Assembly (NCBI RefSeq): GCF_016793225.1
Contig: NZ_JAEUMN010000022.1
Location: 1-64,000 of the forward strand
Length of the DNA: 64,000 bases
Source: Phenylobacterium sp.
GTDB taxonomy: Bacteria > Pseudomonadota > Alphaproteobacteria > Caulobacterales > Caulobacteraceae
Direction of reading: 5' to 3'
Below are positions 1 through 64,000 of the stretch, in pieces (position 1 is the first letter of the stretch; each line of letters begins with the position of its first letter). The position numbers were made by a program, and so were the translations under genes. Under the pieces are notes generated by a model. It searched no databases. It was not told the DNA's origin and was given only the letters and a program-made list of their open reading frames with translations.

Positions 1-297
1 AGCGTGGCGCCCTTCGGGGCGGCGGTGCTCAACCTGCGCGCCGGCGACAGCGCCTGCGACGAGGTCTGCGAGCGGGCCTACAAGGCGCTGACGGCGGCGG
101 GCGTGGACCCGCTCTACGACGACCGGGACGACCGCCCGGGGGCGAAGTTCGCCGCGACCGATCTGGTGGGCATCCCGTGGCAGCTGATCGTGGGGCCGAA
201 GGGCGTCGCGGACGGCGTCGTGGAGCTGAAGCGCCGGGCGACCGGCGAGCGGCAGACCCTGCCGCTGGACGCCGCGCTCCAGGCCATCACGGCGTGA
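1..297 (+). CDS. proS: Prolyl-tRNA synthetase, C-terminal fragment (cut by left edge)
   Basis: This is the last 98 residues of prolyl-tRNA synthetase, which charges tRNA-Pro in the cytoplasm; the gene begins before the window. The fragment is the class II anticodon-binding domain. It shows the alternating pattern typical of that domain: [10 protein letters not shown] at the start, then a helix with [25 protein letters not shown], then [14 protein letters not shown], and finally [19 protein letters not shown]. The bacterial short (alphaproteobacterial) ProS ends with this domain, so the gene is complete at the 3' end. The TGA stop at 295-297 overlaps the GTG start of the lolC-like gene (GTGA), implying translational coupling with the lipoprotein-release genes. 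Identity is by recognition of the domain, not by a search. Confidence 0.9.
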
Positions 298-1589
298 CCG
301 ACGCCCGCGGGGTCACCGGCGCGCGGGCAGCGCCCTTCGGGCCCTGGGAGCGGATGATCGCCGCGCGCTACCTGCGTGCGCGCCGCAGCCAGGGCGGCGT
401 GTCCCTGATCTCCATCATCTCGTTCCTGGGCATCATGCTCGCCGTCGCGGGCCTGATCGCGATCATGTCGATCATGAACGGGTTCCGGTCCGAGCTGCTG
501 AACCGCATCCTCGGGTTCCAGGGCCATCTGTTCGTGACCGGCGGCGTGCTCGACGGCCCCGAGCGCGACCGGGCGGTGGCGCGCATCGTCAAGGTGCCCG
601 GCGTGGTCCAGGCCGCGCCGATCATCGAGGCCCAGGCCATCGCCATCGGCCCCAGCCAGATCACCGGAACCCTGGTGCGTGGCATCAGCCTGGCGGACCT
701 GCAGGCGACGAAGCTGGTCTCGGGCCAGCTGACGGCCGGCTCGCTGCGCGAGTTCGGGAAGGGTGAGTACGGCGGCGACGTGATCGTGGTCGGCGCCCGG
801 CTCGCTCAGTCGCTGGGCGTCGCGCCTGGCGACACCCTGACGCTCATTTCGCCGACCGGCGGGGCGACCGCGTTCGGCGGGACGCCGCTCCAGAAGCCCT
901 ACACGGTGGGGGCCACCTTCAGCGTCGGCATGAGCCAGTACGACCAGGCCTACATCTACATGCCGCTCGCCCAGGCTCAGCTGTTCTTCGGCCGCGAGGA
1001 CACGGCGGACGCCATCGAGATCAAGGTGACCGACCCGGACCACGCGTCCCGCATGCGGGGGCCGATCACCAAGGCGGCGGGGCCGGCGGCCATCGTCAAC
1101 GACTGGACGCAACGGGACGTGGCGTTCTGGGGCGCGCTGGCGGTCGAGCGGACGGCGATGCGCATCATCCTCGGCGTGGTGATCGCCATCGTGGCCCTGA
1201 ACATCATCTCGGGCCTCGTCATGCTGGCGAAGAACAAGACCCGCGACGTGGCCATCCTGCGCACCGTGGGGGCGGGCCGCGGTTCGGTCCTGCGGATCTT
1301 CTTCATGATCGGCGCCAGCATCGGCGCGGCCGGCACGGTCGCGGGCGTCGCGCTGGGCGTGCTCTTCTCCCTGAACATCGGCCCGATCCAGTCGCTGGTG
1401 GAGTGGGCCACGGGCGCCCAGGTGTTCGCCTCGGACGTCTACTACTTGTCGCGCCTGCCCGCGAAGGTGGACTGGCTGGAGGTGTTCTGGATCTCGGTCT
1501 TCTCCCTGAGCATGGCGTGTCTCTGGAGCCTCATCCCCGCGTGGCGGGCGTCCAAGCTCGATCCCGTCGAGGCCCTTCGCTATGAATGA
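294..1589 (+). CDS. lolC: Lipoprotein-releasing ABC transporter permease (LolC/LolE family)
   Basis: A 431-residue inner-membrane permease. With LolD it should extract mature lipoproteins from the inner membrane and pass them to LolA. A first membrane segment lies at about residues 33-55 ([20 protein letters not shown]), followed by the conserved [16 protein letters not shown] motif, a large periplasmic domain, and three C-terminal membrane segments containing [18 protein letters not shown] (coupling region to the ATPase) and the ending [15 protein letters not shown]. Only one permease gene is present, as is usual in alphaproteobacteria, so it probably works as a homodimer in place of LolC/LolE. 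I chose the GTG at 294, overlapping the proS stop, because the conserved [16 protein letters not shown] lies after it. An internal ATG at 354 with a nearby GGGAG is the alternative. Its stop overlaps the lolD start. Confidence 0.93.
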
Positions 1590-2271
1590 CGTGGTCCTGT
1601 CGATCCGCGGCCTGGAGCGGACCTACGTCACCGGCGCGGGGTCCCTGCCGGTCCTGAAGGGCGTCGACCTCGATCTCCGGGCGGGCGAGATCGTGGGGCT
1701 GGTCGGGCCGTCAGGCTCGGGCAAGTCCAGCCTTCTCCACGCAGCGGGCCTGCTGGAGCGCCCGGACGCCGGGCGCATCGCCGTGCTGGGCGCGGACTGC
1801 TCGAACCTGAACGAGCGCGAGCGCACGCGCGTGCGGCTGGCCACCATCGGCTTCGTCTACCAGTTCCACCACCTGCTCCCCGAGTTCTCGGCCGAGGACA
1901 ACGTGGCGATCCCGATGATGATCGCGGGCGCGCCCAAGCGGGTCGCGCGGGAGAGGGCCCGCGTGCTGCTCGCGGACCTCGGCCTCGGCGACCGCACCCA
2001 TCACCAGCCCGCGCAGCTTTCCGGCGGCGAACAGCAGCGCGTGGCGGTCGCCCGGGCGCTCGCCAACGCGCCGCGCCTGCTGCTGGCGGACGAGCCGACC
2101 GGAAACCTGGACCCGACGACCTCGACGGCGGTCTTCGACAGCCTCTACGCCCTGGCCCGGAGCCAGGGCGTGGCCGCCCTGGTCGCCACGCACAACTTCG
2201 AGCTCGCCCGCCACATGGACCGGGTGTTCGCCCTGCGCGACGGGCATCTGGAACCCTGGTCGGCGGAATAG
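1582..2271 (+). CDS. lolD: Lipoprotein-releasing system ATP-binding protein LolD
   Basis: A 229-residue ABC ATPase that powers lipoprotein release. Walker A is GPSGSGKSS at residues 42-50, the Q-loop region is [11 protein letters not shown] near 91-101, the signature is LSGGEQQ at 146-152, and Walker B is LLLADE at 166-171. The FHHLLPEF segment and overall length are typical of LolD within the MacB/LolD subgroup. Its ATG at 1582 overlaps the end of the permease gene by 8 bases, so the two are co-translated. The last codons (GGAATAG) also form the start of the -35 element of a putative ECF promoter for the next gene. Confidence 0.95.
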
Positions 2272-2291
2272 AAGCGCGGTCCGGCGCGTCT
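2265..2291 (+). promoter_or_regulatory. Putative ECF-sigma promoter, copy 1 (GGAATA-N16-CGTCT)
   Basis: GGAATA at 2265-2270 is followed, after 16 bases, by CGTCT at 2287-2291. The -10 ends 44 bases before the start of the small secreted protein at 2336. The same two blocks with exactly the same spacing occur at three other places, all in front of genes of the ECF module between 2.3 and 6.1 kb. The -35 lies in the last codons of lolD. That this is a promoter, and that the local ECF sigma factor uses it, is inference from the repeated pattern. Confidence 0.72.
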
Positions 2292-2335
2292 CCTCGCCAG
2301 CCGCGCTCGATGCGGCGAAGCGATGGAGGACATTC

Positions 2336-2665
2336 ATGTCCGTTCTCAAGAGGCTGGCGCTCGCCGCCGTGGCCGGGCTTGCTCTGACGGCCTCGGCCCA
2401 GGCGCAGACGGCGACGTCCGGTTCCGGCTCGACCGCCGACGCCGGTGGTCGGGTCACGACCGTGCGGCCCACCGCCGTAAGCCCCGGGCGCCCGATGCCC
2501 GTGGACCGACGGGAAGTCAGGCCTGGTCGTGGCGACGGCGCAGACCGCGGCGGCGACCACTTCCGCGACCGGCTGCGAAATGCGTGCTTCAACGACCCGA
2601 ACCCGCCAATCTCGCTGTGCCGGCGGGTGTTCGGCGACGAGGCCGGCGGCGGACGCGGCGGCTAG
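2336..2665 (+). CDS. Small secreted protein with two C-terminal cysteines, putative ECF regulon member
   Basis: I do not recognise a family. The 109-residue product has a clear signal peptide (MSVLKRLALAAVAGLALTASAQA, likely cut near residue 23 after AQA). A low-complexity segment rich in Gly, Arg, Pro and Asp follows, then a short C-terminal block with two cysteines 13 residues apart (NACFNDPNPPISLCRRVFGD), then a Gly-rich end. The pair could form a disulfide in the periplasm. The start ATG is preceded by GGAGG (within gatggaggacattc). An ECF-type promoter sits 44 bases upstream, matching those of the sigma operon, the S8 protease and the barrel protein, so it is likely an envelope protein made on the same signal. 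Its function is unknown. Confidence 0.75.
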   Translation: MSVLKRLALAAVAGLALTASAQAQTATSGSGSTADAGGRVTTVRPTAVSPGRPMPVDRREVRPGRGDGADRGGDHFRDRLRNACFNDPNPPISLCRRVFGDEAGGGRGG

Positions 2666-2674
2666 ACCGCGGTA

Positions 2675-2719
2675 GGCGGGCGGCCCTCGATCAGCCCGCT
2701 CCCGGCCGGGCCGTCCGCC
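2675..2719. terminator. Hairpin between convergent genes
   Basis: A 12-bp stem pairs 2675-2686 (GGCGGGCGGCCC) with 2708-2719 (GGGCCGTCCGCC), with one G-U pair and a 21-base loop. It lies between the end of the small secreted protein gene and the end of the minus-strand protease gene. There is no strong T-run on either side, so intrinsic termination is likely but not certain. Confidence 0.5.
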
Positions 2720-2724
2720 GATCT

Positions 2725-3978
2725 CTATTCCCGGGACGCGACGTAGCCGTGCCCGAACACGGGGTCGCGGCCGGGATCGCCCAGGTCGCGAGCGCGGTGC
2801 GCCAGCGACGCCGGCGTCACGCCCGGCCGAAGCAGCAGGCCCGTCACGACCGGGGCGGCCAGCGAGGTGCCGGTCCACTCGCCGCCCGCCGCCCGGATCT
2901 TCACGCCAGGCGCGGCGAAGTCCACATGTGACCCCTGGGTCGCCCGCCGCCAGATCCGAAGGCGCGAGTCCACGGCGGTCACCCCGAGCACCTCGGGCAG
3001 GGCTGCCGGGAACGGCGCCGTGGCGCGAGGACCCCCGTTGCCCGCGGCGGCCACGATCACGACGCCCCGCGCGGCGATCCGTCGGACCACGGCCGCGATC
3101 GCGGCGTTCGGCGGTCCCGCGAGGCTGATGTTGATCACCTGGACCCGATAGCTGGCCGTCCAGTCGAGCGCCTGGGCGATCGCCGTGGCGCTCGCGCCGG
3201 GCAGGGGGCCCGGCTCGGACACATCCGCCGCGAGCAGGACAAGCCCGTCCCGGCCCGCAGTGTCGGCCAGCACCGCCGCGACGGCCAGGGCGTGGTCGCT
3301 GGGCCGACCGACCCCGGGCCCGAACCTGCGGGCGCGAAGCGCGACTCCGGCAAGCGCTGGAGCGCCCTCGGGAAGCGCTGTGTCGATGACCGCGGCGAGC
3401 CGGCCGGCCGCGCCTGCGCCGGGATCGGCGTGGACCAGCGGGTGGACATGAGATGTCCGGACCGCCTGGAAGACGTAGACGAAGTTGAGGTCGACGGCGT
3501 CGTCCGGACGGGCCGCCTTCAACGCCAGGAAGGCGGCCTCGGTCTTCATGCCGGCGGGCGCGGCGAACGTGTGCAGCGTGAGCCCGGCCGCCGGCAGGAC
3601 CTCGCGCCGAATCTCCTTCAGGCCAAGCTTCTGCGCCGCTTCCGCGGCGCCTGGCTGATCGGCGGCGACGACGATCTCCCCGCGGCGATGCCATCGGCCG
3701 GAGAGGTCGCGCTCGTAGGTCGCCGCGATGACTGCCCGTTCCTGCCGCAGGACCTCCCGGGTCTGCAGCGCTGCCGCCTCGGCCGCGGCCGCCGCTTCCC
3801 GGCGGACCGCCTGGCGGCGAAGCGTCTCGATAGAATCCGTCGCGCTCGGCCGCATCGGCGTCGGCGCCGGCAACGGGCGCATCGGCGCGGCCGGCCGTGA
3901 GGCAGGGCCTCGCTGGCCCGTCGCCGGCGCCGCCGCCAGAACGATCGCCGCGATCGCCGGTACCATCCGCCAGCGCAT
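2725..3978 (-). CDS. S8 family (subtilisin-like) serine protease, exported
   Basis: A 417-residue exported protease. The start ATG at 3978 is preceded by GAGGGA and gives a signal peptide, MRWRMVPAIAAIVLAAAPATG. Residues 25-190 form an N-terminal region with an Ala/Glu/Arg-rich, probably coiled, stretch at 50-90. The S8 domain follows: Asp199 in AAVIDTALPEG, His229 in RPSDHALAVAAVLAD, the oxyanion Asn314 in VAAAGNGGP, and Ser372 in GTSLAAPVV. The triad is complete, but the usual contexts are altered: DTA replaces DTG, and DHALAVA replaces HGTHVAG. It is divergent from the ECF sigma gene and shares a symmetric promoter with it. Linkage of an S8 protease to an ECF sigma/anti-sigma pair suggests a role in the envelope response; whether it cleaves the anti-sigma factor or is only an output is unknown. 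Confidence 0.88.
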   Translation of the reverse strand: MRWRMVPAIAAIVLAAAPATGQRGPASRPAAPMRPLPAPTPMRPSATDSIETLRRQAVRREAAAAAEAAALQTREVLRQERAVIAATYERDLSGRWHRRGEIVVAADQPGAAEAAQKLGLKEIRREVLPAAGLTLHTFAAPAGMKTEAAFLALKAARPDDAVDLNFVYVFQAVRTSHVHPLVHADPGAGAAGRLAAVIDTALPEGAPALAGVALRARRFGPGVGRPSDHALAVAAVLADTAGRDGLVLLAADVSEPGPLPGASATAIAQALDWTASYRVQVINISLAGPPNAAIAAVVRRIAARGVVIVAAAGNGGPRATAPFPAALPEVLGVTAVDSRLRIWRRATQGSHVDFAAPGVKIRAAGGEWTGTSLAAPVVTGLLLRPGVTPASLAHRARDLGDPGRDPVFGHGYVASRE

Positions 3979-4003
3979 GCTTCGTCCCTCATGTCGGCCG
4001 GTG

Positions 4004-4030
4004 GGAATAACCACGCCCGCGAAGACGTCT
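4004..4030 (+). promoter_or_regulatory. Putative ECF promoter, copy 2, for the sigma/anti-sigma operon
   Basis: GGAATA at 4004-4009 and CGTCT at 4026-4030 are separated by 16 bases, facing the sigma gene that starts at 4092. The -10 block is one half of the palindrome AGACGTCT (4023-4030); the other half is the -10 of the opposite promoter. Autoregulation of an ECF operon by its own sigma factor is common in the family, and this site fits that. Confidence 0.75.
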
Positions 4031-4049
4031 GCGGGTCGAACTCTATTCC
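4023..4049 (-). promoter_or_regulatory. Putative ECF promoter, copy 3, for the S8 protease
   Basis: On the minus strand, GGAATA occupies 4049-4044 and CGTCT 4027-4023, again with 16 bases between. The -10 ends 44 bases before the protease start at 3978. Together with copy 2 it forms a bidirectional promoter with a two-fold axis in AGACGTCT. Confidence 0.74.
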
Positions 4050-4091
4050 GGAGGTAACCTGTGGCCGACGGCCGAGCATGGAGCGAGTCGG

Positions 4092-4604
4092 GTGGGGCGT
4101 GACGACATCGACGCCCGGATCGCCGCGGTGATTCCGCGGCTGCATCGCTTCGCCTGGGCCCTGACGGGGTGCCAGGCCGACGCCGACGACCTGACGCAGG
4201 CCGCGTTGGAGCGCGCGCTGGCCAACAAGCCGAAACTGGCTGTGCAGCGGAGCGTGGAGGCATGGATCATCCGCGTGGCGCGCAACCTGTGGCTCGACCA
4301 GCTCCGGCGCCGCCGGGTGCGTGACGTCGCCGTGGATCCGTCTCTGCTCGCGAGCGCCACAGAAGATGCGGCGCATGTCCGTCTCGAGGCCGAGGAGGCG
4401 CTGCGGGCGCTCCGGGCGCTGCCGCCGGGACAGCGCGAGGTGGCGGCGCTGATCCTTGTGGAGGGCTACTCCTACCAGGAGGCGGCCGACGCGCTGCAGG
4501 CGCCGATCGGGACCGTCATGAGCCGGCTCTCCCGTGCGCGGGCGGCGCTGGCGAACCTGTTGCTGGGGCGTGGGGACGCACAAGTGCAAGGAGCGGCGCC
4601 GTGA
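4092..4604 (+). CDS. ECF-type RNA polymerase sigma factor
   Basis: A 170-residue sigma-70 family protein of the extracytoplasmic-function type, with region 2 and region 4 only. Region 2 spans about residues 12-78, with FAWALTGCQADADDLTQAAL and RSVEAWIIRVARNLWLDQLRRRR (core binding and -10 recognition). Region 4 spans about 110-160, with LRALPPGQREVAALILVEGY followed by the helix-turn-helix SYQEAADALQAPIGTVMSRLSRAR (-35 recognition). The start is GTG at 4092 (in ggGTGGGGCG); no better in-frame start is seen. Its TGA stop overlaps the GTG of the anti-sigma gene (GTGA). It is likely autoregulated from the symmetric promoter upstream, and likely directs the four identical promoter elements here. 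I cannot assign the ECF subgroup with confidence. Confidence 0.93.
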   Translation: MGRDDIDARIAAVIPRLHRFAWALTGCQADADDLTQAALERALANKPKLAVQRSVEAWIIRVARNLWLDQLRRRRVRDVAVDPSLLASATEDAAHVRLEAEEALRALRALPPGQREVAALILVEGYSYQEAADALQAPIGTVMSRLSRARAALANLLLGRGDAQVQGAAP

Positions 4605-5284
4605 CCCTCGACGATGAAACCCTGATGGCCTTCGCCGACGGGGAGTTGCCGCCGGACCGCGCGGCGGCCGTGGAAGCCGCCCTCACCACGGAGCCCGATG
4701 CGGTCGCGCGGCTGCAGCGCATTCGCGCGGTGCGCCAGAGGCTCGCCGGCGCGCTGGACGCCATCGCGCCGCCCGTCGACGTCATGGACCGGGCCAAGGC
4801 TGCAGTTGCGGCCCGCCGTGGGCCGGGCGGTTGGCCGATGATGGCCGTAGCCGGCGTGGCGGGGCTCGCTGTGGGCGCGTTGCTGACGGCGCCGTTCATG
4901 GCCGGTCGGAGCGCGCTCGCCCCCGACTTGACTGCGGGCCCCGCGCTGAAGGCCGCGCTGAACGCGACACCCAGTGGGGCGGTCTCGAGGCGGGGCGGCC
5001 GGGCGATCGCGGTTCTCTACTCCGTCATCGGCGCGGACGGACGCCCCTGCCGCGGCTTCCGGATCAGGCGCGGCGAAACGGTGCTGGAGGGTGCGGCCTG
5101 CCGGTCCGCGGAGACGTGGCAGGTGCTCGTGCTGGCGCCGGCAGGTCCCGAGCCGGCCGGATTCGGTCAGGCGTCGGGTGGGGAACCGGCGGCCGTGGCC
5201 GCCGCCGTCGATGCGCTGCAGCCGGGGCCCCCGCTGGATGCCGCGGCCGAGGCTCGGCTGATCCGGAGAGGCTGGTCGGAATAG
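4601..5284 (+). CDS. Membrane anti-sigma factor
   Basis: A 227-residue single-pass membrane protein, translationally coupled to the ECF sigma gene. The N-terminal cytoplasmic part (MTLDDETLMAFADGELPPDR, helices to about residue 70) matches the sigma-binding helical domain common to anti-sigma factors. It lacks the His-x3-Cys-x2-Cys zinc motif. A membrane segment follows at about 78-101 (WPMMAVAGVAGLAVGALLTAPFM). The remaining 125 residues are periplasmic, with a Cys pair in GRPCRGFRIRR and EGAACRSAETWQVLVL. The role is to hold the sigma factor inactive until an envelope signal releases it; the signal is unknown. The last codons overlap a further ECF promoter element for the barrel gene. Confidence 0.88.
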   Translation: MTLDDETLMAFADGELPPDRAAAVEAALTTEPDAVARLQRIRAVRQRLAGALDAIAPPVDVMDRAKAAVAARRGPGGWPMMAVAGVAGLAVGALLTAPFMAGRSALAPDLTAGPALKAALNATPSGAVSRRGGRAIAVLYSVIGADGRPCRGFRIRRGETVLEGAACRSAETWQVLVLAPAGPEPAGFGQASGGEPAAVAAAVDALQPGPPLDAAAEARLIRRGWSE

Positions 5285-5304
5285 ACCGGGCGGGCGCCGC
5301 GTCT
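5278..5304 (+). promoter_or_regulatory. Putative ECF promoter, copy 4, for the barrel protein gene
   Basis: GGAATA at 5278-5283 and CGTCT at 5300-5304 are spaced by 16 bases, identical in layout to the other three copies. The -10 ends 32 bases before the start at 5337. The -35 overlaps the anti-sigma stop codon. This would let the barrel gene be transcribed on its own as well as from the sigma operon. Confidence 0.72.
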
Positions 5305-5336
5305 TCCGGCCAGGATCAACTGTCCTGGAGGACGTC

Positions 5337-6083
5337 ATGGCCCCCGTCGCGCTGGTCATGGCCGCGGCGCTCGCGGTCCCCGACCTCGACCTATCGGCCG
5401 GTCTGGAGTGGCAGGCGGGTGACTACGGTCTCGGCGAAACGACTACGGCGACCTTTGCGCCGGTGAACCTTTCTGCGGATTTCGGCGCGTGGGCGCTGGG
5501 ACTGTCGACCGCCTGGGCCAGGATCGATGGACCGGCTGACGTCGCGTTGCTCGACCCCTCCGCCCTGCGGCGTCGCGGCCAGGCGGGCGCGGACGAGCCG
5601 CGCAGCGGCTTCACCGACGTCGCAATCTCGGCAGAGTACCGGCCGCCGCCCGCGGCCGCGGCGTGGTGGGCGCTCATCGGCGGGGCCACCCTTCCGACCG
5701 GCGATGGCGAGAAGGGCCTCTCCTCGGGATCGATGGACGTCTTCGTCATCGGCGAGGCGGGCTACGACGCCGAGCCCTTCGCCGTGGCGTTGTCCGTCGG
5801 CTACCGCATCACCGGCGAGCCGGGCTGGAAGGACCCCTTCAGCCTGGCGTTTTCCCTCCGTCGGCGCTTGGGGGCGGACGCGCTGGCCGGCGTAACGATG
5901 GACTACACTCAGCCGCTTGCGGACGGCTTCGGGCCGCAGGCCACTGTCTCGCTCTTCGCGGGGCGCGCGTTCGGCCCGCGCCTCCAGGCGGATGTGCGGG
6001 TCTGGAAGGGCCTCAGCCGCGAGAGCGGTGACTTTGGGGGCGGCCTGACGCTGCGCCATGCGCTCGGCGCGGCGGCGCCCTAG
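5337..6083 (+). CDS. Outer-membrane beta-barrel protein (transporter-like), putative ECF regulon member
   Basis: A 248-residue exported protein. The start ATG is preceded by GGAGG (ctggaggacgtc). A short hydrophobic signal (MAPVALVMAAALAVP) is followed by alternating amphipathic strands throughout, such as LSAGLEWQAGDYGLGET, WALGLSTAWARID, FAVALSVGYRITGEPGWKDPFS and LQADVRVWKGLSRESGDFGG. It ends in a strand (GLTLRHAL). The short barrel and motifs such as GGATLPTGDGEKGLSSGS resemble the 'transporter' or meta-pathway phenol-degradation-like outer-membrane family. The mature start suggests a signal peptide near the short limit. It lies after the anti-sigma gene with its own ECF-type promoter. 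Function is not known; a pore or envelope-response protein is plausible. Confidence 0.75.
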   Translation: MAPVALVMAAALAVPDLDLSAGLEWQAGDYGLGETTTATFAPVNLSADFGAWALGLSTAWARIDGPADVALLDPSALRRRGQAGADEPRSGFTDVAISAEYRPPPAAAAWWALIGGATLPTGDGEKGLSSGSMDVFVIGEAGYDAEPFAVALSVGYRITGEPGWKDPFSLAFSLRRRLGADALAGVTMDYTQPLADGFGPQATVSLFAGRAFGPRLQADVRVWKGLSRESGDFGGGLTLRHALGAAAP

Positions 6084-6107
6084 CGCGAGGGCCTGTGGCA
6101 GCCGGGC

Positions 6108-6113
6108 TTGACG
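6108..6113 (+). promoter_or_regulatory. Putative -35 element of the SOS promoter upstream of the SidA-like gene and dnaE
   Basis: TTGACG at 6108-6113 matches the -35 of the alphaproteobacterial housekeeping sigma factor. An AT-rich stretch (gagaataagaa, about 6128-6137) at the right distance would serve as the -10 and runs into the LexA box at 6135-6149. The overlap of box and -10 is what repression by LexA would require. Confidence 0.55.
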
Positions 6114-6134
6114 TCTGGAACAAAAGGAGAATAA

Positions 6135-6149
6135 GAACGAACCCGGAAC
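6135..6149 (+). promoter_or_regulatory. LexA (SOS) box upstream of the SidA-like gene and dnaE
   Basis: GAAC at 6135-6138, seven bases, GAAC at 6146-6149. Read on the other strand this is GTTC-N7-GTTC, the known LexA operator of alphaproteobacteria. It overlaps the presumed -10 region, and lies 46 bases before the 29-residue reading frame at 6196. A second such box stands in front of lexA in this window. Confidence 0.85.
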
Positions 6150-6195
6150 GCACCCACAGGTTCTCCACAGGCGCCACACAGGAAGGATGCGGATG

Positions 6196-6285
6196 ATGGT
6201 TCGTCTGGCCCGGGAATCGCTGGCCTTTGCGTCGGTGGCGAGCTTTGTGTGGCTGGTCTGCTCGGTGGCCGGCCTGGTGAGCTGA
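6196..6285 (+). CDS. sidA: SidA-like SOS-induced cell-division inhibitor (29 residues)
   Basis: A very short gene encoding [18 protein letters not shown] followed by [11 protein letters not shown]: a basic N-terminus and one membrane helix. From ATG 6196 it is 29 residues; ATG 6193, directly before, would add one Met. AGGAAGG at 6180-6186 is a good ribosome site for both. Caulobacter SidA is a 29-residue, single-pass inner-membrane peptide made under LexA control that blocks division by acting on FtsW/FtsN. This reading frame matches in length, topology and SOS box. It ends 5 bases before the chosen dnaE start, so the two are probably one transcript. Identity with SidA is inferred from these features and general resemblance; no alignment was run. 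Confidence 0.75.
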
Positions 6286-6290
6286 CCGCC

Positions 6291-9200
6291 ATGCGAATGG
6301 GGGAGTTGGCCTTGGGGGAGAGCGGCGGCGCAGGGTTCGTCCACCTCCGGGTCCGGTCCGCCTATTCGCTCCTCGAGGGGGCCATCAAGGCCGACAAGAT
6401 CGGCGCGCTCGCCAAGGCCGACGGCATGCCCGCGGTGGCGCTGTGCGACCGGGCCAACCTCTTCGGCGCCCTGGAGTTCTCGGTCGCCACGAAGGGCGAG
6501 GGGGTTCAGCCCATCATCGCCTGCGCGCTCCCGGTCCGCGGCGTGGGCGAGGCGCCGGCGGAGCGCTGGGCCAAGGCGCCGACGGTCGTCCTGATCGCCC
6601 AGAACGAGACCGGCTACCTGAACCTCTGCGAGCTTTCGTCCAAGGCGTACCTGGACATCGACGCCAGCGACGAGCCGCACGTGCCCTGGGCCGAGGTCCG
6701 GCGGCACGCGGAGGGCCTGATCCTCCTGTCGGGCGGCCCCGACGGCCCGGTGGACCACCTCTTCGCGTCGGGGAAGGTCAAGGAGGGACGCGCGGCGCTG
6801 AGCGAGATGCACGAGGCGTTCGGCGACCGCTTCTACGTCGAGCTCCAGCGGCACGGGACGCCGGCCGAGGCCGCCGCGGAGCCCGAGCTGGTGGCCTTCG
6901 CGTACGACGAGGACGCGCCGCTCGTCGCCACGAACGACGTCTACTTCAAGAACGCTCAGGCCTACGCGGCGCACGACGTGCTGCTCTGCATCGCCGACGG
7001 CAGCTTCGTCGGGCAGGACGAGCGCCGGCGCGTGACGCCCGAGCACGGGTTCAAGTCGGCGGCCGAGATGCGCACGCTCTTCGCCGACCTGCCCGAGGCC
7101 TGCGACAACACGGTGGATATCGCGCGCCGCTGCGCCTTCATGGTCAACAAGCGCGACCCGCTGCTGCCGCGGTTCACGGGCGGGGAGGTCTCCGAGGCCG
7201 ATGAGCTGGCCCGGCAGGCGCGCGAGGGCCTGAAGCTCCGCATGGCGGCGGGCCGCGCCAACGTGCGGCCGCCCGAGGAGTACGAGGCCCGCCTGGAACG
7301 GGAGATCCAGGTGATCACCCAGATGGGCTTCCCGGGCTACTTCCTGATCGTTTCGGACTTCATCAAGTGGGCGAAGGCGCGCGGGATCCCCGTGGGGCCC
7401 GGCCGCGGCTCGGGCGCGGGTTCGCTGGTGGCCTATTCGCTGACGATCACCGACCTGGATCCCCTCCAGTACGGGCTGCTGTTCGAGCGCTTCCTGAACC
7501 CCGAGCGGGTGTCGATGCCGGACTTCGACATCGACTTCTGCCAGGAGCGGCGCGAGGAGGTGATCGCCTACGTCCAGCAGCGCTACGGGCGCGACAAGGT
7601 CGCCCAGATCATCACCTTCGGAACCTTGCAGGCGCGCGCCGTGCTGCGCGACGTGGGCCGGGTGCTGCAGCTGCCGCTGGGCCAGGTCGACCGCCTGGCC
7701 AAGATGGTGCCGGCGAACCCCGCCAATCCGGTCACGCTGGCGCAGGCCATCGAGATCGAGCCGCGGCTTCAGGAGGAGCGACGGCGCGACGAGGCCGTGG
7801 CCCGCCTGCTGGAGATAGCGCTGCAGCTCGAGGGGCTCTACCGGAACGCCTCGACGCACGCCGCCGGGGTGGTCATCGGCGACCGGCCGCTGACCCAGCT
7901 GACCCCGCTCTACCGCGACCCAAGGTCCGAACTGCCGGCCACGCAGTTCAACATGAAGTGGGTCGAGAGCGCCGGCCTCGTGAAGTTCGACTTCCTGGGG
8001 CTGAAGACGCTCACGGTGATCGACCGGGCGCTCAGGTACCTCGAGAAACGCGGCGCGGCCGTCGACATGGCGAAGCTGCCGCTCGACGACGAGAAGACCT
8101 ACGAGCTGATGAGCAACGCCCAGACGGTGGGGGTCTTCCAGCTGGAAGGGCAGGGCATGCGCGACACCCTGCGCCAGCTGCGGCCCAACTGCATCGAGGA
8201 CGTGACCGCCGTGGGCGCGCTCTATCGCCCCGGCCCCATGGACAACATCCCGGCCTTCATCGACTGCAAGTTCGGCCGGCGCGAGATCGACTTCCTCCAC
8301 CCGACGCTCGAGGGGGTGCTGAAGGAGACCTACGGCATCATCGTCTACCAGGAACAGGTGATGCAGATCGCCCAGATCCTGGCCGGCTACAGCCTCGGCG
8401 AAGCCGATCTGCTGCGCCGCGCGATGGGCAAGAAGAAGAAGGAGGAGATGGAGGCGCAGCGTGCGCGCTTCATCTCGGGGGCCGAGGCCAAGGGCATCCC
8501 GGCGGCGCAGTCCGGGGCGATCTTCGACCTCGTGGACAAGTTCGCGGGCTACGGCTTCAACAAGTCGCACGCGGCCGCCTATGCGGTGGTCAGCTATCAG
8601 ACGGCCTGGCTGAAGGCGAACGCGCCGGTCGAGTTCTTCGCGGCTTCGATGAGCCTCGACATCGCCAACACGGACAAGCTCTCGGTGTTCTACCAGGACG
8701 CCAAGCGCTTCGGCGTGAAGATCCGGCCGCCTTGCGTGAACACGTCGGCCGCCGACTACGAGGTCGAGGGCGGCGAGGTGCTGTACGCACTGGGCGCGAT
8801 CCGCAACGTGGGTCTGCAGGCCATGGAGCACGTGGCCCAGGTGCGCCGCGAGGGCGGCCCGTTCCGCGACATCTTCGACTTCGTCGAGCGGGTCGATCCC
8901 AAGCAGGTGAACAAGCGCACGTTCGAGACGCTTGCCCGCGCCGGCGCCTTCGATGCGATCCATCCGAACCGGGCGCAGCTCGTGGAAGCCGCCGACACCC
9001 TGATCGGCTACGCGCAGAGCGTCGCCGCCGACCGGGAGTCGGCCCAGGCCTCGCTGTTCGGCGGCGATCAGGCCGAGGCCCAGCGGCCCAGGCTGTCGAA
9101 GGCCGAGCCCTGGACGCCGACGGAGCGCCTGGATCAGGAACTGGCGGCGGTCGGCTTCTACCTCTCGGGCCATCCGCTGGACGACATGGTGGAGGCCCTG

Positions 9201-9743
9201 CGCCGCAAGCGCACCGACCTGCTCACCGATGCGGTCGCAAAGGCCGTGGCCGGCGCCGAGGCCCTGCGCATGGCCGGCGTGGTCCGCCGCAAGCAGGAGC
9301 GGCCCTCGCGCAGCGGGGAGAAGTTCGCCTTCGTCACCTTCTCCGACCCCACCGGCGAGTACGAGGTGCTGTTCCCGCCCGAGAGCCTGCGCAAGTGCCG
9401 CGATCTGCTGGAGCCCGGCAAGGCCGTGTCCATCCGGGTGCGGGCCAAGGCCAGCGACGGCGAAGTCCGCTTCTTCGGCGACGATGTGGAGCCGGTGGAG
9501 AAGGCCGTGGAGAACGTGGTGGCGGGCCTGCGGGTGCACATCACCCCCCACAGCGCCGAGATCGAAGCGATCAAGAAGCGGCTGGGCGTCTCGAACGGTC
9601 GCGGCGGCGAAGTGGTCCTGACGGCGCGGCTGGAGGGAAACCGCGAGGTGGAGCTCCGGCTGCCGGGCCGCTTCACCCTGGACGGCGCCGTCCGCGGCGC
9701 CCTGAAGACGGCCCCCGGCGTGGTGTTCGTCGAGGATCTCTGA
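6291..9743 (+). CDS. dnaE: DNA polymerase III subunit alpha
   Basis: A 1150-residue replicative polymerase, the usual length for DnaE. The N-terminal PHP domain begins [18 protein letters not shown]. The catalytic core includes [16 protein letters not shown] and the acidic motif MPDFDIDFC near residues 409-417. The beta-binding and finger regions follow ([23 protein letters not shown]), and an OB-fold near residues 990-1080 ([28 protein letters not shown]). I chose ATG 6291 because it follows the SidA-like stop; ATG 6297 is also possible. This looks like the replicative DnaE1, not the ImuC/DnaE2 type, since no imuA/imuB neighbours are present. Its position behind an SOS-boxed promoter suggests damage may raise its expression together with the division inhibitor. 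Confidence 0.96.
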
Positions 9744-9918
9744 ACCCGAGGCCGGCGAGCGGCTGCGACGACCTGCGGCTCGGCGCGGTCCGGGCGGCGT
9801 CGCCTCGCCGCAGGGTCATGGCGACCTGGGCCTGAGGGCAGGCGCGTTCATACTGTTGGGTCCGTTGCCCGCCCCAGCCGCGGCTGCTTCTCTTCAGACG
9901 ACGGGGAGGCGTCATCCG

Positions 9919-10251
9919 ATGAAGCGGCAATCTGCGATCATCCTCGCGGCGGCGTTGATCGCCGGCCCGGCGGCGGCCCAGGGAACGTTCTCGCCTGGCC
10001 AACGCCCGGGGGCGACGTTCGGCTCGCCGGGGTCGTACGAGACGTACAAGCCGAAGAGCTACCTGCCGCAACAGCCTGCGCCGTCGTCGACCTCGCCCAG
10101 GCGCTACGGCGCGCCTGAGTCGCCGCAGACGCCGGGTTTCGAACCGTACAGGCCCTTCAGCGGGCGCTCGGTCTACAGCACGCCCTATGGAGCGTCGCGC
10201 TCGGAGCCTTGCGAGATCAGCGTCTACGTGAACGCCTGCGGCCGTCGGTAA
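9919..10251 (+). CDS. Small secreted protein of unknown function
   Basis: I do not recognise a family. The 110-residue product has a signal peptide ([21 protein letters not shown], cut after AAA or AAAQ), a Pro/Ser/Tyr-rich low-complexity middle with repeated SPG/PG and Y-x-P motifs, and a conserved-looking end with a cysteine pair ([15 protein letters not shown]). The ATG at 9919 has GGGGAGG 9 bases upstream. It stands alone between dnaE and rpsB. The overall plan, with a signal peptide, disordered stretch and C-terminal cysteine pair, is like the small protein at 2336, but no ECF promoter pattern is present here. Confidence 0.75.
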
Positions 10252-10445
10252 CCGCCGCGCGGTCGGTCGGACAGCGTCAGGCCGCCCCGGCTTGCATTTC
10301 TGCCGGTTTCCAACTACATGCGCCGCTCCAATCCACACGCGGGTGTGCGGGCCAGGCGGGGAGACATCCCGTCCTGTCCGTTCCGGTCTCTCCCAGGAGA
10401 GGTTGCCCGCGGCGGTCCAACCGGAAGAAAGACGAGTTACAGACG
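10252..10445 (+). other. Leader region of rpsB
   Basis: A 194-base non-coding stretch before rpsB. It contains an imperfect inverted repeat between about 10378 (ggggagac) and 10394 (gtctctccc). The ribosome site before rpsB is weak. Many bacteria regulate rpsB-tsf through a leader RNA bound by S2, and this stretch could serve that purpose, but I see no known motif that proves it. Confidence 0.3.
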
Positions 10446-11348
10446 ATGGCTCTGCCTGAATTCTCCATGCGCCAGCTGCTCGAGGCCGGCGCCCACTTCG
10501 GCCACCAGACGCACCGCTGGAACCCGAAGATGGACAAGTACATCTTCGGTTCGCGCTCCAACATCCACATCATCGACCTGTCGCAGTCGATCCCGCTGCT
10601 GCACCAGGCGCTGGTGAAGGTGCGCGAAGTCGCCGCCGGCGGCGGCCGCATCCTGTTCGTGGGCACGAAGCGCCAGGCTTCGGAGCCGATCGCGACGGCG
10701 GCCAAGCGCTGCGCCCAGTACTACGTGAACCACCGCTGGCTGGGCGGCACGCTCACCAACTGGCGCACCGTGTCGGGTTCGATCGCGCGCCTGCGCGAGA
10801 CCGACGCGCTGGTGTCGGGCGAGGGCCAGGGCCGTTCGAAGAAGGAACTGCTGCAGCTGACGCGCGAGCGCGACAAGCTCGAGCTGAGCCTGGGCGGCAT
10901 CAAGGACATGGGCGGCATTCCCGACCTGATGTTCGTGATCGACACCAACAAGGAAGCGATCGCGATCCAGGAAGCCCGGAAGCTGAACATCCCGGTGATC
11001 GCCATCCTGGACACCAACTGCAATCCGGACGGCATCACCTATCCGATCCCGGGCAACGACGACGCGGCCCGCGCCATCCAGCTGTACTGCGACCTGATGG
11101 CCGACGCGATCCTGGACGGCCTGGCGGCCGGGCAGGCGGCGTCGGGCGTCGACCTGGGCGCTTCGGAAGCCCCGATCGAGCCTGCGCTCTCGCGCGCGGC
11201 CCCGAAGCCGGCGGCCGAGCCTGAGGTCGCCCCGGCCGAAGCGGCGGCGCTGGAAGCGGAGATGTCGGGCGAGCCCGATACCACCGCCGCGGCGGCCGAG
11301 ACGGCTGAAGGCGGCGCCGGCGCGGCGAGCGAAGAACAAGCCGGCTGA
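10446..11348 (+). CDS. rpsB: 30S ribosomal protein S2 with acidic C-terminal extension
   Basis: A 300-residue S2. The core starts [20 protein letters not shown] and includes [35 protein letters not shown] and [19 protein letters not shown], all typical. It is about 60 residues longer than the E. coli protein: after about residue 240 comes an Ala/Glu/Pro-rich tail ([20 protein letters not shown] and on) that is probably disordered. Such tails occur in alphaproteobacterial S2. The start ATG is preceded only by a weak ribosome site. The gene is followed by a hairpin and then tsf, the standard pairing. Confidence 0.97.
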
Positions 11349-11383
11349 CGCGTTCGCGCGCCAGCCCCACCCGAATTGACGTG

Positions 11384-11408
11384 CGGCGGCCTCCACCTGG
11401 GGCCGCCG
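11384..11408 (+). terminator. Hairpin between rpsB and tsf
   Basis: A perfect 8-bp stem, CGGCGGCC at 11384-11391 with GGCCGCCG at 11401-11408, and a 9-base loop. No T-run follows. It may act as a partial terminator or RNA stabiliser setting the ratio of S2 to EF-Ts. Confidence 0.45.
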
Positions 11409-11434
11409 GTCCCTGAACTTATGAGGAGCTGACC

Positions 11435-12367
11435 ATGGCGGAAATCACCGCTGCGCTGGTCAAGGACCTGCGCGAGAAATCCGGCGCCGGCATGATGGAC
11501 TGCAAGAAGGCGCTGCAGGAGAACAACGGCGACATCGAAGCGTCGATGGACTGGCTGCGCACCAAGGGCCTGGCCAAGGCGGCCAAGAAGGCTGACCGCG
11601 CGGCCGCCGAGGGCCTGGTGGCGGGCAAGATCAGCGCCGACGGCAAGACCGGCGTGCTGGTCGAGTTCAACGCCGAGACCGACTTCGTGTCGAAGAACGA
11701 CAAGTTCCAGGACGCGGCCCGCGACTTCGCGGACGTGGCCCTGACCGTCGACGGCGACGTGGACGCGATCCGCAACGCCAAGGCGGCCAACGGCGAAGTC
11801 GTGCAGGACACGATCACGAACCTGATCGCGACCATCGGCGAGAACATGCAGCTGCGCCGTTCGGCCAAGCTGTCGGTCTCGCAGGGGGCCGTCGCGCTCT
11901 ACCTGCACAACGTGCAGGGCGACGGCGTCGCCCGCATGGGCGTGCTCGTGGCCATGGAAGGCGCCGGCGACGCTGCGAAGCTGCAGGACGTCGGCCGCAA
12001 GATCGCCATGCACGTGGCGGCCACGGCTCCGCTCGCCCTCTCGTCCGACGAACTCGACCCCGAGGTCGTGGCCAAGGAGCGTGAGATCCAGACCCAGACC
12101 GCGATGGAGTCGGGCAAGCCCCGCGAGATCGCCGAGAAGATGGTCGAGGGCCGGATCCGCAAGTGGCAGGAGGAGGTCGTCCTCCTGAAGCAACCCTTCG
12201 TCATGAACCCCGACCAGACGGTCGAGCAGCTCGTGGCGGAAACCGCGAAGGAAACCGGTTCGCCGGTGGCCCTGAAGGCCTTCGTGCGCTTCGCCCTCGG
12301 TGAGGGCGTGGAGAAGAAGGCAGATGATTTCGCGGCCGAGGTCGCGTCGATGAGCGCCGGCGCCTAA
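11435..12367 (+). CDS. tsf: Elongation factor Ts
   Basis: A 310-residue nucleotide-exchange factor for EF-Tu. The N-terminal UBA-like domain carries the invariant [19 protein letters not shown] and [19 protein letters not shown]. The core contains [13 protein letters not shown] and the dimerisation region with [21 protein letters not shown]. The C-terminal [15 protein letters not shown] is typical. The start ATG has GAGGAG 8 bases upstream. The gene follows rpsB by 86 bases with a hairpin in the gap and precedes pyrH, as in most proteobacteria. Confidence 0.98.
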
Positions 12368-12462
12368 CGGCGTCGGATCATCGAGACTCCCAGGGGCGCG
12401 GTGCGGTCGACGCGCCGCGCCCTTGCTGTATGTTCGCCCAGCTTTCCGAGGATTCTCCGCCG

Positions 12463-13182
12463 ATGGCCTTTGCCAAGCCGCGCTACAAACGCATCCTCCT
12501 GAAGCTCTCCGGGGAGGCCGGCGTCGGCGGCGACAGCTTCGGGATCGACCCGAAGACGCTGGGCGCCGTGGCCGAGGAAATCGCCCAGGTGGCGCGCGCC
12601 GGCGTGGAGGTGTGCGTCGTGGTGGGCGGCGGGAACATCTTCCGCGGCGCGGCCCTGGCGGAGGCCGGCATGGAGCGGGCCAGCGCCGACTACATGGGCA
12701 TGCTGGCCACCGTGATGAACGCCCTGGCGGTTCAGGCCGCGCTCGAGAAGATCGGCGTCTTCACCCGCGTCCAGTCGGCGATCCCGATGGAGGCGGTCTG
12801 CGAACCCTACATCCGGCGCCGCGCGCTGAGGCACCTGGAGAAGGGCCGTGTGGTGATCTTCGCCGCCGGCGTCGGCGCGCCGTTCTTCACCACCGACTCG
12901 GGCGCGGCGCTGCGCGCCGCCGAGATGGGCTGCGAGGCGCTGTTCAAGGGCACCAGCGTGGACGGCGTGTACACGGCCGATCCCAAGAAGGATCCCAAGG
13001 CCGAACGCTACCAGACCCTCAGCTACACCGACGTACTGGCCAAGGACCTCAAGGTCATGGACGCCTCGGCGGTGTCGCTGATGCGGGACAACAAGATTCC
13101 GATCGTGGTGTTCAACATCCGCGAACGCGGGAACCTGCTGAAAGTCCTCAACGGCGAAGGCGTCTTCACGACCATCGCCTAG
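12463..13182 (+). CDS. pyrH: UMP kinase
   Basis: A 239-residue hexameric UMP kinase of the amino-acid kinase family, converting UMP to UDP. It begins [19 protein letters not shown], where KLSGEA forms the phosphate-binding loop. [28 protein letters not shown] and [21 protein letters not shown] are family motifs, and [11 protein letters not shown] lies in the nucleotide site. I took ATG 12463. An upstream in-frame ATG at 12430 would add 11 residues not usual in the family and has no ribosome site. It sits between tsf and frr in the usual order. Confidence 0.97.
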
Positions 13183-13224
13183 CCGCTAAAGTCGGCCCCA
13201 AGACCCGAATACGGAGACGCCTAG

Positions 13225-13791
13225 ATGGCCACCGCCGAAAAGCCTGTGCTTTCCAACTACAAGGCCCGCATGGACAAGGCTGTCGCGGCCCTCAAGGACG
13301 AGTTCGGGTCGCTTCGCACCGGCCGCGCGTCGGCGAGCCTGCTGGATCAGATCCACGTCGAGGCCTACGGCTCGAACGTGCCGCTCAACCAGGTCGGCGC
13401 GATCAGCGTGCCCGAGCCGCGGATGATCACCATCAACGTGTGGGACCGCGGCCTGGTCGTCTCGGTGGAGAAGGCGATCCGCGCCTCCGACCTGGGCCTC
13501 AACCCGGTGGTGGACGGCCAGACGCTGCGCCTGCCGATCCCGCCGCTCACGGAGGAGCGGCGCAAGGACCTCGCCAAGATCGCGGGCAAGTACGCCGAGC
13601 AGCAGCGCATCGCCGTCCGCAACGTGCGCCGCGACGCCAACGAGGACTGCCGGAAGGCCCAGAAGGACGGCGTCATCAGCCAGGACGAGGAGAAGCGCTT
13701 CGAGACCGAGGTCCAGAAGATCACCGACGAGGCGATCAAGCGCATCGACGAAGCCTTGAAAACAAAAGAACAGGAGATCATGCACGTCTGA
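13225..13791 (+). CDS. frr: Ribosome recycling factor
   Basis: A 188-residue factor that, with EF-G, splits the post-termination ribosome. Family motifs are present: [57 protein letters not shown] and [15 protein letters not shown]. The product is mostly two long helical stretches, as expected of the three-helix bundle domain. The ATG at 13225 has GGAGA 10 bases before it. uppS starts 26 bases after the stop. Confidence 0.98.
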
Positions 13792-13817
13792 CCCGCGTGC
13801 AGGATAGCGTCCACCCC

Positions 13818-14588
13818 ATGGCTGCCGCCGAGATCTCTTCGAACGCGGGCGTTCCCCAGGACGGGGCGCGGCCCCTGCACGTGGCGGTCGTCATGGACGG
13901 CAACGGCCGCTGGGCCAAGCAGCGCGGCCTGCCGCGGCCGCTCGGCCATCGCGCGGGCGTGGAGGCGCTTCGCCGCACCGTGTCGGCCGCCCCGAAGCTC
14001 GGCATCGGCTGGCTGACGGTCTTCGGCTTTTCCACCGAGAACTGGAGCCGACCCGCGGCCGAGGTCGCCGAACTGATGGCGTTGCCCAAGCGCTACTTCG
14101 AGAGCGATCTCGCCCGGCTCGAGCGCGAGGGCGTGAGGGTCCGCGTCATCGGGCGGCGCGAAGGCCTGTCGGACGAACTGGTGCGCCTGCTCGAGGACGC
14201 CCAGGCGCGGACCGCCCACAACACCGTCTTCAACCTCAACATCGCCTTCAACTACGGCAGCCAGACCGACATCGCCGACGCCGCGCGCCGGTTCGCGGAG
14301 GACGTCGCCGCGGGCCGCCGGCAACCCTCGGAGATGAACGAGGCGGTCTTCGCCGGCCTGCTGGCGACCGCCGACTCGCCGCCGCCGGACCTGATCGTGC
14401 GGCCGTCGGGCGAGCAGCGGCTCTCCAACTTCCTGCTCTGGGAAGCGGCCTACGCGGAACTCGTGTTCCAGGACGTGCTTTGGCCCGACTATGGGCAGGA
14501 GCATCTTGAGGCGGCGCTCGCGGAATTCGCGGCCCGGGATCGGCGCTATGGCGCAATCGCATCCGATGACGTCCTCGCCGCCGGCTAA
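13818..14588 (+). CDS. uppS: Undecaprenyl diphosphate synthase (isoprenyl transferase)
   Basis: A 256-residue cis-prenyltransferase that makes the C55 carrier for peptidoglycan and other envelope glycans. VAVVMDGNGRWAKQRGLPR holds the catalytic Asp and the diphosphate-binding site; FGFSTENWSRP and LIVRPSGEQRLSNFLLWEAAYAEL are the other signature blocks. The N-terminus has about 20 extra residues before the core. The C-terminus overlaps cdsA by about 40 bases in another frame, which is unusual but consistent with tight coupling to phospholipid synthesis. The start ATG is the first in frame after frr. Confidence 0.96.
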   Translation: MAAAEISSNAGVPQDGARPLHVAVVMDGNGRWAKQRGLPRPLGHRAGVEALRRTVSAAPKLGIGWLTVFGFSTENWSRPAAEVAELMALPKRYFESDLARLEREGVRVRVIGRREGLSDELVRLLEDAQARTAHNTVFNLNIAFNYGSQTDIADAARRFAEDVAAGRRQPSEMNEAVFAGLLATADSPPPDLIVRPSGEQRLSNFLLWEAAYAELVFQDVLWPDYGQEHLEAALAEFAARDRRYGAIASDDVLAAG

Positions 14589-15390
14589 GCGGTTCGACTG
14601 GTCGAACCTCGGCCTGCGCGCGGCGTCGGCCGTGGTGCTGGCGCCTGCCGTGGTCGCGGCCGTCTGGTTCGGCGGCTGGCCCTATCTGGTGATGATCGCC
14701 ATCGGGGTCGCGCTGCTGGCCATCGAGTGGGGCGGTATGAGCGCGCCGGTGTCGCCCACCCGCGTGGCCGCGGTCGTGGCCGCGGCTGTTCTCATCAGTG
14801 TTTTCGTGGGTTACCGCGGGGACTTCGCGTGGGCCTGGGGCGCGATCCTGCTCACCGCCGCGGGCGCGGCCGTCGTGGCCCGGGGGGTCGCAGAGCGGCC
14901 GGCGGACGCCGCCTACGGGGTCCTCTACATCGCGCCCGCCGCCCTGTGCCTCGTCTGGCTGCGTCAGACCGATCAGGGACACTGGTGGGTGATGATGCTG
15001 TTCGCCGCCACCTGGGCCGCCGACATCGGGGCGTTCCTCGTGGGCAGCGCGCTCAAGGGGCCGAAGCTCTGGCCGCGCTTCTCGCCGAACAAGACGTGGT
15101 CCGGCTTCGTGGGCGGCCTGCTGGCGGCCACGGCGGTCGGCGCCATGATGGCGGCCTTGCCGGCCTTCCGTCTGAACCTGCTCGCGGCCGCCTTCGTGGG
15201 CCTCGCCGTGGGGCTGGCCACCATGGCCGGGGACCTCTGGGAGTCGGCGATCAAGCGGCGCTTCGGCGTGAAGGACTCGGGCGACCTCATCCCGGGCCAC
15301 GGCGGCCTTTTGGATCGCGTCGACGGCCTGATGTTCGCCGTGGTGGTCATGGCGCTGGCCCGGCTCGCCAACCAGTGGGGGTGGCATTGA
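14548..15390 (+). CDS. cdsA: Phosphatidate cytidylyltransferase
   Basis: A 280-residue integral membrane enzyme making CDP-diacylglycerol from phosphatidate and CTP. It has about seven to eight membrane segments (for example [20 protein letters not shown] and [14 protein letters not shown]). The C-terminal signature is present: [57 protein letters not shown]. Two starts are possible, ATG 14548 and ATG 14566, both inside the end of uppS; the second gives 274 residues. The stop TGA overlaps the dxr start region. Confidence 0.94.
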
Positions 15391-16571
15391 GCCTGCCGCG
15401 CAAGGTCAGCATCCTGGGATCCACAGGCTCGATCGGCCTCTCGACGCTGGACCTGTTCGAGCAGGCGCAGGTCGAGGTCGAGATGGTCGCCCTGGCCGCG
15501 GGCCGCAACGCCACGCGGCTGGCGGAGCAGGCGCTTCGCTGGCGGCCGCGCATCGCGGTCATCGAGGACGAGGGCGCGCTGCCCGAACTGCGCGAGCGGC
15601 TGAAGGGCTCCGGGATCGAGACCGCCGGCGGCGCCGCGGCCGTCCGGGACGCCGCCGCGGCCGACGCCCAGTGGGTGATGTCCGCCATCGTCGGGTTCGC
15701 CGGGCTCGCGCCCACGCTGGCCGCCGCGAAGGCCGGGGCGGTGATCGCGCTGGCCAACAAGGAGAGCCTGGTCTGCGCCGGGCCGTCCCTGCTGCGCACC
15801 GCGAAGCTGGCGGGCGGGGCCGTCGTTCCGGTGGATTCCGAGCACTCGGCGATCTTCCAGGTTCTGGACCCGGCCGTCGCGGCCCAGGTCTCGCGCCTGA
15901 TCCTGACCTCGTCGGGCGGACCGTTCCGGAACGCGACCCGCGAGGAGATGGCCGCCGCGACGCCCGAACGGGCCATCGCCCACCCGAACTTCTCGATGGG
16001 CGCCAAGATCTCGGTCGACTCGGCCACAATGATGAACAAGGGGCTGGAGGTGATCGAGGCGGCGTACCTGTTCTCGATGCCGGCCGAACGCATCGAGGTC
16101 CTGGTGCATCCGGAACAGATCATCCACTCACTGGTGGAGTACGCGGACGGCTCGACCCTGGCGCAGCTCGGCCCGCCCGACATGCGCCCGCCGATCGCCT
16201 GCGCCTTCGCCTGGCCCGACCGTCTGCCGTGGCCGGCCCCCAAGCTGGACCTCGTCACGGCGGGCCCGCTGACCTTCCAGCATCCGGACCCGGACAAATT
16301 TCCGGCGCTTTCCATCGCCAAGCAGGCGCTGGCGACGGGCGGCCAGGCGCCGGCCGCGATGAATGCGGCCAACGAACGCGCGGTGTCGGCTTTCCTTGAC
16401 CGACGCATCGCCTTTCTGGATATCCCGAACGTCGTTGCGGAAACGCTGGAGCGCATGGACCGAACCAACGACTTCTCCGCCCTGAACGACGCGGTGGAGA
16501 GCGCGCGCGAAACCGATGCGGCCGCCCGCCGCGTGGCGGATGAGGTCGTCCACGACCTCGCCGCGGCCTGA
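15381..16571 (+). CDS. dxr: 1-deoxy-D-xylulose-5-phosphate reductoisomerase
   Basis: A 396-residue enzyme of the MEP pathway for isoprenoid precursors, converting DXP to MEP with NADPH. The NADPH site is [52 protein letters not shown] and [27 protein letters not shown] are the metal and substrate motifs. The family start is uncertain: GTG 15381 or TTG 15387 (TTGA overlapping the cdsA stop). Either leaves the NADPH motif about 10 residues from the end, as usual. It supplies precursors for UppS upstream. Confidence 0.96.
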
Positions 16572-16580
16572 GGAGCCTTC

Positions 16581-17795
16581 ATGCAGATCCTGCAGAGCGT
16601 CCTGCTGACCGTCGTTCCCTTCCTGCTGGTGCTGGGCGTGGTGGTGACGGTTCACGAGCTCGGGCACTACCTGGCCGCCAAGTGGCTGGGCACCAAGATC
16701 GACCGCTTCTCCATCGGCTTCGGATCGGCCATCGCGCACTGGAAGGACAAGGACGGCGTCGACTGGCGTATCGGCTGGCTGCCGATCGGGGGCTACGTCC
16801 GCTTCTCGGGTGACGACAACGCCGCCTCGATCCCCGACGCGGACGACCTCGCCTCGATGCGGCGCGAACTGGTCGAAGCCGGGCGCGGCGCCGAGATCGA
16901 CCGATACTTCCACTTCAAGCCGATCTGGCAGCGCGCGGTGATCGTCGCTGCAGGTCCCACGGCGAACTTCCTGCTCGCCATCGCCATCTTCGCCACGATC
17001 CTGGCCAGCCTCGGCGACATGGTCCTGCCGTTCCGGGCCGAGACCATCGCCCCCGGCAGTCCGGCGGCGGCGGCGGGCTTCCGGCCGGGCGACCGCATCG
17101 TGGCCGTCAACGGCCGCGAGATGACGAGCTTCAGCCAGATCGTCCAGGCGATCGAGGTCCGCGGCGGCGTGCCGACCACCTTCGGCGTCATGCGCGGCGA
17201 GGAGCGGCTGGTGCTCACCGCGACGCCCCGTTGGCAGGTGAAGGAAGACCGGATCTCGGGCGAGCGCCGGGTCGGCGCCATCGGCATCACGCCGGCCCAG
17301 GGCGCCGACGACTACGTGCGCGTGCGCTACGGGCCGATCGAGGCGATCGGCGCGGGCGTGGCCAAGACCTGGGGGGTGCTCGAGACCACGGTCTACTATC
17401 TCGGACGCATGATCACCGGCCAGGTGAGCGCGGACGAACTGCGCGGCCCCCTGGGAATCGCCGACGTCACCAAGAAGGTCACCTCCGTGAGCGCGGAAGG
17501 GCACACCGACATCGGCGCGATGGTCGCGGCCGCCGCATTCGGTCTCGTCCAGCTGGTGGCGCTGATCTCCGTCAGCATCGGGTTCATGAACCTGCTGCCC
17601 GTGCCGGTGCTCGACGGGGGCCATCTCCTGTTCTACGCCTACGAGGCGATCGCGCGGCGCCCTCTTGCCGCCAAGGTTCAGGCTGCAGGATACCGTGTGG
17701 GTCTTGCACTGGTTCTCGGTTTGATGTTGTTCGCCACCTGGAACGACTTGCAGCGCCTGCGTGTGTTCAATCTGTTCGGCGGGCTATTCTCCTGA
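16581..17795 (+). CDS. mmpA: Site-2 membrane metalloprotease (RseP/MmpA)
   Basis: A 404-residue intramembrane zinc protease. The first membrane segment carries HELGH (His25, Glu26, His29). LPIGGYVRFSGDDN is a family motif. A PDZ domain spans about residues 140-215 (PGSPAAAAGFRPGDRIVAVNGREM). The C-terminal motif FMNLLPVPVLDGGHLLFYAYEAI supplies the third zinc ligand. In Caulobacter the matching protein MmpA cleaves PodJ, and in E. coli RseP completes anti-sigma-E cleavage. It could therefore also act on the ECF anti-sigma factor encoded at 4601, but that is conjecture. It lies just before bamA, the standard order. Confidence 0.95.
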   Translation: MQILQSVLLTVVPFLLVLGVVVTVHELGHYLAAKWLGTKIDRFSIGFGSAIAHWKDKDGVDWRIGWLPIGGYVRFSGDDNAASIPDADDLASMRRELVEAGRGAEIDRYFHFKPIWQRAVIVAAGPTANFLLAIAIFATILASLGDMVLPFRAETIAPGSPAAAAGFRPGDRIVAVNGREMTSFSQIVQAIEVRGGVPTTFGVMRGEERLVLTATPRWQVKEDRISGERRVGAIGITPAQGADDYVRVRYGPIEAIGAGVAKTWGVLETTVYYLGRMITGQVSADELRGPLGIADVTKKVTSVSAEGHTDIGAMVAAAAFGLVQLVALISVSIGFMNLLPVPVLDGGHLLFYAYEAIARRPLAAKVQAAGYRVGLALVLGLMLFATWNDLQRLRVFNLFGGLFS

Positions 17796-17825
17796 GCCCG
17801 ATCGTCCCCTCAAACGGCTGATTCG

Positions 17826-20264
17826 ATGCATCAAAACCGCGTACCTTGCGCCGCGCTCGCCACGAGCCTTGCCTTGCTCATGGGGACAGCGGCCGTCGTT
17901 GCGCCCGGCGTCGCCGCCGCGCAGCAGCAGCAGGGCGGCGTCGTCCAGCGGATCCTGGTGCAGGGCAACGAGCGGATCGAGCAGTCGACCGTCGTCTCCT
18001 ACCTCCCGGTGCAGCCGGGTGAGATGGTCGATTCGGCGAAGATGGACCTGGCGCTGAAGGCGCTGTTCCGCACCGACCTGTTCGCCGACGTGAAGGTCGA
18101 TTTCCAGAACGGCGACCTGATCGTCACCGTCGTCGAGAACCCGATCATCAACCGCGTGATCTTCGAAGGGAACAAGGGGCTCAAGGAAGACAAGCTCCGC
18201 GACGAGGTGACCGTCCGCCCGCGGGGGATCTTCACGCGCGCCAAGGCGCAGGGGGACGTCCAGCGGATCGTCGAACTCTATCGCCGCTCGGGCCGCATCT
18301 CGGCCACGGTCGAGCCGCAGATCATCGAGCTGCCGCAGAAGCGGGTCGACCTGATCTTCAAGATCGACGAAGGCCCGAAGAGCGGCATCCTCTCGGTCAA
18401 CTTCCTGGGCAACAAGGCCTTCAGCGACAACGACCTGCGCGACGTGGTCGTGACCGAGGAGAGCCGCTGGTACAAGTTCTTCTCGAACAACGCGAACTAC
18501 GATCCGGACCGGCTCGAGTACGACAAGGAGCAGCTGCGCAAGCACTACCGCAACCGCGGCTACTACGACTTCCGGGTGTCGTCGGCCGTCGCCGAGCTCG
18601 CGCCGGACAAGAACGGCTTCGTGGTGACCTACACGGTCGACGAAGGCCCCCGCTACCGGTTCGGCAAGCTGCAGGTGCAGACCACGCTGCAGAAGCTGGA
18701 CAAGACCGTGCTCGAGGCCCTGGTGCCGATACGGTCGGGCACGACCTACCAGGACGAGGCGATCGAGCAAGCGACCGACGCGCTGACCTTCGCCGCCGGC
18801 GCCGCCGGCTTCGCCTTCGTGGACGTGCGTCCGCGCTACACCCCCGACCGCGCCAAGGGCGTCGTCGACGTCACCTTCGAGGTGAACGAGGGCCCGCGGG
18901 TCTACGTCGACCGCATTGACATCGTCGGCAACACCCAGACGCTGGACTACGTCATCCGGCGCGAGATGAGCGTGGTGGAGGGCGACGCCTACAACCGCGC
19001 CCTGGTCGACCGCTCGAAGCGGCAGATCCGCGCCCTGGGCTTCTTCAAGGAAGTGGACATCACCGAGGTCCCGGGCTCGGCCCCCGACCGCACGGCGATC
19101 CAGGTGAAGGTCGAGGAGCAGCCGACCGGCGAGCTCTCGTTCTCCGCGGGCTACTCGTCCGTGGACCAGCTCGTGCTGGACCTCGGCGTGACACAGCGCA
19201 ACTTCCGCGGCCGCGGGCAGGACGTGCGGGCGCGCATTTCGGTGGGCTCCCTCCGCCAGCAGATCGACCTCGGCTTCACCGAGCCCCGGTTCCTGGGACG
19301 CGACCTGGCGGCGGGCGTGGACCTCTACGCCTACCGCCTCGATTACTCGGACTTCTCGGCCTACAAGACGTCGACCGTCGGCTTCACCCTGCGCGGCAAC
19401 TTCCCGCTCAGCATCGATAGCCGCGGGGCCGTCCGCTACGTACTGCGGCAGGAAGACATCGACCTCGACGGCTTCTTCTGCGACCCGACGCAGGGACAGG
19501 TGCTCTCGACCGCGCTCTGCAGCCAGATCGGCAAGCGCCTGACCTCGCTGGTGGGCTATGGGGCCCGCCTCGATCGTCGCAACGACTACCTGAACCCGAC
19601 GCGCGGCTTCTACATCGACTTCAACCAGGACCTCGCGGGCCTGGGCGGCGACGTGAACTACGTGCGCACCGACATCGAGGCGGCCTGGTTCCACGGCTTC
19701 ACCAAGGACTTCATCTTCTCGGTGACCGGATCGGCGGGCTATGTGCTGGGCTGGGCCGGCGACGACGTGCGCATCAACGACCGCTACTACAAGGGCGGCC
19801 TGACGTTCCGCGGCTTCGAGACCGCCGGCATCGGCCCGCGGGACATCTCGCTCCAGAGGGCGGACGCGCTCGGCGGCAAGGCCTATGCGATCGGCACCTT
19901 CGAGCTGACCGTCCCCACCTTCCTGCCCGAGCAGTACGGGATCAAGGCGGCCCTGTTCACCGACGTCGGCACGCTGGGCAAGCTCGACAAGCGCGACAAG
20001 ACCTACCAGCCGGGCGACCTCGACTGCCTGCAGCCGAGCATCCCCGATCCGGCGGACCCGACCAAGTTCATCAACAACCCCGCGGTGCCGGGCACGCGCA
20101 ACGTCTGTATCCGCGACGACCTGTCGCTTCGCGCCTCCGCGGGCGTGAGCGTCTTCTGGAAGTCGCCCATGGGCCCGATCCGCTTCGACTTCAGCCGAAT
20201 TTTGGCCAAGGAAGACTACGACAGGAAGGAACTCTTCCGGTTCTCCACTTCAACCAGGTTCTAG
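17826..20264 (+). CDS. bamA: Outer membrane protein assembly factor BamA
   Basis: An 812-residue outer-membrane protein that folds other barrels into the outer membrane. The signal peptide ends about AAAQ (residues 1-36). Five POTRA domains follow to about residue 430 (QRILVQGNERIEQSTVVSYL begins the first). A 16-strand barrel follows, with the conserved loop-6 motif YYKGGLTFRGFETAGIGPRD (RGF) and a final strand ending FRFSTSTRF with the C-terminal Phe needed for recognition. Length is normal. It is followed 6 bases later by the Skp-type chaperone gene, so the pair are probably co-translated. Confidence 0.97.
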   Translation: MHQNRVPCAALATSLALLMGTAAVVAPGVAAAQQQQGGVVQRILVQGNERIEQSTVVSYLPVQPGEMVDSAKMDLALKALFRTDLFADVKVDFQNGDLIVTVVENPIINRVIFEGNKGLKEDKLRDEVTVRPRGIFTRAKAQGDVQRIVELYRRSGRISATVEPQIIELPQKRVDLIFKIDEGPKSGILSVNFLGNKAFSDNDLRDVVVTEESRWYKFFSNNANYDPDRLEYDKEQLRKHYRNRGYYDFRVSSAVAELAPDKNGFVVTYTVDEGPRYRFGKLQVQTTLQKLDKTVLEALVPIRSGTTYQDEAIEQATDALTFAAGAAGFAFVDVRPRYTPDRAKGVVDVTFEVNEGPRVYVDRIDIVGNTQTLDYVIRREMSVVEGDAYNRALVDRSKRQIRALGFFKEVDITEVPGSAPDRTAIQVKVEEQPTGELSFSAGYSSVDQLVLDLGVTQRNFRGRGQDVRARISVGSLRQQIDLGFTEPRFLGRDLAAGVDLYAYRLDYSDFSAYKTSTVGFTLRGNFPLSIDSRGAVRYVLRQEDIDLDGFFCDPTQGQVLSTALCSQIGKRLTSLVGYGARLDRRNDYLNPTRGFYIDFNQDLAGLGGDVNYVRTDIEAAWFHGFTKDFIFSVTGSAGYVLGWAGDDVRINDRYYKGGLTFRGFETAGIGPRDISLQRADALGGKAYAIGTFELTVPTFLPEQYGIKAALFTDVGTLGKLDKRDKTYQPGDLDCLQPSIPDPADPTKFINNPAVPGTRNVCIRDDLSLRASAGVSVFWKSPMGPIRFDFSRILAKEDYDRKELFRFSTSTRF

Positions 20265-20270
20265 GAAATC

Positions 20271-20936
20271 ATGACCTTCAAGACCTTCGCCGTGACGAGC
20301 GCCGCTGCGGCTCTCGCGATCACGGCATCCTCGGCTGCGGCCCAGCAACAGCCCGCCCGTCCGGCCACGCCGGCTCCGGCGGCTGCGGCCCCGCAGGTGA
20401 CCCACGGCGCGGCGCCCGCCGGCCTCTGCGTCGTCTCGCCGGAAGGCGTGCTCGCCAACTCGACGGTCGGCAAGTACGTGCAGACGCGCATGCAGCAGCT
20501 GGCCGCCCAGGTGAACGCCGAGCTGCAGTCGGAAGGCACGGCCATCGACAACGAGGCCAAGCAGATCGACGCCCAGCGCGCCTCGATCGACCAGAACACC
20601 TTCGAGCAGCGCGCCGCCGCCGTGCAGGTGAAGGCCAACGCCTTCGCGCGCAAGCGCCAGCAGCGTGAGAACGAGCTGCAGCTCACCCAGCAGAAGGCCA
20701 TCAACCGCGTGGGCGAGGAGATGGAGCCGCTGATCCGCCAGGCCTACCAGGCCAAGGGCTGCGGCATGCTCTTCAACCGCCAGGTGATCGTGCTGGCCAA
20801 CCCGACGACCGACATCACCCCGCAGGTGGTGACCGCGCTGAACGGGAAGATCACCCAGTTCACCTTCGATCGCGAGCGGCTTGACCAGCAAGCGACCCCG
20901 GGCGCCGCGCGTCCAGCGGCCGCGCCGGCGCGATAG
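20271..20936 (+). CDS. skp: OmpH/Skp-family periplasmic chaperone
   Basis: A 221-residue exported protein with signal MTFKTFAVTSAAAALAITAS (cut near AAA). The body is a long helical, coiled-coil-like region (residues about 65-165, with VQTRMQQLAAQVNAELQSEG and FARKRQQRENELQLTQQKAI) matching the tentacles of Skp. It ends in a Pro/Ala tail. It would carry unfolded barrels to BamA, and it sits between bamA and lpxD as in most Gram-negatives. The Cys pair (GLCVVSP and GCGMLF) may be a lineage feature. Confidence 0.9.
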   Translation: MTFKTFAVTSAAAALAITASSAAAQQQPARPATPAPAAAAPQVTHGAAPAGLCVVSPEGVLANSTVGKYVQTRMQQLAAQVNAELQSEGTAIDNEAKQIDAQRASIDQNTFEQRAAAVQVKANAFARKRQQRENELQLTQQKAINRVGEEMEPLIRQAYQAKGCGMLFNRQVIVLANPTTDITPQVVTALNGKITQFTFDRERLDQQATPGAARPAAAPAR

Positions 20937-20971
20937 CAGACGCGCGGGTCGAACTGGCCTATAGCGGCGAA

Positions 20972-21988
20972 ATGCCCGACCCGCGCTTCTTCGAGGACCT
21001 GGGACCCGTCCGGCTGGGCGAACTGGCCGCGCTTGCGGGGGCCGAGCTTGCCGATCCGGCCGACGGCGAGCGCATGATCGCGCGGGTGGCGGTGCTGTCC
21101 CACGCGGGGCCCGACACGATCACCTTCCTGTCCGATCGGCGCTATGCCGCGGAGCTGGCGCGCGCGCGTCCGGCCGCCTGCGTGCTGCCCAAGGGCGCGG
21201 AAGCGCTGGCGCCCGCCGGCTGCGCCGTGCTGACCGCGCCGAACCCGCAGGGCGCCTACGCCCTCGCGGCGGCCAGGCTGCACCGGGCCAGGGGCGGGGG
21301 CGCGCAGACGATCGCACCGGACGCCCTGGTCGAGCGCGACGTCGTGCTGGGTCCGGGGGTCGTGGTCGGGCCGGCGGCCCAGATCGGCCGCGGGACGCGC
21401 ATCGGGGCCAACACCGTCATCGGCCCGGGGGTCGCCATCGGCCGCGACTGCGACATCGGTCCGAACGTCACCATCGGCTTCGCGCTCGTCGGCGACCGGG
21501 TGAAGATCCTCGCCGGGGCGACGATCGGCGAGCCCGGCTTCGGCGCGACGGCAGGCCCCAAGGGGCTGATCGACATCCCGCAGCTGGGGCGCGTCATCAT
21601 CCAGGACGGCGTCTCGATCGGCGCCAACAGCACCATCGATCGGGGCGCCTACGACGACACGGTCATCGGCGAGAACACCAAGATCGACAACCTGGTTCAG
21701 ATTGCTCACAACGTGCGCGTGGGTCGCAACTGCGTGATGGCGGCCCACACGGGAATCTCGGGCAGTGTCACCATCGGGGACGGAGCCCAGTTCGGCGGCC
21801 GCGCCGGTGTGGCCGACCACGTGGTCATCGGGACCGGCGCCCGCGTCGGCGCGGCGGCGGGCGTGATGAAGGACATTCCGGCCGGCGAAACCTGGGGCGG
21901 CATGCCGGCGCGCCCGATCCGGCACTGGCTGAAGGAGACGGCCTGGTTGGCCCGGATGGCCAGCCGAGGGGGGAGGGGACCACAATGA
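20972..21988 (+). CDS. lpxD: UDP-3-O-(3-hydroxyacyl)glucosamine N-acyltransferase
   Basis: A 338-residue lipid A enzyme adding the second hydroxyacyl chain. The N-terminal uridine-binding domain runs to about residue 100. The left-handed beta-helix of hexapeptide repeats follows (IGRGTRIGANTVIGPGVAIG and on), then IAHNVRVGRNCVMAAHTGISGSV with the catalytic His, then a C-terminal helix. The 3' end overlaps fabZ by 4 bases (ATGA). The upstream gap from the chaperone gene is 35 bases. Confidence 0.96.
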   Translation: MPDPRFFEDLGPVRLGELAALAGAELADPADGERMIARVAVLSHAGPDTITFLSDRRYAAELARARPAACVLPKGAEALAPAGCAVLTAPNPQGAYALAAARLHRARGGGAQTIAPDALVERDVVLGPGVVVGPAAQIGRGTRIGANTVIGPGVAIGRDCDIGPNVTIGFALVGDRVKILAGATIGEPGFGATAGPKGLIDIPQLGRVIIQDGVSIGANSTIDRGAYDDTVIGENTKIDNLVQIAHNVRVGRNCVMAAHTGISGSVTIGDGAQFGGRAGVADHVVIGTGARVGAAAGVMKDIPAGETWGGMPARPIRHWLKETAWLARMASRGGRGPQ

Positions 21989-22455
21989 CGCGCAAGGCGC
22001 CCGCGGGCAGCGACCCGACGAAGATCGACATCACCGAGGTGCTGGAGCGGATACCCCACCGGTTCCCGTTCCTGCTCGTCGACCGGTGCGAGGAGTACAA
22101 GCAGAACGAGAGCATCGTCGGCATCAAGTGCGTGACGGTGAACGAGCCCTTCTTCCAGGGCCACTTCCCCGACTATCCGGTGATGCCCGGCGTGCTGCTG
22201 ATCGAGGCCATGGCGCAGACCGGCGCGGTGCTGATGTCCAAGTCGCTCGAGGTCGACACCGAGGGCAAGGCCATCTTCTTCATGAGCGCCGACAACTGCC
22301 GCTTCCGGGCGCCCGTCCGGCCGGGCGACGTCGTGCGGATGCACGTGCGCGTGGTCCGGCACCGGGGCGACGTCTTCAAGTTCGCCGGCGAGGCCAAGGT
22401 CGACGGCAGGGTCGCCGCCGAGGCCGAGTTCGCCGCCATGGTGGTGGAGACCTGA
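21985..22455 (+). CDS. fabZ: 3-hydroxyacyl-ACP dehydratase FabZ
   Basis: A 156-residue hot-dog-fold enzyme for fatty acid elongation. The active site is [23 protein letters not shown] with His in GHFP and Glu in [17 protein letters not shown] is the usual N-terminal block. It shares 3-hydroxyacyl-ACP with LpxA and LpxD, whose genes flank it, so the cluster balances lipid A against phospholipid synthesis. Length is about 10 residues longer at the N-terminus than in E. coli. Confidence 0.97.
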
Positions 22456-22459
22456 CCGC

Positions 22460-23257
22460 TTGGCCGTAGAGATCCATCCGACCGCCATCGTCGCCGCAGG
22501 CGCCGAACTGGCCGACGGCGTCACCGTCGGCCCCTATTCGATCGTGGGCGAGCACGTCCGCGTGGGACCGCGCACCCAGATCCTGGCCCATGTGGTGATC
22601 GAGAACCGCACCACGATCGGCGCGGACTGCTCGGTCCGCAACTTCGCCAACCTCGGCGGGCCGCCGCACCACACGGGCTACAAGGGCGAGCCCACGGAAC
22701 TGGTCATCGGTGACCGGAACCGCATCTGGGAACACGTCACGATGCACATCGGGGCGCCCGGCGGGGACGGCGTGACGCGCGTCGGCGACGACGGCTTCTT
22801 CATGGCCACCAGCCACATCGGCCACGACTGCGTGGTCGGCGACAATGTGGTGCTGGCGCACGGCGCGACGCTGGGCGGGCACACGATCGTGGGCGACTTC
22901 GTCACGGTGAGCGGGCTGGCGGCGGTGCACCAGTTCTGCCGCGTGGGACGCTACGCCTTCGTCGGCGGGCTTGCGGCGGTGACCAAGGACGTGATCCCGT
23001 ACGGCATGGTGTGGGGCAACCACGCCCACCTCGAAGGCCTCAACCTCGTGGGGCTGAAGCGGCGCAACTTCGACCGCGACACCGTGAGCACCCTGCGCTC
23101 GGCCTACCGGCTGCTGTTCGCCGAGGAAGGGACCTTCCAGGAGCGGATCGACGACACCGCCGCCGCCTTCGGGCATTCGCCGCCGGTGATGGAGATCATC
23201 GACTTCATCCGCGCCGACGCGAACCGGCCGCTCTGCCTGCCGGAGCGGGAACTCTAG
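22460..23257 (+). CDS. lpxA: UDP-N-acetylglucosamine O-acyltransferase
   Basis: A 265-residue first enzyme of lipid A synthesis. It starts with TTG at 22460, four bases after fabZ, giving [20 protein letters not shown]. Hexapeptide repeats form the beta-helix; [18 protein letters not shown] and [24 protein letters not shown] are the active-site and acyl-pocket regions, and VKRRNF-type sequence ([12 protein letters not shown]) begins the helical C-terminal domain. Rare TTG start is notable but well placed. Confidence 0.96.
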
Positions 23258-24100
23258 GTGCAGAAGCTCGGCCTCATCGCCGGCGGCGGAGGCCTGCCGG
23301 TGGAGATCGCCCAGCACTGCGAACGTTCCGGACGTCCGTTCTTCGTCGTCCGCCTGAAGGGCTTCGCCGGCGGGGACCTGGCGGACTACGCCGGGGCCGA
23401 GGTTGGGCTGGCCGAGCTGGGCAAGTGCCTGAAGGCCCTGAAGCGCGCGGGCTGTGAGTCGGTCTGCCTGGCGGGAAACGTGGCCCGGCCGGACTTCGCG
23501 AGCCTCGTGCCGGACCTGCGCGGCCTCATGCTGCTGCCGCGCGCGGTCGCCGCCGCGCGCAAGGGCGACGACGCGCTGCTGCGCCTCCTGGTGGGCGAGT
23601 TCGAGCGGGAAGGCTTCCGTGTCGAGGGCGCCCACGAGGTCATGGACGACCTGACCCTGCCGGCCGGCTACCTGGGCCGGGTGACGGCCGGCGAGGCCGA
23701 CCTGGCCGATGCGCAACGCGCTGTCGAGGTGGCCCGGGCCGTCGGGCGGCTCGATGTCGGCCAGGCCGCCGTGGTGGCCCACGGGCTCGTGCTCGCCGTC
23801 GAGGCGCAGGAGGGAACCGACGCCATGCTCGCCCGCGTGGCGGACCTGCCGGCGCACCTCAGGGGCCGGCCGGGCGCCGGGGCGGGCGTCCTCGCCAAGG
23901 CGCCGAAGCCGATCCAGGAGACGCGGGTCGACCTGCCCACGATCGGGCTCGCCACCATTCACGGCGTCGCGCGCGCAGGCCTGGCGGGGATCGTGGGCGA
24001 GGCGGGCCGGCTGCTGGTCCTGGACCGCGAGCAGGTGATCGCGCTCGCCGACGACCTGGGCGTCTTCATCCTGGGCGTGGAGCCGGCGCAGGCGCCATGA
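23258..24100 (+). CDS. lpxI: UDP-2,3-diacylglucosamine pyrophosphatase LpxI
   Basis: A 280-residue enzyme that hydrolyses UDP-diacylglucosamine to lipid X. LpxI replaces LpxH in alphaproteobacteria. Family features are KLGLIAGGGGLPVEIAQ at the start, FVVRLKGFAG, and the C-terminal catalytic block LPTIGLATIHGVARAGLAGIV. The start is GTG at 23258, directly after the lpxA stop (TAGGTG). Its stop overlaps the lpxB start (ATGA). Confidence 0.95.
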   Translation: MQKLGLIAGGGGLPVEIAQHCERSGRPFFVVRLKGFAGGDLADYAGAEVGLAELGKCLKALKRAGCESVCLAGNVARPDFASLVPDLRGLMLLPRAVAAARKGDDALLRLLVGEFEREGFRVEGAHEVMDDLTLPAGYLGRVTAGEADLADAQRAVEVARAVGRLDVGQAAVVAHGLVLAVEAQEGTDAMLARVADLPAHLRGRPGAGAGVLAKAPKPIQETRVDLPTIGLATIHGVARAGLAGIVGEAGRLLVLDREQVIALADDLGVFILGVEPAQAP

Positions 24101-25257
24101 CCGCGCGGCCGCTCACGATCATGCTGGTGGCGGCCGAGGCGTCGGGCGACGACCGCGCCGCGGGGCTCATGCGGGCGCTGAAGCGCCGGCTGGACGGCGC
24201 GGTCCGGTTCGTGGGCGTGGGCGGGCAGAGGATGGCCGCCGAGGGGCTGGACAGTCCCTTCGACATCTCCGAACTGTCGATCTTCGGCCTGACGGAGGGC
24301 CTCCTGGCCTATCCGAGGGTGGTGCGTCGCGCCGACGAGACCGCCGCCCTGGCGGTGCGGGAGCGGCCGGATGTCGCGGTGCTGGTGGACTCCTGGGGCT
24401 TCACCCTGCGCGTGGCCCAGCGCCTGCGCCGCCAGCAGCCGGGACTCCCCCTCGTGAAGTACGTGGCTCCGCAGGTGTGGGCCTCGCGCCCTGGCCGGGC
24501 GAGGACCGCGGCGCAGTGGTTCGACCTCCTGCTGACCATCCACACGTTCGACGCGCCGGCCTTCGAGCGCGAGGGCCTGAGGACGGTGTTCGTGGGTGAC
24601 TCGACCCTGGCCATCGCGTTTTCCGCCGCCGATCCGTCGCGGCTGCGGAACGCGATCGGCGCCGTGCCGGACGATCCGATCCTGCTGGTGCTCCCGGGCA
24701 GCCGTCCGTCCGAGATCGAGCGGGTGATGCCGGCGTTCGAGGACGCCGTGGCCCGGCTGCTGGCCGAGCGGCCCGACCTGCACGTCGTCGTCCCGGCCGC
24801 GCCGACGGTCGCGGACGCGGTGAAGGCCCGTGTCGCCCTCTGGCCTGGCCGCGCGCACGTGGTCGAGGGCGAGGCCGCCAAGCGGGACGCCATGAAGGCC
24901 GCGACGGTGGCGCTGGCCTGCTCGGGCACGGTCACGACGGAACTGGCGTTGGCGGGCTGCCCGATGGTGGTGGCCTATCGCCTGGCGCCGCTGACCTACG
25001 CCATCCTGAAGCGTCTCATCCGCACGAATTACGTCACCCTCTTCAACATCGCGGCGCAGGATTTCGTCGCCCCGGAAATGATCCAGGCGGACTGCAACGG
25101 CCCGGCCCTGGCGGCGGAGGTCGCGCGACGGCTCGACGATCCCGCCCTGCGCAGGATGCAGGTCGAGCGGCAGAATGCGGCGCTGCTGAAGATGGGGCGG
25201 GGCGGGCCGGACCCCAGCGACGCCGCCGCCGACGCGGTCCTGAGCCTGCTGGGCTGA
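24097..25257 (+). CDS. lpxB: Lipid A disaccharide synthase
   Basis: A 386-residue GT-B glycosyltransferase (family 19) that condenses lipid X with UDP-diacylglucosamine. Family motifs include LVAAEASGDDRAAGLMRALK, VGVGGQRMAAEGL, YVAPQVWASRPGRA, LLVLPGSRPSEIER and ALACSGTVTTELALAGCPMVVAY. The run from bamA to here has almost no gaps. It is the last gene of the plus-strand block and is followed by tandem repeats and a terminator hairpin. Confidence 0.97.
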   Translation: MTARPLTIMLVAAEASGDDRAAGLMRALKRRLDGAVRFVGVGGQRMAAEGLDSPFDISELSIFGLTEGLLAYPRVVRRADETAALAVRERPDVAVLVDSWGFTLRVAQRLRRQQPGLPLVKYVAPQVWASRPGRARTAAQWFDLLLTIHTFDAPAFEREGLRTVFVGDSTLAIAFSAADPSRLRNAIGAVPDDPILLVLPGSRPSEIERVMPAFEDAVARLLAERPDLHVVVPAAPTVADAVKARVALWPGRAHVVEGEAAKRDAMKAATVALACSGTVTTELALAGCPMVVAYRLAPLTYAILKRLIRTNYVTLFNIAAQDFVAPEMIQADCNGPALAAEVARRLDDPALRRMQVERQNAALLKMGRGGPDPSDAAADAVLSLLG

Positions 25258-25300
25258 CCCGGACGAAGCTGACCCAGATGAAGCCGACCCAGACGAAAGG
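25256..25300. repeat. Three 15-bp tandem repeats
   Basis: Three imperfect copies of GACCCAGACGAAGCC lie head to tail at 25256-25270, 25271-25285 and 25286-25300. They begin in the lpxB stop codon and run into the terminator hairpin. The units differ by only a few bases. No function is evident. Confidence 0.7.
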
Positions 25301-25326
25301 GGCCGGCCCCTTCCGGGACCGGCCCC
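25299..25326. terminator. Bidirectional terminator hairpin between lpxB and gltA
   Basis: GGGGCCGG at 25299-25306 pairs with CCGGCCCC at 25319-25326 around a 12-base loop. It lies between the ends of the convergent lpxB and gltA genes. No clear T-run is present on the plus strand. Confidence 0.6.
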
Positions 25327-25350
25327 CTCGCGATTCCGATGAGCTTGGGC

Positions 25351-26631
25351 TCAGCGCTTGTCGATCGGCGCGTAGCTGCGCTGCGGAGCGCCCGTGTAGA
25401 TCTGCCGCGGACGGCCGATCTTCTGGGAGGGATCCTCGATCATCTCCTTCCACTGCGCGATCCAGCCCACAGTGCGGGCCAGGGCGAACAGCACGGTGAA
25501 CATCTCGGGCGGGAAGCCCAGGGCGCGCAGCGTGATGCCGGAGTAGAAGTCGACGTTCGGGTAGAGCTTGCGCTGGATGAAGAACTCGTCGTTCAGCGCG
25601 ATCTTCTCGAGCTCCATGGCGACCTGCAGCAGCGGGTCGTTCTCGGCGCCCACCTCCTTCAGGACCTGGTGGCAGGCTTGCTGCATCACCTTCGCGCGCG
25701 GGTCGTAGTTCTTGTAGACCCGGTGGCCGAAGCCCATGAGCAGGTAGCGCCGGTCCTTCACGCCCTGGACGAACTCGGGGATCCGGTCGACGGTCCCGAT
25801 CTCCTTCAGCATGTTGAGCGCTTCTTCGTTCGCGCCGCCGTGCTTGGGGCCCCACAGCGAGGCGATGCCCGCGGCGATGCAGGCGAACGGGTTGGCGCCC
25901 GAGGACCCCGCGAGGCGGACGGTCGAGGTCGACGCGTTCTGCTCGTGGTCGGCGTGCAGGATGAAGATGCGGTCCATGGCCGCCGTCAGGACCGGATTGG
26001 GCTTCCAGTCCTCGGCCGGCACCGAGAAGCACATGCGCAGGAAGTTCTCCGCATAGGAGAGCTCGTTGCGCGGATACACGAACGGCTGGCCGCGCGAGTA
26101 CTTGAAGGCGCGCGCCGCGATGGTCGGCATCTTGGCGATCAGCCGGTGCGCGGAGATCATCCGCTGCTCGGGATCGTTGATGTCGGTGCTGTCGTGGTAG
26201 AAGGCCGACATGGCGCCCACGGCGCCCGTCATGATGGCCATCGGGTGAGCGTCCCGACGGAAGCCGTTGAAGAAGCGGTCGAACTGCTCGTGGACCATGG
26301 TGTGGTACACGATGTTCTTCTCGAACTGGGCGAACTCGCCCGCGTTCGGAAGCTCGCCGTGGAGCAGCAGGTAGCAGACCTCGAGGAAGCTGGACTTCTC
26401 GGCCAGCTCGTCGATGGGATAGCCGCGGTGCAGCAGCACGCCCTTGTCGCCGTCGATGAAGGTGATCTTGCTCTCGCAAGAGGCGGTCGACGTGAAGCCC
26501 GGGTCATAGGTGAAGACGTCAGCGTCGCCGTAGAGCTTGCGGATGTCGATCACCGCGGGCCCGTCCGTGCCCCGCAGCACTGGCAACTCGACTGTCTTGC
26601 CGTCGATTTGGACCTTCGCCGTTTCGCCCAT
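25351..26631 (-). CDS. gltA: Citrate synthase (type II)
   Basis: A 426-residue TCA-cycle enzyme joining acetyl-CoA and oxaloacetate. Catalytic motifs are seen: [57 protein letters not shown] and [10 protein letters not shown], giving the two His and one Asp. The length and N-terminal beta domain ([16 protein letters not shown]) are those of the hexameric type of Gram-negatives. It lies downstream of gltX on the same strand with a 54-base gap, so co-transcription is possible. Confidence 0.98.
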
Positions 26632-26685
26632 GAGACCCCCTTCGCGGCTGCGAGATGAAACACTCGTTCGAGGGCTTATACCTCT

Positions 26686-28095
26686 TTACGCGAGGAGCGA
26701 AAGCGCATCGTCGATGCGCCCTAGGCTCTCCTCGCGGCCGAGCGCGGTCATGGCCCCGGCAAGGTCCGGAGCCGGCGCGCCGCCGGACAGGACAGAGCGG
26801 AGCTGCGGGCCGAACTTGCCGAGCCCGATCCCCTGCGATTCCGCGAAGTTGCGCAGGCATCCTTCGAGCGTGGGGACGTCCCAGGCCGGCGATGCGGCGA
26901 GCGCGGCCCGCAATGCCTGAAAGCGCGCCGCCATCTCGGGCTCGGCGAGCTGGCTCCGGGTCTTCTCCGGCAGTTCGAGAGGCCGCGCCTTGAGGGCGAA
27001 CACGACCGCGTCGGCGAGGTCGAGGGTGGTCTTGGCGCCGTCCCGCACGAACGGAATGGTCTGGGCGATCAGCGTGTCGTCCCCGGCCCGCAGTCGCACG
27101 TCCCGGCTCTCCAGGACCTTGCGCACGAGGCCGGCCAGGCGAACCGGGTCGGCCTGACGGATGTAGTGGTTGTTGAGGTGGTTCAGCTTGTCCCAGTCCA
27201 GGCGGGCGGGCGCGCTGACGACGTCCTTGATGTCGAACCACGCGGCGGCCTCGGCGTCCGAGAAGATCTCGTCGTCGCCATGCCCCCAGCCCAGCTTGGC
27301 CAGGTAGTTCCGCATGGCTTCCGGCAGGTAGCCCATGTCGTCGAACTCGCTCACGGCCTGCGAGCCGTGGCGCTTGGAGAGCTTCTTGCCGTCCGGGCCG
27401 TTGATCATCGGCAGGTGCGCCCAGGCCGGAACCTCCCAGCCGAGGCCCTGGTAGATCAGCGTCTGTCGCGCGGCGTTGTTGAGATGGTCGTCGCCCCGGA
27501 TCACGTGCGTGATCCCCATGTCGTGGTCGTCCACCACGACGGCGAGGTTGTAGGTCGGCGTGCCGTCGGTGCGCAGGAGGATGAGGTCGTCCAGCGTGCG
27601 GTTCTCGAACCGGATCAGGCCCTTCACCTGATCGTCCACCACGGTCTCGCCGTCCTGCGGCGCCTTCAGGCGCACGACGAACGGGCGGTCGGGGGCGTCG
27701 TTGGGCGACAGGTCCCGCCAGGGGGAGCGGATCACGCGCCCTTCGGCCCGCGCCACCTCGCGCTCGGCCTCCAGCTCCTCGGGCGTCATGTAGTCGCGAT
27801 AGGCGGCGCCGCGGGAGAGCATCTCGTCCACGACCGCCCGATGCCGGTCGGCGCGCGCGAACTGGAACACCGGGGTCTCGTCCGGCTCCAGCCCGAGCCA
27901 CGTCAGGCCGTCGAAGATCACCTGGACGGCGGCGTCGGTGGAACGCTCGCGGTCCGTGTCCTCGATGCGCAGCAGGAACTTCCCGCCCGTGTGACGGGCA
28001 TACAGCCAGTTGAAAAGCGCCACCCTGGCCGTGCCAATGTGCATCATGCCGGTAGGCGAAGGGGCGATCCTGGTGCGGACGGGACGGTCTGACAT
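26686..28095 (-). CDS. gltX: Glutamyl-tRNA synthetase
   Basis: A 469-residue class I synthetase. The HIGH-type motif is RIAPSPTGMMHIGTARVALFNW at the N-terminus, the Lys loop is KKLSKRHGSQAVSEF, and FLLRIEDTDRERS is a GluRS hallmark. I set the start at ATG 28095, where the conserved core begins after a few residues; longer reading is possible to 28203 but adds residues not found in the family. There is no strong ribosome site. The other alphaproteobacterial copy, if any, lies outside the window. Confidence 0.96.
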   Translation of the reverse strand: MSDRPVRTRIAPSPTGMMHIGTARVALFNWLYARHTGGKFLLRIEDTDRERSTDAAVQVIFDGLTWLGLEPDETPVFQFARADRHRAVVDEMLSRGAAYRDYMTPEELEAEREVARAEGRVIRSPWRDLSPNDAPDRPFVVRLKAPQDGETVVDDQVKGLIRFENRTLDDLILLRTDGTPTYNLAVVVDDHDMGITHVIRGDDHLNNAARQTLIYQGLGWEVPAWAHLPMINGPDGKKLSKRHGSQAVSEFDDMGYLPEAMRNYLAKLGWGHGDDEIFSDAEAAAWFDIKDVVSAPARLDWDKLNHLNNHYIRQADPVRLAGLVRKVLESRDVRLRAGDDTLIAQTIPFVRDGAKTTLDLADAVVFALKARPLELPEKTRSQLAEPEMAARFQALRAALAASPAWDVPTLEGCLRNFAESQGIGLGKFGPQLRSVLSGGAPAPDLAGAMTALGREESLGRIDDALSLLA

Positions 28096-30283
28096 CGAAC
28101 TCGAGGGGATAGGGGAGGGGCTGGCCTCGACGGCGGCGGCGCCTCTTAACACGCGCGTTCCGCGGCTTCCTAGCCTGGGACGCATCCGGGCCTGGGTCGC
28201 CACGCAGGTGGAGCAGCAGGCCGATCGGTGGACTCTGTGGGCGCCGGTGGCCTTCGGACTCGGCTGCAGCCTCTATTTCGCACTGATGCGCGAGCCGCAG
28301 GCGTGGGTCGCCTGGCTCCTGTTGCTCGTGTCGGCGCTGCTGCTGGGCGCGACGCGCTGGAGCTACTGGCGCGCCGCGACCATGGCGCTGGTCCTGAGCG
28401 CCGGCGTGGCGGGGGGCTTCGCCGTGGCCAAGCTGCGGGCGGAGGCCGTCAAGGCCCCTGTCGCCCAAGCTGGCGCTCGGCCCCAATGGGTGGACGCCTG
28501 GGTTGTCGATGTGGCCGCGCCGGGCGAGGGCGGACAGCGTCTCCTGCTGGCGCCGACGCGCGTCGGCGGCTGGGACGCCGAGGCGACGCCGATCCGCGTC
28601 CGGGTGACGCCGAAGCCCGGCGCGGCGTTGCCGGCGCCCGGGGAGTCGGTGCGGCTGCTGGCGATCCTCAATCCGCCTCCGCCGCCGGCAAGCCCGGGCG
28701 CCTACGACTTCGCCCGCGACGCCTACTTCGAGAGCGTCGGCGCGGTCGGCCTCGCGCTGCGCGCCCCCGAGGCCACGACGCCTCCGGCCGAGCCGCCCTG
28801 GCGGCTTGCCCTGGCGATGCGGGTCAACGCCGTGCGCTGGGATCTCACCCGCCGGATCGTGGAGGCGCTCGGGCCCGAGACCGGGGGGCTCGCCGCGGCG
28901 ATGACGACGGGCCACGAGGCCTTCATTCCGAAGGAGCAGGTGGAGAACCTGCGGGCCGCCGGGCTTGCGCACATCGTCTCGATCAGCGGCCTGCACATGG
29001 CCATCGTCGGCGGCTTCGCCTTCGGGCTCGCGCGGCTGCTGATCGCCGCTTGGCCGTGGCTGGCGCTGCGCGTGCACGGCAAGAAGGCGGCCGCGCTGTT
29101 CGGCCTCGCGGCCGTCGCCGGATACCTGGTGCTCTCCGGAGCGCCGCCGCCCGCCGAACGGGCCGCCATCACCGCCGCGGTGGCGTTCGCGGCGATCCTG
29201 GCCGACCGTCAGGCGATCAGCCTCCACGCCCTGGCGCTGGCCGCCCTGGGCGTCCTGCTGCTCCAGCCGGAAGCGGTGACCGAGCCCGGCTTCCAGATGT
29301 CGTTCGCGGCCACCGCGGCCCTGGTGGCCCTGGCCGAGATCTGGCCGCGGCCGGTGAAGGAGATCCAGGCGCCCTGGGCGATCCGGGCGTTTCAGGCCGC
29401 GGTCACCTGGACCGCCGCGAGCATCGCCGTGAGCTTCGTCGCGGGACTGGCCACGGGCCCGTTCGCGATCCAGCACTTCAATCGGGTCTCGACATGGGGC
29501 CTCTTCGCCAATCTCGCCGTGGCGCCGATCTCCTCGTTCCTGATGATGCCCGGCCTGGCGCTGGGGGCGGCCCTGACGCCCCTGGGACTGGGTCAGGCGC
29601 CCCTGGAACTGGCCGGCTGGTCCATCGGGCTGATGAACCAGGTGGCCGCCTGGGCGGCCCGCGCCCCGGCGGCGGAGATCCTCGTCCCGAGCGCGCCGGC
29701 CTGGGTGCTGCCGGCCAGCTTCCTGGGCCTGCTGTTCACATGCCTGTGGCGGGGTTCGCTGCGATGGATCGGCGTTCCGCTGGCCATGGCGGTGCTCTGG
29801 GCCCCCCGACCCGCGGCGCCCGACGTCTGGGTCGCCGCGGACGGCGCCGCCGTCGCCGTGCGGGACGGGCGCCAGGCCGTCCTGCTCCGGCCCGACGCGA
29901 AGCTGTTCGGCGCCGAGTTCTGGGCGCGCCGGCGTGGACTGGCCGCCGTGATCAGCGAGGACGAGCGCGACCGCCGCTTCGCGTGCGATCGCTGGAGCTG
30001 CGCGCCCGCGGCGGGGGCGCCGATACGCCTGGCCGCCGCCTGGAACCTGCGCCGCCCGCTGAAGGCCGGCCGACTGGAGGCGCTCTGCGCCGCCGCCGAC
30101 ATCGTCGTCCTGCGCAACGATTTCCGGCCTCAGGACTGCGCCGCGCCGCTCGTGCTCACGGGCAGGGACTTCGCGAAGGGCGGGTCGGCCGAGATCTACC
30201 GGGAGCGGAACGGCTGGCGCGTGGCGTGGGCCCAGGACCTGCGCGGCCGGCGGCCCTGGACCTGGGGGTTCGACCCGCGATGA
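28046..30283 (+). CDS. comEC: ComEC/Rec2-type DNA uptake channel protein
   Basis: A polytopic membrane protein of about 690-745 residues that should form the inner-membrane channel for DNA uptake. The N-terminal DUF4131 part has two or three membrane segments then an OB-fold-like stretch (WVDAWVVDVAAPGEGGQRLLL). The Competence domain follows with ALGPETGGLAAAMTTGHEAF, HIVSISGLHMAIVGGF, LSGAPPPAERAAITAAVAF and PGFQMSFAATAALVAL. The C-terminal 160 residues keep some strand pattern but lack the metallo-beta-lactamase HxHxDH motif, as in many alphaproteobacteria. The start is uncertain: ATG 28046 and GTG 28073 overlap the start of gltX, and GTG 28208 is the next. It overlaps the ASCH gene at its 3' end. 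Confidence 0.85.
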   Translation: MPVGEGAILVRTGRSDIELEGIGEGLASTAAAPLNTRVPRLPSLGRIRAWVATQVEQQADRWTLWAPVAFGLGCSLYFALMREPQAWVAWLLLLVSALLLGATRWSYWRAATMALVLSAGVAGGFAVAKLRAEAVKAPVAQAGARPQWVDAWVVDVAAPGEGGQRLLLAPTRVGGWDAEATPIRVRVTPKPGAALPAPGESVRLLAILNPPPPPASPGAYDFARDAYFESVGAVGLALRAPEATTPPAEPPWRLALAMRVNAVRWDLTRRIVEALGPETGGLAAAMTTGHEAFIPKEQVENLRAAGLAHIVSISGLHMAIVGGFAFGLARLLIAAWPWLALRVHGKKAAALFGLAAVAGYLVLSGAPPPAERAAITAAVAFAAILADRQAISLHALALAALGVLLLQPEAVTEPGFQMSFAATAALVALAEIWPRPVKEIQAPWAIRAFQAAVTWTAASIAVSFVAGLATGPFAIQHFNRVSTWGLFANLAVAPISSFLMMPGLALGAALTPLGLGQAPLELAGWSIGLMNQVAAWAARAPAAEILVPSAPAWVLPASFLGLLFTCLWRGSLRWIGVPLAMAVLWAPRPAAPDVWVAADGAAVAVRDGRQAVLLRPDAKLFGAEFWARRRGLAAVISEDERDRRFACDRWSCAPAAGAPIRLAAAWNLRRPLKAGRLEALCAAADIVVLRNDFRPQDCAAPLVLTGRDFAKGGSAEIYRERNGWRVAWAQDLRGRRPWTWGFDPR

Positions 30284-30576
30284 TGTTCGCCAGGCCGCTT
30301 CGCGCCCGGATCCGGGCGGGGGAGATCACCTCCAGCGTCCGGCTGTGGCTCACGCCCCGCGTGAAGGTCGGCGGACGCTACCCGCTCCTGGACGGCTTCG
30401 TCGAGGTGACGCGGCTGCAGGAGGTTGACCTCGCCGACATCACCGACGCGATCGCGCGGGCCGGCGGCTTCGCGGACGTCGAGGACCTCATGAAAACCGC
30501 CCGCCACGGGCTTGGCGAGCGGGTCTTCATCGTCGATTTCGTGTTCGTGCCCGCCCGAGCGGGCAGGATAGCCTAG
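30280..30576 (+). CDS. ASCH-domain protein
   Basis: A 98-residue protein of the ASCH fold (related to PUA domains, usually thought to bind RNA). The pattern [34 protein letters not shown], followed by [17 protein letters not shown], is the family pattern: GKIT-like loop, an RVKVG strand, then an Asp-Ile-Thr helix. It starts ATGATG at 30280, overlapping the comEC stop (ATGA), and ends inside the last codons of lexA on the other strand. Biological role is unknown. Confidence 0.75.
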
Positions 30577-31262
30577 TGGTAGCGGCGGATCAGGCCGACC
30601 AGCTTGCCCTGCACCGACACCCGATCGGGGCCGAAGATGCGGGTCTCGTAGGCCGGGTTCGCCGCCTCGAGGGCCACCGAGGCGCCCTTCTTGCGCAGGC
30701 GCTTCAGGGTTGCTTCCTCGCCGTCGACCAGGGCCACGACGATGTCGCCCGAGACCGCCGTGTCGGTTCGGCGGATGACCACGAAGTCGCCGTCGAGGAT
30801 GCCGGCGTTGATCATCGAGTCCCCGGCGATCTCGAGCACGAAGTGCTCGCCGGCCCCGAGGATGGTCTCGGGCACGGGAATGCGGTCCTTCTCCTGCTGG
30901 ATCGCCTCGATCGGCGTGCCGGCCGCGATGCGGCCCAGGATGGGAAGTTCGCGGGTGTCGTTGGCGACGGCGGGCATGGCGCTGCCGGCGTCCACCAACT
31001 GCGGCTTGAAGGGCGCGCGTCCCTTGGGCGGCGCCGCCGCGGTGGCCTGCTGCGGGAGCTTGACCACCTCCAGGGCCCGGGCCCGGTGCGGCAGCCGCCG
31101 AAGGAAGCCGCGCTCCTCCAGCGCGGTAATCAGGCGATGGATGCCCGACTTCGACGCGAGATCGAGCGCCTCTTTCATCTCGTCAAAGGACGGGGAAACA
31201 CCCGTTTCCTTGATGCGCTCATGGATGAACATGAGCAATTCGTGCTGCTTGCGGGTGAGCAT
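30573..31262 (-). CDS. lexA: LexA repressor
   Basis: A 229-residue SOS repressor. The N-terminal winged helix begins [20 protein letters not shown], with [20 protein letters not shown] as the recognition region. The linker is long and Ala/Pro-rich. Self-cleavage occurs between Ala114 and Gly115 (GRIAAGTP). The catalytic Ser149 is in [13 protein letters not shown], and Lys187 is in GEEATLKRL. It has its own SOS box upstream at 31302-31316, so it is autoregulated. It should also repress the SidA-like/dnaE promoter at 6.1 kb. The 3' end overlaps the ASCH gene by four bases. Confidence 0.97.
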
Positions 31263-31301
31263 CTCGGGCCCTCGTAGAACAAACCGCCAACTTCTGAGGA
31301 T

Positions 31302-31316
31302 GTTCTCTAGGTGTTC
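31302..31316 (-). promoter_or_regulatory. LexA (SOS) box in the lexA promoter
   Basis: GTTC at 31302-31305, seven bases, GTTC at 31313-31316: an exact alphaproteobacterial SOS box, 40 bases before lexA. A perfect -35 (TTGACA, minus strand, 31330-31325) lies just upstream of it. The -10, CCTAGAGA, overlaps the box. A weaker half-matching site (GAAC-N7-CAAC) is at 31277-31291. Confidence 0.87.
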
Positions 31317-31324
31317 CGCGTTAA

Positions 31325-31330
31325 TGTCAA
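31325..31330 (-). promoter_or_regulatory. -35 element of the lexA promoter
   Basis: TTGACA on the minus strand, followed after 13 bases by CCTAGAGA, close to the housekeeping -10 of Caulobacter (GCTANAWC). The LexA box covers the spacer and -10. Confidence 0.65.
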
Positions 31331-31383
31331 GTTACGCGGCGAGGCTCTGAAACTCTTCGGGAATTTGCGGCGTCAGGCGGGAA

Positions 31384-32163
31384 TCAGCCGCCCAGCAACG
31401 CGCGAGTCGCCGCGGTGACGTCGGCCTGCCGCATCAGGCTCTCGCCCACCAGCATGGCCTTGGCGCCGGACCGCTCCAGGCGGGCGGCGTCGTCGGCGCC
31501 GAAGATCCCGCTCTCGGTGACCAGCAGAGCATCGGCGGGCGCAGCGGCGGCGAGGCGCTCGGTCACGGCGAGGTCGGTGACGAAGGTGCGTAGGTCGCGG
31601 TTGTTGACGCCGACGAGGTCGGCGCCCAGGGCGCCGGCGCGGGCCATCTCGGCCTCGTCGTGCACCTCGACCAGGGCGTCCATCCCGAGCCGCCGCGCCT
31701 CGGCCATCAGGTCGGCCGCGAGCGCGTCGTCCACCATGGCCAGGATGACGAGGATGGCGTCCGCGCCCAGCGCCCGGCTCTCGGCGACCTGCCACGGATC
31801 GACGAGGAACTCCTTGCGCAGGCAGGGCAGGGCCGTCGCCTCGCGGGCGACGGCGAGGTAGGCGTCCGCGCCCTGGAAGCTGGGGCCGTCGGTGAGGACG
31901 GACAGGCAGGCCGCGCCGCCGGCCTCGTAGGCGCGGGCGAGAGCCGGCGGGTCGAAGTCGGCGCGGATCAAGCCCTTGGAGGGCGAGGCCTTCTTGATCT
32001 CGGCGATCAGGGCGAGGCGTCCGGGCGCATGGCCGCGCTCGAGGGCGGCCCGGAAGCCGCGCGGGGGACCGGGCGCGCGGCCGGGGTCGGCGGGACCGGC
32101 GGCCTTCCGCGCGGCGACCTCCTCGCGCTTGTAGGCCGAGATCTTCTGCAGGATGTCGCCCAT
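31384..32163 (-). CDS. trpC: Indole-3-glycerol phosphate synthase
   Basis: A 259-residue TIM-barrel enzyme of tryptophan synthesis. It begins [20 protein letters not shown]. Family motifs include [20 protein letters not shown] (catalytic Lys and Lys/Glu), [55 protein letters not shown] and [12 protein letters not shown]. The ATG at 32163 overlaps the trpD stop. In many alphaproteobacteria moaC and moeA lie between trpC and lexA; here they are absent and 121 bases separate the two genes. Confidence 0.96.
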
Positions 32164-33188
32164 CAGCCGTCCAGCGAGCGCGGGGCGATGGCGACGAGCC
32201 TGTCCAGCGCGGTCTGGGCCCGGCCATCGTCGATGACCCGCCCCGCGAGCTCGACGCCCTCGCGCAGGGTTTCCACCTTCTCGCCCACGAGGAAGGCCGC
32301 TGCGGCGTTGAGCAGGACGATGTCGCGGTAGGGGCCCGGCTCGCCCTTGAGCAGCCGGCGCAGCGCCTCGGCGTTCTCGGCCGGCGTGCCGCCCGTCAGG
32401 TCGGCCAGAGCCGCGCGCTTCAGTCCCACGGCCTCCGGGGTGACGGTGAAGAGCCGCACCTGGCCCTCGCGGAACTCGGCCACGCTCGTCTCGCCGGTCG
32501 TGGTCATCTCGTCCATGCCGCCGCCGTGGACGACCCAAGCCCGTTCCGACCCCAGGGCGCCCAGCACCTGCGCCAGCGGCGCGACCCAGCGCTCGGCGAA
32601 GACGCCCACGACCTGCCGCTTCGCGCCGGCGGGGTTGGTGAGCGGACCCAGCAGGTTGAAGATGGTGCGGAAGCCGAGCTGCGCGCGGAGCGGCGAGACG
32701 TGCCGCATCGCGCCGTGGTGCGCCGGAGCGTACAGGAAGCAGATGTTGGCCTCGTCCAGCGCCTTCTGCTGGCGCTCCAGGCCGGCGTCGATGGCCACGC
32801 CGAGTTCGGAGAGCACGTCGGCGCCGCCGGATTTCGAGGTCAGGGCCCGGTTGCCGTGCTTGGCGACCTTCAGCCCGCCCCCGGCCGCCACGAACGCCAC
32901 GGCGGTCGAGATGTTGAGGGTGTGCAGGCCGTCGCCGCCGGTCCCGCAGACGTCGATGACGGGGTAGGGCGGTTCGAGGTGGATGGCCGCCTTGCGCATG
33001 GCCCGCGCGCAGGCCGCGATCTCGCCCAGCGTCTCGCCCCGCATCCGCATGGCGGTCAGGGCCGCGCCGACCTGAGCCGGCGTCGGCTCGCCCCTCAGGC
33101 AGGCGGCGAAGAAGTCCTGCGCATCGTCCTCGGACAGGGTCGCGCCGTCGGCGAGGCGCATGAGCAGCGGCTTGAAGGCGTCGGACAT
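32163..33188 (-). CDS. trpD: Anthranilate phosphoribosyltransferase
   Basis: A 341-residue enzyme that joins anthranilate and PRPP. Motifs: [18 protein letters not shown] (PRPP site), [56 protein letters not shown], and [17 protein letters not shown]. The N-terminal helical domain is standard. It lies 10 bases after trpG and overlaps trpC, so trpG-trpD-trpC form one transcription unit. Confidence 0.97.
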
Positions 33189-33198
33189 GGGCGGAAGC

Positions 33199-33789
33199 TC
33201 AGACCTGCGCGATCCGCCTGACGCCGGCCAGGTCGAGGAAGTTGCCGAGCAGCTCGTGCCCGCATTCGGTCGCGATCGACTCGGGGTGGAACTGGACGCC
33301 GTGAATCGGGCGCGTGCGGTGCTGCACGCCCATGATCTCGCCGTCCTCGGTCCAGGCGGTCTTTTCCAGGACCTGCGGCAGAACGTCCTCCTGCACCGAC
33401 AGCGAGTGGTAACGGGTGGCGGTGAAAGGGTTCTTCAACCCGGCGAACACACCCGTGCCGAGATGATGGATGAGGCTGGTCTTGCCATGCATGAGCGCGC
33501 GCGCCCGCACGACGGTCCCGCCGAAGGACTGGCCGATCGCCTGGTGGCCCAGGCACACGCCCAGGATCGGCAGGTTCTCCGGCGCCTGGGCGATCAGGTC
33601 GAGGCAGATGCCGGCCTCGTTCGGGGTGCACGGGCCGGGGCTCAACAGCACCGCTTCCGGCCGCAGGCCCAGCGCCTCGTCGACGGTGAGCGCGTCATTG
33701 CGGTGGACGAGCGTCTCCGCCCCCAGCTCGTTCAGGTAGTGAACGAGGTTGTAGGTGAAGCTGTCGTAGTTATCGACGACCAGGATCAT
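33199..33789 (-). CDS. trpG: Anthranilate synthase glutamine amidotransferase component
   Basis: A 196-residue class I glutaminase that feeds ammonia to TrpE. The N-terminus is [20 protein letters not shown]. The catalytic Cys is in [16 protein letters not shown], and the His-Glu pair in [26 protein letters not shown] forms the oxyanion loop region. I set the start at 33789, where the family begins. Upstream on the other strand is a small membrane protein and a hydrolase, which separate trpG from trpE. Confidence 0.96.
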
Positions 33790-33840
33790 GCAGGCTCCAT
33801 AGGCTTTGCCGCGCCGACCGCCAAGCGGGATGCTCACGCC

Positions 33841-34044
33841 ATGGGACTTCGCGATTCGGCCCTGGACCCCGACGAGCTCTCCAACGCCCGCAGCCTGCTG
33901 CAGCCGGCGGTGCGTCGCGACAGGGCGTGGCCGGCGCTGCTGGCGGCGCTCGCGCTGGCCGTCACCTCGGTGCTGTTTGCGAGCGCGATGGTGCTGGCCC
34001 CGCCGGTCACGACCAACCACGCCGCGCAGGGCGCGCCGGACTGA
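33841..34044 (+). CDS. Small membrane protein of unknown function
   Basis: A 67-residue reading frame starting ATG at 33841, between divergent trpG and the hydrolase. The N-terminus is hydrophilic ([20 protein letters not shown]). One membrane helix follows at about residues 31-54 ([22 protein letters not shown]). The tail is short. Codon use is that of the region. There is no clear ribosome site, and the family is not recognised. It is likely but not certain to be a real gene. Confidence 0.5.
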
Positions 34045-34108
34045 GCCGGTCGGCCTACCCACCCGCGGCAGAGATGGTAGGTGGAGGCGATTTGCGCCGG
34101 AGACCGCG

Positions 34109-34981
34109 ATGGAAGGCCCCACGTCCCACTTCTACTTCTCGCAGCGTCTGAAGCTGCACTACGTGGACTGGGGCAATCCCGACGCGCCCCCGATGCTGCT
34201 GGTTCATGGCGGGCGGGACCATTGCCGCAACTGGGACTGGGTCGCCGAGCGACTCCGTGACCGTTACCACGTGATCGCGCCGGACCTGCGCGGCCACGGC
34301 GACAGCGCCTGGGCCATCGGCGGCGGCTACGACATGGCCGCCTACATCTACGACGTGGCCCAGATCGTTCACCAGAAGGGCATGGCGCCGGCCACCATCA
34401 TCGCCCACTCGCTGGGCGCGGGGATCGCCCTGAACTACTGCGGCGCGTTCCCCGAGGCCGTCCGCAAGGTCGTCGCCATCGAGGGGCTGGGACCATCTCC
34501 CGCGGTGATGGCCGAACAGGGCAAGCGGCCGATCGAGGAACGCATCCGCGCGCAGGTGGCGGACCGCCGAGAGAACTCCGGCCGCGCGCCTCGGCGCTAC
34601 GCCAGCCTCGATGACGCCGTCGCGCGGATGGCCAGCGAGAATCCCCATCTGAACGAAGCGCAGGCGCGTCACCTGACGGTCTACGGCGCGCATCAGAACG
34701 AGGACGGGACCTACTCCTGGAAGTTCGACAACCACGCCCGCTGGGGCGGCGGCGTCGGCGGCCTGTCGCACGCCGACCAGCACCGCCTCTGGAGCCGGAT
34801 CACCGCGCCGGTGCTGCTGGTGCGCGGCGCCGAGTCCTGGGCTTCGGACCCCGTTGTGGACGGCAGGATCCGGCACTTCCGGAACGCGCGGCTCGTGAAC
34901 TTCGAGGGTGCGGGGCACTGGGTCCACCACGACCGGCTGGACGCCTTCATGGAGACGGTCGAAGCGTTCCTGGCGGAATAG
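34109..34981 (+). CDS. Alpha/beta-fold hydrolase
   Basis: A 290-residue cytoplasmic hydrolase with the full alpha/beta triad. [23 protein letters not shown] holds the oxyanion region, [12 protein letters not shown] follows, and the nucleophile Ser is in [16 protein letters not shown]. The Asp is near [14 protein letters not shown] and the His is in [14 protein letters not shown]. The nucleophile context is A-H-S-L-G instead of the common G-x-S-x-G. Substrate is unknown. The start ATG at 34109 has GGAG (gccggagaccgcg) upstream. It ends 9 bases from the end of trpE on the other strand. Confidence 0.85.
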
Positions 34982-34990
34982 CCGCCGGCC

Positions 34991-36526
34991 TCAGACGAAC
35001 CGCCAGCTCTCCTCGGCGGCATCCCGCAGGGCGCGGGCCTTGTGCAGGGTCTCGTCGTACTCGGCGTCGGGATCGCTGTCGGCGACGACGCCCCCGCCGG
35101 CCTGGACGTACATGACGCCGTCCTTGAAGAGGGCTGTGCGCAGCACGATGCAGGTGTCGACGCTGCCGTCGGCGCCGAAGTAGCCGACCGCGCCCGCATA
35201 GGCGATGCCGCGCTTCTCGATCTCCAGCTCGTCGATGATCTCCATGGCCCGAACCTTGGGCGCGCCCGAGAGCGTGCCGGCGGGCAGGGCCGCCATGACC
35301 ACGTCGACGGGATCCAGCCCCTCGGGCGCATCGCCTTCGACGTTGGAGACCAGGTGCATGACGCGGGCGTAGCGCTCGACGAAGAAGCTGTCGGTGACGC
35401 GCACGCGGGGACCCTGGGCGCGCGGCTGGGGCTCGTTGGCGCCGGCCTGCTTCAGCATGGCGACGCGGCCCACGTCGTTGCGGCCCAGGTCGAGCAGCAT
35501 CAGGTGCTCGGCGCGCTCCTTGGGATCGGCGATCAGCTCCTGTTCGAGGCGGCGATCCTCCTCGGGCGTCGCGCCGCGCGGGCGGGTGCCGGCGATCGGA
35601 CGGATGGTGATCTTGCCGTCGCGCAGCCGCACCAGGATCTCGGGGCTGGAGCCCGCCACGTGGAAGGCGCCGAAGTCGAGGAAGAACAGGAACGGCGAGG
35701 GGTTGCTCCGCCGCAGCGAGCGATAGAGCGCGAACGGGTCGCGCGTGAAGGGCGCGCGGAAACGGTGGCTGGGCACCACCTGGAAGATGTCGCCGGCGCG
35801 GATGTACTCCTTCGCCTTCTCGACGATCCCGCGATAGGCCTCGCGGCTCACGGGGGTCGTGAACCTGTCCGGCTCAGGCGTCGCATCGCCACGCAGGCGC
35901 GGCGCCGACTTCCGGAAGTCGTCCGCGACCGCCTGGATCCTACGCTCCGCCGCGGCGTAGGCGTCCTTCGCCGAGGTCGCGCCGTCGGGTCGCACCGGCG
36001 TGACCACCAGGATCTCCTGCGCGATGGCGTCGAAGATCGCGACGATCGAGGGGCGCGCCATGACGCCGTCGGGAAGGCCCAGCGGGTCGGGATTCACGTG
36101 CGGCAGCCGCTCGACCAGGCGGATCGTGTCGTAGCCCAGCGCGCCGAAGACGCCGGCCGCCATGGGAGGCAGACCCGCGGGCATCTCGATGCGCGAGGCG
36201 GCCAGCAGATCGCGAAGGCTGTCCAGCGCGCCGCCATCCTGCGGCGTGAATCGGCCCGCCGCGATGTCGTCGCCTCGGGCGATCTCGGCACGGTCGCCCT
36301 GGCAGCGCCACACCAGGTCGGGGTTCATGGCGATGGCCGAGTAGCGCGCCCGGAACGCGCCGCCTTCCACCGACTCGAACAGGAAGGCGTACGGCTTGCC
36401 GTGGCCGATCTTGAGGTAGGCCGAAACCGGCGTCTCGAGATCGTCGATCAGCCGCGTCCAGACAACCTGGGGAGCGCCGCCGTCGTAGGTGGAACGAAAG
36501 GCCTCGAACGGCGGCTCGCAGATCAC
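34991..36526 (-). CDS. trpE: Anthranilate synthase component I
   Basis: A 511-residue chorismate-using enzyme that starts tryptophan synthesis with TrpG. Chorismate-binding motifs: FEVVPSHRF-type (IFQVVPSHRFRAPFTRDPF), FLFFLDFGAFHVAGSSPEILVRL, ITIRPIAGTRPRGATPEEDRR, HLMLLDLGRNDVGRVA, LSGAPKVRAMEIIDELEIEKRG and YAGAVGYFGADG. It starts GTG at 36526, overlapping the stop of the foldase gene (GTGA). No leader peptide or attenuator is visible, because the upstream gene overlaps it. Confidence 0.95.
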   Translation of the reverse strand: MICEPPFEAFRSTYDGGAPQVVWTRLIDDLETPVSAYLKIGHGKPYAFLFESVEGGAFRARYSAIAMNPDLVWRCQGDRAEIARGDDIAAGRFTPQDGGALDSLRDLLAASRIEMPAGLPPMAAGVFGALGYDTIRLVERLPHVNPDPLGLPDGVMARPSIVAIFDAIAQEILVVTPVRPDGATSAKDAYAAAERRIQAVADDFRKSAPRLRGDATPEPDRFTTPVSREAYRGIVEKAKEYIRAGDIFQVVPSHRFRAPFTRDPFALYRSLRRSNPSPFLFFLDFGAFHVAGSSPEILVRLRDGKITIRPIAGTRPRGATPEEDRRLEQELIADPKERAEHLMLLDLGRNDVGRVAMLKQAGANEPQPRAQGPRVRVTDSFFVERYARVMHLVSNVEGDAPEGLDPVDVVMAALPAGTLSGAPKVRAMEIIDELEIEKRGIAYAGAVGYFGADGSVDTCIVLRTALFKDGVMYVQAGGGVVADSDPDAEYDETLHKARALRDAAEESWRFV

Positions 36527-38445
36527 TTCTTGGGCTCCGCCTTGCCCTTCTCGGCCGGCGCGAAACCGGCCGCCGACCGCGCGAGTTCGGCGTTGGTCTT
36601 CACCTTCAGCTTCGTCCGGGCGTAGGCCTGGGCGCTGTCGGCCATCTCGCGGAAGATCGCCTGGGTCAGCTCGCCGCGGTTGGTTTCCGCAAGCCGCGCG
36701 GCCGTGGGGCCGGCGTCCATGCGCACGTTCGAGACCTGGCCCACGGCCAGGCCGTTCGGCGCGCGGGCGCTCCAGGCCTCGCCGGGCTTCGCCGCGAAGG
36801 CGCGGCCGATGACCTCGCGGCCAAGCTGCTGCTGCGTCTCGGCCGTCTGGCGCGTCAGGCCGGGCACGCGCTGCACGGACACGCCCGCGGCCGAGGCGAC
36901 CGTTTCGATGCTCTCGCCCTTCTGGACCCGGGCCGAGAGCTCGGTGGCCTTGGCCTCCAGCGCGCGGATCACCTGCCGGCGCATGTACTCCTGGGCGAGC
37001 TGCGGCCGGATCTCCTCCAGCGGGCGCATGTGCGGCGCCACCACCTTCTCGACCTTGACGACGAAGTAGGCCCCTTCGCCGAGTTCGGTGATCTCGCTCT
37101 CGCCGCCGGCGGGCAGGGAGAAGGCCGTCTCGAGGATCTTGGGCGGGATGCCGCCGTACTGCCGGCCCTGATCGTCCACGCCCTGGGCGTTGATGGGGCC
37201 GATCGTCTGGGCCTGCACGCCGGCCTTGGCGGCTGCTTCGGCCACGCTGCCGCCGCTCTGGTGGGCGTCGTCGTAGGCCTGGGTCTGGGCGTAGACCTTC
37301 TCGGCGACCATGTCCTTGCGGATCTCGGCCTCGAGCATGGGGCGCGCCTCTTCGAGCGAGACCTCGCGGCCCGGCGAAACGGACACGACCTTCACGACGG
37401 CCAGACCCAGGTCGCCCTGGACGGGCGCGATCTGGCCGGCCTGCATGCGGAACGCCGCCTCGGCCACCTTGCGGTCGGCGATCGCGGTGCGGGGCTTCTC
37501 CTCGTAGGTCACGGCGTCGACGCCGAGCGCGCGCGCCACGGCGGCGGGGGCCTCGCCGCGCTGGAGGCGGGCGGCCGCCTGCTGCGCCGCGGCCTGGTCC
37601 TTCGCCGGGATCTGGACGACCGTCCGGGTCTCGGGCTGCGAGAGCGTGTCCTTGCGGAACTGGTAGCGCTTCTGCAGCTCGGCCGGATCGATGGGGCCCG
37701 ATGCGGCGCTCGCGGCGACGGCCTGCGGCGTGAACGGCACGATCGTGAGAACGCGCGTCTCGGGCACGGTGAGCGCCTGCTTGTTCTCGTTCATGAACGC
37801 CCGGAGCTGGGCGTCGGTCGGCGCGGCCGGCTGCGGCACGGCCGAGGGCGTCAGGATGAAATAGGCGAGGTCGCGGCTCTCGAGCGCGTAGACAGAGGCG
37901 AGGGCGCCGTACGACCGCGGCACGGCCAGGCCGTTCTGGATCGCCCGGGCCCAGTGCATGGCGGCGATGTCGTCGCGGGCGCCCCGGTCGAACATCTCGG
38001 GCGTCAGGCCGTTCTGGGCGAGCTGGGTCTCGAACGTCTTCTTGTCGAACCGCCCGGTGATCGGGTCGAAGAAGGCGGGGATCTTCTCGACCTGCTCCAG
38101 GACCAGCTTGTCGGCGGGGCGAATGCCCGCTCGCCACAGGAGTTCCGCAAAGGCCTCGCGCGTGGCGACGCCCGTCAGGACGGTCGCGTCGAGCCGGTTC
38201 TCCTCGGCCATCTCCTGGGTGATGGTCTGGCCCGACTGCTGCTCCAGGCGCTTCTTGTAGTTGTCGTACTCGCGGCGGAATTCCTGCATCGACAGGCTGC
38301 GCGAGCCCGCCTTGATCACCTCGTTCGCGGGGATCATCGACACGCCGACGCTGTTCGCGCCCCAGCCGACGAAGCTGATGGCGAGGATGCCCATCAGGAT
38401 CCTGGCGGGCCAGGACTTCGCGAATTCGCGGATGGAAGAGAGCAT
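36523..38445 (-). CDS. PpiD-like membrane-anchored peptidyl-prolyl isomerase / foldase
   Basis: A 640-residue protein anchored in the inner membrane, with most of it in the periplasm. The N-terminus MLSSIREFAKSWPARILM, then GILAISFVGWGANSVGV, forms the anchor typical of PpiD. A SurA/PpiD N-terminal helical domain follows (about residues 40-240). A parvulin-like region lies at about 250-400 (VAKDQAAAQQAAARLQRGEAPA and FRMQAGQIAPVQGDLGLAVVKV). It folds outer-membrane and secreted proteins, matching BamA and Skp. Its stop overlaps trpE, an order found in Caulobacterales (ppiD-trpE). It has no recognisable promoter upstream beyond the 126-base gap to tpiA. Confidence 0.85.
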   Translation of the reverse strand: MLSSIREFAKSWPARILMGILAISFVGWGANSVGVSMIPANEVIKAGSRSLSMQEFRREYDNYKKRLEQQSGQTITQEMAEENRLDATVLTGVATREAFAELLWRAGIRPADKLVLEQVEKIPAFFDPITGRFDKKTFETQLAQNGLTPEMFDRGARDDIAAMHWARAIQNGLAVPRSYGALASVYALESRDLAYFILTPSAVPQPAAPTDAQLRAFMNENKQALTVPETRVLTIVPFTPQAVAASAASGPIDPAELQKRYQFRKDTLSQPETRTVVQIPAKDQAAAQQAAARLQRGEAPAAVARALGVDAVTYEEKPRTAIADRKVAEAAFRMQAGQIAPVQGDLGLAVVKVVSVSPGREVSLEEARPMLEAEIRKDMVAEKVYAQTQAYDDAHQSGGSVAEAAAKAGVQAQTIGPINAQGVDDQGRQYGGIPPKILETAFSLPAGGESEITELGEGAYFVVKVEKVVAPHMRPLEEIRPQLAQEYMRRQVIRALEAKATELSARVQKGESIETVASAAGVSVQRVPGLTRQTAETQQQLGREVIGRAFAAKPGEAWSARAPNGLAVGQVSNVRMDAGPTAARLAETNRGELTQAIFREMADSAQAYARTKLKVKTNAELARSAAGFAPAEKGKAEPKK

Positions 38446-38571
38446 TCGGGCGGGGTCCTCAGGGAACAGGTAGCGCGCCGGTATAGGGGAGAGGCCGCAG
38501 GCGCGGCAAGCGCGTGACAGCCGCGCCCGCATGGCTTAACCGCCCGGCTTCGTGTCGCCACAGGGGGAACG

Positions 38572-39315
<744 letters not shown>

Positions 39316-39322
39316 CGGGCGG

Positions 39323-39736
39323 TTAGGCGCCGGGGCCCTTGAGCTCCACCACGTTGCCTTCCGGATCGCGGATGTAGAGCGACGGCCCGTCGCCGTCCGC
39401 GCCGTAGCGCTGGCCCTCGTCGACCACCTGGACGCCGTGCGCGGTCAGGTGGGCCCGGATCGCCTCGGCGTCGAACGGCCGGACCTGCAGCGCGAAGTGG
39501 TCGAGGTTGCGCGCCATGGGGCCTGGCGGGTCTCCGCCGGCGCGTCCCAGCGGACCGTCCACCGTCACCAGATCGATCATCTGGCGTCCGGCGCGCACGT
39601 GGGTCAGCCCCAGTTCCGGCCGGTCGCGATCGACCGTGAGGCCCAGGACGCCGGCGTAGAAGCCCAGCATGCGCTCCTTGTCGCGCACCCGCAGGACGAT
39701 GTGGTCGAAGCCTTGAATCGCGATCGGGTTCGTCAT
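39323..39736 (-). CDS. VOC-superfamily (glyoxalase-like) protein
   Basis: A 137-residue protein with the paired beta-alpha-beta-beta-beta modules of the vicinal oxygen chelate fold. GFDHIVLRVRDKERMLGFYAGVLG begins the first module, NLDHFALQVRPFDAEAIRAHL the second, and YIRDPEGNVVELKG ends it. The expected metal ligands (two His and a Glu) are in place. It is likely an enzyme such as a glyoxalase or dioxygenase, or a binding protein; the substrate is not known. Confidence 0.85.
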   Translation of the reverse strand: MTNPIAIQGFDHIVLRVRDKERMLGFYAGVLGLTVDRDRPELGLTHVRAGRQMIDLVTVDGPLGRAGGDPPGPMARNLDHFALQVRPFDAEAIRAHLTAHGVQVVDEGQRYGADGDGPSLYIRDPEGNVVELKGPGA

Positions 39737-39761
39737 GGCGCGAGAGATGGGGATGGCCGGC

Positions 39762-40301
39762 TCACAGCAGAAGGCCGAACACCCGGCAATCGCGCCGCTC
39801 GCCGTCCTTGAGGATGTGACCCCGGAGCAGGCCCTCCTTCACGAAGCCGAGCTTCTCGAGCAGCGCCTCGGAGCGGAGGTTCCCGAGGTGCGTGCGCGCG
39901 GCGAGCTTGCGGAGGCCCGCCGCCGCGGCGAAGGCCACCACGCTGCGCATGGCCTCCAGGGCGTATCCCTGGCCCCAGGCGTCGCGGCCGAGCATGAAGC
40001 CGACCTCGGCGCGACGGTTCCAGCCGTCGATCTCCGAGAGATCGCAGGATCCGAGGAAGACGCCGTCCGCGAGCGTGCGCATGGACCAGTAGATCGCGCG
40101 GCCCGCGGCCATGTCGGCGACCTGCGCCTGGACGATCGCCGCGACGATGTCCGGATCGTCGACCTCGGCGATGTCCCAGTAGGCCATCACCTCCGGGTCG
40201 CCCATGATCGGAAACAGGCGCCCGGCGTCCGCGGCGGCGAGCGGCGTCAGCCGCAGCCGTTCGGTCTCCAGGATCGGGAGACGGTCGGGATCGAGAATCA
40301 T
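39762..40301 (-). CDS. GNAT-family N-acetyltransferase (RimJ/RimL-like)
   Basis: A 179-residue acetyltransferase. The N-terminal PILETERLRLTPLAAADAGRLF and the middle IGLCDLSEID-type strand (FLGSCDLSEIDGWNRRAEVGF) are of the RimJ/RimL (Acetyltransf_3) type. The acetyl-CoA site is LGRDAWGQGYALEAMRSVVAFAA. The end LRSEALLEKLGFVKEGLLR is usual. Target is unknown; it may be ribosomal or another small substrate. It shares strand with the VOC gene, 25 bases upstream. Confidence 0.85.
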   Translation of the reverse strand: MILDPDRLPILETERLRLTPLAAADAGRLFPIMGDPEVMAYWDIAEVDDPDIVAAIVQAQVADMAAGRAIYWSMRTLADGVFLGSCDLSEIDGWNRRAEVGFMLGRDAWGQGYALEAMRSVVAFAAAAGLRKLAARTHLGNLRSEALLEKLGFVKEGLLRGHILKDGERRDCRVFGLLL

Positions 40302-40439
40302 GCCTGCCCCTGCCGCCCTTTGATCGAGAGGTGCGACGCACTAGCTATGGCTTTACGGGGGGCGCGGTGATAGAGCGCGCCCTTCATTTCGGGCGGGATG
40401 TGTCCATCGGACCCCCCGCTGCAACGGAAGACCGAACGG

Positions 40440-40886
40440 ATGCTGCTGAACCTCCTGCTCGTGATCGAGGTCATCGTCGCCCTCTTCCTCGTGGTCGTGG
40501 TGCTGCTGCAGCGCTCCGAGGGGGGTGGGCTGGTGAGCGGCGGCACGGGCTCGCTGATGTCGGTCCGCGGCACCGGCGACCTGCTCACGCGCACCACCTG
40601 GATCCTGGGCGCCATCTTCTTCGCGCTCGGGCTGCTGCTGACCATCGTGGCGGGGCGCGAACGGGGTTCGGCGTCGGTCGTCGACCGCCTGAAGGTCAAC
40701 GCCATCAATCCGGCCGAGCTGAACAAGGCGCCGCCGCAGCCGCCCGCCGGCACGCCCGTGGCCCCGTCGCCCGCCGCGCCCGCGCCGCTGCAGGCGCCTG
40801 CGCCGACCATCAACAGCCCCTTCGGCCAGCTTCCGGGCGCCGCCCCCGCGCCGGCTCCGGCGCCGGCCCAGCCCGCGCAGAAGTAA
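40440..40886 (+). CDS. secG: Preprotein translocase subunit SecG
   Basis: A 148-residue inner-membrane subunit of the Sec channel. Two membrane segments (LLNLLLVIEVIVALFLVVVVLL and TWILGAIFFALGLLLTIVAG) flank the conserved QRSEGGGLVSGGTGSLMSVRG loop. A long Pro/Ala-rich cytoplasmic tail follows (about 60 residues), as in other alphaproteobacteria. I set the start at ATG 40440, just before the first segment. The order secG-pyrG is standard in alphaproteobacteria. Confidence 0.95.
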   Translation: MLLNLLLVIEVIVALFLVVVVLLQRSEGGGLVSGGTGSLMSVRGTGDLLTRTTWILGAIFFALGLLLTIVAGRERGSASVVDRLKVNAINPAELNKAPPQPPAGTPVAPSPAAPAPLQAPAPTINSPFGQLPGAAPAPAPAPAQPAQK

Positions 40887-40942
40887 GTCTGGGGATAGAG
40901 CGAATCGCACGGCGCACGCCCCGCGAATCGCGGCTAATCTGA

Positions 40943-42589
<1,647 letters not shown>

Positions 42590-42647
42590 GGCCCTGTCGC
42601 CCAGGCGCTCAGTCGCGCGCGGCCCGTGGCCCGGCTATGTTGGCGAG

Positions 42648-42968
42648 ATGCTGACCCGCGAAGACGTCCGCGCCGCAGCGCTCTCGTTGCCGGAGGCCTA
42701 CGAGTCCTCCCACTTCGATGTCACGGACTTTCGGGTGAACAAGAAGATCTTCTGCACCCTGCGCCCCGACGCGCCGCGGGCGGTCCTGAAGTTCTCGCCC
42801 GAGGACCAGCACAACCTCCTCGACGGCGACGCCCTGACCCGCATCGAGGGGAGCTGGGGACTGAAGGGCTGGACGTTTCTGGACTACCAGCGTCTGGACG
42901 CGGAACGCCTGCCCGGACTGATGCGGCTCGCCTGGGCGACCGTCGCGCCGAAGCGGCTGCTCAGATGA
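42648..42968 (+). CDS. MmcQ/YjbR-family protein
   Basis: A 106-residue protein of the YjbR (DUF419) fold. It begins MLTREDVRAAALSLPEAYESSHFDVTDFRVNKKIFCTL, and the second half has LKFSPEDQHNLL and GWTFLDYQRLDAERLPGLMRLAW, matching the family. The fold resembles double-stranded DNA-binding domains, but function is unknown. Its end overlaps the convergent MAPEG gene by 8 bases. Confidence 0.85.
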   Translation: MLTREDVRAAALSLPEAYESSHFDVTDFRVNKKIFCTLRPDAPRAVLKFSPEDQHNLLDGDALTRIEGSWGLKGWTFLDYQRLDAERLPGLMRLAWATVAPKRLLR

Positions 42969-43368
42969 AGAACAGCAGCCAGAACGCCATCAGCACGAAG
43001 TTCGAGATGGCGAACGCCGTCAGCCGGTGGATGACATTGTTGTAGGTCAGGTGGATCGCGGAGTGGATCACGCGCAGGGCGACGTACGCCCACGCCACCG
43101 CCAGCGCGGTCTGATCCAGCCGGCCCGCGACGTAGTACATCAGCCCGCCCACGTAGAAGAGCACGGGCAGTTCGAGCAGGTTCATGTAGTTGCGGTTGGG
43201 GATCGAGACGTCGCCCGGAACGGCGCCCGATTCGCCGAACCGGAAGTCCTCGCCCGTCACGCGGCCGCCGGCGACGGCCCTGAAGCGGCGCGCGGGGATG
43301 AACCCGAGCACGATGAAGGTGAGAAGCGCCATCGCCCCCATGGGCGCGAAGATCAGTTCCTGCGGCAT
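42961..43368 (-). CDS. MAPEG-family membrane protein
   Basis: A 135-residue four-helix membrane protein of the MAPEG family, which includes glutathione transferases and related enzymes. MGAMALLTFIVLGFIPARRF forms the first helix. SIPNRNYMNLLELPVLFYVGGLMYY is the family signature (NRNxxNLxExP). The last two helices contain VIHSAIHLTYNNVIHRLTAFAISN. The bacterial substrate is not known. Confidence 0.85.
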   Translation of the reverse strand: MPQELIFAPMGAMALLTFIVLGFIPARRFRAVAGGRVTGEDFRFGESGAVPGDVSIPNRNYMNLLELPVLFYVGGLMYYVAGRLDQTALAVAWAYVALRVIHSAIHLTYNNVIHRLTAFAISNFVLMAFWLLFFI

Positions 43369-43504
43369 GACGGCCCCCGCCTGTCGTTGACGCGCGAGGC
43401 TAGCCCAGACCGCTTGATCGCGCGCGGGGTTTCATGCATAAGCCCGCGCTCACTTCGAGCGGCCCTGTCGCCCGAACCCAATTCCACGCCGCAGAGATTT
43501 TCCG

Positions 43505-43687
43505 ATGGCTGTTCCTAAACGCAAAACCTCGCCGTCGCGGCGGAACATGCGCCGGTCGCACCACGCGCTCGGCCCCAACACCTTCCACGAAGACAAGGAG
43601 ACGGGCGAGCTGAAGCGTCCGCACCACGTCGACCTGAAGACCGGCATGTACAAGGGCCGGCAGGTCCTGACGCCGAAGGAAGACTGA
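43505..43687 (+). CDS. rpmF: 50S ribosomal protein L32
   Basis: A 60-residue ribosomal protein. [22 protein letters not shown] is the universal start; the rest ([20 protein letters not shown]) lacks the Cys zinc motif, which is normal for this lineage. It is alone here, with a strong terminator behind it. plsX and fabH, its partners in many bacteria, are not adjacent. Confidence 0.96.
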
Positions 43688-43720
43688 CGCCGCCGAAGGC
43701 GCCTCTTCGATGATCACGCA

Positions 43721-43752
43721 GCGCCGGCCGCAGGGCCGGCGCTTTGCGTTTT
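43721..43752 (+). terminator. Rho-independent terminator after rpmF
   Basis: A perfect 9-bp stem (GCGCCGGCC at 43721-43729 with GGCCGGCGC at 43734-43742) and a 4-base loop, followed by TTTGCGTTTT. This is the best intrinsic terminator in the window. Confidence 0.9.
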
Positions 43753-43813
43753 GGCGAATTGTCATGCCGTCGCCACGCAGGCCGGCGATAAGCTCCCCGC
43801 CGGAGGGATTCCC

Positions 43814-45238
43814 ATGAGCCTGTCTAGACGCCGCCTGATCGGATCCGCCGCGGGCGCAGCCTTCCTGGGCCTGTCGCGCCTGGCCCAGGCCGACGCGCTG
43901 GAGGGGGACGGCTACAGGAACGAAGTCTACGGCTACGGCCCGCTGAAGCCCGACCCCGCGCGCCTCTTCGAACTGCCCGAGGGGTTCGCCTACACCGTCG
44001 TGCAGCGGGCCGGCGACCCGATGAGCGACGGCCTGGTCGCGCCGCGCAACATGGACGGCATGGGCTGCTTCCGTCTCGACCGGAACCGGGTGGCGCTGGT
44101 GCGCAACCACGAGCTCAGTCCGCGGCATATGGACATCGGGGCGTTCGGCGAGGGGCACAGCCTGGCGGGCAAGGTCGAGGCCGGCCTGGCCTACGACCGC
44201 AACCAGGACGGCAAGATCCTGCCCGGCGGGACGACGACCCTGATCTACGACGTGAGCCGCCGCCGGCTGGAGTCCTCGTGGCTCAGCCTGGCCGGCACGA
44301 GCACGAACTGCGCCGGGGGAATCACGCCGTGGGGCTCGTGGCTCACCTGCGAGGAGATCGTGCGCTCGGCCGGCCCCAATCCGGACGGCCACACGATCGG
44401 AAAGTCGCACGGCTGGGTCTTCGAGGTTCCGGCGCGGCACAAGGGCCTCGTCCGGGCCGAGCCCATCACCGGCATGGGCCGCTTCAAGCACGAGGCCGTG
44501 GCCATCGATCCGCGCACCGGCGTCGCGTACCTGACCGAGGACGAGACCGACGGTCGCGGCCTGTTCTACCGCTTCCTGCCGAACGACCGCCGCGCGCCGC
44601 TGAAGGGCGGCCGACTCCAGGCGCTGGGCTTCAAGGACCGCGCCGACACCCGCAACTGGCGCGGCGACGCGCCCTGGGCGGTTGGCGACTGGCGCGACGC
44701 CGTGTGGATCGACCTCGACGGCGTGGACAACCCGGACGACGACCTGCGCCATCGAGGGCACGCGAAGGGCGCGGCATGGTTCGCCCGCGGGGAAGGGATC
44801 GTGTTCGGCGAAGGCGAGCTCTACTTCACCTGCACCAGCGGAGGCCCGAAAACCCTCGGGCAGGTCCTGCGCTACCGTCCGAGCCGCTTCGAGGGCGATC
44901 CGCGTGAGGCCGATGAGCCGGGAAGGCTCCAGCTGTTCGTCGAGCCCACCGATCCGCGCGTCATGAAGATGTGCGACAACCTCGTGCTGTCGCCGGCCGG
45001 CCACCTCGTGGTCTGCGAGGACAAGCTGCCCATGGACGGCGCGGACTATCTGCGCGGGATCACGCCGGACGGGAAGATCTACGCCCTCGGCCGCCTGGTG
45101 AACACGGCCGGGCCGCTCTCCGCGACGGAACTGGCGGGCGTCTGCTTCTCGCCCGACGGATCGACGCTGTTCGTCAACTCCTATTCGCCGGGGCTGACGT
45201 TCGCGATCACCGGCCCCTGGGACCGCTTCCGGGCGTGA
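43814..45238 (+). CDS. PhoX-family protein (DUF839), Tat-exported
   Basis: A 474-residue protein with a Tat signal (MSLSRRRLIGSAAGAAFLGL, twin Arg at the start, cut near LAQA). The body is of the PhoX phosphatase family: RNMDGMGCFRL, RNHELSP, GTSTNCAGGITPWGSWLTCEE, GRFKHEAVAIDPRTGVAYLTED and DNLVLSPAGHLVVCEDK. The family is a six-bladed propeller holding iron and calcium. It begins 10 bases after GGAGGG and follows the rpmF terminator. No PhoB box is evident. It may be a secreted phosphatase or only a related protein. Confidence 0.85.
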   Translation: MSLSRRRLIGSAAGAAFLGLSRLAQADALEGDGYRNEVYGYGPLKPDPARLFELPEGFAYTVVQRAGDPMSDGLVAPRNMDGMGCFRLDRNRVALVRNHELSPRHMDIGAFGEGHSLAGKVEAGLAYDRNQDGKILPGGTTTLIYDVSRRRLESSWLSLAGTSTNCAGGITPWGSWLTCEEIVRSAGPNPDGHTIGKSHGWVFEVPARHKGLVRAEPITGMGRFKHEAVAIDPRTGVAYLTEDETDGRGLFYRFLPNDRRAPLKGGRLQALGFKDRADTRNWRGDAPWAVGDWRDAVWIDLDGVDNPDDDLRHRGHAKGAAWFARGEGIVFGEGELYFTCTSGGPKTLGQVLRYRPSRFEGDPREADEPGRLQLFVEPTDPRVMKMCDNLVLSPAGHLVVCEDKLPMDGADYLRGITPDGKIYALGRLVNTAGPLSATELAGVCFSPDGSTLFVNSYSPGLTFAITGPWDRFRA

Positions 45239-46012
45239 CTACTGGCTGCGGCCGCGCGCCTGCACCGCGGCGCGCCGCTGGGCGACCATCTCGGGCGTGA
45301 CGGCGGCGTTGTGGGCGACCGAGCGGCTGTGCTCGAGCTCCAGCCCTGCGCCGAGGTCCAGGGCGTACCCGTCGTCGATCATCGCCTTGTAGGTCACCAG
45401 CATGTCGCCATCGATCGAGGCCATCTCGGCGGCGAGCTTCAGGGCGGTGGGCATCAGCTCGGCGGCCGGGACCACGCGGTTCACGAGGCCCCATTCGCAG
45501 GCGGTGCGCGCGTCCAGGAAGTTGCCGGTCAGGGACAGCTCCTTGGCGCGATAGGGGCCGATGACGCGGCTCAGCTTCTGGGAGAGGCCCCAGCCGGGCG
45601 TGATGCCGACGCGGGCGTGGGTGTCGGCGAAGCGGGCGTTCTCCGAGCAGATCAGGACGTCGCAGGCCAGGGCGACCTCGAAGCCGCCCGTGATGGCCAC
45701 GCCGTTGATCGCGCCGATGATCGGCTTGGAACACGACAGCACGGCCCGGGCGGGGTTCTGGGCCGGGTCGGTGGCGTTCGCCGCGCCCATGCCCAGAGGG
45801 TCGGTGGAGAGCTCCTTCAGGTCCAGGCCGGCGGTGAAGGCGCGATCGCCCGCGCCGGTCAGCACGATGACCCTGACGTCCGGATCCCGGTCGAGACCCG
45901 TCATCGCCTCGGCCAGGGCCTCGCGCAGCGCCTTGGACAGCGCGTTCATGGCCTCGGGGCGGTTCAGGGTGACGACGGCGACGCCGTCCAGGGGCTTTTC
46001 GACGAGCAGCAT
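45239..46012 (-). CDS. Enoyl-CoA hydratase/isomerase
   Basis: A 257-residue crotonase-family enzyme. VVTLNRPEAMNALSKALREAL begins the fold. AFTAGLDLKELS and KPIIGAINGVAITGGFEVALACD form the oxyanion hole; GITPGWGLSQKLSRVIG carries the region of the catalytic Glu, and ELSLTGNFLDARTACEWGLVNRVV completes it. The first catalytic Glu is replaced in the usual A-x-E site by a different arrangement, so I cannot say which CoA ester it acts on. It starts at ATG 46012. Confidence 0.87.
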   Translation of the reverse strand: MLLVEKPLDGVAVVTLNRPEAMNALSKALREALAEAMTGLDRDPDVRVIVLTGAGDRAFTAGLDLKELSTDPLGMGAANATDPAQNPARAVLSCSKPIIGAINGVAITGGFEVALACDVLICSENARFADTHARVGITPGWGLSQKLSRVIGPYRAKELSLTGNFLDARTACEWGLVNRVVPAAELMPTALKLAAEMASIDGDMLVTYKAMIDDGYALDLGAGLELEHSRSVAHNAAVTPEMVAQRRAAVQARGRSQ

Positions 46013-46059
46013 GGGTTCCTCCGCGAGCCGCCCCGCATGCGCGACCGCAGCCCTTCCGG

Positions 46060-47493
46060 TCAAGCGATTGCGCGGAGGGGCTGCGGCGCGTCCAGCGCGT
46101 CCCGCACCGCGGCCAGGCGCGAGCGGCTGACCGGCAGCGGCGGCCCCTCGCTCAGGTGCAGCCGCCAGCGGCCGCCCTCCCGCTCCAGACGCTCCACGTG
46201 GGCGAGGTTGGCGATGACCGAGCGATGGACGCGCAGGAACGTGGAGGGAAGCTGCGTCTCCAGCCGCTCGAGGCGTGCGGCGTGCAGCAGCGAGCGTCCG
46301 CCGCGGAGCCGCAGTTCGGCGTAGTCGTCGGCGCCGACGATCGCGAGGATGTCCGGCAGCGGCACGAGTTCGACGCCCCGCGGAGAGGCGACCGTGAGCC
46401 GGTCCGGTCGGCTGGCCGCGCGCGTGAGGGCGGCCTCGCGGGCCGTATCGTCGCGGCCGAGGCGCAGGACCTCGACGATCAGCAGCGGCAGAACGAGCGT
46501 AGCCGCGAAGACGAAGAACGACAGATCCAGCAGCCAGATCGGCTGCAGCACGCCCAACGCCATGAAGGTCGCGAGCCAGGCCAGGGTCGGCCGCGCGCCC
46601 GCCACCTTCGTCACGACGCCTTCCGCCGCCGCCACGCCCGCGAGCCCCACGCCCGCCAGGAGCGCGACGCCCGCCTTCACGTCGAAGCCCGGGAGCAGCC
46701 AGGTGGCGGGAAGGGCGATGGCGGCCGCGGCCAGCAGCCATGGACGCCGCCGAGGGGCGAACCGCGATCCGGCCCAGGCCGCGAGCAGGGCGGCGAACGC
46801 CACGGTCAGGAGCCAGATCGCGGTGACGCGCCAGCTGTGGACCGGATACGGGTAGCGCCAGAGGTGCCGCAGCATCTCGACCGCGGCCTGCAGCGCGGCG
46901 ACGCCGGAGAGGGCCGCGAGCGCCAGGCTGGAGCCCGTGCGGCGCATCGCGTGGATGGCCCCGAAGCCGAAGGCGGCGGCGGCGAGGGCGCCCGCGGCCA
47001 CGAAGGTGACGGCGAGCAGGGGCAGGGGGGACGGCTGGCGCGCCGCCCCGACGCCCAGCCATCCGACAGGGTGGACGAACCGCAGGCCGCCGTGGAACGC
47101 CGACATGTGGACCACCAGCTCGTTCCCGGCGGGGCGCCACAGCGTCTCCGGGATCGGGACGTCGAAATGATAACGGCCGGGGATCTCCGCCTCGGCCACG
47201 GCGCCGGGCCGGCCGTTGGCCCCCAGCCGCACGCCGTTGAACCAGACCTCCGACGAGGCGACGCCGATCGCGAAGACCGCCTTCGGGTCCATGGAACGAC
47301 GGGGCGGGACGGCGGCGCGCAGCCACAATTCCCGTCCCTGGGGATCGATGGGCCCCTCGACGGCGCGGCAATCGGCGAGACGCGGCGGGCCTTCCTGCCG
47401 CTCAGCCCGGCAGGATTCCCAGGCAAGGCCCTGCGCCCCGGCGGCGGCCGGCGCCAAGGCAAGCAGTCCGGCGACCAGAAGCGCGCGCCACAT
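46060..47493 (-). CDS. Membrane-anchored LytTR-family transcription regulator
   Basis: A 477-residue protein. It starts with a signal/anchor (MWRALLVAGLLALAPAAAGAQ). Residues about 20-150 form a periplasmic domain (FNGVRLGANGRPGAV, IPGRYHFDVPIPETLW), probably a 7TMR-DISM-like ligand-binding domain. Then six to eight membrane segments run from about 155 to 365. The C-terminal 100 residues are a LytTR DNA-binding domain (ASPRGVELVPLPDILAIVGADDYAELRL, FLRVHRSVIANLAHVERLERE). This merges sensing and DNA binding in one membrane protein. It is divergent from the serine hydrolase at 47605, which may be its target. The ligand is unknown. Confidence 0.83.
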   Translation of the reverse strand: MWRALLVAGLLALAPAAAGAQGLAWESCRAERQEGPPRLADCRAVEGPIDPQGRELWLRAAVPPRRSMDPKAVFAIGVASSEVWFNGVRLGANGRPGAVAEAEIPGRYHFDVPIPETLWRPAGNELVVHMSAFHGGLRFVHPVGWLGVGAARQPSPLPLLAVTFVAAGALAAAAFGFGAIHAMRRTGSSLALAALSGVAALQAAVEMLRHLWRYPYPVHSWRVTAIWLLTVAFAALLAAWAGSRFAPRRRPWLLAAAAIALPATWLLPGFDVKAGVALLAGVGLAGVAAAEGVVTKVAGARPTLAWLATFMALGVLQPIWLLDLSFFVFAATLVLPLLIVEVLRLGRDDTAREAALTRAASRPDRLTVASPRGVELVPLPDILAIVGADDYAELRLRGGRSLLHAARLERLETQLPSTFLRVHRSVIANLAHVERLEREGGRWRLHLSEGPPLPVSRSRLAAVRDALDAPQPLRAIA

Positions 47494-47604
47494 GCGGGCA
47501 CCTTACGGCGCCGTTCGCCACCCGGCGCGTTCGTTCGCCGAGCCGTCGGCGCCATTCACCGAAGCGCTGCCGCGCACGACGCCGCTCCGCCGCAGCTTCG
47601 GCGG

Positions 47605-49047
47605 ATGATTCCTGCCCGCCTGTCTCGCCGCTCCCTGTTCGCCGCCGCCGCCGGCCTCGCCGCGCCAGGCGTCCCGCTCGCGCAGAGCCACACCTCGCCC
47701 GGGCCTTTCCGGTTCAAGGGTTGGCGGGGCCAGGAGGTCGAGGCCGAGCGGGGCTTCTTCGAGGTCCCCGAGGACCGGCGCGATCCGACGTCGCGGCGCA
47801 TCCGGCTGAGCTACGTGCGCTTTCCCTCCACCGCGGCGCGCCCGGGACCGCCGATCGTCTACCTCGCAGGCGGGCCGGGCGGGACCGCCACGGGGACCTT
47901 CGCGGGCCCCAGGTTCCCCATCGCCATGGCCCTGCGGGAGATCGCCGACGTCATCGCCTTCGACCAGCGCGGGACGGGGCTCTCCAATCACATCCCGCGG
48001 CGTCCCGCCTACGCGGGCCCGCCCCCGGTGCTGACCCGCGAGGGGCTCACGGCCCACATGCGCGCCGAGTTCGCGCGGGCCTGGGCCGAGTGGACGGCGG
48101 CCGGCGTGGCCATGCGGGGCTACAACACCAACGAGAGCGCCGACGACGTCGACGACCTGCGCCGTCACCTGCGCGCCGAACGGATCAACCTCTGGGGCAT
48201 CAGCTACGGCTCGCACCTTGGGCTGGCGGTGCTGAAGCGTCACGGCGACCGGGTGGACCGCGTGGTGCTGGCGAGCCTCGAGGGGCAGGACCAGACGGTG
48301 AAGCGGCCGGCGCGGAGCGACCGCTACCTGGAGCGGGTGGACCGGCTCCTGGACGCCGCCCCGGAGGTTCGGCAGGCCGTGCCCGACCTTTCGGCGCTGA
48401 TGCGGCGGGTGCACGCGCGCCTCGAGGCCGATCCCCAGCCGATAGCCGTCCCCCGTCAGGCGGGCCCGCTGGAGTTGCGGATCGGCGGCTTCGCCGTCCA
48501 GCTGCTGGCCGGAGGCCTCGTGGCGAACCCCGAGACCCTGGCGATGCTGCCGCGTCTCTATCTGGCGCTCGACGCCGGGCGGATCGACGCGTTGGCGCCC
48601 TTCGCGGGCCAGTTCGCCGGCGGGCTGTCCGTCAGCGGCATGCCCGAGGCCATGGACCTCGCGTCCGGGATCTCGCCGCGCAAGCTGGCGATGGTGCGCC
48701 GCGAGGCCGAAACGGCGGTGTTCGGCGACGCCCTGAACTTCCCGATGCCGCACCTCTCGGGCGCCGTCGGCGGCGTCGACCTGGGCGAGGCGTTCCGCCG
48801 GCCCATCCGAATCGACCATCCGAGCCTCCTGGTCGCCGGGTCGCTGGACGGACGGACCGTGCTGGAGGAGCAGGCCGAGGTGGCGGCGCAGTTCCGCAAC
48901 CGGACCCAGGTGCTGGTGGAGAACGCCGGGCACAATGTCTTCGAGGCGCACCCGGAGGTGCAGGCGATGATCGTGCGGTTCTTCCGGGGCGAGCGCCTGT
49001 CGGACGCCCGCCTGGCCCTGCCGCCCCCCAAGTTCCGTATCACCTGA
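47605..49047 (+). CDS. Alpha/beta hydrolase, proline-iminopeptidase-like (S33), exported
   Basis: A 480-residue hydrolase with an N-terminal twin-Arg signal (LSRRSLFAAAAGLAAPGVPLAQ). PPIVYLAGGPGGTATG is the oxyanion turn. The nucleophile Ser is in LWGISYGSHLGLAV, the Asp in LLVAGSLDGRTVL, and the His in VLVENAGHNVFEAHP. It resembles S33 aminopeptidases and related hydrolases. An intergenic gap of 111 bases separates it from the LytTR regulator, which is divergent and may control it. The ATG at 47605 lacks a strong ribosome site. Confidence 0.83.
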   Translation: MIPARLSRRSLFAAAAGLAAPGVPLAQSHTSPGPFRFKGWRGQEVEAERGFFEVPEDRRDPTSRRIRLSYVRFPSTAARPGPPIVYLAGGPGGTATGTFAGPRFPIAMALREIADVIAFDQRGTGLSNHIPRRPAYAGPPPVLTREGLTAHMRAEFARAWAEWTAAGVAMRGYNTNESADDVDDLRRHLRAERINLWGISYGSHLGLAVLKRHGDRVDRVVLASLEGQDQTVKRPARSDRYLERVDRLLDAAPEVRQAVPDLSALMRRVHARLEADPQPIAVPRQAGPLELRIGGFAVQLLAGGLVANPETLAMLPRLYLALDAGRIDALAPFAGQFAGGLSVSGMPEAMDLASGISPRKLAMVRREAETAVFGDALNFPMPHLSGAVGGVDLGEAFRRPIRIDHPSLLVAGSLDGRTVLEEQAEVAAQFRNRTQVLVENAGHNVFEAHPEVQAMIVRFFRGERLSDARLALPPPKFRIT

Positions 49048-49076
49048 GATTGCCCCGGCGCGGCGGCTTGGGCTAA

Positions 49077-51163
<2,087 letters not shown>

Positions 51164-51348
51164 CACTTAGCTCCGTGAGACTGTCGTTGATGTCATCGAG
51201 AACCCCGGCCCGTCCTATGCGGGAAGTTGCACCGGCGTGCAGCGGAGCGCAGGAAGGTGCGCCGCATCGGGTCTGCGACCGCACGCTTTGGTTAGCGCGC
51301 CGTTAGGGATTGTGGCGCACAAGGGCGAAACCCCCGCTGGGAATCGCC

Positions 51349-51642
51349 GTGCTCGCAAGTCTGCGTCCGTATCTGTCGACCGCCTTCCTGGCGCTCCTGA
51401 TCGCCTACTTCGGGTTCCACGCCTTCACGGGCGAGGGCGGACTTCTCAAGTCGGACACCCGCGACGCCGCGCTCGCGGCCAAGACCCGCGAACTCCAGGC
51501 CCTGACGGCCCAGCGGCACGACCTCGAGGTCCGCGCGAAGCTGCTCCGCGACGAGAGCCTTTCCGCCGATCTGCTGGAGGAGAGGGCGCGGTCCCTTCTA
51601 GGCTTCGCAGACCCTAGGGACTATGTGATCCGTATGAAGTAA
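51349..51642 (+). CDS. ftsB: Septum formation initiator FtsB/DivIC family
   Basis: A 97-residue division protein with one membrane segment (STAFLALLIAYFGFHAF) and a coiled-coil (AALAAKTRELQALTAQRHDLE). The C-terminus DLLEERARSLLGFADPRDYVIRMK is the family end. It should act with FtsL and FtsQ in the divisome. The start is GTG at 51349; longer reads from TTG 51310 are possible. It stands between eno and pdhA, the order common to Caulobacterales. It is a divisome member, as are the targets of the SidA-like peptide, but the two are not linked here. Confidence 0.9.
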   Translation: MLASLRPYLSTAFLALLIAYFGFHAFTGEGGLLKSDTRDAALAAKTRELQALTAQRHDLEVRAKLLRDESLSADLLEERARSLLGFADPRDYVIRMK

Positions 51643-51691
51643 GGTTCGCTCCGGGGCGATCCTTCGACATCAAACGATCACGGGGTGACGC

Positions 51692-52729
51692 ATGGCGCGC
51701 GCAGCGACGGCCGCAGCCGGTAAGCGCAAGGCCAACGGGGCGGACGCGACGTCCGTCACGAAGGACGAACTCCTCAAATACTACCGCGAGATGCTGCTCA
51801 TACGGCGCTTCGAGGAGCGGGCGGGCCAGCTCTACGGCATGGGGCTCATCGGCGGGTTCTGCCACCTCTACATCGGCCAGGAGGCCATCGCGGTGGGCTG
51901 CGAAGCGGCCAAGCGGCCCGGCGACCAGTTCATCACCGGCTATCGCGACCACGGCCACATGCTGGTGGCGGGGATGGATCCGCGCGAGGTGATGGCCGAG
52001 CTCACCGGCCGGATCGGCGGGTCGTCCAAGGGCAAGGGCGGCTCGATGCACATGTTCTCGACCGAGGCCGCGTTCTACGGCGGCCACGGCATCGTGGGCG
52101 CGCAGGTGGCGCTGGGCACGGGCCTTGCGCTCGCCAACAGCTATCGCGAGGACGGCAAGGTCAGCTTCGCCTTCTTCGGCGACGGGGCGTCCAATCAGGG
52201 CCAGGTCTACGAGAGCTTCAACATGGCCGCGGTCTGGAAGCTGCCGGTCATCTACGTGATCGAGAACAACCAGTACGCCATGGGCACGGCCATCGACCGG
52301 TCGACGTCCGAGGTCGAGCTCTACAAGCGCGGCATCTCGTTCAACATCCCCGGCGAGCAGGTGGACGGCATGGACGTCACCGCCGTGAAGGCGGCGGCGC
52401 AGCGGGCCTGCGACCACTGCCGGTCGGGCAAGGGGCCGTACATCCTCGAGATGAAGACCTACCGCTACCGCGGCCACTCCATGAGCGACCCGGCCAAGTA
52501 CCGCACCCGGGAGGAGGTGGACGAGGTCCGCAAGACCCGCGACCCGATCGACCATGTGGAGGAGATGCTGGAGAAGAACGGCTGGGCCGACGAGGCCACG
52601 CTGAAGGCCATCGACGCCGAGGTGAAGAAGATCGTCGCCGACGCCGCCGAGTTCGCCCGGACCAGCCCCGAGCCGGATCCGTCCGAGCTCTACACCCACG
52701 TCTACACGACCGTCGAACAGGGGGCCTGA
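51692..52729 (+). CDS. pdhA: Pyruvate dehydrogenase E1 component subunit alpha
   Basis: A 345-residue thiamine-diphosphate enzyme subunit. LLIRRFEERAGQLYGMGLIGGF begins it. The TPP motif is FFGDGASNQGQVYESFNMAAVWKLPVIYVIENN. YRYRGHSMSDPAKYRTREEV is the phosphorylation-site-like loop. It works with PdhB, PdhC and Lpd to make acetyl-CoA. The N-terminal 20 residues are basic and may be disordered. PdhB starts 3 bases after its stop. Confidence 0.97.
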   Translation: MARAATAAAGKRKANGADATSVTKDELLKYYREMLLIRRFEERAGQLYGMGLIGGFCHLYIGQEAIAVGCEAAKRPGDQFITGYRDHGHMLVAGMDPREVMAELTGRIGGSSKGKGGSMHMFSTEAAFYGGHGIVGAQVALGTGLALANSYREDGKVSFAFFGDGASNQGQVYESFNMAAVWKLPVIYVIENNQYAMGTAIDRSTSEVELYKRGISFNIPGEQVDGMDVTAVKAAAQRACDHCRSGKGPYILEMKTYRYRGHSMSDPAKYRTREEVDEVRKTRDPIDHVEEMLEKNGWADEATLKAIDAEVKKIVADAAEFARTSPEPDPSELYTHVYTTVEQGA

Positions 52730-52732
52730 GCC

Positions 52733-54135
<1,403 letters not shown>

Positions 54136-54139
<4 letters not shown>

Positions 54140-54543
54140 GCCAGAGCCCGTTCCAATGGCGGGCGGGCGGGTGCCACTGCGGCGGGGTCCGCTTCGAGGT
54201 GGCGTTGCCGGGTCGTGTCGAGGCGCAGAGCTGCAACTGCTCCATGTGCGCCAAGACCGGCTTCGTGCACATCATCGTGCCGGAGAGCCGCTTCCGGCTG
54301 ACCAAGGGCGCCGACCGGCTGGCCGAGTACACGTTCAACACCCGCGTGGCGAAGCACCTGTTCTGCTCGGAGTGCGGGATCAAGAGCTTCTATCGCCCCA
54401 GGTCCAACCCGGACGGCTGGAGCGTGAACGCCCGCTGCCTCGACACGGTCGAGGGGCTGGAGATCGTCATCGAGGCCTTCGACGGCCAGAACTGGGAGGC
54501 CAACGCAGCCGGCCTCGCCCATCTCTCCAGGGAGCCCGCATGA
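54136..54543 (+). CDS. GFA-family (CENP-V/Mis18-like) zinc protein 1
   Basis: A 135-residue protein of the GFA (glutathione-dependent formaldehyde-activating) family. Zinc Cys pairs: CHCGG near residue 13, [11 protein letters not shown] near 33, and [11 protein letters not shown] near 77. It has the full set expected of the fold. Start is GTG 54136, overlapping the PdhB stop. Its stop overlaps the second GFA gene. It lies inside the pyruvate dehydrogenase block, where it has no known function. Real catalysis is uncertain in this family. Confidence 0.87.
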
Positions 54544-54965
54544 GCCGTCTGCACGGTCAGTGCCACTGCGGCGCCGTGCGCGTCGCGATCGAGGGTGTAG
54601 CGGCGGCCGACCTGCCGCTCCGCGCCTGCCAGTGCGGCTTCTGCCGCCGGCACGGCGCCATCTCCACCAGCCATCCGGACGCGCAGATCACGTTCATCGG
54701 CGGCCGGCTGCACCACTACCGGTTCGGGCACCGCAAGTCGGACTACATGTTCTGCGCCGAGTGCGGCTGCTACGTGGGCGCGACGGTGATCATCGACGGC
54801 GAGCGCTACGCCATCCTGAACGTCACGGGCGTCGACCTCCAGGGCTTCGACGGCCGCACGCCGGAACCCCACGTCTTCGACGACGAGACGCCGGAGGAAC
54901 GCGCGCAACGGCGCAAGGCGCGCTGGTCGCCGGCCGAACTGACCGAACTGCAACCGAGCGTCTGA
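54540..54965 (+). CDS. GFA-family (CENP-V/Mis18-like) zinc protein 2
   Basis: A 141-residue paralogue-like neighbour of the previous gene. Cys sites: QCHCGAVRV near 8-11, RACQCGFCRRHG near 30-37, and MFCAECGCYVGATV near 71-76. It starts ATG at 54540, overlapping the stop of the first GFA gene (ATGA). The two differ in the loop between Cys pairs, so they are not a recent duplication. It is followed by pdhC after 15 bases. Confidence 0.87.
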   Translation: MSRLHGQCHCGAVRVAIEGVAAADLPLRACQCGFCRRHGAISTSHPDAQITFIGGRLHHYRFGHRKSDYMFCAECGCYVGATVIIDGERYAILNVTGVDLQGFDGRTPEPHVFDDETPEERAQRRKARWSPAELTELQPSV

Positions 54966-54980
54966 GAGCCGAGAGACGAC

Positions 54981-56321
54981 ATGCCCATCGACGTCCTGAT
55001 GCCCGCCCTTTCGCCCACGATGGAGGAGGGCACGCTCGCCAAGTGGCACGTCAAGAAGGGCGACAAGGTCAGCTCGGGCGACGTGATCGCCGAGATCGAG
55101 ACCGACAAGGCCACCATGGAAGTCGAAGCGGTCGACGAGGGCGTGGTCGAGGACATCCTGGTCGCCGAGGGAACCGAGGGCGTGAAGGTCAACACGCCCA
55201 TCGCCCGTCTTTCCGGCGAGGGTGAGCCCGCCGCGCCGGCGTCCGCGCCCGCCGCGGCGGCAAGCTCCGCCCCCGCGCCGGCGGCGCCGAAGGCGTCGGA
55301 GGGGGCGCAGGCCCCAGCCCCGACACCCGCGCCTGCGGCCGGCCCCAGCGCCCCCTCCCGGTCCCCCTCGCCCGCGAGCGGGGGAGGCGCTGAGGGCCGC
55401 ATCTTCGCCTCGCCCCTGGCGCGCCGCCTGGCCGAGCAGAAGGGGGTCGACCTCGCCGCGGTGCAGGGCTCGGGCCCGCACGGGCGCATCGTGAAGGCCG
55501 ACATCGACAAGGCCCAGCCGGGGGCGGCGAAGCCCGCGCCCGCCGCCGCCGAGGCGCCGCCGGCCGCCAAGCCTGCGCCGGCCGCCGCGCCGCGCGAGCA
55601 CAAGACCCTGGAACAGATGGGCATCGCCCCCGGCAGCTACGACCTCGTTCCGCTGGACGGGATGCGCAAGACGGTCGCGCGGCGGATGACCGACAGCTTC
55701 CGCGACGTGCCGCACTTCCCGCTGACCGTGGACATCGAACTGGACGCGCTGCTGGCCGCCCGGGCGCGCATCAACCAGATCCTCGAGAAGGACGGGATCA
55801 AGGTCAGCGTGAACGACATGGTCATGAAGGCCGCCGCGGTGGCCCTGAAGCGCGTGCCCGAGGCCAACGCCAGCTACACGCCCGAAGGCATCGCCATGCA
55901 CCATCACGCCGACATCGCCATGGCGGTGGCCGTGCCCGGCGGGCTGATCACCCCCATCATCCGCGCCGCCGAGACCAAGGGCGTGGGCCAGATCGCCACC
56001 GAGGCCAAGGACCTGGCCGAGCGGGCCCGGACCAAGAAGCTGAAGCCCGAGGAGTTCCAGGGCGGCACCTTCAGCGTCTCGAACCTCGGCATGTTCGGCA
56101 TCAAGACCTTCGCCTCGATCATCAACGAGCCGCAGGGCGCCATCCTGTCGGTGGGCGCCGGCGAGAAGCGGCCCGTGGTGCGCGGCGATGAACTGGCCAT
56201 CGCCACCGTCATGTCCGTCACACTGACCTGCGACCACCGCGTGGTGGACGGCGCGGTGGGCGCCCGCTGGCTCGCCGCCTTCAAGGCGCTGATCGAAGAG
56301 CCGCTGACCATGATCGCCTGA
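54981..56321 (+). CDS. pdhC: Dihydrolipoamide acetyltransferase (PDH E2)
   Basis: A 446-residue E2 core. The lipoyl domain at 1-78 has [15 protein letters not shown]. The Ala/Pro linker at 80-130 carries a palindrome-coded stretch ([14 protein letters not shown]). The E1/E3-binding domain lies at about 136-175 ([34 protein letters not shown]). The catalytic domain spans about 210-446, ending with the [19 protein letters not shown] motif whose His is catalytic. Length is normal. Confidence 0.97.
55363..55385. repeat. Palindromic element in the PdhC linker
   Basis: CCCCCTCGC (55363-55371) is followed by GCGAG (55374-55378), a one-base bulge, and GGGGG (55380-55384). This gives a strong GC stem inside the gene. 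In frame it codes for Ser-Pro-Ser-Pro-Ala-Ser-Gly-Gly-Gly. It resembles the type of intergenic palindromic unit seen in this window at 58205. An in-frame insertion of a REP-like unit is possible. Confidence 0.5.
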
Positions 56322-56331
56322 GGGGGCTGGC

Positions 56332-58202
<1,871 letters not shown>

Positions 58203-58204
58203 AA

Positions 58205-58224
58205 TCCCTCCCCGTGGGGAGGGA
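58205..58224. repeat. Palindromic (REP-like) unit or terminator after lpd
   Basis: TCCCTCCCC at 58205-58213 and GGGGAGGGA at 58216-58224 form a perfect 9-bp inverted repeat with two bases between. It is followed by GCGCAGCC and a G-rich stretch, a combination common in intergenic repeats of this group. It may end transcription of lpd. No T-run follows. Confidence 0.65.
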
Positions 58225-58327
58225 CCGGCGGCGCAGCCGACAGGGCGGGGCCGTATTGATCCAGCTCGGCGCTTGGAGACGGAGTCGGGGACCGACCGCC
58301 ACTTCCCAACCCTGGCTCGCGGAGGAT

Positions 58328-59881
58328 CTAGGCCGCCCGCTGGAGCTCGGCGTCCACGATCCGCTGGATGGCCGGATAGTCGGTCTTGCCGGTGCCGAGC
58401 ACCGGGATCTCCTGCACCTTGATGATCTTGCGCGGCACCGTGAGCTCGGGCGCTCCGATCTGCTGGGCGTAGGCCACCAGCGGCGCTGCGTCGGCGTCGC
58501 GGCGGTCGGTGACCAGGATCAGGCGCTCGCCCTTCTTGGGGTCGGGCAGGGCGATGACCGCGTGCCGGCAGTCGGGCCACACCGCCGACGCCAGGTCCTC
58601 GGCGGCGGTGAGGGACACCATCTCGCCGCCGATCTTGGCGAAGCGCTTCACGCGGCCGAGGATCTTGATCCACTGATCGTCGGTCATCGACACCACGTCC
58701 CCGGTGTCGTGCCAGCCGCCCGACGGCGCGTCCACGCCGCCCTGGGCGTTCAGGTAGCCGGCCATGACGTTCGGGCCGCGGACCAGCAGCTTGCCGCCGC
58801 CCGGGATGCCCTCCACCGGCTCCAGCCGCGTCTCCATGCCCGGCAGCAGCTTCCCGACGGTGCCCCGCCGGTTGTCGGCCGGCAGGTTCACCGCGATCAC
58901 CGGCGAGGCCTCGGTGGCGCCATAGCCCTCCAGGATCGGGATGGGACCGAACTTCTCGGCGATGAGGTTGTGGGTCTCTTCCCGGACCTTCTCGGCGCCG
59001 CAGACCACGAAGGTGAGGCCGGCCAGCTCGTCGCGATCGGCCGAGCGGGCGTACTGGTTCAGGAAGGTGTCGGTGGCGAACAGCACCGCTGCCTTGGTGT
59101 CCTTCACCAGCGGCGGGATCTGCTTGATGTGCAGCGGCGAGGGATACTGGAACGCCTTCATCCCCTCGAGGATGGGCAGCAGCGCGCCGCCGGTCAGGCC
59201 GAAGCAGTGGAAGATCGGCAGCGGGTTGAAGAACACCCAGTTCGGGTCGAGCCGGATGTGCGCGGCCACCTGCTTGGCGTTGGAGACCAGGTTGGCCTGG
59301 CTCAGGACCACGCCCTTGGGCGTGCCGAAGCTGCCGGACGTGAAGAGGATCACCCCCGGGTCGCTGGGCCGCGTGGCGGCGCGGAACGACTTCGGCAGGG
59401 CCCCGGCGGCCGCGGCGAACAGCCGGTCCGACAGGCCCACCGTCTTCCGGACGTCCTCCAGGTAGACGACGTTGGTGAGCGTCTCGAGGGCGTCGATCAG
59501 GTCGTGGAGCTTGCCCTGCTCGACGAAGCGATGGGACGTCAGCACGGTCTTGACGCCCGCCAGTTCGCAGGCCGCCTTCAGGTTCCGGATGCCGGACGTG
59601 AAGTTGAGCATGGTCGGCACGCGGCCGAAGGCGTGCAGGGCGAAGAAGGTGACCACGCCGCCCGAGCTGGACGGCAGCATCACGCCCACGCGCTCGCCCT
59701 TGTCGGTGAACGCCGCGATCTTGCGGCCGAGCGCGAACGCGGCCCGGATCAGGTCGAGGTAGGAGAGGGGACTACGCTCCTGGTCCTCCAGGATCGGCTT
59801 CCTGGCCCCGTGCTTCCGTGCGGAAGCGACCAGGGCGTCAAAGATTGTGGACTGCGCAGCTGCGCTGTCGAACGCGCTCAA
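58328..59881 (-). CDS. AMP-binding acyl-CoA/acyl-ACP synthetase
   Basis: A 517-residue adenylate-forming enzyme. The P-loop is VILFTSGSFGTPKGVVLSQ, then ILEGYGATEASPVIAVN, WHDTGDVVSMTDDQWIKILGRVKRF and the C-terminal GTGKTDYPAI Lys motif. The sequence around GKTDYPA and the overall plan resemble the synthetase half of Aas (acyl-ACP synthetase/2-acyl-GPE acyltransferase), without the acyltransferase domain. It may activate fatty acids or acyl-lysophospholipid precursors. It is divergent from lipA. Confidence 0.88.
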   Translation of the reverse strand: MSAFDSAAAQSTIFDALVASARKHGARKPILEDQERSPLSYLDLIRAAFALGRKIAAFTDKGERVGVMLPSSSGGVVTFFALHAFGRVPTMLNFTSGIRNLKAACELAGVKTVLTSHRFVEQGKLHDLIDALETLTNVVYLEDVRKTVGLSDRLFAAAAGALPKSFRAATRPSDPGVILFTSGSFGTPKGVVLSQANLVSNAKQVAAHIRLDPNWVFFNPLPIFHCFGLTGGALLPILEGMKAFQYPSPLHIKQIPPLVKDTKAAVLFATDTFLNQYARSADRDELAGLTFVVCGAEKVREETHNLIAEKFGPIPILEGYGATEASPVIAVNLPADNRRGTVGKLLPGMETRLEPVEGIPGGGKLLVRGPNVMAGYLNAQGGVDAPSGGWHDTGDVVSMTDDQWIKILGRVKRFAKIGGEMVSLTAAEDLASAVWPDCRHAVIALPDPKKGERLILVTDRRDADAAPLVAYAQQIGAPELTVPRKIIKVQEIPVLGTGKTDYPAIQRIVDAELQRAA

Positions 59882-60021
59882 GGGCGATCGCTCCCAATAT
59901 TGTCGTTGGCGGGAACCTACAGAGCGCCGTTCCGCCTGAAAAGCTTGGTTACCTGCCGTGATCGCGGGCCGGACCCAGAGACGCGCTTGATCCGGCGGCC
60001 CGGACGGACGATCTAGGGGCC

Positions 60022-60987
60022 ATGGCCGTGGTCATCGACACCGTCTCCGGCAAGGCGCCGCGTCCGCGGCATCCGGAGAAGCAGAACCGTCCCGAGACGC
60101 CGATCCTGCGCAAGCCCGAGTGGCTGCGCGTCCGCGCGCCGGGGTCGGCCGGCTACAACGCCACCCGCGAGATCGTGAAGGGCCATGGCCTCATCACCGT
60201 CTGCGAGGAGGCGGCCTGCCCGAACATCGGCGAGTGCTGGTCGAAGAGCCACGCCACCATGATGATCATGGGCGAGGTGTGCACCCGGGCCTGCGCGTTC
60301 TGCAACGTGGCGACCGGCAAGCCGAATCCGCTGGATCCCACCGAGCCCGCCCGCGTGGCCGACGCGGTGGCCAAGATGGGCCTGCGCCACGTGGTCATCA
60401 CCTCGGTCGACCGCGACGACCTGGCCGACGGCGGCGCGGCGCACTTCGCCGCGGTCGTGGGAGCGATCCGCGCGGCCTCGCCCGGCACGACCATCGAGAT
60501 CCTCACCCCGGACTTCCTGCGCAAGCCGCTCGAGGCGGTGCATGCGGTGATCGACGCGCGGCCCGACGTCTTCAACCACAACCTCGAGACCGTGCCGCGG
60601 CTCTACCTGCCGATCCGCCCGGGCGCGCGCTACTACAACTCGCTACGCCTGCTGGAACGGGTCAAGGAGCGCGACCCCGAGCAGTTCACCAAGTCCGGCA
60701 TCATGGTCGGCCTGGGCGAGGCGAAGGAGGAGGTGATGCAGGTGATGGACGACATGCGTTCCGCCGGCGTCGACTTCATCACCATCGGCCAGTACCTGCA
60801 GCCGACCCGAAAGCACGCGCCGATCGACCGGTTCGTGCACCCCGACGAGTTCAGGGCCTATGAGGAGATCGCCAGGGCCAAGGGCTTCCTTGTGGTCTCT
60901 TCCAGCCCGCTGACGCGCTCGTCGCACCACGCCGACGAGGACTTCGCCCGGCTGCAGGCGGCGCGCCGGGCGCGGGACGCGGCGTAG
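60022..60987 (+). CDS. lipA: Lipoyl synthase
   Basis: A 321-residue radical-SAM enzyme that inserts sulfur into octanoyl lipoyl domains, including those of PdhB and PdhC. The auxiliary cluster motif is [13 protein letters not shown]. The SAM cluster is [13 protein letters not shown] (CxxxCxxC). [20 protein letters not shown] and [12 protein letters not shown] are family motifs. It stands next to the enzymes that need lipoate. The RatA-like gene follows directly. Confidence 0.97.
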
Positions 60988-60988
60988 G

Positions 60989-61432
60989 TTGCAGCACCAC
61001 GTCTCGCGCGTGCTGCCGTACACGCCCGACCAGCTCTTCCAGCTTGTCGGCGATGTGGACCGCTACCCCGAGTTCGTGCCCTGGATCACCGCCATGCGCA
61101 CGTGGAACCGGCGGCAGGTCCGCGACGACGCCGACCAGCTGGACGCCGAGGCCGGCGTCGGCTTCTCGTTCCTGAAGGAGCGCTTCGCCACCCGTGTGCT
61201 CCGCGACGGGGCCGCCCGGCAGATCGACGTCAACCTGCTCTCGGGCCCGTTCCGCAGGCTGGTGAACCGCTGGCGCTTTCTGCCGGACGACGCCGGCACG
61301 CGGATCGAGTTCGACATCGACTTCCAGTTCAAGTCGCGTCTGCTGGACGGCCTCCTGGCCGCCAATTTCCACCACGCGGTGGAACGCCTGATGCGCTGCT
61401 TCGAGGATCGCGCGAAGGCGCTCTACGGCTAG
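60989..61432 (+). CDS. RatA/Coq10-family (START domain) protein
   Basis: A 147-residue SRPBCC-fold protein. SRVLPYTPDQLFQLVGDVDRYPEFVPW is the hallmark of the Coq10/RatA family, followed by a beta-rich body and a long C-terminal helix (LLDGLLAANFHHAVERLMRCFEDRA). In mitochondria the relative Coq10 binds ubiquinone; the E. coli relative RatA was reported to affect ribosome joining. Quinone binding is the more likely role here. It starts TTG at 60989, one base after the lipA stop, a rare but plausible start. lipA-ratA pairing is common in alphaproteobacteria. Confidence 0.88.
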   Translation: MQHHVSRVLPYTPDQLFQLVGDVDRYPEFVPWITAMRTWNRRQVRDDADQLDAEAGVGFSFLKERFATRVLRDGAARQIDVNLLSGPFRRLVNRWRFLPDDAGTRIEFDIDFQFKSRLLDGLLAANFHHAVERLMRCFEDRAKALYG

Positions 61433-61452
61433 GCGCGCCGCCGCCGCCCCAC

Positions 61453-62793
61453 TCAGGACCCTTTCGGGATCGTCCTCCGGCGCGCCGCGCGGGTGGCGAG
61501 CATGACGACGAACCCTGCCGCCAGGACGCCGGCCAGCGCCGGAAGCTCCTTCGTCGCCCCGAACGCGACCACGGCCGCCATGGACAGGATCGCCGCGACG
61601 GCGGCGACGCGGGCGAAGGGCAGGCGGAAGGCGGCCGGCGGCGCCTGGGCGCGGCCCACCAGCCGGATCAGCGCGACGCAGGCCAGGATGTAGACCACGA
61701 GCCGCGCCGCCGTGGACATGGTCAGCGCGCTCAGCAGGTCGCTGACCATGCCGGCGCCGAAGCCGACGAGGCTCGAGACCACGATGGCCACGTGCGGCGT
61801 CCGCCAGCGCGGATGGATCCTGGCGAGCAGCGCAGGAACCTCCCCATGCTCGGCCAGCGCCAGCAGGTTGCGGGGCATGGAGACCACGATCACGAGGAGG
61901 GTGCCGAGGGTGACGGCCAGGGCGCCCGCCGAGACCACGGCGGCGCCGAGCGGCCCGTAGAGGGTCCGTCCGGCCTCGGCGAAGGGGCGATCGTTGGCGG
62001 CTGGGTCCGCGAGCACCCCCACGCAGGCCACGAAGGCGAGGGCGAAGACCGCCGTCACGAGGGCCAGGGCGAAGAGCAGGCTCGCCGGCACGTCGCGCCG
62101 CGGGTCCCGCGCCTCGCCGGCGACGAGCGCGGCGCGCTCGAAGCCCGAGTACCCGAAGATGAAGATCAGCATGGCCTGGATGAAGGGCGTGGCCGCGGGC
62201 GGCGGCGCGGCGGGCGCGAGGCGGTCCATCTGCGCGAACGGCAGGACGGCGGCCAGGAAGAGCGCGATGAAGGCCAGCTTGACGGCGATGACGAGGTTGC
62301 TCGCGCCGGCCGCCTGCCGGATGCCCACCAGGACGATCCCCGTGCAGACCAGCCCGACGGCGCCCAGGGCGAGGATCCGCCCCGCGCCCTCGCCCAATGC
62401 GGGCACGTAGCCGGCCAGGTAGCTGACGAAGAGGTTGCTGAGGGTCGCGGCGCCCAGCGCCTGGGCCACCCAGAGCATCCAGCCCGAGGCGAAGGCGATC
62501 CAGGGCGGCAGCGCGGCGCGAGCGTACAGGTAAGGCCCGCCGGTCCCGCTGAACCGGCTGCCGAGCTCGGCGAAGCACAAGATCACCGGCAGCACGGCCA
62601 GGGCGCTGGCCAGCAGCACCAGGAGGCCCCAGCCGTCGACGAGGCCGTAGACCTTGGCCGGGGCGGTCAGCATGCCCGCGCCCAGCATGACGTTCAGCAG
62701 GAACCCGATGATGTCGCGCCGACGCAGGGCGCGGACCAGCTGGCCTTCGGCGGCCGCCGGCTCGGCGGACGAGAGCGCGCCGTCTGCCTTCAC
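61453..62793 (-). CDS. APC-family amino acid permease
   Basis: A 446-residue membrane transporter with about 12 helices. The first holds FLLNVMLGAGMLTAPAKVYGLV, with the GAG loop that binds amino groups. ELGSRFSGTGGPYLYARAAL and FIFGYSGFERAALVAGEARDPRRDVPASL are usual APC motifs. Substrate cannot be inferred. It is followed on the minus strand, upstream, by the CinA-type gene with 2 bases between, so they may be one unit. Confidence 0.87.
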   Translation of the reverse strand: MKADGALSSAEPAAAEGQLVRALRRRDIIGFLLNVMLGAGMLTAPAKVYGLVDGWGLLVLLASALAVLPVILCFAELGSRFSGTGGPYLYARAALPPWIAFASGWMLWVAQALGAATLSNLFVSYLAGYVPALGEGAGRILALGAVGLVCTGIVLVGIRQAAGASNLVIAVKLAFIALFLAAVLPFAQMDRLAPAAPPPAATPFIQAMLIFIFGYSGFERAALVAGEARDPRRDVPASLLFALALVTAVFALAFVACVGVLADPAANDRPFAEAGRTLYGPLGAAVVSAGALAVTLGTLLVIVVSMPRNLLALAEHGEVPALLARIHPRWRTPHVAIVVSSLVGFGAGMVSDLLSALTMSTAARLVVYILACVALIRLVGRAQAPPAAFRLPFARVAAVAAILSMAAVVAFGATKELPALAGVLAAGFVVMLATRAARRRTIPKGS

Positions 62794-62795
62794 GG

Positions 62796-63299
62796 CTACT
62801 TCGACGTCACACGGTCGCGCAGCATCTGCAGGGCGGCCTGCACGGCGCCCAGCTGGACGCCCTCGCGGGTCTCCTCCTCGAAGAAGTGCTCCTCGTGCAC
62901 GAGCCGCTGGTTCGTTCGCGCCGTGGCGATGTGGACCGTGCCCACCGGCTTCAGCCGCGTCCCGCCGGCGGGACCCGCCACGCCGGTGATCGCCACCGAG
63001 ATGTGGGCGTTGGACGCTTCCAGCGCGCCCTCGGCCATCATGCGCGCGACCGGCTCGGAAACCGCGCCCAGGTCGGCGATCAGGTCGCCGGGCACGCCCA
63101 GCAGCTCCTGCTTGGCCCGGTTCGAATAGGTGACGAACCCGCGTTCGAACACATCGGACGAGCCGGGGATGGAGCAGATGGCGCCCGCCACCAGGCCGCC
63201 GGTGCAGCTCTCGGCGGTGACGATCCGGAGCGAACGCTCGCGCGCCTCGTCGATGAGAAGCCGGGCCAGGGTGACGATCTCCAGGTTGAACATCGACAT
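62796..63299 (-). CDS. CinA-family nicotinamide-nucleotide amidohydrolase
   Basis: A 167-residue stand-alone CinA C-terminal domain (PncC-type). It deamidates NMN to recycle NAD. Family motifs: IVTAESCTGGLVAGAICSIPGSSDVFERGFVTYSNRAKQELLG and ALEASNAHISVAITGVAGPAGGT. The start is ATG 63299 or ATG 63293. It lacks the N-terminal MoaB-like domain of full CinA. Confidence 0.93.
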   Translation of the reverse strand: MSMFNLEIVTLARLLIDEARERSLRIVTAESCTGGLVAGAICSIPGSSDVFERGFVTYSNRAKQELLGVPGDLIADLGAVSEPVARMMAEGALEASNAHISVAITGVAGPAGGTRLKPVGTVHIATARTNQRLVHEEHFFEEETREGVQLGAVQAALQMLRDRVTSK

Positions 63300-63375
63300 G
63301 CCTTGGTCCCCTTTACCGTGCGCCGCTCTGCACAGAGCATCGACAGGCCACTCCGTTCAAGGCGATTCGAGACCC

Positions 63376-64000
63376 ATGACCACGCTCGCCGCCGCGCCTG
63401 CGGCCCGCCAACCGCCCGCGGCGCTCTTCGTGCTCACGGTGTTCACGAGCGCCGCGCTGGTGTTCCTGGTCCAGCCGATGGTCGCCAAGCTGGTGCTGCC
63501 GCTGCTGGGCGGAAGCCCGTCGGTCTGGAACACCTCGATGGCGTTCTTCCAGATCGCCCTCCTGGCCGGCTACTTCTACGCCCACCTCCTGCAGCGCATC
63601 CCGTCCGTACGGGCCCAGGCCATGACGCACGTCGCGGCCCTGCTGATCGCCGCCGTGGCGCTGCCCCTGCGGGTGAACGGGCTGGCGGGCCCGCCCTCGT
63701 CCGACCATCCCAACCTCTGGCTGCTGGCGGTCCTGGCGCTCTCGATCGGCGCCCCGTTTGCGATCCTGTCCGCCACCGCGCCGCTGGTGCAGGCCTGGCA
63801 TGCGCGCACCCTCGGGAGCATCGAGGGCAAGGAGCCCTATGCGCTCTACGCCGCGTCCAACCTGGGCAGCCTGATCGCGCTCCTGGCCTATCCCGTCGTG
63901 GTCGAGCCCACGATGACGCTGGTGGGGCAGCGCATGGGATGGAGCGCAGGCTACGGCCTGTTCGTGGTGGTGATCGGGGTCCTGGCGGTCGCGGTCTCAC
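63376..64000 (+). CDS. Membrane protein, N-terminal part (fused MFS/spermidine-synthase type), cut by right edge
   Basis: An open reading frame that starts ATG at 63376 and runs off the window; 208 residues are visible. At least six membrane segments are present (FVLTVFTSAALVFLVQPMVA, AFFQIALLAGYFYAHLL, VAALLIAAVALPL, LWLLAVLALSIGAPFAI, YALYAASNLGSLIALLAYPV, YGLFVVVIGVLAVAV). The pattern FLVQPMVAKLVLPLLGGSPSVWNTSMAFFQ, and later YALYAASNLGSLIALLAYP, is typical of the fused membrane/spermine-spermidine synthase family. The catalytic domain would lie outside the window. Confidence 0.72.
   Translation, partial: MTTLAAAPAARQPPAALFVLTVFTSAALVFLVQPMVAKLVLPLLGGSPSVWNTSMAFFQIALLAGYFYAHLLQRIPSVRAQAMTHVAALLIAAVALPLRVNGLAGPPSSDHPNLWLLAVLALSIGAPFAILSATAPLVQAWHARTLGSIEGKEPYALYAASNLGSLIALLAYPVVVEPTMTLVGQRMGWSAGYGLFVVVIGVLAVAVS

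Follow-up and report, generated by a model that had tools for sequence, protein, structure and literature searches.

Does a compact block of genes around an ECF sigma factor and its anti-sigma factor form a regulon of its own, and how are the two promoter-like sites between the sigma gene and its divergent protease gene used? The question is raised by the sequence GGAATA-N16-CGTCT, which lies in and around one block of the window (the whole 64-kb stretch of DNA analyzed here). We argue below that the block is most probably a self-contained module of the ECF26 type, in which free sigma factor would read the module's genes and the middle sites would act as a two-way element, one orientation being occupied at a time.

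Four identical sites in one gene block

From left to right, the block comprises the ABC ATPase gene, the site at 2265, the gene for the 109-aa protein, the S8 gene on the minus strand, the divergent pair of sites, the sigma and anti-sigma genes, the site at 5278, and the barrel gene (Table 1). When the S8 subtilase was aligned to subtilisin BPN', the catalytic Asp, His, and Ser were found to be kept, at what we take to be the triad positions of that enzyme. The anti-sigma factor has one transmembrane stretch, recognized by eye, and anti-sigma models match it weakly, below their cut-offs; the Pfam match to zf-HC2, for instance, reached 3.2e-4 and 21.2 bits, under the cut-off of 22.2. Export of the non-regulator products is predicted from N-termini read by eye and from the Pfam matches.

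Table 1. Genes and promoter-like sites of the block, in window coordinates.
Feature	Coordinates	Strand	Details
ABC-transporter ATPase gene	1582-2271		Leftmost of the block; the lolD-like label is our own
Site before small-protein gene	2265-2291	+	-35 GGAATA 2265-2270; -10 CGTCT 2287-2291; pattern search
Small protein	2336-2665	+	109 aa; no Pfam family; signal-peptide-like N-terminus by eye
S8 subtilase	2725-3978	-	417 aa; Pfam 2.5e-14
Site before sigma/anti-sigma genes	4004-4030	+	-35 4004-4009; -10 4026-4030; pattern search
Site before S8 gene	4023-4049	-	-35 4049-4044; -10 4027-4023; pattern search
ECF sigma factor	4092-4604	+	170 aa; ECF26-like; Pfam 4.4e-14
Anti-sigma factor	4601-5284	+	227 aa; start overlaps sigma stop by 4 bases
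Site before barrel gene	5278-5304	+	Promoter-like; pattern search
Barrel-like protein	5337-6083	+	248 aa; PF13557 6.7e-5, 23.5 bits (cut-off 22)

A search of the 64-kb window recovered the pattern four times, with a spacing of exactly 16 and at the coordinates that a previous, sequence-only reading had given. The distances from the end of CGTCT to the start codon (44, 61, 44, and 32 bases, in the order of Table 1) also agree with that reading, as does its judgment that chance was very unlikely: the expected count in the window has a mean of 0.00, and none of 100 dinucleotide shuffles reached four. The assembly that contains the window (4,599,220 bases in 197 contigs, 97.5% complete) holds these four exact matches and no others, each before a gene of the one block, while the reversed-pattern control has no exact match in the whole assembly. 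When one mismatch was allowed, the whole assembly yielded 17 matches, including the four, against 17 for the control; with nothing above background, a wider set of near-perfect sites is therefore not evident. That the sites are chance repeats in a GC-rich genome is a negligible prospect, ruled out by the shuffles, the whole-assembly search (four matches within 3 kb, none in the rest of 4.6 Mb), and the one-mismatch search against its control, for although the exact pattern occurs at low frequency elsewhere (of 149 family genomes, 63, including that of the window, have at least one match), clusters of at least three matches within 5 kb were confined, among the matches listed, to this genome and G085, both times at a homologous sigma gene. 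With every perfect site of the assembly inside one 3-kb block, the locus would represent a rare closed regulon.

Probable membership in the ECF26 group

The block probably adds a new member to a known type of sigma factor, ECF26. Within what PMC6180224 says of this group, RpoE6, encoded on pSymA of Sinorhizobium meliloti, belongs to ECF26; its gene is divergent from the serine protease gene SMa0142 and is followed by the anti-sigma gene ecfR6. The same account gives the ECF26 consensus as -35 GGAATA and -10 GT, and calls the divergent protease widely conserved. All four window sites agree with this consensus, and the S8 gene provides the divergent serine protease beside the sigma gene. A further trait of the group is a downstream anti-sigma factor made up of an anti-sigma domain at the N-terminus, one transmembrane segment, and a periplasmic tail.

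We compared the window with a pSymA stretch identified as the RpoE6 region by three GGAATA-N15-CGTT sites, which equal the promoter strings tabulated in PMC6180224 for ecfR6, SMa0142, and SMa0148. The sigma factors are 44.5% identical over 155 aa and the S8 proteins 43% over 218 aa; in the sigma tree, the window's protein stands on a long branch, not beside RpoE6. Both regions have a divergent serine protease, a sigma factor, and an anti-sigma factor, with GGAATA sites before the protease and anti-sigma genes. In contrast to the window, the RpoE6 region has a spacing of 15 and a -10 of CGTT, lacks a GGAATA site before the sigma gene, and has no overlapping divergent pair. The response also differs in scale: 40 genes responded to RpoE6 in the data given in PMC6180224, compared with four perfect sites in the window's genome.

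The central proposal of the sequence-only reading, that the block's ECF sigma factor itself serves a local regulon, gains support from the genome-wide confinement of the sites to the block, from the homologous G085 block, with three of its four sites in matching places, and from S. meliloti, where, by the account in PMC6180224, overexpressed RpoE6 raised the neighboring serine protease and anti-sigma genes. Counting against it, the sigma gene of the RpoE6 region lacks a GGAATA site before it, as does the second such sigma gene of the window's genome; self-activation through this type of site is therefore not general.

A second module in the same genome

That second sigma factor, 47% identical to the window's, belongs to another ECF26-like module, on contig C118. 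Searched for throughout the assembly, GGAATA-N15/16-CGTT turns up four times (control, 2), each time around the paralogue's gene, in the interval from 35.5 to 45.0 kb of this contig. They precede (i) the gene of an RTX-repeat protein, (ii) the anti-sigma, S8, and Gcw_chp genes, (iii) an HlyD gene, and (iv) an unlabelled open frame. The looser GGAATA-N15-17-CGTY occurs 15 times in the assembly, 8 of them in the two clusters (control, 4). Like the window's block, the C118 module has sigma, anti-sigma, and S8 genes and four GGAATA sites, all local; unlike it, its -10 is CGTT, the anti-sigma, S8, and Gcw_chp genes lie together divergent from the sigma gene, and no such site stands before the sigma gene. 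By eye, the tail of the C118 anti-sigma factor had been suspected to be a subtilisin-propeptide-like domain, which we do not claim: this protein matched only zf-HC2 in Pfam, and when 107 anti-sigma proteins were searched with an HMM built on the N-terminal region of S8, no hit was significant (lowest E 0.069, at another locus).

The window's sites might be promoters of a different ECF sigma factor of this genome, such as the C118 paralogue or EcfG. At a threshold of E 1e-15, the genome has four similar sigma genes, the block's own included; the paralogue's sites likewise start with GGAATA, and in S. meliloti RpoE6 and RpoE2 share part of their regulons according to the data of PMC6180224. We nevertheless consider this very unlikely, since all four CGTCT sites surround the block's sigma gene and all four CGTT sites the paralogue's, with different -10 elements. 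Such a difference in the -10 could insulate one system from the other, and two closed regulons of this kind in one genome offer a natural test of how related sigma factors remain separate.

The divergent sites share a -10 element

The sequence-only reading counted four promoters. Four sites do exist, but the middle two constitute a single overlapping two-way element, an overlap which that reading had missed. The sigma-side and S8-side sites share 8 bp (4023-4030), the palindrome AGACGTCT, which serves as the common -10 of both and presents CGTCT on each strand. Immediately before CGTCT, the single sites both have G; the divergent pair has A, which the palindrome demands. Given the overlap and the shared palindromic -10, sigma-RNA polymerase should therefore bind in one orientation or the other; from this geometry we infer mutual exclusion at the shared -10.

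Bidirectional promoters are defined by transcription both ways from starts 7-25 bp apart; if transcription began 5-10 bases downstream of CGTCT, the two starts in the window would be separated by some 17-27 bp. In those described by Warman, Grainger, and colleagues, divergent promoters use one symmetric -10, and binding one way excludes the other, as set out in the parts of PMC12825309 and PMC10268837 that treat them. The window's divergent sites resemble these in using one symmetric -10, but the -10 is the ECF-type CGTCT, whereas the one described there is the housekeeping-type TATAAT. Counting against exclusion, PMC12825309 describes interference at Escherichia coli bidirectional promoters only if one direction is strongly active; it also presents such promoters as pseudo-symmetric and their control as barely explored.

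A 32-bp dyad in related loci

Within the family, 115 of 149 genomes hold an ECF sigma factor similar at E 1e-15 or better, a count of similarity and not of ECF26 membership. We assembled 114 loci, comprising the 34 top-ranking matches apart from the window itself, each taken with long flanks, and 80 loci kept from a scan of named genomes (at least 561 relatives among at least 596 stretches); the two sets include near-copies of each other, such as L079/L166 and L069/L141. Judged by similarity to the window's proteins, 76 loci have both a divergent S8 gene and a downstream anti-sigma gene, 15 only the former, 9 only the latter, and 14 neither; a divergent S8 gene is thus present in 91 of the 114 and an anti-sigma homologue behind the sigma gene in 85.

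The 91 S8-divergent loci gave 89 distinct gaps, which were searched with GGA[AT]NA-N15/16-CGT[CT]. In 41 gaps, two N16 sites are exactly superimposed, forming a 32-bp dyad that reads as a promoter on both strands; ten have sites on both sides without overlap, 15 on the sigma side only, 13 on the S8 side only, and ten have none. Sites on both sides thus occur in 51 of 89 gaps (41 dyads and 10 others), compared with 0 of 17,800 mononucleotide-shuffled gaps.

The dyad marks one clade of sigma factors. When 116 sigma rows are placed on a tree, a single change is enough to set the dyad loci apart from the other labelled rows, a count that leaves out 62 unlabelled rows (support values 90/67, and 86% among 200 bootstrap trees); the window's sigma factor falls outside this clade. 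Among 55 homologues of the clade, a set chosen after the dyad labels had been seen, 54 have GGAWGAAACG-N12-CGTTTCWTCC with at most 3 mismatches in the 20 arm positions (0, 1, 2, 3, and 5 mismatches in 25, 22, 6, 1, and 1 rows). None of 59 loci outside the clade comes within that tolerance; the best has 5 arm mismatches, a value that shuffles also reach (4/2750 and 4/2950). Some arms have changed on both sides, with GGATGG paired to CCATCC in L079/L166 and in L096. The strict dyad was found in 4 of 385 genomes drawn across the class, once in each and always between S8 and sigma genes, and a search for further dyads in ten genomes of the family of G314 gave one match, which was already known. 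A search of open-licence papers brought up no description of the dyad.

Promoter or operator

The dyad might be an ordinary palindromic operator between divergent genes, and the repeats of the window operators of another transcription factor. A symmetric sequence lying between divergent genes is what one expects of an operator, and in 23 of 41 dyads the variable letters are the same in both arms (shuffled mean 13.7; 10 of 5000 shuffles as high). We consider this explanation unlikely. Each half consists of a GGA-type -35, 16 bases, and a CGT-type -10, matching the ECF26 consensus as PMC6180224 gives it. Just behind the S8 gene, 35 of the 41 dyad loci have a one-way site built in the same way (1 of 41 on the other strand). 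The two letters that vary in the -35 of this site are also those of a dyad arm in 31 of 35 cases, whereas shuffling gave a mean of 16.6 and never so many in 5000 trials; shared ancestry inflates this agreement. The opposite -10 of the dyad, AACG, follows the -35 in only 1 of these 35 one-way sites; across all S8-divergent loci, it does so in 42 of 54 sigma-side sites compared with 4 of 49 behind S8, and a cruder criterion, CG at positions 9-10, gave 42 of 51 and 8 of 46. Further, the inner 12 bases of the dyad are little symmetric (1.8 of 6 matches), and no other regulator gene was seen to be common to the loci in a non-systematic check. The evidence from the sites points, without proving it, to a promoter serving both strands rather than to a simple operator.

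A possible two-way switch

A mechanism can be proposed for such a bidirectional promoter within a self-contained module. From what is known of the family, a membrane-bound anti-sigma factor would hold the sigma factor until some cue frees it; the freed protein would then read only the genes of the module, its own included, namely sigma and anti-sigma, S8, the small protein, and the barrel. At the middle element, sigma-RNA polymerase would sit in one of two orientations, directing transcription to the regulator operon or to the protease, and the two would never be occupied together. Envelope stress, proposed in the sequence-only reading as the inducer, is a guess. The inducer of RpoE6 could likewise not be defined in the work reported in PMC6180224; S. 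meliloti RpoE1 and RpoE4 respond to sulfite and RpoE6 reportedly does not, as stated in the part of PMC3511301 concerned with them.

The shared -10 and the clade-wide dyad set the module apart as a variant within ECF26. More generally, the gap between protease and sigma genes in ECF26 may be a conserved two-way switch, realized as the 32-bp dyad in Caulobacteraceae/Sphingomonadales and as the palindromic -10 pair in the window. Each binding of sigma-RNA polymerase would choose either the protease or the sigma/anti-sigma genes, fixing their ratio and damping noise, and selection would have kept the arrangement. We advance this tentatively, leaning slightly against it. Counting against the proposed module and its middle element, ten of the 89 gaps lack a site by the pattern and 28 have one on one side only; the window's sigma factor stands outside the dyad clade, and not one of the 10 non-dyad pairs among relatives shows its shared -10 geometry or any overlap (spans of -6 to -42, on a measure that gives 32 for the dyad and 46 for the window). 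The overlap in the window may have been reached by another route than in the dyad clade, or may be older; the sequences are compatible with either.

If the reading is correct, a bidirectional promoter has been selected across a clade of alternative sigma factors. The dyad superimposes entire promoters, -35 included, a geometry absent from the descriptions in the parts of PMC12825309 and PMC10268837 considered here. Its symmetry is kept arm by arm across the sigma clade, between the regulator and the protease of one circuit; selection of promoter symmetry as a regulatory device is therefore directly testable.

Variation of the sites among relatives

Conservation of the exact pattern through the family was rejected, most matches in the 149 family genomes being scattered. 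In G085 (locus L078), from another genus of the family, the homologous module has four GGAATA-N16-CGTC sites: before the sigma gene, before the S8 gene, and behind the anti-sigma gene, as in the window, with the fourth further off. Other lineages have GGAAGA, GGATGA, or GGATTA with CGTT. None of the 23 same-genus genomes in the sample contains a cluster of the exact pattern, and identity to the window's sigma factor reaches no more than 46% for the best match among them; these genomes therefore contain no close copy of the window's module. The loose pattern GGAATA-N15-17-CGTY is poorly specific in G085 (56 matches; control, 46) and more specific in G007 (20; control, 5), with four matches near the sigma gene in each.

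The sigma 2.4 helix reads R-V-[AC]-R-N-L-W in the window and L078, and mostly R-I-M-K/R-N-A-W elsewhere. We do not claim it as the cause of CGTC versus CGTT, as there are two CGTC cases only, and L118, beside L078 in the tree, has a CGTT site.

At two of the window's sites, the -35 coincides with the end of a gene: GGAATA at 2265 and at 5278 runs into the TAG stop of the preceding gene (GAA-TAG), so that the first -35 takes in the stop codon closing the ABC gene upstream, and the second that of the anti-sigma gene.

Superimposed sites in relatives

In the gaps between the divergent S8 protease and sigma genes of related genomes (L065-L178), two putative promoters were found wholly superimposed in a 32-bp dyad, GGAWGAAACG-N12-CGTTTCWTCC. 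Within these gaps the dyad is a feature of one sigma clade (Caulobacteraceae, Sphingomonadales). Most of the loci carrying it (35 of 41) also have a one-way predicted site of the same form behind the S8 gene, ~1.4 kb from sigma, suggesting that a further, conserved regulon gene lies there.

Location of features
Feature	Locus	Position or content
32-bp dyad, examples	L083, L123, L129	S8-sigma gap
One-way site behind S8, examples	L080, L124, L137	about 1.4 kb from sigma
Second module (L200)	G000:C118:26000-45999	RTX-repeat protein; HlyD/ABC export genes

Additional observations

The genome that contains the window encodes a second ECF26-like module, on another contig (C118), with four CGTT-type sites. 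By eye, the terminal stretch of its anti-sigma (L200:11491-12111, minus strand) resembles a subtilisin propeptide, a likeness confirmed by neither HMM nor Pfam. At two of the four window sites, the -35 GGAATAG extends into the preceding gene's stop codon (2268-2271 and 5281-5284); a distant site in G085, a genome from another genus of the family, is likewise placed at the end of a gene (231711).
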